Shown here in pieces: positions 1 through 33,000 of a stretch of DNA of 33,000 nucleotides. The translations under genes were made by a program, and so were the position numbers. Origin of the DNA: an uncultured Syntrophobacterales bacterium (GTDB taxonomy: Bacteria; Desulfobacterota; Syntrophia; Syntrophales; UBA5619); the NCBI GenBank assembly GCA_903928915.1, contig CAIYSL010000063.1, positions 1-33,000 on the forward strand, read 5' to 3'. Position 1 is the stretch's first letter; each line of letters opens with the position of its first letter. The notes beneath the pieces were generated by a model. The model was not told the origin of the DNA. It made no database searches and saw only the letters and a list, made by a program, of their open reading frames with translations.

Positions 1-167
1 GCGCCCTGGATGCCCTGACGCTGGGGTTTCGGGTCACCGTCCTGCTCGACGCGTGCCGCGGCGTGGATGTGCCGGCGGGCAACGTCGGCCGCACCGTGGC
101 CGACATGCGCGACCGGGGGGTGCGGATTCTGAGCGGCGTCGCCTTCGGGGATTTCCTCCCCTCCTGA
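1..167 (+). CDS. pncA: Nicotinamidase (isochorismatase-like hydrolase), C-terminal part
   Basis: Only the last 54 codons are in the window; the reading frame starts at base 3 and stops with TGA at 165-167. The segment reads ALDALTLGFRVTVLLDACRG followed by a VDVPAGNVGRTVADMR helix and an RGVRIL strand, which is the characteristic end of bacterial nicotinamidases: the helix and strand after the catalytic cysteine, then the DACRGVD turn. The enzyme hydrolyses nicotinamide to nicotinate and ammonia in the cytoplasm. The convergent neighbour is nicotinate phosphoribosyltransferase, which uses that nicotinate, so context supports the call. The catalytic Asp, Lys and Cys lie upstream of the window and cannot be checked. 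A generic isochorismatase-family hydrolase is the alternative. Confidence 0.8.
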   Translation, partial: ALDALTLGFRVTVLLDACRGVDVPAGNVGRTVADMRDRGVRILSGVAFGDFLPS

Positions 168-218
168 ACGCCCCGGACGGTCTCCGGCCCTTCGCCGGCG
201 GCGGCCGCCGGTTCCGCC

Positions 219-1556
219 TCAGGCGTACCGGTTCCGCGTCTCCTCCCGCAAGCGGATCAGGGCGGGCGAGATCCCGACCGCGTAGGGGGGATCGCCCTCC
301 AGCCGGCGCAGGTTTTCCGGCAGCGTCTGCAGCTGCTGTCCGACGGTGCGGCTGATCGCCGCCAGATCGGCGGGCCCCTCCCGACGCCGTCCCTTCTCCA
401 TGACCCTCGTGAGCAGCGGCTCGCCCGCGTAGCGTTCCCCTGCGAGTGCGATCGTATCTCCGGCCATCATGCCCGCCGACATCCGGCGGAAGACCTGCTT
501 GCGTCCGGGAAGGGTCGCCTTGCCCGGGGAGGTCTTGAGCCGCGGCTGCCCGGCGTACTCGACGAGCTTGTAGGCGCATTCGAGGTAGGGGGCGTCTGCG
601 GAGGTGTCGAGTTTCGTCCCCACACCGAAGCCGTCGAGCGGGGCCCCGCCGGCCAGCAGGTCCCGGATGCCGTGCTCGTCGATGTTGCCGCTTGCGAACA
701 GCTGGACCTCCCCGAGACCCTCTTGGTCGAGCAGGGCGCGGACCTCCTTCGACAGGGTGAGGATATCGCCGCTGTCCAACCGCAGGGCGCGCGTCCGGAT
801 CCCCTCCGCGGCGAGCCGTTTGATGGCGGCCGCGGCATGGCGGGCGCCCCGGAGGGTATCGTAGGTATCGATCAGGAGCGTGACGTTCGCGGGGTTGGCC
901 CGGCCGTAGTTGACGAAGGCCTCTTCCTCGGTTGCGTGGGCCTCGACGTAGGAGTGGGCCATCGTTCCGAACAGGGGGATGCCATAGCGCGCCCCGGCGA
1001 GCACCGTGGCGGTCCCGGCGAACCCGGCGATCCGGGTCGCCCGCGCCGCGAGCAGGCCCGCTTCGGCCCCGTGGGCCCGCCTCAGGCCGAAGTCGACCAG
1101 CAGAGCCTTTCCGTCGGCGGCCAGCACGCAGCGCGCCGCCTTGGTGGCGATCAGGGTTTCGAAATGGAGGAGGTTGATCAGCCGGGTCTCCACGAACTGC
1201 GCCTGGACGATCGGGGCGACGACGCGGATCAGCGGTTCGTTGGCGAAGAACAGCGTCCCCTCGGGAAGGGCGTACAGATCCCCGGTGAAGCGGAAGGCGG
1301 CGAGATAGTCGAGCAGGCTCCGGGAAAATCTTCCGGTCCCGGCGAGGTAGGCGATCTCCGCGGCGGAGAAGCGCAGCTCCCCGAGGTAGGTGAGCAGCGA
1401 CTCCAGGCCGGCGGCGACGAGGAAGCCCCGGCCGGCGGGGAGGTCCCGGACATAAAATTCGAAGGCGGCCTCCTCCTCCATGCCCTCGCGAAGGTAGGCC
1501 TCCAACATCGTGAGTTGGTAGAGGTCGGTCAGCAGAGGGCTCGTCAGGGGGTCCAT
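219..1556 (-). CDS. pncB: Nicotinate phosphoribosyltransferase
   Basis: A 445-residue protein that joins nicotinate and PRPP to make nicotinate mononucleotide, the entry step of the Preiss-Handler NAD salvage route. The N-terminus has the family signature TDLYQLTM (about residues 10-17), followed by the LPAGRGFLVAAGLE segment, the VDFGLRRAHG region, GTMAHS, LRLDSGD and the GVGTKL phosphate-binding loop, all in the usual order. Length fits the bacterial NAPRTase family. The ATG at 1556 is the start that leaves the full TDLYQLTM domain; GAGGAG lies a suitable distance upstream on the minus strand. It converges on the nicotinamidase tail with about 50 bases between the stops, a stretch holding a GC-rich palindrome (CCGGCGGC/GCCGCCGG) that could act as a shared terminator but lacks a T tract. 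Confidence in family is high. Confidence 0.95.
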   Translation of the reverse strand: MDPLTSPLLTDLYQLTMLEAYLREGMEEEAAFEFYVRDLPAGRGFLVAAGLESLLTYLGELRFSAAEIAYLAGTGRFSRSLLDYLAAFRFTGDLYALPEGTLFFANEPLIRVVAPIVQAQFVETRLINLLHFETLIATKAARCVLAADGKALLVDFGLRRAHGAEAGLLAARATRIAGFAGTATVLAGARYGIPLFGTMAHSYVEAHATEEEAFVNYGRANPANVTLLIDTYDTLRGARHAAAAIKRLAAEGIRTRALRLDSGDILTLSKEVRALLDQEGLGEVQLFASGNIDEHGIRDLLAGGAPLDGFGVGTKLDTSADAPYLECAYKLVEYAGQPRLKTSPGKATLPGRKQVFRRMSAGMMAGDTIALAGERYAGEPLLTRVMEKGRRREGPADLAAISRTVGQQLQTLPENLRRLEGDPPYAVGISPALIRLREETRNRYA

Positions 1557-1625
1557 TGAGGTCGATGCTCCTCGAGGGTGAACGGGTTCCGGTCCGGGAA
1601 GCGCTACATCCCACCCGCTCGGGCG

Positions 1626-1654
1626 ATTCTACCACACCAGCCGGCATTTGGCTA
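1626..1654 (-). promoter_or_regulatory. Candidate sigma70-type promoter for pncB
   Basis: On the minus strand a TAGCCA hexamer (1649-1654) is separated by 17 bases from TAGAAT (1626-1631), 4/6 and 5/6 matches to the -35 and -10 consensus. It lies about 70 bases upstream of the pncB start in the divergent gap before selB. Found by eye only. Confidence 0.35.
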
Positions 1655-1703
1655 TGTATCTTTGCGGTTGTGAAAACCCGGTGACTCTGGTACGTTCCGG
1701 GGC

Positions 1704-3629
1704 ATGAAGCATCTCGTGATGGGCACTGCCGGCCACGTTGATCACGGCAAGACCGCGCTGGTCAAGCGTCTCACCGGCGTCGACACCGACCGGCTCAAGG
1801 AGGAAAAGCAGCGGGGGATCACGATCGAACTGGGGTTCGCCTCGCTGACCCTCCCCGACGGGCGGACCCTGGGGGTTGTCGACGTCCCGGGCCACGAGCG
1901 GTTCGTCCGGCACATGGTGGCCGGGGCGGCCGGGATCGACCTGGTGGTGCTGGTCATCGCGGCCGACGAGGGGGTGATGCCGCAGACCCGGGAGCATCTC
2001 CAGATCTGCACCCTCCTGGGGATAGCAAAAGGGCTCGTCGCCCTCACCAAGATCGACATGGTGGACGCGGAGTGGCTGGCCCTCGTCCGGGAAGACGTCC
2101 GTGAGTTTCTCACGGGGACCTTTCTCGAGGGGGCGGCGGTGGTGCCGGTCTCCGCGCTGACGGGGGCGGGTGTCCCCGAACTGATCGAGGCAATCGCCCG
2201 CATCGCCGCCGAGGTCGAGCCGGCTGCCGACGTGGGTATCTTCCGCCTCCCGGTGGACCGGGTGTTCACGATGAAGGGATTCGGCACCGTCGTCACGGGG
2301 ACGTTGATCTCCGGCAGGGTGGCGGTGGGCGAAGAGGTGGAGGTTACCCCGGTGGGACTCCGGGCCAAGGTGCGGGGGCTGCAGGTCCATAACCGCGCAG
2401 TGGAGAGCGCCGAGGCAGGGCAGCGGACCGCCGTCAACCTGCAGGGGGTCGATCGGGCGACGATCGCCCGGGGGTACCTCCTGGCCGCGCCCGACAGCCT
2501 GATGACGTCGCAACGCCTCGACTGCCGGTACCGGCATCTCGCGGCAGCGGGGCGGAATCTGAAAAACAGGACCCTGGTGCGCATCCACACCGGGACGAGC
2601 GAGGTGATGGGGCGGATCATCCTGATCGACCGGGATGAGCTCAAGCCGGGCGAGGAGGGGTTCTGCCAGGTCGTCCTCGAAGAGCCTCTGGCCGTGGTTG
2701 CGGGGGATCGGTTCGTCGTCAGGAGTTCTTCCCCGGTCACGACGATCGGCGGCGGCGAGATCGTCGATCCCCTGCCGGCGAAACACAAACGGTCGGCGGC
2801 GACCGTCCGGGAGGAGTTCAGCGTTCTGGCGGAGGGCGATCCGGAGGCGCGGGTTGCCATGGTGATGGCGCGGGCCGGGATCGGCGGAATACGGGAGGGC
2901 GGCCTCGTCGTCCGGACGGGGATCCGCCGGACGGACCTGCGCAGGCTCCTGGAGGGGATGTTCTCCAGCCGGACGGCCCACCTGGTCGATCGGGAAGAGG
3001 GGCGGGTCCTCTCGGGCCCGGTGTACGCCGATCTGCTGGCGCGGATCTCCGGGGAACTGCGGCAGTACCACGAGCACTTTCCCCTGAGGGAGGGTCTCTC
3101 CCGGGAGGAACTCCGGGGGACGCTGGGGATGGGGGAGGGGGCGGGGCAGAAGATCTTCGCCATGGCCCTCCGGGAGCTCGAACGGCGCGGCGAGGTCGCC
3201 GTCGAGAAGGACCAGATCCGCCTGGCGGGGCACCAGGTTCGGCTCCAGGGGGAGATGGGGGATCTGCGGGGCAGCCTCGCCGTGCTCTACCGGGAGAGCG
3301 GTCTGGCGCCGCCTACGCTGAAAGAGGTCCTGGAGCGCTTTCCCGACCGAAAGAAAGAGATCGCGAGCCTCATCAAGGTCATGACCCAGGAGGGGGAACT
3401 GGTCCGGATCAGCGAAGACCTGAACTTCCACCGGGAAGTCCTGGCGGGGCTCCGGGAGGCGTACCGGAACAACCTCGTCCGGGAGGGAAAGGCCACCCCG
3501 GCAAGCTTCCGAGAGCTGACCGGGCTCTCGCGGAAATACATCATCCCGCTGATGGAGTACTTCGACATGACGAAGCTGACCATGCGGGCGGGCGAGCACA
3601 GGATCCTCCGGGAACGGCAGGAGCGGTGA
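1704..3629 (+). CDS. selB: Selenocysteine-specific translation elongation factor
   Basis: A 641-residue GTPase that carries selenocysteinyl-tRNA to the ribosome and reads SECIS hairpins so that UGA is decoded as selenocysteine. The N-terminal GTP-binding domain shows the P-loop GHVDHGKT (residues 10-17), the switch segment [15 protein letters not shown] (60-64) and TKID (115-118). SelB-specific features are the short G domain, the following EF-Tu-like domains 2 and 3 (from about residue 170), and a C-terminal half of winged-helix repeats ending in [17 protein letters not shown], the SECIS-binding end. Length is close to the usual 610-640. The ATG at 1704 has only a weak ribosome site but begins exactly at the conserved [17 protein letters not shown]. 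The YhaM-like gene follows after 31 bases, so the two are probably cotranscribed. No selA, selD or tRNA-Sec is visible nearby. Confidence 0.97.
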
Positions 3630-3660
3630 GCGGCACAATCGAAGCAGGCAAGGGGGAGCA

Positions 3661-4683
3661 GTGAACAAGAAGACGGTGTACGCGGAGGACATCAAGACCG
3701 GGGACAAGGTGTGCGAGGTGTTTCTGGCGGCGGAAAAGACCCTGGCCTATTCCCAGAAGGGATCGCCGTACCTGAACCTCCGCCTGCGGGATCGGACCGG
3801 CGACGTGGACGGCAAGGTGTGGGAGAATGCCCTGGCCTGGGACAAGACCTTCAAGAAGGGCGATTTGATCCGGATCCAGGCGCGGGCGCTCAATTTCAAG
3901 AACGCCATCCAGCTTTCGATCATCGAGCTGAAGCAGGTCGACGACCGCGAGGTCGATCTGGCTGATTTCTTCGCCGTGGCGAAGGGAGACCTCGCCGGGA
4001 TGTTTGCCGCGCTGATGGAGTATGTGGAGCGGATCAAGACCCCCTGCCTGACCGCGTTGCTCCATTCCTTCTTCCGGGACGAGCGGACCGTCGCGCTGTT
4101 CAAGCGGGCGCCGGCGGCCAAGGGATTCCACCACGTCTACATCGGCGGCCTGCTGGAACACACCCTCTCGGTGGTCCGCCTCCTCGCAGCGGCTGCGGAC
4201 CACTATCCGGGGATCAACCGGGACCTCCTGATCGCCGGCGGGATCCTCCACGACATCGGGAAGATCTACGAATTTTCGTTCGAGCGGATCGTGGAGTACA
4301 GCGATGCCGGCCGGCTGGTCGGCCACATCGTGATGGGGGTGGAGATGGTCGACGAGAAGATCGCCGCGATCCCCGATTTTCCAGCGCAGACGGCCATGGA
4401 ACTCCGCCACCTGATCCTCAGCCATCACGGGGTCCTGGAATACGGTTCCCCGAAGCGCCCCAAGACCCTGGAGGCGCTGATCGTCCATTTCATGGACGAC
4501 CTCGACGCCAAGGTGAACGCCTTCCAGGAGCACATCCGCGGTTCCCGCGACGAGGAGTCCGACTGGACCCCCTACCACCGGCTGTTCGACCGGTACATCT
4601 ACAAGGGGAAACCGTTTCCGAACGATGAGGAGGGAAGGACGCCCGGACCTCCGGCGCCGCCCCCGCCGGCGGAGGGCAGCTGA
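3661..4683 (+). CDS. YhaM-like 3'-5' exoribonuclease (OB fold plus HD domain)
   Basis: A 340-residue protein with the layout of the YhaM/CBF1 family: an N-terminal OB-type nucleic-acid-binding domain (about residues 8-92; LNLRLRDRTGDVDGKVW is typical) followed by an HD phosphohydrolase domain. Metal-binding residues are visible as GFHHVY (155-160), LLEHT with His167, the HD pair His197-Asp198 in ILHDIGK, and a later LILSHHG. The family removes nucleotides from the 3' end of RNA or single-stranded DNA in a metal-dependent way. The GTG at 3661 is chosen because GGGGGAG lies just upstream and the OB domain begins directly after it. The last 20 residues are a Pro-rich tail beyond the family core. 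It sits 31 bases behind selB; a functional link is not evident. Confidence 0.88.
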   Translation: MNKKTVYAEDIKTGDKVCEVFLAAEKTLAYSQKGSPYLNLRLRDRTGDVDGKVWENALAWDKTFKKGDLIRIQARALNFKNAIQLSIIELKQVDDREVDLADFFAVAKGDLAGMFAALMEYVERIKTPCLTALLHSFFRDERTVALFKRAPAAKGFHHVYIGGLLEHTLSVVRLLAAAADHYPGINRDLLIAGGILHDIGKIYEFSFERIVEYSDAGRLVGHIVMGVEMVDEKIAAIPDFPAQTAMELRHLILSHHGVLEYGSPKRPKTLEALIVHFMDDLDAKVNAFQEHIRGSRDEESDWTPYHRLFDRYIYKGKPFPNDEEGRTPGPPAPPPPAEGS

Positions 4684-4759
4684 GAACGGTATTTTCCCCT
4701 CAAGTTTTTCTCCCCCCGTGCCGATATCAGAGGAGACACCCTGCGGAAGGAGGAGACCC

Positions 4760-5101
4760 ATGTCGAACGCCGCCGATATCTCCCTTTCGGCGATCCGTGC
4801 CCTGGACAGGGCAAACGAGGTGATCGCCAATAACATCGCCAACGTGAACACCGGGGGCTTTCAGAAGAGCCGCGCCGCCACGGCCCAGTCCGAAACGGGA
4901 GGGGTGACGCTGAGCATCGAACAGCTGAGCCTGCCGATCGACACGGTGACCCTCGGGGGGCAGGCGCACACCGCCTCCACCGTGGAGCCGGCCGAGGAGC
5001 TGATCAGCCTGATGGTCAACCGGCACAGCTACGACGCCAACATCCAGGTCCTCAAGACTGCCGAGGAGATGCAGGGGACGCTGTTCGACCTCTTCGGGTA
5101 G
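4760..5101 (+). CDS. Minimal flagellar basal-body rod-like protein
   Basis: A 113-residue protein. Its N-terminus (ISLSAIRALDRANEVIANNIANVNTGGFQ, about residues 6-34) is the rod-protein N-terminal helix with the ANNIANVNT signature, and its C-terminus (VEPAEELISLMVNRHSYDANIQVLKTAEEM) is the rod/hook C-terminal helix. Only about 45 residues lie between the two, so it is shorter than typical FlgB or FlgC (about 130-145). The ATG at 4760 is preceded by AAGGAGGA (4747-4754). In flagellate bacteria such proteins form the axial rod after export by the flagellar type III system. No other flagellar gene is in the window, and the neighbours are selB and an RNase on one side and a baeRF protein on the other. 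It could be an orphan FlgC paralogue or a protein with another role; family membership is clear, function is not. Confidence 0.8.
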   Translation: MSNAADISLSAIRALDRANEVIANNIANVNTGGFQKSRAATAQSETGGVTLSIEQLSLPIDTVTLGGQAHTASTVEPAEELISLMVNRHSYDANIQVLKTAEEMQGTLFDLFG

Positions 5102-5117
5102 CGCTTCTCGCCGCCCC

Positions 5118-6266
5118 TCAGTACCTAAACACGGCGGCCAGGTCGCCCGGGCCGGGCATCCTCTCCGGAGGGAGGACGAAGACCGACCCCCCGTTCAGGT
5201 ACGTCTGGATTGCGGCGGTCTCGAGCAGGTCTTCACCCGCCGATCCCGTTTCCCCCGCAAGCGCGACCGTCCCGGCGGCCGCATCGAACGTGCCCATGGC
5301 CCGTCGTCCCTGGGCGGTGAACAGCGAACCGATTCGTCCGTGGGCCGCCGCCGGGAGGATCTCCCGCACATCCGTCGAGGTAAGGCCCGTCCCCGAGGAC
5401 TGCCGGTACTGGGCAAGGGCGTCGGTTTCTGCCTTCCGGAAGAAGGGTTTGACGATCTTCAGGGCCGCGCGATGGAGGGATTCCGTGCTCACCCCCTGGG
5501 GGTTGCCGGGGATTCCCGCCTCCATCAGGTGGGGATAGGTGTTGACCTCGCGGTAGATCGGGAAGAGATACTCGACGCCGGCCAGGACCAGGGGGGCCCG
5601 TTCGTCCTTCAGTAAGTCGCGGAGACCCCGGTCGATCAGGCGGAAATACTTCAGCAGGTTGTCCTTCGTATCCTCGGTTACCCCCCCGTGTCCGGAAACC
5701 ATGGCCATCCCCGGGGCGCCGCTCAGGGAACCGGCGCGGAACCGGACCTGTTTATCGAACCCGTCGATCTTGAGCGCCTCGGCGAGCCCCTTGGGGAGCG
5801 TTTCCAGTTCGATCGCCTGCACACTGTTGCCGGTCCCTTCCAGGAGCCGGATTTCCTTCTGACTGAGGGCAAGGATGTAGAAGCGACCGTCGCCGCCGAG
5901 CACCGGCAGGAGCGGTTTGATGTGGAAGGTATCGGCTACGACGACGAGCTCGGCGAACGACTCGGGAAGGCAGTAGGAGCGGAACAGATCGGAGGAGAGG
6001 AAGAGCGCCAGGCCGTCGCTCTGCCTCCGCCAGAACAGGACGTTGCCCGGCAGCGCCTGGGCGGGTTCGAGCAGGGCCTTGCCCTCCTGGGGGCGCACCC
6101 CCCCGGCCAGCAGCTTTTCCTCGGCGGTGCGCAAGAGATTCCTGAAGCGGATCGGGTTCTGCTGACTCTCTGCGCCGGTACGGTAGGTGGGCATGAAGAT
6201 CGAGACGCACAACCCCTGGTGTTTTCCCAGTAATGCCGTTAATTCATCCTGTGAAAATGCATTCAT
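5118..6266 (-). CDS. baeRF-family protein (bacterial relative of archaeo-eukaryotic release factors)
   Basis: A 382-residue soluble protein with no signal peptide. It begins with a DELTALLGKHQGLCVSIFMPTYRTG segment (residues 7-31), continues with NPIRFRNLLRTAEEKL and a GRFYILALSQKEIRLLEGT core, and has SGHGGVTEDTKDNLLKYFR at about residues 191-209, then YLFPIYREVNTYPHL. That architecture matches the baeRF families, predicted homologues of aRF1/eRF1 with a proposed but little tested link to ribosome rescue or stress. The segment at 192-195 (GHGG) takes the place of the GGQ loop of true release factors. I think subfamily 7 or 3 but cannot separate them by eye. The ATG at 6266 is chosen over an upstream extension because GGGAGAGGA precedes it and the extension is low-complexity. 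It converges with the rod-like gene. Confidence 0.75.
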   Translation of the reverse strand: MNAFSQDELTALLGKHQGLCVSIFMPTYRTGAESQQNPIRFRNLLRTAEEKLLAGGVRPQEGKALLEPAQALPGNVLFWRRQSDGLALFLSSDLFRSYCLPESFAELVVVADTFHIKPLLPVLGGDGRFYILALSQKEIRLLEGTGNSVQAIELETLPKGLAEALKIDGFDKQVRFRAGSLSGAPGMAMVSGHGGVTEDTKDNLLKYFRLIDRGLRDLLKDERAPLVLAGVEYLFPIYREVNTYPHLMEAGIPGNPQGVSTESLHRAALKIVKPFFRKAETDALAQYRQSSGTGLTSTDVREILPAAAHGRIGSLFTAQGRRAMGTFDAAAGTVALAGETGSAGEDLLETAAIQTYLNGGSVFVLPPERMPGPGDLAAVFRY

Positions 6267-6537
6267 TGGGTCCTCTCCCTTCTCTCTGGTAAACCCCCGT
6301 CTCTGTTTGTCGCCGGTGTCTGCTGTCCCTCCTTTCCCCCGCAGGCCCGCCGGAAAAGGCGGCGCCCTCGGCAAAAAGGATAAAGTATCCGCGGGGACAA
6401 AGCAAATTATTTCTTGCAGGTGCCCGCCTGTGGTGGTACCCCTTGTGCTCGACGGACCGCGGGCGATTTCCCTTTGCAGCGACCGCAAACTGTGATAGGA
6501 GACTCCGCTTTTCTGGAGCGGGGAGGGAGAATACCGG
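6267..6537. other. Divergent intergenic region between the baeRF gene and the EF-P operon
   Basis: About 270 bases that must hold the promoters of both flanking units. The plus-strand gene has a clear ribosome site, GGGAGGGAGA at 6521-6530. A short AT-rich patch (AAATTATTTC near 6405) is the likeliest promoter area, but I could not place a convincing -35/-10 pair on either strand. Confidence 0.4.
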
Positions 6538-7653
6538 GTGTTGCGGATGCGGGAGGACAGAGAAATCGGCGCGGGCGGCGGCAGCGGGGTATCGGCCCGG
6601 TGGCAGGACTGGCAGTGGCAGCTCACGAACAGGGTGCAGTCGCTGGCACAGCTCGCCGCAGTGACCGGTCTGCCCGTGCGGTCCCTCGCCCCGCTGAGAC
6701 CGGTAGCCGGCGTCTACCCTGTCGCGATCACCCCCTACTACTGGTCGCTCGTGGACGCCGCCGCTCCGGACGACCCGCTCCGCCGTCAGTGCGTGCCCGA
6801 CCCGCGGGAGCTCGAGTGCTCCGGAGGGGACCTCGCCGATCCCCTGGGCGAGGAGGAGGCCATGCCGGTCCCGGGGCTGATCCATCGCTACCCCGACCGG
6901 TGCCTGGCGATCGTCACCAGCGAGTGCGCCGTCCACTGCCGGCACTGCAACCGCAAACGGCTCTGGCGCGGCCCCGGGTACGGCCGAACGCGGGAGCGGC
7001 TGCGGGCGATGGTGGACTACGTCAGCCGGACCCCCGCCGTCCGGGAGGTGATCGTCTCGGGGGGCGATCCGCTGCTGATCGCCGAGGATCTGCTGGACTG
7101 GTTCCTGGGGGAGCTCAGGGCGATACCCCACGTGGAGGTCCTCCGAATCGGGAGCAGGATCCCGGTCACCCTGCCGATGCGCGTCACGCCGCAGCTCTGC
7201 GCCATGCTGAAGCGGCATCGGCCGCTCTGGTTCAACACCCAGTTCAACCACGGCCGGGAGGTCACCCCCGAAGCGGCCGCGGCGTGCGAGATGCTCCTGA
7301 CCGCCGGGATCCCCGTATCGAACCAGTCGGTCCTGCTTCAGGGGGTGAACGACGACGCCGAGACGATGCGGGACCTGCTCACGGCCTTGGAGCGAATCTC
7401 GGTCCGTCCCTACTACCTGTTCCAGTGCGAGCCCGTCCGCGGCGCGGGCCATTTCCGGGCCGATCCCGCGCACGGCATGGAGATGATGGAGAGGCTCCGG
7501 CGCACCCTCTCGGGGCTCTGCCTCCCCCGCTACGTCCTTGACTGCCCCGGCGGCCGCGGGAAGATCCCGCTGCAGCGCCTTTCCCTCCGCGCCGAGCGGG
7601 GCGCGGCCCGAAGGGAGAAACAATGTTTTGACAACGGCGACAGGATGGATTAG
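6538..7653 (+). CDS. epmB: KamA/EpmB-family radical SAM lysine aminomutase, probably EF-P beta-lysylation
   Basis: A 371-residue radical SAM, PLP-dependent aminomutase. The iron-sulfur motif CAVHCRHC gives Cys130, Cys134 and Cys137 in the CxxxCxxC spacing. VSGGDPLL is the SAM-contacting segment, and PGGRGKIP near the C-terminus supplies the likely PLP lysine, Lys342. LAM/EpmB proteins convert alpha-lysine to beta-lysine; EpmB makes the (R)-beta-lysine that EpmA attaches to EF-P. The RHCNR form of the cluster motif is nearer to KamA than to enteric EpmB (RYCFR), but the directly following efp and epmA genes make an EF-P role the best reading. GTG at 6538 is preferred because GGAGG lies 11 bases upstream; TTG 6541 and ATG 6547 are alternatives. 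A free lysine 2,3-aminomutase remains possible. Confidence 0.85.
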   Translation: MLRMREDREIGAGGGSGVSARWQDWQWQLTNRVQSLAQLAAVTGLPVRSLAPLRPVAGVYPVAITPYYWSLVDAAAPDDPLRRQCVPDPRELECSGGDLADPLGEEEAMPVPGLIHRYPDRCLAIVTSECAVHCRHCNRKRLWRGPGYGRTRERLRAMVDYVSRTPAVREVIVSGGDPLLIAEDLLDWFLGELRAIPHVEVLRIGSRIPVTLPMRVTPQLCAMLKRHRPLWFNTQFNHGREVTPEAAAACEMLLTAGIPVSNQSVLLQGVNDDAETMRDLLTALERISVRPYYLFQCEPVRGAGHFRADPAHGMEMMERLRRTLSGLCLPRYVLDCPGGRGKIPLQRLSLRAERGAARREKQCFDNGDRMD

Positions 7654-7694
7654 AAGACGTGAACATATCCCCCAACTAAGGAGAACCCAGTGGT

Positions 7695-8258
7695 ATGTAC
7701 ACAGCCAGCGACTTGAGAAAAGGGTTACGGATCAAGATCGAAAGCGATCCGTATATCATCACCGAATTCAACTTCGTCAAACCGGGGAAGGGACAGGCCC
7801 TGTACCGCTGCAAGCTGAAGAACATGATCAACGGCAACCAGTTCGAGCGGACGTTCCGGTCGGTCGACGTCTTCGAGGCGGCCGATCTGCAGGAGAAGAA
7901 GATGCAGTACCTCTACAAGGAAGAGGGAAAATACTGCTTCATGGACAACCAGACCTACGAGCAGGTGTTTCTCTCCGACGAGCAGGTGGGCGAGGCGAAG
8001 AATTTTCTCCTCGACAACCTCGAGGTGGAGATCCTGTTCTTCGAAGACCGGCCGCTGGGGATCAGCCTGCCCAACTTCATCGAGGTGACCGTGACCAAGG
8101 CCGATCCCTGGGCCAAGGGGGATTCGGTGTCGGGCAACACCAAGCCGGTGACCGTCCAGACCGGCTACGTACTCCAGGTCCCCCCCTTCATCGAGGAGGG
8201 GGAGAAGATCAGGATCGACACCCGCAGCGGGGAGTATCTGACCCGGGTCAAAGGATGA
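7695..8258 (+). CDS. efp: Elongation factor P
   Basis: A 187-residue protein that binds between the P and E sites and relieves ribosomes stalled at consecutive prolines. It shows the three-domain EF-P layout: an N-terminal KOW-like domain with the modified-loop motif FVKPGKGQA (Lys32 is the expected beta-lysylation site), a central OB domain containing LPNFIEVTV, and a C-terminal OB domain ending in IRIDTRSGEYLTRVKG. Length and motifs match E. coli EF-P (188 residues). AAGGAG lies about 10 bases upstream of the ATG at 7695. It is flanked by the aminomutase (41 bases upstream) and EpmA (7 bases downstream), so the modification enzymes and their substrate are probably cotranscribed. Confidence 0.97.
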   Translation: MYTASDLRKGLRIKIESDPYIITEFNFVKPGKGQALYRCKLKNMINGNQFERTFRSVDVFEAADLQEKKMQYLYKEEGKYCFMDNQTYEQVFLSDEQVGEAKNFLLDNLEVEILFFEDRPLGISLPNFIEVTVTKADPWAKGDSVSGNTKPVTVQTGYVLQVPPFIEEGEKIRIDTRSGEYLTRVKG

Positions 8259-8265
8259 CGGACGG

Positions 8266-9192
8266 ATGGGCGAGGGAGAGTGGCGGCTGAGCGCCAAGGC
8301 GGACGCCTTGCAGCTCCGGGCGGCGATGATCCGGGCGATCCGCCGCTTCTTCCTCGCGCAAGACTTCCTCGAGGTTGAAACACCCCTCCGGATCCCGGCC
8401 CCGGCGCCGGAACCCCACATCGATGCCGTCCCCGCGGACGGCTGGTTCCTCCACACCTCCCCGGAGCTCTGCATGAAACGCCTCCTGGCGGCGGGGTATC
8501 CGAACATCTTCCAGATCTGCCGCTGCTTCCGCGCAGGAGAGCGGGGGGCGCGGCACCTCCCCGAATTCACCCTGCTCGAATGGTACCGCGCCGGAGTCGA
8601 CTACCGGGCATTGATGGAGGACTGCGAGGCGCTGATCGCCTCCGTCGCAGCGGGCCTCGGCAGAAGCGGCGTCCTGGCCTGGCAGGGCAGGAGGATCGAC
8701 CTGACCCCTCCCTGGGAGCGGATCACCGTCCGCGAGGCCTTCGCCCGGTATGCCCCGCTCGGTGCGGACGAGGCGCTCGGCAGCAACCGGTTCGACGAGC
8801 TGATGGTCGACGCCGTCGAGCCCCGCCTGGGCGTCGACCGTCCGGTGTTCCTGTACGATTATCCCGCCGCACTCGGCGCCCTGGCGCGCCTGAAGCCGGA
8901 AGATCCCTCGCTCGCCGAACGGTTCGAGCTGTACATCGCCTCGCTGGAGCTGGCAAACGCCTTTTCCGAGCTGACCGATGCGCGTGAGCAGCGCCGGCGC
9001 TTCACCGCGGCGGCCTGCGAACGCCGGCAGGCAAACCGCGCGGCGTACCCCGTGCCGGAGCCGTTTTTGGCCTCCCTCTCCCTGGTGCCCCCCTCTGCGG
9101 GCATCGCCCTGGGCGTCGACCGGCTCGCCATGCTGTTTGCCGATCGGACCGCGATCGACGCAGTCATCGCCTTTGCGCCCGAGGAGCTCTGA
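8266..9192 (+). CDS. epmA: EF-P--(R)-beta-lysine ligase (GenX/PoxA)
   Basis: A 308-residue class II lysyl-tRNA-synthetase-like enzyme that lacks the N-terminal anticodon-binding domain, which is the hallmark of EpmA. Motif 2 reads FQICRCFRAGERGARHLPEF, with TLLEWYRAG after it; HTSPEL precedes it, and motif 3 is GIALGVDRLAML near the C-terminus. It activates beta-lysine as an adenylate and transfers it to the loop lysine of EF-P in place of a tRNA. The ATG at 8266 follows the efp stop by 7 bases, and AAAGGA overlaps the end of efp, which suggests translational coupling. Length is close to the E. coli enzyme (325). Confidence 0.95.
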   Translation: MGEGEWRLSAKADALQLRAAMIRAIRRFFLAQDFLEVETPLRIPAPAPEPHIDAVPADGWFLHTSPELCMKRLLAAGYPNIFQICRCFRAGERGARHLPEFTLLEWYRAGVDYRALMEDCEALIASVAAGLGRSGVLAWQGRRIDLTPPWERITVREAFARYAPLGADEALGSNRFDELMVDAVEPRLGVDRPVFLYDYPAALGALARLKPEDPSLAERFELYIASLELANAFSELTDAREQRRRFTAAACERRQANRAAYPVPEPFLASLSLVPPSAGIALGVDRLAMLFADRTAIDAVIAFAPEEL

Positions 9193-9306
9193 TCCGCTCC
9201 GGTCTCCCCGGCCGACCGCGACGTGATCGGGATCATCAGCCCTGCCGCCCCCCCCGGAGGCGGTCCCCTGCCTCCCCTTCGGCTTGACCGTCGGATTCAT
9301 CGGTCC

Positions 9307-9335
9307 TTGACAAGCCCCCCCTTTTCCATTAGAGG
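9307..9335 (+). promoter_or_regulatory. Candidate promoter for the tol operon
   Basis: A perfect TTGACA (9307-9312) is followed after 17 bases by TAGAGG (9330-9335), a weak -10. It lies 42 bases before the chosen tolQ start in the 184-base gap after epmA. A GC hairpin near 9246-9265 (CCGCC...GGCGG) may end the EF-P operon but has no T run. Confidence 0.4.
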
Positions 9336-9376
9336 TAGGTGCCGTCGATTGCATTTCTCAGTAAAGGAGATTGAAA

Positions 9377-10129
9377 GTGAAAGAAGTTTCGTCCGTTGCC
9401 GCGATGGACCTGGGAGGAAATTTCCACGGCTCGCTGTTCGACATGGTCATCCACGCGGGATTCGTCGTCCAACTGGTTCTCCTGCTGCTGCTCGTCTTCT
9501 CCGTCGTCTCCTGGGCCATCATCCTGATGAAGTACTTCGCCATCAGGAAGATCGTGCGGGAGAACGGCGCCTTCCTCAGCATCTACATGCGGAGCACAAA
9601 ACTCTCGGAGATTTTCCCCGAGGCGAAAAAATTCCATAATTCACCGCTGGCGGAAATCTTCCGGGCCGGGTATGCCGAGCTTGCCAAGGTCGCCAAGGCG
9701 GTGCGGGGCAACCCCGCGGCGAAGGATGCCCCGGATGCGGGCGGCCAGGGGGGGGAAATCACCGGGATCGACAATGTGGAGCGGGCCTTGAACCGGGCCT
9801 GCGGGTCGGAGGTCGGCAAACTGGAGACGGCCCTCGGTTTTCTGGCGACCACGGGAAGCGCCAGCCCCTTCATCGGTCTGTTCGGAACGGTCTGGGGGAT
9901 CATGGACACCTTCAAGGGGATCGGCGCCCGGGGGTCGGCAACCCTGGCCGTGGTGGCCCCGGGGATCTCGGAGGCGCTGATCGCAACGGCGGCGGGCCTT
10001 GCAGCCGCCATTCCGGCGGTTATCTTCTACAACTACTACCTGAACCGGATCAAGGGAATGACGCTGGAGATGGACAATTTCTCCTCGGAGCTGCTCAACA
10101 TCGTCGAGCGGTATTACGTCCAGAAATAG
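9377..10129 (+). CDS. tolQ: Tol-Pal system protein TolQ (MotA/TolQ/ExbB proton channel)
   Basis: A 250-residue inner-membrane protein with three membrane segments: one near residues 25-50 (VQLVLLLLLVFSVVSWAIILM), and two in the C-terminal half around ATTGSASPFIGLFGTVWGIM and LAAAIPAVIFYNYYL. LFGTVWGIMDTF and ISEALIATAAGLAAAIPAV are the conserved channel motifs. With TolR it turns the proton gradient into movement of TolA, which holds the outer membrane at the division site. GTG at 9377 is preferred to the TTG at 9371 because AAGGAG ends at 9369, 7 bases before the GTG but almost touching the TTG. A 25-residue Gly/Asp-rich stretch (about 114-130) is an insertion in the cytoplasmic loop. Confidence 0.92.
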   Translation: MKEVSSVAAMDLGGNFHGSLFDMVIHAGFVVQLVLLLLLVFSVVSWAIILMKYFAIRKIVRENGAFLSIYMRSTKLSEIFPEAKKFHNSPLAEIFRAGYAELAKVAKAVRGNPAAKDAPDAGGQGGEITGIDNVERALNRACGSEVGKLETALGFLATTGSASPFIGLFGTVWGIMDTFKGIGARGSATLAVVAPGISEALIATAAGLAAAIPAVIFYNYYLNRIKGMTLEMDNFSSELLNIVERYYVQK

Positions 10130-10135
10130 GCGGCC

Positions 10136-10561
10136 ATGAAAACCTCGAAGCGCATAAACAGAAACAACGACCGGCCGATGGCCGAGATCAACGTCACCCC
10201 GCTGGTGGACATCATGCTCGTGCTGTTGATCATCTTCATGGTCACGGCGCCGATGCTGCAGATGGGGATCGACGTCAACCTGCCGCGGGTCAAGGCCAAG
10301 AGCGTCGACGTGGCCGAAGAGAAACTGGTGCTGACCATCAACGCCGCCAAGGAGATCTTCCTCAACCGTTCGCAGGTACCCTTTGCGGACCTCGCGACGA
10401 AGCTGGAGCATATCTTCGCTGCCCGTATCGACCGGGAGGTCTACCTCCGGGCGGACCGGAACGTCCCCTACGGGTACGTGGTCGAGGTGATGGCCGCGGT
10501 CCGGAAGGCCGGCGTCGACAAGCTGGGGATGATCACCGAACCGCCCCAGGAAACACGGTAA
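10136..10561 (+). CDS. tolR: Tol-Pal system protein TolR (ExbD family)
   Basis: A 141-residue protein with one N-terminal membrane segment, VDIMLVLLIIFMVTAPM (about 24-40). The start of that helix, NVTPLVDIMLVLLIIFM, carries the conserved Asp (residue 25) that takes part in proton flow through the TolQ ring. The periplasmic domain ends with RNVPYGYVVEVMAAVRKAGVDKLGMIT, the ExbD/TolR fold. It begins 6 bases after tolQ and ends directly before the next ATG, so the three genes are almost certainly one transcript. TolR is preferred to ExbD because tolB and pal follow. Confidence 0.92.
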   Translation: MKTSKRINRNNDRPMAEINVTPLVDIMLVLLIIFMVTAPMLQMGIDVNLPRVKAKSVDVAEEKLVLTINAAKEIFLNRSQVPFADLATKLEHIFAARIDREVYLRADRNVPYGYVVEVMAAVRKAGVDKLGMITEPPQETR

Positions 10562-11350
10562 ATGTTCGACGGACTGGATATGGAAGGGCGAGGCGGATCG
10601 CATCTGCACAGCATGGTATTCATCTCCCTCCTGCTCCATGCAGTGATCCTCTCGCTGCTGTTTTTTGCCCCCTCCTTCCCCGCGCCGAAGATGACCTTCG
10701 GACCGGTGCACACCGTTTCGCTCGTCAGCCTGCCCCGCAATACCCTGGAGCAGCGCAGCAGCTCGGCCATGACCCGGGAACTCCTGTCGGTCGACCGTCG
10801 CCCCGAGGCGGTGATGAAGAAGCAGCTCGCACCCGCCCCGGTGATCCCGATCCGGACCATTGAGACCCAGAAGAAGCAGCGGGACCCCGACCTCGAGAAG
10901 GCGATGGAGGAGATCCGGAAAAAGGCCGCAGTTGCCGGGCAACCCAACCCGACGCAAGCGAAGGGCGCGGCCGGAAAAGCCGAAAAGACGGACAAGGCCG
11001 AGCGGGCAGCCGCGCCGGCCGGGCCGGCGGGCCAACCCGGCGACGGGGAGATGGATGCGCAGATGCGCGCCTACTACACGGCGATCTGGTCCCGGATCAA
11101 GGGCCGCTGGGCCCTGCCGCAGGGAATACTGCCGGGCGAAGTGCTCGAGGCGGTGCTCGACGTAACCATCCTGCGCAGCGGGGCCGTGACGGAAGTCAAG
11201 TTTGAGAAGCGTTCGGGAAACGGGTACTTCGACGATTCGGCGATGCGGGCTATCCGGAAGGCTACCCCCTTCCCGCCGCTGCCGGGGTGGATCGGCGACA
11301 GCAGCATCCAGGTGGGGATCCGGTTCCATTCTGAGGAGTTGCGGTCGTGA
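10562..11350 (+). CDS. tolA: TolA-like protein with TonB-type C-terminal domain
   Basis: A 262-residue protein. One membrane segment lies near the N-terminus (MVFISLLLHAVILSLLFFA, about 18-36), followed by a Lys/Glu/Ala/Pro-rich linker (about 100-165) and a TonB/TolA C-terminal domain (about 175-258; YYTAIWSRIKGRWALP and LEAVLDVTILRSGAVTEV). TolA spans the periplasm, driven by TolQR at one end and touching Pal/TolB at the other. The linker is much shorter than in E. coli TolA (421 residues), as often seen outside the Enterobacteria. The ATG directly abuts the tolR stop codon. Gene order fixes the assignment; from sequence alone it could be called TonB. Confidence 0.85.
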   Translation: MFDGLDMEGRGGSHLHSMVFISLLLHAVILSLLFFAPSFPAPKMTFGPVHTVSLVSLPRNTLEQRSSSAMTRELLSVDRRPEAVMKKQLAPAPVIPIRTIETQKKQRDPDLEKAMEEIRKKAAVAGQPNPTQAKGAAGKAEKTDKAERAAAPAGPAGQPGDGEMDAQMRAYYTAIWSRIKGRWALPQGILPGEVLEAVLDVTILRSGAVTEVKFEKRSGNGYFDDSAMRAIRKATPFPPLPGWIGDSSIQVGIRFHSEELRS

Positions 11351-11378
11351 GGTCGGCCGGGGAGGGGGAGTCATAGGC

Positions 11379-12695
11379 ATGCGGCATCTGAAGCGTCTCA
11401 TCGTCCTCACCGTGGTTGCCCTTTCGGTCCTGGGCTTCGGGGCGGCGCACGGGAAGGTGTACATCGACATCGATTCGCCCTCGTTCCAACGGTTCCCCAT
11501 CGCCATCGCGGACTTCAAACCCCTGTCACCGGGCGCCGGGCCGGGCGATTTCCCCGTCTGGTTCGCCGACACCCTCGGCCGGAACCTGCTGGTCACGGGC
11601 TACTTCACCGTCCTCGACCGGAAGGCCTTCCTGGAGGATCCGGCCCGGGCCGGGATCACGGGGGAGACGACCCGGTTTCCCGACTGGACGGCGATCGGCG
11701 CCGAATACCTCATCAAGGGCGGATTCCAGACGGACGGGCGGCAGCTCACCACGGAATTCCGCCTGTTCGACGTGGTGCGGGGGGAGCTGATCGTCGGGAA
11801 ACGGTACGTGGGGACCCCCGATGACAGAAACCGCATGGTCCTGCAGTTCGCCAACGAGGTGCTCCAGGCGCTCACCGGCGAGGCGGGCCTGTTCGACACC
11901 TGGATCGCCTTCGTCAAGCGGAGCGGCGATACCTCCGATCTGTATACGATCAGCTTCGACGGCTCCGACCTGCGTCGCCTCACGAACTACGGCAGCCTGA
12001 CCGTGTCGCCGCGCTGGTCGCCCGACGGCCGGCGGCTGGCGTTCACCTGTTTCAAAGACGGCAACCCCGACATCTACCTGCGGGACGTGAAGAGCGGCCT
12101 CACCGAAAAGGCAGTTTCTTACCGGGGGGTCAACCTCCCCGGCTCCTGGTCGCGCGACGGGGAGCAGCTCCTGGTCACGCTGAGCAGGGATGGCAATCAG
12201 GAGATCTATGACATGACCGTGTCAAGCAGGCTCCTCCGGCGGCTGACGCGGGAATTCTCCATCGATGTCTCGCCGGTCCGCTCCCCCGACGAGAAACAGA
12301 TCGCCTTCGTGTCGAACCGCCAGGGCTCTCCGCAGATCTTCGTCATGGATGCCGACGGCGGCAACGTCCGGCGGCTGACCACCGAGGGGAATTACAACAC
12401 CTCCCCGGCCTGGTCGCCGAAGGGGAAGCGGATCGCCTATGAAGGATCGGTCAGCGGCCGGTTCCAGATCTTCGTCATCGATGCGGCAGGGGGGACGCCC
12501 CAGCAGCTCACCTTCGGGGGGAGCGACCACGAGTCTCCCACCTGGTCTCCCGACGGGCGGTACCTGGCCTATAGTGTCCGCGGGTACGGCAGGAGCCGGA
12601 TCGAAATCATGAATGCCAACGGCCAGAACATCCGGGTCCTGCACGAGGGGAATGAGGGGTGTCAAAGCCCCTTCTGGTCGCCCCATATTCGCTGA
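11379..12695 (+). CDS. tolB: Tol-Pal system beta-propeller protein TolB
   Basis: A 438-residue periplasmic protein. Residues 1-25 form a signal peptide (LKRLIVLTVVALSVLGFGAAHG). The N-terminal domain (about 28-160) is followed by a six-bladed propeller made of WD40-like PD40 repeats, recognised by recurring SPRWSPDGRRLAFTC, DIYLRDVKSG, SPAWSPKGKRIAYEG and SPTWSPDGRYLAYSV segments. TolB binds Pal and TolA in the periplasm. GGAGGGGGAG (11361-11370) precedes the ATG at 11379. It lies 28 bases after the tolA-like gene. Length matches E. coli TolB (430). Confidence 0.95.
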   Translation: MRHLKRLIVLTVVALSVLGFGAAHGKVYIDIDSPSFQRFPIAIADFKPLSPGAGPGDFPVWFADTLGRNLLVTGYFTVLDRKAFLEDPARAGITGETTRFPDWTAIGAEYLIKGGFQTDGRQLTTEFRLFDVVRGELIVGKRYVGTPDDRNRMVLQFANEVLQALTGEAGLFDTWIAFVKRSGDTSDLYTISFDGSDLRRLTNYGSLTVSPRWSPDGRRLAFTCFKDGNPDIYLRDVKSGLTEKAVSYRGVNLPGSWSRDGEQLLVTLSRDGNQEIYDMTVSSRLLRRLTREFSIDVSPVRSPDEKQIAFVSNRQGSPQIFVMDADGGNVRRLTTEGNYNTSPAWSPKGKRIAYEGSVSGRFQIFVIDAAGGTPQQLTFGGSDHESPTWSPDGRYLAYSVRGYGRSRIEIMNANGQNIRVLHEGNEGCQSPFWSPHIR

Positions 12696-12703
12696 GGCAC
12701 AAG

Positions 12704-12732
12704 TTGTAAGGAATTGAATTCAGGGAGATAAT
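12704..12732 (+). promoter_or_regulatory. Candidate promoter for pal
   Basis: TTGTAA (12704-12709), a 17-base spacer and GATAAT (12727-12732) form a good sigma70-like pair in the 146-base tolB-pal gap. A strikingly AT-rich patch follows at once (TATAAAAAAAAAATATTTTT), out of keeping with the GC-rich surroundings. This would let pal be made in excess over tolQRAB, as in other bacteria. Confidence 0.45.
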
Positions 12733-12841
12733 ATAAAAAAAAAATATTTTTCGATTGATTTTTGCCGGGGGAAGTGGTTTATGAATTCTGAGAAGTCACC
12801 GAGCCTTTGAACCATCATTGATCGACGAAAGGAGAATTATG

Positions 12842-13489
12842 ATGAAACGAACATTGTTGGCAGTAGTCTTGATCGCCCTGGTGTGCAGTCTCTCCCTGAC
12901 CATGCTCAGCGGTTGCGCCAAGAAGGCGTCGCTGAAGGACCAGGCCGCGATGACCGCCCCGGCCAAAGCGCCGGCGCCAGCAATGGCTGCACCCTCGGCG
13001 ACGCCTGCGGACGATGCGGCCGCGAGGGAAAAAGCGCTCCGCGAGCAGCAATTGAGGGAGCAGGCCGAGCGGGAGAAGGCGGCCAAGGAGGCGGCCGAGA
13101 AGGCGAAGAAGGAAGCGGCGGCAAAGCTGGCCGCTATCCTGAAGGAGCTCCAGATCCCGGACGTCTACTTTGACTTCGACAAGTACAACCTCAAGCCGCT
13201 GGCCCAGACGACCCTGAAGAACGGCGCCCCGGCCTACATGAAATACCCGGATTACAAGCTCGTTGTGGAAGGCCACTGCGATGAGCGGGGGACTGCCGAG
13301 TACAACCTGGCGCTCGGCCAGAAGCGGGCCGATGAGGCCGCCAAGTTCCTCGTCGACCTGGGCATCCAGAAGGACCGGATCAAGACGATCAGCTACGGGA
13401 AGGAGATGCCCGTCGACAAGGGGCATGACGAGGCCGCCTGGGCGAAGAACAGACGGGCCCATTTCGTTGTGTTCCCGCCGGTGAAGTAG
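12842..13489 (+). CDS. pal: Peptidoglycan-associated lipoprotein Pal
   Basis: A 215-residue outer-membrane lipoprotein. Its signal peptide ends in the lipobox LSGC with Cys25 as the lipid-bearing residue. A low-complexity Ala/Lys/Glu-rich helical stretch follows (about 55-95), then an OmpA-type peptidoglycan-binding domain (about 105-213): VYFDFDKYNL, GHCDERGTAEYN, and the LGQKRADEAAKFLVDLG helix, ending RRAHFVVFPPVK. Pal ties the outer membrane to the cell wall and is the target of TolB/TolA. Two ATGs in a row (12839 and 12842) are possible starts; AAAGGAG ends at 12834, so the second has the better spacing of 7 bases. A strong hairpin follows the gene. Confidence 0.95.
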   Translation: MKRTLLAVVLIALVCSLSLTMLSGCAKKASLKDQAAMTAPAKAPAPAMAAPSATPADDAAAREKALREQQLREQAEREKAAKEAAEKAKKEAAAKLAAILKELQIPDVYFDFDKYNLKPLAQTTLKNGAPAYMKYPDYKLVVEGHCDERGTAEYNLALGQKRADEAAKFLVDLGIQKDRIKTISYGKEMPVDKGHDEAAWAKNRRAHFVVFPPVK

Positions 13490-13614
13490 ACGATTCGAGC
13501 GGGTGCCCGCAGCCGGCTGCACGAACCTGACCCGCCGCCGATCAGAGGCGGTGCGCGAGGTGTCCTGTCCGCCGGGTCCGCGGGTGTGGCGAATGAACTG
13601 AGCAGAACAACCGT

Positions 13615-13661
13615 GGTCCTGAGGGTCCGGGGAACAGACCGGACTCTCAGGACCGTTGTTT
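13615..13661 (+). terminator. Rho-independent terminator after pal
   Basis: A 16-bp stem (left arm 13615-13630, right arm 13639-13654) is complementary throughout apart from one G-U pair. It has an 8-base loop and is followed by GTTGTTT. It lies 126 bases after pal and 49 bases before the cpoB start, so cpoB may need its own promoter or read-through. Confidence 0.75.
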
Positions 13662-13709
13662 AAGAACCCCCCGGAGGATGCGGCCCCGGGGGCGTCGGGA
13701 GGGGGGGCC

Positions 13710-14618
13710 GTGCGAACGTATTCCTGGTTCACGGTGATGATCGGTGTGGTGCTGCTGATCGCCGGCTGCGCAACGACGGGCGATCTCCGGCGGATTCACA
13801 GCAATCTGGACAATCAGATCCGCCTCACCAACGAGAAGATCGCTGCCGTCGAGCAGCTCTCGGGGGGGGTAAAGGAAGAAATCGCCGGGCTCCGCGGTCA
13901 GGACGAAAAGAACGCCGAGTCGGTTGCCGCGCTGCGTGGCACCCTGGCGGAGAACCGGGCCGAAGTCACCGAGATCAGGGAGCAGATCCAGCAGCTCAAA
14001 GGGAGCATCGATTCTCTCCGCAGGGATCTTGCCAACGCCACCATGCGCACGGCCAAGCAGCGGGAGGATGAGGAAAAGGGACTCCGGGACAGACTGGACA
14101 AGCTCACCTTCAAGGTGAATTTCATCGAAAATTTTCTCGGCATCGGCAAGAAGGATGAGCCGTCCGAGCCCGCTGCGGACAAGAACGGAAGGCCGCCGGC
14201 GGCGGCAGCCAAAGAGGCGGCACCGGCCGGCAAGAGCCGTCCGGCGGACAAGGAATCGCAGTACGCAGCCGCCTACGACCTCTTCCGGGAGGGGAAGTAC
14301 GAGAAATCGCGGGAGGCCTTTGAATCGTTCCTCAGGCAGCACCCCGAAACGGAATTTTCCGACAACGCCCAGTTCTGGATCGGCGAGTGCTACTACTTCG
14401 AGAAGAAATACGAGAAGGCGATCGTGGAGTACGACAAGGTCGTCAAGAACTTTCCCGAGGGCAGCAAGGTTCCCTACGCCCTTTTGAAACAGGGCCTCTC
14501 GTTCCTGCGGCTGGGGGACAAGGCGAGCGCAAAGCTCCTCCTGCAGCAGGTGATCAAGGATTTCCCCAACACGAGCCAGGCGCGGATCGCCCGCACGCGG
14601 CTCGCCGAGATCAAATAG
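13710..14618 (+). CDS. cpoB: Cell division coordinator CpoB (YbgF) lipoprotein
   Basis: A 302-residue protein. The signal peptide ends in the lipobox IAGC (Cys20), so this version is a lipoprotein, unlike soluble enteric CpoB. Residues about 25-130 are a coiled coil with heptads (IRLTNEKIAAVEQL, EIREQIQQLKGSIDSLRRDL). An Ala/Pro/Lys linker leads to TPR repeats (about 180-300: YAAAYDLFREGKYEKSREAF, AQFWIGECYYFEKKYEKAIVEY). CpoB links Tol-Pal constriction to peptidoglycan synthesis. GTG at 13710 is chosen because the lipoprotein signal begins there and GGGAGG lies about 8 bases upstream; the longer reading starts inside the terminator. It converges with the next gene, with only 5 bases between stops. 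Confidence 0.88.
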   Translation: MRTYSWFTVMIGVVLLIAGCATTGDLRRIHSNLDNQIRLTNEKIAAVEQLSGGVKEEIAGLRGQDEKNAESVAALRGTLAENRAEVTEIREQIQQLKGSIDSLRRDLANATMRTAKQREDEEKGLRDRLDKLTFKVNFIENFLGIGKKDEPSEPAADKNGRPPAAAAKEAAPAGKSRPADKESQYAAAYDLFREGKYEKSREAFESFLRQHPETEFSDNAQFWIGECYYFEKKYEKAIVEYDKVVKNFPEGSKVPYALLKQGLSFLRLGDKASAKLLLQQVIKDFPNTSQARIARTRLAEIK

Positions 14619-14623
14619 CTCCG

Positions 14624-15532
14624 CTACGGTACGGCGAAGGGGGTCGGGGTGATCCCCTCCGGGACGGGCAGGCTGAATGAGGCCGTTTCATCGTCGAGCA
14701 GGCGTGTGTCCGTGTAGCGCACCGCCAGGGTTACCCCCTCCCCGGAAATCGTCAGCCGCTGCGGCAGGAATCCGTCCCCTACGCGGCGATAATCCGCAAA
14801 CTCGGCGGTATATGCCGCCTCCTCCCTCCCCGTGAATATCCGGACCCGGATCAGCCTGGCTGTCGCCGGATCGATCCAGAGCGAACGGATCTTTTCCCCT
14901 GCCCGGTATCGATCGAGGCGGTACAGCCCCTCCTCCTGTTCCCCCTGCCAGTAATCAGCGCCGCTCTCCTTGTCCGCCGGGGGCCTCCCCATCAGCAGGC
15001 CGACTGCCTCGGCCGCCGACAGCGGGAGGCGCAACAGCCGCGCGATATTCTGCCGGCTCGCCGGACCGATGTGGTAGTCCCCTTTCTCCGGGAGAAAAAC
15101 GCGGAGTTCCCCCGCTTCGATCGAGAGGAAGAAATCGGGGGGGCCGAGCAGGGGAATCGATTCCAGCCGGAGGTCCGCCGGCGCCCGCAGCATCACCGCG
15201 GCCTTCAGCGGGTACCGCTCCGTCGGGGAGGAGATCTCGACCCGGGCCGTGGCGGTGATCGCCGCCCCCGGGGGGGAAGCTGCGAGTTCGCGCAGCGCGG
15301 CCTCGGGCGTGTCATAGGAGGCAGCGGGGGAGGCGACCCTTCCGGCGGCGCAGCCGCTGATGATCAGCCCGAACAGCGCGGCCGCCAGAAACAGCCGGGA
15401 GGGGTGGCGAGGGCTTCGCGCGCAGAGGAAGCCCCCCGCAGCCCGAGCCGCAGGGGAGGAGTTCGCCGGCGGATTCCCCGGTGCGCCGCGATTCCCGGGG
15501 GGCTGAGCATACAGCCGCAGAAGGCCGATCAT
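14624..15532 (-). CDS. Outer-membrane lipoprotein, LolB/DUF4292-like
   Basis: A 302-residue predicted lipoprotein. The lipobox ISGC places the lipidated Cys at residue 61, after an odd Pro/Ala/Gly-rich lead of about 45 residues, so the true start may be internal; I saw no good ATG, GTG or TTG with a ribosome site there. The mature part (ATARVEISSPTERYPLKAAVMLRAPADLRLESIPLLG, then FLPEKGDYHIGPAS and LWIDPATARLIRVRI) is the pattern of DUF4292/LolB-like half-barrel proteins that bind lipid or lipoprotein acyl chains. Its ATG overlaps the stop of the upstream TPR lipoprotein gene (ATGA), so the two are translationally coupled. A role in lipoprotein placement or envelope assembly is inferred from fold resemblance only. 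Confidence 0.65.
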   Translation of the reverse strand: MIGLLRLYAQPPGNRGAPGNPPANSSPAARAAGGFLCARSPRHPSRLFLAAALFGLIISGCAAGRVASPAASYDTPEAALRELAASPPGAAITATARVEISSPTERYPLKAAVMLRAPADLRLESIPLLGPPDFFLSIEAGELRVFLPEKGDYHIGPASRQNIARLLRLPLSAAEAVGLLMGRPPADKESGADYWQGEQEEGLYRLDRYRAGEKIRSLWIDPATARLIRVRIFTGREEAAYTAEFADYRRVGDGFLPQRLTISGEGVTLAVRYTDTRLLDDETASFSLPVPEGITPTPFAVP

Positions 15533-17247
15533 GGGGATTTCTCCCCGATCGCCTCGTCGAGCTTCCGCTTGAGGGTTTCGCTCTCCGGGTTGAACCGGAC
15601 GGCCCGTTCGTAGGCTTCGACTGCCTCCGGGATCCGCCCGGCGCGGAGATAGGCGTCTCCCAGGTGCTCGCTGATCGCCGCATCCTCGGGCAGGGCCTCC
15701 GCCGCCTCCTGAAGGAGCCGGATCGCCTCATCCAGCTTGTTCTGCCGGAAGTACAGCCAGCCCAGCGAATCGATGATGTAGCCGCTGCCGGGCTTCAGGG
15801 CGAGCGCCCGTTTGATCATCCGCTCCGCTTCGTCGAGGTTGATCCCCTTGTCCGCGTAGAGGTAGCCGATGAAGTTGAGCGCGTCCGCATGGTCGGGGTC
15901 GAGCTTCAGGACGCCCTGCATTGCCGCGATGCTCTCGTCGAAGCGGTCCGTCTTTTCGAACAGAACCCCGAGTCCGTAGTGGAGCTCGGCGCTGTCGGGC
16001 ATACTCTGCACCCCTTCCCGGAGGATCGCTTCCGCCTCGGGGAACCGCTTCAGCTCCTCGTACAGGGAGGCGAGATAGACGTGCATCCCCGGGGCGTCCT
16101 TCTTCAGCCGGATGGCGGCGAGCAGCGAATCGACAGCCGCGGTTACGGCGCCCTGGCGCTTGAGGATCATGGCGATGCGGATCTGGGCGTTGGCGTACTG
16201 CCCTTCCGCCGCGGCAGGGATCGTCCGCAGGGTCTCCAGGGCCTTGGCGTCGTCCTTGGCTTCATCGTAGGCAGTGCCGAGCAGATAGACGAGACGGTAT
16301 TCCTGGGGGTATTCCTTCACCAGGGCCGCCACCGACTCGATCGCTTTTGCATGCTGCCCCCGTTCGAGGGCGATCAGTCCCAGAGTCAGGCGCACTTCGC
16401 GGTTTGCCGGGTCCAGCTTCAGCACCTCCTGAAACGCCGTCTCCGCCTCATCGTAGCGCTTCTCCTGGAGGTACAGCTCCGCCAGCCGGATTCGGGGCAG
16501 GGGCCGCTCCGGCGCGGTTTCGGCCATCGACGTGTAGACGGCTATCGCCTTGGAGATCTTCTTCTGCCGTTCGTACAACCGGGCGAGGTCCAGCATGGCC
16601 GTCTCGAAATCCGGCCTGATGGCAAGGGTTTTTTTGAACTGGGCCTCGGCCTCGTCGTAGCGCTTCTGCTCGGCCAGGATCCTGGCCAGGTAGTAGTTAG
16701 TCATGAAATGGCCGGGGTCGATCCGGAGCAGCTCCTGAAACACGATCACGGCCTTTTCGTACTGCTTCTGCTCCACCTGCGCCGTCCCGAGATAGAAGCG
16801 GGCGGCCACGTTGTCCGGGTCCAGGGCGATTACGCGCTCGTACAGCGCCACAGCGCTCGGGTAGTCCTTCAGATGGAGGTAGATGTCCCCGAGCAGCTGG
16901 AGGGTATCCACGTCGGCCGGATGGTCCTGGATGATCCGCTTGCAGATCTCCAGCGCCTTGTGCGTGTCCCCCTTCTCCATGTACAGGGAAGCGATCTCCT
17001 TCGCCAGATAGGGGGAGGCGGGGTCGAGGAGGAGGGCCTTTTCCATCTCCCGGATCGCCTCTGCCAGCTCGGCATTGAGGGCAAGGATAACGCCCAGGGA
17101 GTAGTGAAACGCCGCCCCGTCGGGCCGCTGCGCCGCGGTAGCCGCGGGCGCGGCGGCCGTGCGGTGCGGAGCAACGGCTGCGCATCCCGAAAGCGTGGAG
17201 AGTATCGGCAGCACAAGCATGGAGCTGCACAACAGGGCCTTTAGCAT
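15529..17247 (-). CDS. TPR-repeat lipoprotein
   Basis: A 572-residue protein with a signal peptide and lipobox LSGC (Cys22), so it is probably anchored in the outer membrane facing the periplasm. From about residue 45 to 565 it is almost entirely tetratricopeptide repeats, about fifteen by eye: for example FHYSLGVILALNAELAEAI, ARFYLGTAQVEQKQYEKAV, LNFIGYLYADKGINLDEAE, GYIIDSLGWLYFRQNKLDEAI. Such solenoids hold protein complexes together; related Desulfobacterota proteins are usually annotated only as tetratricopeptide proteins. It overlaps the LolB-like gene by four bases, which suggests a shared job. The specific partner is unknown. Confidence 0.85.
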   Translation of the reverse strand: MLKALLCSSMLVLPILSTLSGCAAVAPHRTAAAPAATAAQRPDGAAFHYSLGVILALNAELAEAIREMEKALLLDPASPYLAKEIASLYMEKGDTHKALEICKRIIQDHPADVDTLQLLGDIYLHLKDYPSAVALYERVIALDPDNVAARFYLGTAQVEQKQYEKAVIVFQELLRIDPGHFMTNYYLARILAEQKRYDEAEAQFKKTLAIRPDFETAMLDLARLYERQKKISKAIAVYTSMAETAPERPLPRIRLAELYLQEKRYDEAETAFQEVLKLDPANREVRLTLGLIALERGQHAKAIESVAALVKEYPQEYRLVYLLGTAYDEAKDDAKALETLRTIPAAAEGQYANAQIRIAMILKRQGAVTAAVDSLLAAIRLKKDAPGMHVYLASLYEELKRFPEAEAILREGVQSMPDSAELHYGLGVLFEKTDRFDESIAAMQGVLKLDPDHADALNFIGYLYADKGINLDEAERMIKRALALKPGSGYIIDSLGWLYFRQNKLDEAIRLLQEAAEALPEDAAISEHLGDAYLRAGRIPEAVEAYERAVRFNPESETLKRKLDEAIGEKSP

Positions 17248-17276
17248 CGCATGGTTCCTTCCCGAACTGCGGCTCG

Positions 17277-18194
17277 TTACCGCTTTTTTGCCAGCATGTC
17301 CTTCTTCCCGCGCGATTCCTGCAGCGCGAGGTATGTCGTCAGGGGGATCACCCGCACCCCGCCGTCCCGCCAGAGGGGCTGCGCATCCGCGAGCGCCCGC
17401 AGGGTTTCCGGGCGGGGATGGCCGATCATCAGCAGCGGCTTTGCCCGCCGGCTTCCCCGCGGGGGCGGCTGGACCAGCGCCGCCAGGGCTGCGGCGTAAC
17501 CGGGCGCATGGTCGATGAACAGGCTGCGCGCCGCATAGCGGACCCCGGCCCGGGCGGCCGCCGACCGTGCCCGGGAATGGCCGGTGGTCACGCTGTCCAC
17601 GAAGAAGAGCCCCCGCCGGGCAAGCTCCTGCATCATGACGGCGAGCCCCGCTTCATCCTCCATGAACCGGGAGCCCATGTGGTTGTTCACCCCGGAGACG
17701 TGCGGGACGGCGGCGAGGTCCGCCGCGATCCGTCTGCGGAGCTCGCCCGGGTTCATCCCGACGAACAGGGCCCCGTTGCCGGGGTCGTTGCCAGGGTAGG
17801 AGCGGGGTTCCATCGGCAGATGGAGGAGGACCTCTTTCCCGGCTGCGTGGAGGAGACGCGCCGCCTCCCGGGCATGGGGAGTGTGGGGGAGCACGGCAAA
17901 GGCAAGCGGCGCCTCGATGCGCGCCAGTTCCTCCACCAGGCGGAGGTCGTAACCGATATCGTCGATGATGACGGCGACGTGCCGTCCTCCGCGCTCGTCC
18001 CCGGGCGCGCCCCGCTCGGGCGGCGGGGGCTGCACCGTCTTTTCCCGGCGTTCCTCCCCGCGGTGTTCGGGGATGGCGGTCCGCTCTTCCCGGGGGGCGA
18101 CCCGCTCCCGATAGATGATCACCGCCGCGATCAGCGCGGCGGCGATGATTACCGTCAGGAAGGGAAATCGCTTGAATCGCCTGTACAGAGTCAT
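17277..18194 (-). CDS. YibQ-type divergent polysaccharide deacetylase family protein
   Basis: A 305-residue protein with one N-terminal membrane segment (FPFLTVIIAAALIAAVIIY, about 10-28), a charged Pro-rich linker (30-70) and a periplasmic NodB-like domain. The domain starts VAVIIDDIGYD with the metal-type Asp78-Asp79, then FAVLPHTPHAREAA, LLHLPMEP with His125, and GVNNHMGSRF (168-177), the signature block of the DUF610/YibQ family. Members resemble polysaccharide deacetylases and commonly sit with envC and ctp genes. Here the ctp protease is directly upstream in the operon (22-base gap), with no envC in view. Enzyme activity is not established for the family. Confidence 0.85.
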   Translation of the reverse strand: MTLYRRFKRFPFLTVIIAAALIAAVIIYRERVAPREERTAIPEHRGEERREKTVQPPPPERGAPGDERGGRHVAVIIDDIGYDLRLVEELARIEAPLAFAVLPHTPHAREAARLLHAAGKEVLLHLPMEPRSYPGNDPGNGALFVGMNPGELRRRIAADLAAVPHVSGVNNHMGSRFMEDEAGLAVMMQELARRGLFFVDSVTTGHSRARSAAARAGVRYAARSLFIDHAPGYAAALAALVQPPPRGSRRAKPLLMIGHPRPETLRALADAQPLWRDGGVRVIPLTTYLALQESRGKKDMLAKKR

Positions 18195-18216
18195 GCCTCC
18201 CGCCTGCCGGCGGCGG

Positions 18217-19587
18217 TCATCCCTTCATATTCTTCTTCAGGATATCCCAGCCTTTGAGGATGTCGATCGCGTGTTTCAGCTGGGTGTCCTTGTCCAGGTC
18301 GTCGCTCTCCTTCTTCGTTTCCTTGCTCGGGTCCTTCTTCCCGTCTTTCTTGGGTTCCTCTTTCGGGTCCTTCTTCGTATCCTCCGGCTTGGCCTCAAGC
18401 TCCTTGATCGATTTGATGTGGCCCTTCAGGTCCCGCTCCCGCAGGCGCATCGACTGCTCGTCGTTGCCGTTCTTCTCGTCGGCCGGACGGATCTGTTTCA
18501 CCAGGATGTCGGGGGTGATCCCCTCGGCCTGGATCGATCTGCCCTTCGGGGTGTAGTATTTCGCCGTCGTCAACTTCAGCGCTGCGCCGCCTTCCATCGG
18601 GATGACCGTCTGCACGGATCCCTTGCCGAAGGTCTGCGCCCCCAGGATCACCGCCCGCCCGTTGTCCTGCAGGGCGCCGGAGACGATCTCCGCGGCGCTG
18701 GCCGTGCCTTCGTTGACCAGAACGACGATCGGGCAGGTCGGTTCGTCCCCGTCGTTTTTCGCCACTGCCTTGCTCTCCATTCCCTGGGACCGGCCGCGCG
18801 TGGAGACGATGACCCCCGACTTCAGGAAGAGGTCGGACACCTCGACCGACTGGTTGAGGAGGCCGCCGGGGTTGTTCCTGAGGTCGAGGACGATCCCCGC
18901 CAGGGGGGTGGCCTTCGCGGTGACCTCGCGGAGGGACTTCTTCAGCTCCTCCACCGTCCGCTCCTGGAACGTGGCGATCCGAATGTAGGCGATCTGGTTG
19001 TCATAGACCTTTGTCCTGACGGCCTTGATCTTGATGATGCTGCGGGTGATGACGAAGTCCTTCGGTTTGGCAAACCCCTCGCGCATGATGGTGATCGTCA
19101 CCTTCGTGTCCCGGGGGCCCCGGAGTTTCTTCACCGCCTCGGTGATGGTGATGTCCTTGGTGGTTACGTCGTCGATCTTGATGATCTGATCGCCCGCCTT
19201 GATCCCGGCGTTGTGGGCGGGGGTGTCTTCGATCGGGGAGACGACGGTGAGGACGTCCTTGAGGATCGTGATCTCGATGCCCAGGCCGCCGAAACTCCCG
19301 CGCGTCTCCACCTCGAGCTCCTTGTGCATCTCCGCGGTCATGAAAACACTGTGGGGGTCGAGGGATTTGATCATCCCGTTGATGGCCCCCTGCATCAGCT
19401 TCTCGGCATCCACCGGTTCCACATAGTTCTTTTCCACCATGTCCAGGACTTCGCTGAACGTTTTCAGACTCTTGTAGGTGTTCCGGTCGATCGCCGAAAC
19501 CCGGCTGTCGCCGTACGGGCCGAGCAGGATCAGGACGCCGAAAACGGCGCACAGGATGATGACCCTCTTGCGGGAACGAGTGTTCAT
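18217..19587 (-). CDS. ctpA: Carboxy-terminal processing protease (S41)
   Basis: A 456-residue periplasmic serine protease. An N-terminal hydrophobic segment (VIILCAVFGVLILLG, about 9-23) is a signal or anchor. A PDZ domain lies at about 100-170 (GGLGIEITI, ENTPAHNAGIKAGD-like), and the S41 core carries the Ser-Lys dyad: Ser297 in NEGTASAAE and Lys322 in TFGKGSVQ. ITPDILV ends the core. The tail (about 395-435) is an unusual run of alternating Lys, Asp, Glu and Pro, then a final helix. Such enzymes trim penicillin-binding or cell-wall hydrolase partners. ATG 19587 is chosen because TGGAGGA lies 8 bases upstream; a GTG 15 bases earlier is the alternative. It heads the minus-strand envelope operon. 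Confidence 0.93.
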   Translation of the reverse strand: MNTRSRKRVIILCAVFGVLILLGPYGDSRVSAIDRNTYKSLKTFSEVLDMVEKNYVEPVDAEKLMQGAINGMIKSLDPHSVFMTAEMHKELEVETRGSFGGLGIEITILKDVLTVVSPIEDTPAHNAGIKAGDQIIKIDDVTTKDITITEAVKKLRGPRDTKVTITIMREGFAKPKDFVITRSIIKIKAVRTKVYDNQIAYIRIATFQERTVEELKKSLREVTAKATPLAGIVLDLRNNPGGLLNQSVEVSDLFLKSGVIVSTRGRSQGMESKAVAKNDGDEPTCPIVVLVNEGTASAAEIVSGALQDNGRAVILGAQTFGKGSVQTVIPMEGGAALKLTTAKYYTPKGRSIQAEGITPDILVKQIRPADEKNGNDEQSMRLRERDLKGHIKSIKELEAKPEDTKKDPKEEPKKDGKKDPSKETKKESDDLDKDTQLKHAIDILKGWDILKKNMKG

Positions 19588-19927
19588 GTATGGTTCCTCC
19601 ACGTATCAATCCGCCGCCGCTGGCACGCCCGGCGGCCTGCCGTGGGCATGCGCGAAGGGTGGTGAGCCGACCCTCCCCGGGGGGGCCGCAGCGGGCCCCG
19701 ACCGCGATCGGTCGAAGCCATCTTCTCGAATGATACCACGTATGTTATGAAAATTTCCAGCACTTTTTTGACGCACCGAAGGACCTGCCGCCTGTGAAAA
19801 ATGTTTGCCCTGGGGAAAAATTGTGTGTAAGAAGCAGGGGGTATCATGCGCGGAATCGGGCGGCCGGCGAGCATCGCTCCACGCGGCGTGTGCCGACGCC
19901 CTGCACCGGCAAGGGAGGAGGGGAACC
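19588..19927. other. Divergent intergenic region, ctp / pspC
   Basis: About 340 bases with no convincing gene. The part nearest ctp is GC-rich; around 19725-19835 the sequence turns AT-rich (ATGTTATGAAAATTTCC, GAAAAATG, GGGGAAAAATTG), a likely promoter zone. One weak plus-strand pair is TTGCCC (19805-19810), 17 bases, TAAGAA (19828-19833). On the minus strand TATCAT at 19727-19732 could be a -10 for ctp, without a good -35. Confidence 0.35.
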
Positions 19928-20131
19928 ATGACGGAGAAGAACCTGTTGCAGCGGCTTACCAAATCGAAGGAAGACCGGGTGATCGGGGGGGTCTGCGGGG
20001 GGCTGGGCATGCACACCTCGATCCCCGCCTGGGCATGGCGCGTCTTGTTTTGTCTGCTTCTGTTTTGTTTTGGGACGGGGTTGCTCGTGTACGTCCTGCT
20101 CTGGATATTCATGCCGAACGAACAACTGTGA
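19928..20131 (+). CDS. PspC-domain mini membrane protein
   Basis: A 67-residue protein made only of a PspC domain: LTKSKEDRVIGGVCGGLGMHT (about 10-30) followed by one hydrophobic segment (WRVLFCLLLFCFGTGLLVYVLLWIFM, about 38-63). The family signature is the VIGGVCGGLG stretch, and the end LLWIFMPNE is typical. PspC domains take part in the phage-shock envelope-stress response in some bacteria, but single-domain copies like this are widespread and mostly untested. GGGAGGAGGGG just upstream supports the ATG at 19928. The IHF-like gene starts 11 bases after it, so they are likely cotranscribed. No other psp genes are seen. Confidence 0.85.
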   Translation: MTEKNLLQRLTKSKEDRVIGGVCGGLGMHTSIPAWAWRVLFCLLLFCFGTGLLVYVLLWIFMPNEQL

Positions 20132-20142
20132 GGAGAGAGATC

Positions 20143-20430
20143 ATGAAGAAGTCGGATTTGATCGTGGCGCTGTCCGCGAAGGAAGGGATCCGGGAGCAGG
20201 AGGCGTTCGAGGTGGTCAATCTGCTGTTCTCGGGTTTTACCGACGCCCTCAGGAAGGGCGCGCGGATCGAAATCCGGGGATTCGGCAGCTTTACGATCCG
20301 CAACTACCCTTCCTATCTGGGAAAGAACCCGAAGACCGGGGAGCGCGTCAAGGTCAGTCCGAAAAAGCTGCCCTACTTCAAGGTCGGGAAGGAATTGAAG
20401 GACGGGGTCAACAATGGGAAGGTTTTCTGA
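20143..20430 (+). CDS. HU/IHF-family DNA-binding protein (IHF-beta-like)
   Basis: A 95-residue protein with the full HU/IHF fold: N-terminal helices (MKKSDLIVALSAKEGI, EAFEVVNLLFSGFTDAL), the body strand RIEIRGFGSFTIR, and the DNA-bending arm containing GKNPKTGERV with the conserved Pro, then KKLPYFKVGKELKD. It binds in the minor groove and bends DNA. The 'RNYPSYLGKNPKTG' form is nearer to IHF beta (IhfB/HimD) than to HU. AGGAGAGAG precedes the ATG at 20143. It follows the PspC gene closely and converges with pgm; the 115-base gap between has no obvious terminator. Confidence 0.92.
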   Translation: MKKSDLIVALSAKEGIREQEAFEVVNLLFSGFTDALRKGARIEIRGFGSFTIRNYPSYLGKNPKTGERVKVSPKKLPYFKVGKELKDGVNNGKVF

Positions 20431-20545
20431 ACCCGCCGCGCTGCGCACGCCCCGCCGTTTGCCGGGAGCCGGCCGCCGGGACGAGGAATGTCGTTCGCCT
20501 GCCGGCGCGTCACCCCCGTTTCTGTAAACGCGCCCCGCAGTGCGG

Positions 20546-22201
20546 TCAGCGCACCCCCGCCCTGGCAAAGGCATCGGCGACGATGATCACGGCTTCGTCC
20601 ATGATGCTCCGCAGGTGCCCCTCACTCAGGAAACTCTCCGCGTAGATCTTGTACACCTCTTCCGTGCCGGAAGGACGGGCGGCGAACCAGCCGTTGGCGG
20701 TGACGCACTTGAGCCCGCCGATCGCGGCGCCGTTGCCGGGGGCGCGGGTCAGTGCGGCGAGGATGGGCTCCCCGGCGAGCTCCCGGGCGGAGATCATCTC
20801 CGGCGAGAGCGCCTTGAGCGCCGCCTTTTGCCCGCGGGTGGCCGGGGCATCGATCCGCGCGGTGTAACAGCGGCCGAACCGCTCCTCGATGCCGCGGTAG
20901 AACGCGGCTGGGTCCGCGCCGGTTTTCGCCGTGAGCTCGCAGGCGAGCAGGTCCATGATGATCCCGTCCTTGTCCGTCGACCACACCGTGCCGTCGCGCC
21001 TGAGGAACGACGCCCCGGCGCTCTCTTCCCCGCCGAAACCGGTCGTACCGTTCAGCAGGCCCTCCACAAACCACTTGAACCCCACGGGAACTTCGCAGAG
21101 GGGCCGACCCAGATCGGCGGCGATGCGGTCTAGCATGGAGGTCGAGACCAGGGTCTTTCCCACCGCCGCGTCCGTCCGCCACTCCGGGCGATTCCGGAAG
21201 AGGTAGGCGACGGCAGCGGAGAGGTACTGGTTGGGGGTCATCAGCCCCCCCTCCCGGGTGACGATGCCGTGCCGGTCGACGTCGGTGTCGTTGCCGAAGG
21301 CGATGTCGAAATTTCCCTTCAAGCCGATCAGGCCCGCCATGGCGTGGGGCGAGGAGCAGTCCATCCGGATCTTGCCATCCCCGTCGACCCGCATGAAGGC
21401 GAAGGTCGGATCGACGGTGCGGTTCACCACGGTCAGCGCAAGCCCGTACCGCGCGGCGATGGGGTCCCAGAAGTCCACCGCGGCCCCGCCGAGGGGATCG
21501 ACGCCGATGCGGAGACCGGAGGCGGCGATCGCTTCCATGTCGAGGACGCTCGCCAGGTCTTCCACATAGGGGGCCACGTAGTCGATCTCGCGAATCGCCC
21601 CCGTCCGCAGCGCCTTCCCGAAGGGGATCCTGCGGATCTTCCCCACCCCCGCGGCCATCAGCGTGTTGGCCCGCGCCTCGATCGCTCCGGTCGTGTCGGT
21701 GTCTGCGGGGCCTCCTTCGGGCGGGTTGTACTTGAACCCTCCGTCCTCCGGCGGGTTGTGGGACGGGGTGATGACCACCCCGTCGGCCAGCCCCTTCGTC
21801 CGGGCGCGGTTGTAGGTCAGGATGGCGTGCGAGACGACCGGGGTGGGGGTGTACCCGAGCCCCTGCTGGATCAGCACGGTGACGTCGTGGGCGGCGAACA
21901 CCTCGCCCGCGGTGGTGTGGGCCGCCTCGGAGAGGGCGTGGGTGTCCATCCCCATGAACAGCGGGCCGGTTATCCCCTTCGCTTTGCGGTATTCGCAGAT
22001 CGCCTTGCAGATCGCCAGGATATGCGTCTCGGTGAAACCGGCGTGGAGCGATGAACCCCGGTGACCCGACGTCCCGAAGGCCACCCGCTGGGCCGGGTCC
22101 GCGGGGTCGGGCCTGCGGGTGTAGTATGCCGACATCAGCCGCGGGATGTTGGCGAGGATGGATCTCGGCGCCGGCTTGCCGGCGAGTTCGTGGACCGTCA
22201 T
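20546..22201 (-). CDS. pgm: Phosphoglucomutase, alpha-D-glucose-specific
   Basis: A 551-residue enzyme that interconverts glucose 1-phosphate and glucose 6-phosphate, feeding glycogen, trehalose and nucleotide-sugar synthesis. Visible motifs: the early [10 protein letters not shown], the phosphoserine loop [11 protein letters not shown] with Ser147, the metal loop DTDVDRHG, the sugar-binding GGEESAG and the phosphate-binding [14 protein letters not shown] near the C-terminus. Length and order match E. coli Pgm (546). The ATG at 22201 is chosen by AGGGAGGG directly upstream and by the family start [11 protein letters not shown]. The RNase HI gene, on the same strand, ends 85 bases upstream, so the two may share a transcript. 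Confidence 0.96.
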
Positions 22202-22286
22202 GGTGCCCTCCCTACCCCCTGCCCGGAGCAGACCTTTTCCCTTCTCCAGACCTTCGACAGACCCCCCGTTTCCGGATGCCCCGTCT

Positions 22287-23024
22287 TCACCCAGCATTGC
22301 CGAACAGGCGGTCGGTGATCCGGGTGCGCCCCTCGACATAGGCCTCGTCCTCGCAGAGCTCCGAGCCCCGGGCCGCGGCCGCGGCGAGCTCGTCGCAGCG
22401 CTCGTTTTCCCGATGGCCGGCATGGCCCTTCACCCAGACGAAGGAGACCCGGTGGCGGTCGCACAGGGCCAGCAGCCGCTCCCAGAGGTCGCTGTTCTCG
22501 GCGGGCTCGCGGTTGGTGCGCATCCAGTTGTTGGCCCGCCAGGCGCGGGCCCATCCCTTGGCAATCCCGTTGACCACGTACCGCGAGTCGCTGTGCAGGA
22601 TCACCGCGGAGGGGGTCTTGAGCGCGGCGAGCGCCACAATGCAGGCCATCAGCTCCATGCGGTTGTTGGTGGTCAGACGGAACCCCTCCGAAAGTTCGGT
22701 CCGCTGCTCACCGGCCACGATGACGGCGCCGTAGCCCCCCGGTCCGGGGTTTTCGAAGCACCCCCCGTCGGTATAGATCAGGATCGTTCCGGCAGCCGGG
22801 GCGGGGGAAGGGGCCGGGCGAACGGCGCTCTTCGGCGCTTGCTTGCCGGGCAGGGGGTTCCGCAGCCACTGCTCGGCCTCGGCGCGGGTGGCGAATCCGC
22901 GATACAGGGCGCCGGGGACGCCTCGGATTTGCCCCTCGGCGCCTGCGGGGCCGAACCATGTTTCGTACACGCCGGGCCGGGCGCCCCGGGCGACTGCGTA
23001 GTATTTTTTTTGTGTGCGCCCCAC
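22287..23024 (-). CDS. rnhA: Ribonuclease HI with N-terminal hybrid-binding domain
   Basis: A 245-residue protein. Residues 5-55 ([18 protein letters not shown], ending [11 protein letters not shown]) are the viroplasmin-like RNA-DNA hybrid-binding domain more often seen in eukaryotic RNase H1. A Pro/Ala linker follows, then a full RNase HI domain from residue 80: catalytic Asp86 in YTDGG, Glu124 in NNRMELM, Asp146 in HSDSRYV, His204 and Asp211 in [15 protein letters not shown]. It cuts RNA in RNA-DNA hybrids. GTG 23024 is chosen because AGGAGG lies 7 bases upstream and the hybrid-binding domain starts right after it. The C-terminus carries about 25 extra acidic residues. The Cys-rich secreted protein gene ends 16 bases before it. 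Confidence 0.95.
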
Positions 23025-23040
23025 GCGCTTCCTCCTGTCC

Positions 23041-23421
23041 CTACTGCCAGTCGCCGTAGGCGCACCTGCCGCAGAGCCTGCGGCAGCGCAGATAGGCGTC
23101 GTTGTATTCGGCGGCAGGAACGAGGTTCTGCGCCGCACCGGTGCAGATGACGCGCAGCTCCGGCTCGTCCGATGCCGACGGGTTGCTCAGGGGGTAGCAT
23201 TCGTGCCGCGCGACGGGCTTGTAGGCATGGTCGGTGCAGGTCACCTGCGCGAGCAGCTGTTTCTCCCGGGCGTCGTTGTAGAACCCCATCGCCCCTTCGG
23301 TCTTGCAGCGGCCACCGACCGCCATCGGTCCGCAGGTAAGCCAGAACTCCGCGGGATACACGGGCGGCGGCGTCGTCAGATACAGAACGGCGACTGCCGC
23401 GCAGAGGACTACCGATCGCAC
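23041..23421 (-). CDS. Small cysteine-rich secreted protein, unknown function
   Basis: A 126-residue protein with a clear signal peptide (VVLCAAVAVLYLTTPPPVYPAEF, cleavage near residue 24) and eight cysteines in the mature part, the last three tightly spaced (LRCRRLCGRCAYGDW). Pairwise disulfides in the periplasm are likely. I recognise no named family. GTG 23421 is chosen since AAAGGAG lies 5 bases upstream; an earlier ATG at 23457 has no such site. The stop is 16 bases before rnhA on the same strand, so it is the first gene of a two- or three-gene unit with rnhA and pgm. The link to rnhA may be accidental. Confidence 0.65.
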   Translation of the reverse strand: MRSVVLCAAVAVLYLTTPPPVYPAEFWLTCGPMAVGGRCKTEGAMGFYNDAREKQLLAQVTCTDHAYKPVARHECYPLSNPSASDEPELRVICTGAAQNLVPAAEYNDAYLRCRRLCGRCAYGDWQ

Positions 23422-23612
23422 AGGGGCTCCTTTACCGGGTGTCGTTCGCCTGACCATATCTCACAGGTGGCGAGCCGATGCAAGCCCCTCTTCATCCGCA
23501 CCCCCGGCGGGAACCGGGACGAGCCGCGTCGAAAAGCGGACGGGGTCCGCCGCAGCCCGCGGATGCGGGACAGGGATACGCCTTCGGTTGCGTGGGGCCG
23601 CGCTTCGCGCCG

Positions 23613-24371
23613 TCAGTCCGCCAGTTTGGAGCCGGTAAAAAGATACCCCTGGGTCCGGGCGCTGGTTTGCGCCGCTGCCAGCAGACGCCTCGTCGCTACG
23701 CTGTAGTAGGCCATGCCCGTCAGGGTCTGGTTCGGCATGCTGCAGGGGGGTGGCCCGAAGGTGAGCGCCAGGGCGAAGATATTGCCGTGGCTGCGGGGGG
23801 CGGCGGTGCCTGTCACCGTGCAGCCGGCGGTGCTGATTCCGGTCACGACCCCGGTCGCGGAGATCGCGAACGTTGCGTTGTCAACGCTCGCAGATGTGGC
23901 CGACTGGCCGGAAAAGGTTCCCGACAGCGTTGACAGCAGGGGCGGCGCTTCGTAGTTCGTGTTGTAGGAGGAGGAAAAAGTCACGACGCCGGCGGCGCCG
24001 TAGGAAACGCTGCCGCCGAAGGCCTGCTTTTCCGTGTACGAGCCGGAAAGGGTGACGGGCAGAACGCCCGTGCCCTGGAAATTGAAATCCTGCCCGTTGC
24101 CGGAGGTAAAGCTGCCGTCGCCGGAGACGCCGCTGCCCTGAATGAATCCGGCAACGAGGGCTGCGTTCCCCGGCGGCGAATACAGGATGTAGTAGGTCCC
24201 GTCGTCGAGGACAAACCCGGTTATCGTCTGGCCGGCGCCGGTCGAACCGGACCACAGCCCCTCCGCCGACGTTGCCGGCGGCGCGGGCGTGTCGCTGCCG
24301 CCGCCGCATCCGGCCAGGAGCGCCAGAGCGACCATTACCACTGCCGTTGTCCCGGTATGCTTTCTGTGCAT
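23613..24371 (-). CDS. Gly/Ser/Thr-rich lipoprotein, unknown function
   Basis: A 252-residue predicted lipoprotein: signal peptide with lipobox LAGC (Cys22) followed by a Gly-rich tether GGGSDTPAPP. The mature part is a beta-rich repeat-like chain of short Gly/Ser/Thr segments (EGLWSGSTGAGQTITGFVLDDGTYYILYS, GSGVSGDGSFTSGNG, TLSGSYTEKQAFGGSVSYG, STLSGTFSGQSATSASV), with two Cys near residues 197 and 223. I have seen this EGLW-GST-TGFVLDDGTYY style mostly in Betaproteobacteria; function is unassigned. ATG 24371 is preferred over the longer reading because GGAAGGAGGAGG precedes it. It is divergent from the MFS gene. Confidence 0.7.
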   Translation of the reverse strand: MHRKHTGTTAVVMVALALLAGCGGGSDTPAPPATSAEGLWSGSTGAGQTITGFVLDDGTYYILYSPPGNAALVAGFIQGSGVSGDGSFTSGNGQDFNFQGTGVLPVTLSGSYTEKQAFGGSVSYGAAGVVTFSSSYNTNYEAPPLLSTLSGTFSGQSATSASVDNATFAISATGVVTGISTAGCTVTGTAAPRSHGNIFALALTFGPPPCSMPNQTLTGMAYYSVATRRLLAAAQTSARTQGYLFTGSKLAD

Positions 24372-24630
24372 CGCACCCTCCTCCTTCCGCATGCGCGGTG
24401 ATCCGATCTGCGGGTCATTCGTCATGGGCCGCCATCGCCCCGGTCGCGGGTCAAAGAGCGACGCCTCTGAGCCCCGGTCTCCGGGGGGGGCGGTTCGTTC
24501 AGCCCCGGCCGGCAGTCGCGGTTCGTCCGGCGCGGCCGCGGATGTGTCGCCTCACTATGGGGAGGGGGGCGGTGAAATTGCAATGTGGGGTGATGGTAAG
24601 CTGATTGGGAGGGGAAAGCGATAGGACCGC

Positions 24631-24659
24631 TTGTGTTCTGCGCGGGAATGGATTATTAA
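24631..24659 (+). promoter_or_regulatory. Candidate promoter for the MFS gene
   Basis: TTGTGT (24631-24636), 17 bases, TATTAA (24654-24659). Transcription would start near 24666, giving a leader of about 70 bases that contains the hairpins described next. Its position also argues against using the TTG at 24631 as a start codon. Confidence 0.35.
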
Positions 24660-24665
24660 GCGGCT

Positions 24666-24716
24666 GCCTGCCGCCCGGAGGCGGTGTGCCCCGGAAAACG
24701 GCGGGCGTTATTTTTT
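24666..24716 (+). terminator. Terminator-like leader structure (possible attenuator)
   Basis: GCCTGCCG (24666-24673) pairs with CGGCGGGC (24699-24706), 8 bp including one G-U pair, and is followed by GTTATTTTTT (24707-24716). An alternative inner hairpin CCGCC/GGCGG (24671-24675 with 24680-24684) uses part of the same left arm, so the two shapes exclude each other. The MFS start codon is only 20 bases further on. Pairing is read directly; a regulatory role is inferred. Confidence 0.4.
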
Positions 24717-24735
24717 GCTCACCCGGAGCCCTTCA

Positions 24736-25884
24736 ATGGCGATCTCCCTGATCGTACTGATGTGCACGCTGAACCATGCCGCCTTTGCGGGAAGCCGCGT
24801 CGTGGTTTCGCTCTACGCCCTCGACCAGGGGGCGAGCCAGATAACGATCGGCGTTTTCATGGCGCTGTACGCCCTCTGCCCTATTTTCATCGCCGTCTCC
24901 ATCGGCAAGCTCGCCGATCGCGTCGGCCCCCGGCTGCCGATGGCGCTGGGCAGTTCGGGCATCGCAGCGTCGCTGTTGCTGCCGCCGCTGTTCCCGGGGC
25001 TCACCGTGCTTTTTGTCTCCGCGCTGCTGATCGGCACTGCGTTTCATTTCTTTTTCGTCACCGTGACGGGGATCACGGGCGGCATCGGCGGGGAGGAAAA
25101 CCGGGTGCGGAACTATGCGATCGTCAGCCTCGGCTTTTCCGGTGCTTCTTTCGCGGGGCCGGTGGTGGCGGGGGTTGCAATCGACCAGCTCGGACACTTG
25201 TCCGCATTTCTGCTGCTCGCGCTGTTCCCCGCGGCCACGATCCTCCTGCTGTGGCTCAGGGGCGGCTTTCTGACCCGCGCCGTCAAGGGCGGGGACGGGG
25301 GCAAGAGGCATGCGATCGACCTGATGCGGATACCGGCCCTGCGCAATGCGCTCATCGCCAGCGGCATCATCGCCGCGGCGTACGACCTGTTCCAGTTCTA
25401 CATGCCCGTCTACGGCCATGCCATGGGGCTGACGGCGTCCGCCATCGGGGTGGTGATCGGGTTTTGCGCGCTCGCCACATTCACGATCCGGGTTGCGCTG
25501 CCGCGTCTCGTCCAGCGGCTGAGCGAATGGGAGGTCCTCACCTATGCGATCTTCGTGGCGGCTGGCGCCTTTGTGCTGTTCCCGTTCTTTCGGGACGCCT
25601 ATTCGCTCGCGACGATATCGTTCCTGCTCGGCCTGGGGCTCGGCTGCGGCCAGCCCATGTCGATGTCCCTGATCTATCTGCTTTCCCCGCAGGGGCGGGC
25701 CGCGGAATCCGCCGGCCTGCGCGTGATGGTGAACAATGTCGCGCATCTGGCGATGCCGCTGATCTTCGGCAGCCTGGGTTCGGCCTGGGGGTTCTTTTCG
25801 GTGTTCCTGGCGAATTCGGCGCTGCTGGTTGCCGGCGGCGTGCTGATGCGCTGGAGCAGCGCCAGAAAGCAGGGCAGCCGGTAA
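24736..25884 (+). CDS. MFS transporter
   Basis: A 382-residue polytopic membrane protein with about 12 predicted helices. The MFS loop signature between helices 2 and 3 appears as GKLADRVGPRLPM (about 57-69), preceded by GASQITIGVFMALYALCPIFIAVSIG; the second half opens with LMRIPALRNALIASGIIAAAYDLFQFYMPVYGHAMGLTASAIG. The substrate is unknown; the overall type resembles drug/sugar exporters of Betaproteobacteria. ATG 24736 is preferred because GGAG lies 7 bases upstream (24725-24728) and the protein starts in the first helix; longer readings run back through the promoter and hairpin. The stop converges on the DUF362 gene 43 bases away. Confidence 0.85.
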   Translation: MAISLIVLMCTLNHAAFAGSRVVVSLYALDQGASQITIGVFMALYALCPIFIAVSIGKLADRVGPRLPMALGSSGIAASLLLPPLFPGLTVLFVSALLIGTAFHFFFVTVTGITGGIGGEENRVRNYAIVSLGFSGASFAGPVVAGVAIDQLGHLSAFLLLALFPAATILLLWLRGGFLTRAVKGGDGGKRHAIDLMRIPALRNALIASGIIAAAYDLFQFYMPVYGHAMGLTASAIGVVIGFCALATFTIRVALPRLVQRLSEWEVLTYAIFVAAGAFVLFPFFRDAYSLATISFLLGLGLGCGQPMSMSLIYLLSPQGRAAESAGLRVMVNNVAHLAMPLIFGSLGSAWGFFSVFLANSALLVAGGVLMRWSSARKQGSR

Positions 25885-25927
25885 CCCCGGTGACGGGGAG
25901 CGCCTCCCGCGGGCCCGGACCGCAGGG

Positions 25928-26833
25928 TCACCCCTGTTGCACGATCGCCCCGATGGCGCAGGCCAGCTCCCGGCTTCGGTCATCCGCCGGAACGACGGCG
26001 ATCTGTGCCGGAGAGCCGGCGCCCAACCCGAGCTCCACGGCCCGGGCGATCTGCTCCTGGGCGAAGATCCGGGTCTGCATGATCCGGTCGTTACTGCCGA
26101 GGTATTTCAGCAGGGCCACGCCCACGGCGTCGGCGGCCACGCGATCCACCGTTGCCCAGAAGACCTCCCCCCTGGCCCGTTTTCCCGTGGCCGGTCCTTC
26201 GTCCACAAAGGCCTCCACGCCGTCCATGACCACCAGCCGGGGCTGGAAGGGCTGATTGATCTCGGCGATCATCCGGCGCTGGTGGGGCGATGTGTGGAGC
26301 TCGCGCATGTAGGAGTAGCCGTGGCGGTCGGTGGGAACGACCCCGACGTGGAGCTTCAGCGACAGGGTGAACACCCCCCCGTACTGATGCGTCTTGAGAC
26401 AGCCCGTGGATACCAGGCACTCCGCCTCCAGGATCGGGCGGGCGATCCGGAATCCGTTCTTCCAGTGGCTTCCCTGCGGGTTGCATTCGACCCAGTCCCG
26501 GTCCGGCAGCGCATCGAAGTCGATCACCCGGCAGTTCAGCTTCTCCAGGATCGGCAGGATCCCCTTCTGTTCCATCACAGACCGTGTCGGAGGCCAGCTT
26601 CGCTCCCCGAGGCTGATCGATTTGGCCCCCATCCTCCAGAGCTCCTCGATCAGCGCCGCCAGGGTATCGTTGTGCGTGGAACCGGGTGCGGGGTCGGCCG
26701 TGTTGAAGTTGGGCTTGATCAGGACGTTCCTTCCCCTTGCGGGATTGATGCCCAGCGCCCGGAGGGATGCCGCGACCCCGGCCCTGCGATCCGCGGTTTT
26801 CACCACGACCACGGTGCTCACGGAACCGGTCAT
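25928..26833 (-). CDS. DUF362 domain-containing protein
   Basis: A 301-residue cytoplasmic-type protein. The DUF362 layout is clear: an N-terminal strand STVVVVKTADRRAGV, the LIKPNFNTADPAPGSTHNDTLAALIEELWRMG segment (about 38-70), CLVSTGCLKTHQYGGVFTLSLKLHVG (about 135-160), LVVMDGVEAFVDEGPATG and a final DAVGVALLKYLG. The family is widespread in anaerobes, sometimes fused to ferredoxin domains; this copy has none and just a few cysteines, so a redox role is not supported. Biochemical function is unknown. ATG 26833 has GGGAGG about 9 bases upstream. Same strand as the binding-protein gene upstream, with a perfect 12-bp stem-loop between. Confidence 0.85.
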   Translation of the reverse strand: MTGSVSTVVVVKTADRRAGVAASLRALGINPARGRNVLIKPNFNTADPAPGSTHNDTLAALIEELWRMGAKSISLGERSWPPTRSVMEQKGILPILEKLNCRVIDFDALPDRDWVECNPQGSHWKNGFRIARPILEAECLVSTGCLKTHQYGGVFTLSLKLHVGVVPTDRHGYSYMRELHTSPHQRRMIAEINQPFQPRLVVMDGVEAFVDEGPATGKRARGEVFWATVDRVAADAVGVALLKYLGSNDRIMQTRIFAQEQIARAVELGLGAGSPAQIAVVPADDRSRELACAIGAIVQQG

Positions 26834-26888
26834 ACCGCCTCCCTCTCGCCCCCGCCGCTGCCGGACCGCGGGAGGATACCGCTGCTGC

Positions 26889-26922
26889 TTGCTTGCCCCG
26901 CCCCGGGGGACGGGGCAAGCAA
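26889..26922 (-). terminator. Perfect GC-rich stem-loop between the TctC-like and DUF362 genes
   Basis: TTGCTTGCCCCG (26889-26900) and its exact complement (26911-26922) make a 12-bp stem around a 10-base loop, 24 bases after the stop of the minus-strand binding-protein gene. No T run follows on that strand, so it may stabilise the 3' end or work with Rho instead of being a classical terminator. Confidence 0.45.
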
Positions 26923-26945
26923 CCACGGATTCCTCCGAAGAGGCA

Positions 26946-27929
26946 TCAGATCGGCTGGATGCCCGCTTCTTTGACGACCTTCAGCCACTTGGTGATCTCG
27001 GAACGAACAAAGGCCTCGTACTCCTCCGGCGAGCTGCCCACCGGATCGGCCCCCTGTTCGGCCAGGCGCTTCTTCACATCCGGAATCTTCAGGGTCTTGA
27101 CCACCGCGTCGTGCAGCTTGTCGATGATCGGACGGGGCGTCCCGGCCGGGACGAACAGTCCGAAGCCCGTGGAAACCAGGAACCCCGGCATGCCCGCCTC
27201 CTGCATCGTGACGATATCGGGAGCCGCCGGCGAGCGCTTGGCGCCGGTCATGGCGATCGCCCGGAGCTTGCCCGACTTGATGTGCTGCATCGCCGCGGGC
27301 ATGCTGACGAACTGGAGCTGCACGTGGCCGCCCAACAGGTCGATCAGGGCCGGGCCGGCCCCCTTGTAGTGGACGACCTCGATCTTGATCTGGGCCATGG
27401 ATTTGAGCAACTCGCCGGAGAGGTGGCCGACCGTTCCGATCCCGGAGGTGCCCATGTTCAGCTTGTTGGGATTGGCCTTGGCAAAAGCGATGAGTTCCTT
27501 CAGCGTCTTGGCCTGCACCGATGGGTGGGCCACCAGCACCGTGGGCACGTCCGACACCATCGAAACGGCGGCGAAGGCCTTGACGGTGTCGTAGGGAAGC
27601 TTCTTGACCATGCTGGGGTTGATCACATGGCTGGCCGATACCATCAGGGTAGTGTAGCCGTCCGGGGGCGCCTTGGCGACGATGTCCGACCCGATCGCCC
27701 CACCGGCGCCGCCGCGGTTGTCGACCACGAACGGCGCGCCGAGGGTCTGGCCCAACTCGTTGCTGATGGCCCGGGAGATGATGTCCACGTTACCACCCGG
27801 CGCGAACGGCACGACCAGACGGATCGACCGGCCCGGCTCGGGATAGGCGGCGCCGAACCCGCCGGCCGGGATCAGCAGAGCGAGGGATAAGACGGCTGCG
27901 AGCGAGAAAAGCAATCTCCTGGATTTCAT
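26946..27929 (-). CDS. Tripartite tricarboxylate transporter substrate-binding protein (TctC/Bug family)
   Basis: A 327-residue periplasmic solute-binding protein. The signal peptide is residues 1-27 (LLFSLAAVLSLALLIPAGGFGAA). Family motifs follow: YPEPGRSIRLVVPFAPGGNVDIISR, VVDNRGGAGGAIGSDIVAKAPPDGYT, the HVQLQFVSMPAA region and GTPRPIIDKLHDAVVKTL. These proteins bind carboxylic acids (citrate, other di- or tricarboxylates, nicotinate-like acids) and hand them to TctAB membrane subunits. No tctA or tctB is in the window, so it is an orphan here, as is common for the large Bug families of Betaproteobacteria. GGAGGAG lies just before the ATG at 27929. Confidence 0.93.
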   Translation of the reverse strand: MKSRRLLFSLAAVLSLALLIPAGGFGAAYPEPGRSIRLVVPFAPGGNVDIISRAISNELGQTLGAPFVVDNRGGAGGAIGSDIVAKAPPDGYTTLMVSASHVINPSMVKKLPYDTVKAFAAVSMVSDVPTVLVAHPSVQAKTLKELIAFAKANPNKLNMGTSGIGTVGHLSGELLKSMAQIKIEVVHYKGAGPALIDLLGGHVQLQFVSMPAAMQHIKSGKLRAIAMTGAKRSPAAPDIVTMQEAGMPGFLVSTGFGLFVPAGTPRPIIDKLHDAVVKTLKIPDVKKRLAEQGADPVGSSPEEYEAFVRSEITKWLKVVKEAGIQPI

Positions 27930-27992
27930 GGTAACTCCTCCTGTATGTCGTGAATCATGGCCCTCCCGGGGATTTCTTCCCCGCGGGGGGGC

Positions 27993-28039
27993 GTTCGGGC
28001 TCTGTGGAGGACCGAACGGTACCGCATCGCCCTGTTCGG
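27993..28039. promoter_or_regulatory. Three GTTCGG/CCGAAC half-sites upstream of the binding-protein gene
   Basis: GTTCGG at 27993-27998, CCGAAC at 28012-28017 and GTTCGG at 28034-28039 alternate in direction, with centres 19 and 22 bases apart (about two helical turns). They lie 64-110 bases upstream of the TctC-like start and could be a regulator's operator. Pattern seen directly; function inferred. Confidence 0.35.
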
Positions 28040-28128
28040 TACTGCTTCTATCACGGTGTCCGGCTGAAATCCAGACGGAACATCCATCCCCCTGGGCAAC
28101 GCGGGCGGCACGGGGCCGAAATCATGAT

Positions 28129-28156
28129 TTGACTGATTTCCAGAACGGTGTAAAGG
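28129..28156 (+). promoter_or_regulatory. Candidate promoter for the DUF4410-SH3 lipoprotein gene
   Basis: TTGACT (28129-28134), 16 bases, TAAAGG (28151-28156); the -35 is good and the -10 weak. An ATCATGAT palindrome (28121-28128) touches the -35. Confidence 0.3.
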
Positions 28157-28225
28157 TATGGGCCGTCAAGTTCGAGCCAGCGATGCGCTGCGGTGAAACC
28201 GACACGCGGAGAGGAGACAACCGAG

Positions 28226-29164
28226 ATGAGACCACAATCTGTTTTCGCCAGAATGGCTCTGGCGGCGTCGGCTCTTTTTCTGTGCGCGCTTTTTGCCTGC
28301 GCCGGCGGCAGCGCCGGCAAATCGGAGCCGGCTGCCGCCAAGGAGCCTGCCGCGGCGCCGTCCGCCGAGGGACCGAAGGAGGCCCCGTTGGGCAAGAGGT
28401 ACGACCGGATCGTTTTTCAGAAATTCGCCTCTGATGCGCAGATCGAAACGGATTACCCCGGCGCCGTTGCCGAATGCGAGAAGAGCGCCCTGGAAGAGGT
28501 CATCGCCAAGAAGGTCTTCGCCTCGGCGCTCCGCGAAACGCCCAACACACCCTATCCGGGCGCTCTGCTGGTCAAGGCCCGGGTGACCAATCTCCGGATC
28601 GTCAGCACCGGCGCCCGCATGTGGGGCGGCGCGTTCGCCGGCAGCTCGGAAATGAGCCTGCGGATCACCCTGGTTGATGCCTCCTCCGGGGCGCTCCTGC
28701 GGGAGAAGGACCTCTCGACGAACAACAACCCCTGGGCCGCCTCCTGGACCGGCGGGAGCAGCGACAGGACACTGCCGGCCGATCTGGGAAGGATGGTCGC
28801 CGAATACCTGGCTGCGATCCAGCCGCAAGGTGAGAAGGGCGCGGCCGTCGCGCAGCCGCCCGCGGAACAGAAGAGCGCCGAAGCGTCTGTGCCCAAGCAG
28901 CCGACCGAAGCGAAGGAGCAGGCCAAGCCGCAGCAGGCCCCGAAAGAAGTTTCCCCTCCGGCGGTGCAGCCGGCGAAGATGCTGCTGATTACCAAGACGG
29001 CGAGCATACGGTCCGCTCCCAATACCAAAGGCAAGATCCTCGCCACCCTGAAGAAAGGGGCAACGGTTGAATACCTGGGGAAATCCGGGAACTGGCTCAA
29101 CGTGAAGTTATCCACCGGCGTGACTGGTTGGGTCTTCAACAGTCTGGCGACGGAGCAGAAGTGA
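28226..29164 (+). CDS. Lipoprotein with DUF4410-like and bacterial SH3 domains
   Basis: A 312-residue predicted lipoprotein: signal peptide ending in lipobox LFAC (Cys25), an Ala/Pro/Glu tether to about residue 55, then a DUF4410-like domain (about 58-200: YDRIVFQKFASDAQIETDYPGA, LLVKARVTNLRIVSTGARMWGGAFAGSSEMSLRITLVDASSG). A Lys/Pro/Gln-rich linker (200-250) joins it to a C-terminal SH3_3 domain (about 255-308: LLITKTASIRSAPNTKGKILATLKKGATVEYLG, then GWVFNSL). Bacterial SH3 domains usually bind peptidoglycan or peptides, so the protein probably bridges membrane and wall. The ATG at 28226 follows GGAGAGGAG. The specific role is unknown. Confidence 0.75.
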   Translation: MRPQSVFARMALAASALFLCALFACAGGSAGKSEPAAAKEPAAAPSAEGPKEAPLGKRYDRIVFQKFASDAQIETDYPGAVAECEKSALEEVIAKKVFASALRETPNTPYPGALLVKARVTNLRIVSTGARMWGGAFAGSSEMSLRITLVDASSGALLREKDLSTNNNPWAASWTGGSSDRTLPADLGRMVAEYLAAIQPQGEKGAAVAQPPAEQKSAEASVPKQPTEAKEQAKPQQAPKEVSPPAVQPAKMLLITKTASIRSAPNTKGKILATLKKGATVEYLGKSGNWLNVKLSTGVTGWVFNSLATEQK

Positions 29165-29301
29165 ATCGCCGCGTTCCCTTGTCCTCGGCTCATCGGCGGA
29201 GCGGGGAGGCTGAGGAACCTGCTCCGGCAGGGGCGCTCGGCATGCGAAACCGGGTGCAGACGATTAACGAACGGTGAAGAGAAAATCTTGCAGGGGGATG
29301 C

Positions 29302-29742
29302 ATGCCTAAGAAACAGCGCGCCATCGTCATGTATCGGGATGACGTCGAAAAGAACGTCCACTACGAAAGACAGCTGTCCCATCAGTTCGGCATCGACGTC
29401 CATACCTGCGGCAGCGAATCGCTGGTGATGAGCTTTGTCCGCATACCTCCGGGTCATCGGTCCCGCGCCCATTACCATATCAAGGCGGACCTGGGGCAGT
29501 ATTTCATCAAGGGCCGGGGCAAGTACTACATCGGCTGCGGCGTGAACGGAGAGGAATCCGCCTACGATCTGGTTCCCGGGACCTTCATCTTCATCCCCAA
29601 GGGCGTCATCCACATAATCGAAAACACGGGGGATGAGGACATCGAATCGATCGCGTGCTACGGCAGTGTGGGCAGCGGGGAGGAGACCGGGAAATTCTAC
29701 TGCGAGGGACCGCTGGCGGAGAAGAGGGCCGGGGAGGACTGA
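29302..29742 (+). CDS. Cupin-domain protein
   Basis: A 146-residue single-domain cupin. Motif 1 is GHRSRAHYHIKADLGQYFIKG (residues 51-71) with His57 and His59; the position usually held by the metal-binding Glu is occupied by Asp63-Leu64. Motif 2 is a perfect match to the pattern, GTFIFIPKGVIHIIEN (93-108) with His104. So three histidines for metal binding are present but the Glu is not. Such proteins range from dioxygenases and isomerases to sensors; the substrate cannot be told. The acidic C-terminal tail (EETGKFYCEGPLAEKRAGED) is not part of the fold. GGGGG precedes the ATG at 29302. No operon partner is apparent. Confidence 0.85.
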   Translation: MPKKQRAIVMYRDDVEKNVHYERQLSHQFGIDVHTCGSESLVMSFVRIPPGHRSRAHYHIKADLGQYFIKGRGKYYIGCGVNGEESAYDLVPGTFIFIPKGVIHIIENTGDEDIESIACYGSVGSGEETGKFYCEGPLAEKRAGED

Positions 29743-29792
29743 AAAACGGAGCGCCGATTCGTGTCGTTCTGAGCCATATGAGGTGTGGCACT

Positions 29793-29976
29793 CATACCGC
29801 GAAGGGTAGCACGAATCCCTCTGTGTCATATCCCTTGTCTGTGCCGACGGTCACCCGTCTCGTTCCCGGGATGCTCTGGATCATATCTGCGGCCGCATCC
29901 CGCTCGGCAGTTCCCGTAGCCAGGGTTACCCGAGTATCCAGCACCAGACGGTTGCGGTTTCCATGAGGGTATGACC
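29793..29976 (-). pseudogene. IS5-type transposase remnant with frameshift
   Basis: On the minus strand, 29976 downwards reads GHTLME in one frame, then after an apparent one-base shift RNRLVLDTRVTLATGTAERDAA and MIQSIPGTRRVTVGTDKGYDTEGFV in another, ending at a TGA at 29793-29795. This is the recognisable mid-section (GH-LMENRNGLVVD, ATGTAER, GADKGYDT) of IS5-family DDE transposases. Both ends and the catalytic Glu region are missing, so it is dead. I could not see terminal inverted repeats. It marks the edge of the accessory region. Confidence 0.75.
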
Positions 29977-30072
29977 TGTAATTCCAAGGTATTATGCGCT
30001 GAATACTACCACAAGACGGGCAAAGTTGCGAAACGTTACTTGAAAGACTTTTTCAACAACCTGTTAGATCTC

Positions 30073-30101
30073 TTGACAAATGTCGCATATTCCCTTACCA
30101 T
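30073..30101 (+). promoter_or_regulatory. vapBC promoter
   Basis: Perfect TTGACA (30073-30078), 17 bases, TACCAT (30096-30101). The -10 lies inside the first inverted repeat of the operator, as expected for a self-repressed toxin-antitoxin operon. Confidence 0.65.
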
Positions 30102-30126
30102 GCTGGTAAGGAATAAATTCCTTACC
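30093..30126. promoter_or_regulatory. vapBC operator with three alternating half-sites
   Basis: CCTTACCA (30093-30100) and TGGTAAGG (30104-30111) form an 8-bp inverted repeat with a 3-base centre. The second arm also takes part in a perfect 10-bp inverted repeat, GGTAAGGAAT (30105-30114) and ATTCCTTACC (30117-30126). The three half-sites cover the -10 and the leader up to 12 bases before the vapB ATG, a layout suited to repression by a VapB dimer or VapBC chain. Confidence 0.7.
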
Positions 30127-30138
30127 GAGAGGTGCATC

Positions 30139-30378
30139 ATGATTACCGCTAGAGTAACATCCAAAGGACAGGTGACTATACCTAAAGAGGTTCGCCAGAG
30201 GCTGGGTGTCCATGTGGGAGAGGATATCGGGTTTGAGGAAAAGGAGGGCCTTTATGTGGTCAGAAAGGTCGTCACCAAATCTCCCTTTGACAAATGGGTG
30301 GGCAGACTGAAGCATTTGAAGGGGCAAAGAAGCGACGACTTGATCAAGGAGGCCCGCGGCCATGATCACAGCCGTTGA
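30139..30378 (+). CDS. vapB: AbrB/SpoVT-type antitoxin VapB
   Basis: A 79-residue protein with an N-terminal AbrB/MazE-like swapped-hairpin DNA-binding domain: ITARVTSKGQVTIPKEVRQRLGVHVGEDIGF (residues 2-32) is the family signature. The C-terminal part (SPFDKWVGRLKHLKGQRSDDLIKEARGHD) would wrap the toxin. The last 17 bases overlap the vapC start, a typical coupled arrangement. GAGAGG precedes the ATG at 30139. It should neutralise the downstream PIN toxin and repress the shared promoter through the half-sites upstream. Confidence 0.92.
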   Translation: MITARVTSKGQVTIPKEVRQRLGVHVGEDIGFEEKEGLYVVRKVVTKSPFDKWVGRLKHLKGQRSDDLIKEARGHDHSR

Positions 30379-30841
30379 TACGAACATCATTCTCGATGTC
30401 TTGATTCCCGGAGAGCCCTTCGGCGAATCCTCCAAGGAACTCCTCGATCGTGCTCTGTCAAAGGGAAAGCTCATCCTCTCTGAGGTTGTTGTTGCCGAAT
30501 TGGCGGCCCGATTTCCATCCCGGGACGAGCTCACATCGTTTCTTACCGATACGAGAATGAATCTCGTCCATTCCACCGAGGAATCGCTTTATCTCGCAGG
30601 GGCGAAATGGGTGCAATATACCAAGAAGAACGCGAAGGGTCGGTTTTCCTGCAGCAAGTGCGGCCATGTTTTCGAGCCGTCCTGTCCCGCGTGCAAGTCG
30701 GCCCTGACCAAGCGTCTTCATGTCCTGGCCGATTTTCTCATCGGCGCCCATGCACTTGTTCAGGCGGACTGCATTCTCTCCCGGGATCTTGGTGTGTATA
30801 AGGCCTATTTTAAGAACCTGAAGGTCGTCGACGCGGTATGA
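30362..30841 (+). CDS. vapC: VapC-type PIN-domain toxin with inserted zinc ribbon
   Basis: A 159-residue PIN ribonuclease. Acidic active-site residues are visible: Asp6 in VDTNII, Glu46 in VVAELAAR, Asp124 in ADFLIGAHA and Asp142 in LSRDLG. VapC toxins cut tRNA or rRNA and stop translation. The unusual part is residues 94-118: Cys97-x2-Cys100 and Cys108-x2-Cys111 form a compact zinc-ribbon-like loop placed between the helix ending AGAKWVQYTKK and the conserved ADFLIGAHA strand. Most VapC proteins of this type have just a short basic loop there. The insertion may stabilise the fold or add RNA contact. Reading frame and promoter look intact, so it is probably functional. Confidence 0.92.
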   Translation: MITAVDTNIILDVLIPGEPFGESSKELLDRALSKGKLILSEVVVAELAARFPSRDELTSFLTDTRMNLVHSTEESLYLAGAKWVQYTKKNAKGRFSCSKCGHVFEPSCPACKSALTKRLHVLADFLIGAHALVQADCILSRDLGVYKAYFKNLKVVDAV

Positions 30842-30883
30842 GCGGTCCATCTTTCAAGCTTCCGTGAAAGGGACGGTTCACAA

Positions 30884-31009
30884 ATGAAGACGAAGAACTG
30901 CCCGGTCTGCGACTACCTGCGAAGATCTTCTGTTCAACCACTACCCCGAGAGTTTGCGGCCTGGGATCGAAACGATGGATGGGATGGGCGGAGGATTTAT
31001 CACATGTGA
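30884..31009 (+). pseudogene. Short reading frame, possible decayed gene start
   Basis: ATG at 30884 opens a 41-codon frame reading MKTKNCPVCDYLRR before the sequence loses sense. The CPVCDYL start resembles the N-terminus of two-cysteine-pair proteins of unknown function. A second frame (ending at 31055) continues with EDLLFNHYPESLRPGIETMDGM, which suggests a frameshifted remnant. Weak evidence; it may be non-coding. Confidence 0.2.
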
Positions 31010-31013
31010 TAAA
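30996..31013. repeat. Perfect 18-base palindrome TTTATCACA/TGTGATAAA
   Basis: Two 9-base arms meet without a spacer, 47 bases from the tRNA fragment. Related TATCACA words recur near 31238-31255. Could be a binding site for an excision/integration factor or a CRP/FNR-like regulator; not assigned. Confidence 0.55.
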
Positions 31014-31059
31014 AAAAGGGGTCACAGCCGCGGTTGCGACTTGTAACCCCTTTAATTCA

Positions 31060-31107
31060 TGGTGGGCCAGGACAGAATTGAACTGTCGACACACGGATTT
31101 TCAGTCC
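31060..31107 (-). other. 3' half of tRNA-Phe(GAA), probable attachment (att) scar
   Basis: Reading the minus strand from 31107 to 31060 gives the 3' 48 bases of a tRNA: anticodon loop CTGAAAA (anticodon GAA, Phe), the 3' anticodon strand, variable loop GTGTC, a T arm with stem GACAG/CTGTC around TTCAATT, acceptor strand CTGGCCC and an encoded ACCA end. On the 5' side (31108 onward) the sequence is unrelated and cannot form the D arm or acceptor partner. Integrases of phages and islands commonly recombine in exactly this half of a tRNA gene, leaving such copies at the far end of the element. Confidence 0.85.
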
Positions 31108-31285
31108 AAAATAACCAATAATATCAAGCCCTTGATCTCGTGTTTGATTTCCCGTATATAACCAATCTTGTACGCCTAAACGGATTCTCGGAGTTCCTGC
31201 CTGTTCCAGTTGTTCCCCAACTTTCCTTTTACTTCTATCACAAATCTATCACATGAAAAAGAGGGTCCCTATCATGTAGGCGAAA

Positions 31286-31552
31286 TTACCGAGCAGCCCT
31301 CTTGGGTGAAGCGCCGGTGCCACGCTTGGTCAGATGTTTGGTCTTCTCCACCAGATCGATCAGCGACAGCAGGGCCGTGTTCACCGCCTCTTCATTCGGG
31401 AAGGCTTTCGCCACCTCCGGTTTGAGCACGACGATGTTGGACGATTCCCGCAGCCGCTGGGCATACTTCCCCCGCACGAACCCGCCGGGAAAATCGCCGC
31501 GTTTGTACTCAGCGCGCAATTCGCCGCTGTCCGGCGCTTTATCCTTCTTCAT
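31286..31552 (-). CDS. Putative antitoxin partner of the BrnT toxin
   Basis: An 88-residue protein. Its middle reads GGFVRGKYAQRLRESSNIVVLKPEVAKAFPNEEAVNTALLSLIDL (about 26-70), matching a small family with a G-VRGKY-R-NVVVL-P-VA-FP-VN-AL pattern often found next to DUF497/BrnT genes. It lacks the ribbon-helix-helix BrnA sequence as usually described, though the NVVVL-plus-two-helix end may be a variant of it. It overlaps the toxin gene by 14 bases and is translated after it (toxin first, antitoxin second), as in brnTA operons. The start is either ATG 31552 or GTG 31561; GGAG lies 12 or 3 bases upstream respectively, so neither is ideal. Antitoxin role is inferred from position. Confidence 0.65.
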   Translation of the reverse strand: MKKDKAPDSGELRAEYKRGDFPGGFVRGKYAQRLRESSNIVVLKPEVAKAFPNEEAVNTALLSLIDLVEKTKHLTKRGTGASPKRAAR

Positions 31553-31811
31553 ATAATTCACGTTCTCCTTTGCTCGCTATGCGGGCACTGATTATGCGAA
31601 TGGTTTCCCGTTTTTCCGTATGGGCCACGACCAACAACCGGCCCCTTTCCGAAACGCCAAAGGTGATGTAGCGCTCCTCATCGAGCGAATGGTCCGGATC
31701 CGCGGCGGTGGCGGCCATGGTGTCACTGAGTGCCGTGGCGGCTTCTTCGAAAGAGACGCGGTGCTTCTTGAGGTTGGCCGTTGCCTTCTTCGGATCCCAT
31801 TCGATTTTCAT
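31539..31811 (-). CDS. brnT: BrnT-family toxin (DUF497)
   Basis: A 90-residue protein with the BrnT signature: MKIEWDPKKATANLKKHRVSFEEAATAL at the start, DEERYITFGVSERGRLLVVAHTE in the middle and IRIISARIASKGERELYEE at the end, giving the RelE-like ribonuclease fold with the conserved RIISAR segment. BrnT stops translation by cutting RNA and is held in check by its partner. A perfect 10-base palindrome ATGATATCAT (31818-31827) lies 7 bases upstream of the ATG and may be an autoregulatory site. No strong ribosome site is visible. It belongs to the accessory region right of the tRNA scar. Confidence 0.88.
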   Translation of the reverse strand: MKIEWDPKKATANLKKHRVSFEEAATALSDTMAATAADPDHSLDEERYITFGVSERGRLLVVAHTEKRETIRIISARIASKGERELYEEG

Positions 31812-32029
31812 GGCTCGATGATATCATGTTTATTGTTTCAAATCCATTCTTTCCCGGAAACTCGCCGTAGCACTTCCGCTGACCGTTTTCACTTCCATTT
31901 CTCGTATCTCCATGACCGGTCAGGCTCTTTCCAGCCACGAAAAATACTTTTCCTATAACTCCTATAGTCTCTGGCTTCTTAGACAATTCCGAAATGGGCT
32001 TTTACCATGCATTCCCAAAGGAGGCATGT
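31812..32029. other. Divergent gap between brnT and the peptidase gene
   Basis: About 218 AT-richer bases. Holds the ATGATATCAT palindrome near brnT and, towards the peptidase, AT-rich words TATAAC (31954-31959) and TATAGT (31963-31968) that could be -10 elements, without a good -35. AAAGGAGG at 32017-32024 is the peptidase ribosome site. Confidence 0.4.
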
Positions 32030-32893
32030 ATGAAAAAGACAGGAATAGACAGGGGAGGCGGGGAAGCCCAGCGGTCCAGCGGCCAGGCCAAATGGACGTT
32101 CATGGTCTATATGGCCGGGGACAACAACCTCGACGGTGCGGCCCTCCGGGACATCGCCGAGATGGCCAAGGCGGGATCTACAAAAGACGTTCACATCCTG
32201 GTGCAGCTCGATCGGATCGAGGACCAGAAGACCCGGCGCTTCCGAATCACCCAAGGCGGCGGGTTCAAGAAAGACTGCATCGAAAGTTTCGGCGATACCA
32301 ACACCGGTGACCCGCAAATCCTTTACAGCTTCGTCAAATGGGCGGTGGACAATTATCCCGCCGACCGCTACGCCCTGATCCTCTGGAACCACGGCAGCGG
32401 CTGGTGGGAAGATGCAAAGAGCCGGGCTGCCGGTCCCGCTGGCAGGCAGCCGCGCCGGTCTCTCTTCAGCCACGACTTTCCACCAGCCCACCGCAGCATC
32501 TGCTACGACGACACCTCCGGCGGCGACGCCCTGGACAACCGGGAACTGAGGGTCGTCTTGGCCGGGATCTGCACCCTCCTCGGCCGGAAGATCGACCTCC
32601 TGGGTATGGATGCCTGCCTCATGAACATGGTGGAGGTGGCCTGGCAGCTCAGGGATTCTGTGAGCGTGATTGTCGGTTCGGAGATCGAGGAGCCCTTCGA
32701 CGGCTGGCCCTATGCCGAGATCCTCTCCCGTCTGGCCGCCCGGCCCCGACAAGACGCCGCCACCTTCGCCCGCTGGATCGTCAGGAGCTACCTTGCCTCC
32801 TACAAGGTCGTGGGGGAGATGGTCACCCAGTCCGCCCTCGACGCAAGCAGAATCAACGATGTGAATCGGCATGCAATAATGACCCACCTTTGA
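32030..32893 (+). pseudogene. Clostripain-family (C11) cysteine peptidase, interrupted by an IS
   Basis: The frame starts at ATG 32030 (AAAGGAGG five bases upstream). Residues 22-35 (WTFMVYMAGDNNLD) are the family's opening strand; the catalytic dyad is His121 in LILWNHGSGW and Cys196 in LLGMDACLMNM, with IVGSEIEEPFDGWPYAEIL after it. So the catalytic half is complete. Near residue 277 (SRIND) the sequence passes into the left end of an IS21-type element, which adds about ten foreign residues (VNRHAIMTHL) and a stop. The usual C-terminal part of such peptidases is missing from this side. No signal peptide is seen. C11 enzymes cut after Arg or Lys; whether the truncated form works is doubtful. 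Confidence 0.88.
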
Positions 32894-32922
32894 GCTAAAT
32901 CGGCATCTAAAATTGACCCACC
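32864..32922 (+). repeat. IS21 terminal repeat pair
   Basis: Two 25-base copies at 32864-32888 and 32898-32922 agree at 21 positions; both begin AATCGGCAT and end TGACCCACC. Such repeated transposase-binding sites sit at the ends of IS21 elements. Confidence 0.85.
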
Positions 32923-32975
32923 CTGGACAGCCTTCTACACTGCTGGCAATCGGGCAGAAGGAGGGCTGTGGGGAG

Positions 32976-33000
32976 ATGCTTGTCGTGGAGACGATACGGA
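32976..33000 (+). CDS. istA: IS21 transposase IstA, N-terminal start
   Basis: Only eight codons are present: MLVVETIR, the usual opening of IstA-type transposases (ML-VETI-KIR). AAGGAGG lies about 11 bases upstream. The remainder is outside the window. Confidence 0.65.

Follow-up and report, generated by a model that had tools for sequence, protein, structure and literature searches.

A displaced tRNA-Phe 3' half that probably marks the junction between two decayed tandem integrative elements

A fragment of tRNA-Phe is probably the junction core between two tandem, decayed integrative elements whose common tyrosine-integrase family targets the anticodon loop of tRNA genes. The core, a dead integrase tail, and repeats on both sides are found in the window, the whole stretch of 33,000 bp that was analyzed, and a tandem of like construction is found in a congener (G001, the same-genus MAG WY2.bin112). 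The window is the entire contig C63 of a 4.34-Mb source genome (141 contigs; contamination, 3.59), and its features are collected in Table 1. As a find, the fragment is a well-known type of genome scar with a dead integrase tail attached.

Table 1. Features around the tRNA-Phe half, in window coordinates
Feature	Position	Strand	Basis or remark
AbrB/MazE-family antitoxin of left element (VapB-like)	30136..30378	+	PF04014, E 2.3e-10; TIGR01439 above cut-off
PIN-domain toxin (VapC-like)	30362..30841	+	PF01850, E 4.7e-07
Tyrosine integrase C-terminal tail, frameshifted	30936..31051	+	Residues 322-364 of a 364-aa homologue
Putative integrase-side arm repeat, reduced	30998..31011		One direct TATCACA and one inverted copy
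tRNA-Phe 3' half, attachment-site core	31060..31107	-	tRNA positions 29-76, CCA included
Opposite attachment arm, element side	31108..31285	+	DNA matches of 82% (G001:C29) and 74% (G001:C35)
Putative arm repeat TATCACAAATCTATCACA	31236..31253	+	Only ATCACA-n5-ATCACA in window
Small ORF overlapping BrnT gene, probable BrnA-type antitoxin by position	31286..31561	-	No Pfam or NCBIfam match
BrnT-family ribonuclease toxin	31539..31811	-	PF04365, E 5.9e-27; no NCBIfam match
C11 (clostripain family) peptidase, 3' end truncated	32021..32866	+	PF03415, E 4.8e-53
IS-like end cutting peptidase gene and ending contig	32864..33000	+	Direct repeat 32864/32898

Results

The fragment is the 3' half of a tRNA-Phe gene. 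Read from 31107 to 31060 on the minus strand, it spans part of the anticodon stem (three base pairs), the anticodon loop with GAA, the variable loop, the T arm, the 3' strand of the acceptor stem, and CCA. The only intact tRNA-Phe found in the source genome (C32:124-199, minus strand, by ARAGORN) is identical to it at 47 of 48 positions, and a chance control, one base-shuffled window searched on one strand, reached 26/48 at best. The first-pass annotation placed a tRNA-Phe 3' half with CCA at exactly the right coordinates, and the intact gene lies outside the window, as in one of its two alternatives, with an integrase tail beside it. Islands are recognized by a displaced 3' tDNA fragment whose intact tRNA counterpart is present in the genome that carries it, and such a pair is what these two copies form. 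The core occurs once in the window, with no second copy. Among 39 other stretches, 16 matched it, 12 of them at 48/48 (related genomes).

The fragment was rejected as a complete tRNA gene and as a novel tRNA-like RNA, as ARAGORN finds no tRNA in the window. The Rfam tRNA model matches 31063-31131 exactly at the gathering score (29.0 bits), but the 5' part of that match belongs to the element and recurs next to the orphan halves of G001:C29 and G001:C35, where ARAGORN likewise reports no tRNA at the orphan, and we do not take the match for a real tRNA. That the fragment is a misassembled full tRNA is also unlikely, because an independent genome (G001:C29) has the same fragment and right flank with a different left flank.

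The tRNA half is adjoined by the remains of an integrase. Directly beyond CCA sits a tail of about 40 codons, detected by tblastn at 30936-31051 as 23 aa at 91% identity and, in a different frame that has two stops, 17 aa at 76%. The integrase represented there is dead. Across 30937-31107, which covers the integrase end and the tRNA half, the window DNA is 86% identical to G001:C169, where an intact 364-aa tyrosine integrase (PF00589, E 2.4e-35) has its stop 5 bp from an intact tRNA-Phe and follows an excisionase-family gene (TIGR01764 above cut-off). Moreover, the intact tRNA-Phe on C32 has beside it an integrase tail that is in frame to the contig edge and ends KPRLRLVTP (residues 327-364 at 60.5%). 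A tyrosine integrase next to tRNA sequence is represented in three states: an in-frame tail at C32, a dead tail in the window, and an intact gene at G001:C169. The alignments of full-length relatives reach to within 8 to 35 bp of tRNA-Phe, -Lys(ttt), -Arg(tct), and -Arg(cct), and a same-family integrase split over two frames ends beside tRNA-Gln(ctg) in G020:C72 (L040, 8913-9464). In G023:C1 (L039, 9463-9948), we note a degraded tRNA-Phe 3' half beside an integrase pseudogene with an internal TAG; no intact tRNA-Phe lies within that 20-kb stretch, and it is another lone core with an integrase end.

The stretch beyond CCA resembles a terminator hairpin, and it may be both a terminator and the coding end of the integrase. 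A hairpin as the cause of the repeat was rejected, as the stretch encodes the integrase C terminus ...PRLRLVTP in frame at G001:C169 and C32. Indeed, the repeat shared by C63 and C32 exceeds the tRNA half (31011-31107 at 89%) because the integrase 3' end follows both copies.

Arm-like repeats flank the core. The window has a single ATCACA-n5-ATCACA (31237-31253; expectation, 0.01), and four of the five copies of TATCACA fall in 30998-31011 and 31236-31253; at least five copies arose in 1 of 100 shuffles. As read by eye, 7 of 11 integrase-side stretches have the exact double repeat (C32, G001:C169, G004, G020, G021, L118, and the right copy of G001:C35); it is altered in the window, in the left copy of G001:C35, and in G023, and absent in G039. 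Opposite arms carry it exactly in three of four cases, also by eye, with G001:C35 altered. From their sequence, we infer that the repeats are arm-type integrase sites. With arm-like repeats on both sides and an integrase tail, the site is therefore attP-like (arm-core-arm).

The right side of the junction recurs in the congener. Window positions 31059-31571 match G001:C29 at 88% identity from an orphan tRNA-Phe half onward, and 31940-32863 are 86% identical further along the same contig. The match begins at the tRNA 3' end, and the left flanks are unrelated. Next to the half in G001:C29 is a terminator-like sequence (by eye), with no integrase tail by tblastn, such that the site appears attR-like. 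A related arm stands beside a tRNA-Phe half in G039:C80, where tblastn also shows no integrase tail. A search with the arm alone matched 18 of 41 genomes at E up to 0.5; except for G000 and G001, these matches were at E 0.015 or worse and were treated as chance.

Between arm and peptidase gene, the two genomes differ in cargo. At G001:C29, the counterpart of the small ORF (95% aa identity over 86 residues) is followed by a HEPN and nucleotidyltransferase pair in place of BrnT. The window peptidase is 86% identical in amino acids to its G001:C29 counterpart, an ORF of 413 aa. Other copies of the C11 peptidase have no detectable arm (G001:C6, G001:C22, G010, and G004), and the association of the peptidase with the attachment site is therefore not exclusive. 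As for the genes that the first-pass annotation had called toxin-antitoxin pairs, Pfam supports the AbrB/MazE, PIN, and BrnT members, while the partner ORF of BrnT matches neither Pfam nor NCBIfam. As to its IS pieces, 32857-32922 matches the beginning of contig C33 at 82% identity; a suspected transposase remnant at 29795-30010 (minus strand) had no Pfam match and was dropped. The IS-like end at 32864-33000 is presumably IS21-like.

A tandem of this kind is found at a tRNA-Leu in the congener. Over about 3 kb of G001:C35, an intact tRNA-Leu (12522-12609) is followed by an integrase tail, then by a 5' piece of a C11 peptidase gene and an AbiEi/AbiEii pair. Next come the opposite arm with an orphan tRNA-Leu half, a second integrase-end sequence, and a second 5' piece of the peptidase gene; a HipA gene lies further left. 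The two cores are an 81-nt repeat at 98% identity, 2,651 bp apart. Of the two integrase ends, tblastn lists the right tail only, and the left one rests on DNA repeats. The order in the window runs parallel: a toxin-antitoxin pair (30136-30841), the integrase tail, the core, the arm, a toxin-antitoxin pair (31286-31811), and the peptidase (32021-32866). A tandem array is recognized by an internal junction with an arm, a core, and the integrase end of the next element; these parts are present here, the repeats presumably acting as arms. Of the integrase gene and tDNA fragment that each unit of an array should have, the window shows one fragment and one dead integrase tail, and no outer fragment was found in it.

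The host tRNA-Phe is unusual at pair 27-43 of the anticodon stem. That pair is A-T in 16 of 16 other family genomes that yielded an intact tRNA-Phe (a single copy in each; loci L010-L028 without L017, L025, and L027), and the orphan half carries T43, as in the family. The intact gene of the source genome is T27-A43, and the same T-A occurs in G036 and G033, both outside the family. T27-A43 fits a 3' half imported by an element. Position 27 lies outside the orphan core, however, and the crossover would therefore have been further upstream or a compensating change would have come later. Simple mutation of the pair would also account for it.

The left part of the window looks chromosomal. GC content is 65.5% over 1-29742, 52.1% over 29743-31060, and 56.6% over 31061-32863, in agreement with the drop reported earlier. 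Gene order is kept up to rnhA in G003 and partly in G005 (the tol-pal to rnhA block; G005 as far as covered); we take the genes of this block to be tol-pal, ctpA, rnhA, and others. No window gene from beyond rnhA turned up next to rnhA in the relatives examined. Of 22 other genomes with matches to both rnhA and the tRNA-Phe half, one has them less than 5 kb apart (G006, about 4.3 kb), a test limited by contig ends, and in G023 an orphan half is on the rnhA contig but 837 kb away. An intact tRNA-Phe with no adjoining integrase tail occurs in relatives (by eye), but rnhA is near it in G006 only. Sequence downstream of tRNA-Phe was common to 2 of 45 pairs when 10 genomes were compared, and a search with the cupin gave no match in any of 20 relatives at E 1e-20. 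Other synteny trials, with a 7.5-kb DNA stretch in the genus and with tRNA-Phe downstream stretches (9 genomes) against the window and rnhA regions, were weak or negative. The outer-membrane gene beside the G001:C29 orphan has one homologue in the source genome, at 48% and on C139. A link between the left chromosomal region of the window and the tRNA-Phe locus is plausible.

Discussion

How the junction formed can be proposed from its order. The left element, with its VapBC-like pair and the integrase tail, would have inserted first, and the right element, with its arm, BrnT pair, and C11 peptidase, would have inserted next at the same tRNA, between the tRNA and the first element. Each insertion would rebuild the tRNA with the incoming 3' half and push the previous 3' half and the previous integrase outward; from such displacement, element arm, tRNA half, and integrase tail would therefore come to lie in a row. 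Subsequent decay may have taken most of the left integrase, and the IS-like sequence may have cut the peptidase gene later. Several points count against a tandem: the repeat on the left, integrase side is only partly preserved, no outer attR for the left element was found within the window, rnhA of the left-hand genes is near tRNA-Phe in G006 only, the left integrase tail of G001:C35 is missing from the tblastn matches, and C63 and C32 are unjoined. At 33000, C63 breaks off in IS-like sequence, and C32 stops 123 bp beyond tRNA-Phe; the assembly contains no DNA that joins them and no second match to the first 130 bases of C32 at E 0.001, and the tandem is not seen end to end in the source genome. 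The two contigs presumably meet at the same tRNA locus.

The first-pass annotation took the fragment for a trace of tRNA integration at an island boundary. Integration into tRNA-Phe stands, but a clean outer edge does not fit the integrase 3' end on the left and the arm-like repeats on both sides. A simple outer boundary, in which the fragment is the host's displaced tRNA 3' end with chromosome directly to the left and a single island to the right, is unlikely. The genes of 1-29742 do have a chromosomal look at 65.5% GC, with the tol-pal to rnhA order kept in G003 and partly in G005, and the half has T43 like the 16 family genes while the intact gene is T27-A43, as if its 3' half were imported. 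The integrase 3' end directly left of CCA, however, is unlike G001:C29 and, by eye, most relatives, and GC is low from about 29743, where the AbrB/PIN pair lies.

It is more improbable still that a circular element with arms and core inserted here by another route and never at the tRNA-Phe of this genome. Such a lone attP-like copy would look identical at the junction, the arm-core-arm layout agrees with it, and the left genes are unlinked to tRNA-Phe in relatives, G006 excepted. Nonetheless, the array at the tRNA-Leu of G001:C35 shows a junction of this kind produced by a tandem at a tRNA, and the tRNA-Phe of C32 carries an integrase end of the same family. Finally, a wrong join at the repeat of about 97 bp shared by C63 and C32 would be an artefact of assembly or binning, for which the fragmented genome (141 contigs; contamination, 3.59) and the position of both copies near contig ends might speak. 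The right junction is reproduced in G001:C29, however, and the left one, integrase end plus tRNA 3' half, in G001:C169, and the window copy is distinct from that of C32 (89%); an artefact is very hard to credit. We conclude that a junction between tandem elements is the probable origin of the fragment.

A wider reading of the family is offered tentatively, and we think it rather doubtful. The elements could be small ones of these Deltaproteobacteria in which the arm repeat lies inside the coding sequence of the integrase C-terminal tail (ATCACAAATTTATCACA encoding ITNLSQ/H). The arms would be kept as the core switches between tRNA-Phe and tRNA-Leu (on the integrase side, also -Lys, -Gln, and -Arg), and by the opposite arm, upstream of the C11 peptidase gene, there would be a slot in which one toxin-antitoxin family takes the place of another (BrnT, HEPN-nucleotidyltransferase, and AbiEi/AbiEii). 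Insertion may also have replaced pair 27-43 of the window host's tRNA-Phe. The junction alone is a routine scar of mobile DNA. Nevertheless, the order of arm, core, and integrase tail would tell which element came first, such that a vague boundary becomes a readable junction, and the congener arrays would be a small natural series of tRNA target switching and toxin-antitoxin cargo swapping with constant arms.

Comparable islands are on record. Islander tRNA-gene islands with anticodon-loop (type A) attachment (PMC4383910) likewise have a displaced 3' tDNA fragment with a core starting in the anticodon stem, and a tyrosine integrase beside the intact tRNA, which here is found in relatives. Unlike those islands, the window has its fragment against a dead integrase tail instead of plain chromosome, and its two ends fall on different contigs. 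Islands are known to grow by tandem accretion (PMC4383910 and PMC8978831), and an Islander table in the former counts 125 tandems of two or more and 3,919 islands. In contrast to those tandem island arrays, only 3' tails of the integrases are left here, and each unit has few genes. The island GI21 in Shewanella putrefaciens (PMC8978831) has a different target and different toxin-antitoxin families from the window elements; stabilization was tested there, and the pairs in the window may play a similar role.

The integrase genes compared from elsewhere in the source genome are not close kin of the one at the junction. Six matches were found (C124, C125, C68, C33, C51, and C81), and the comparison covered the first five. 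As close relatives, C124, C125, C68, and C33 were rejected at 23 to 24% identity, and the C51 integrase had no match to the junction family at E < 0.05. Contig C51 (L037) starts inside an integrase 3' end (1-342; PF00589 just below cut-off) near a tRNA-Lys at 266-342. C51 and C32 are both broken inside an integrase beside a tRNA, and a mixture of excised and integrated states might be the cause. A viral origin of the element was not supported, as viral_contigs gave four pattern-matching stretches, of which none (0/4) encoded an integrase relative. On C33 (L036; 97-162 and 581-1471), the IS-like end recurs at the contig start near the distantly related integrase gene. Finally, a gene at 26952-27855 of the window, whose product we take to be a tripartite-tricarboxylate-type binding protein, has eleven more matches of similar DNA in the same genome.
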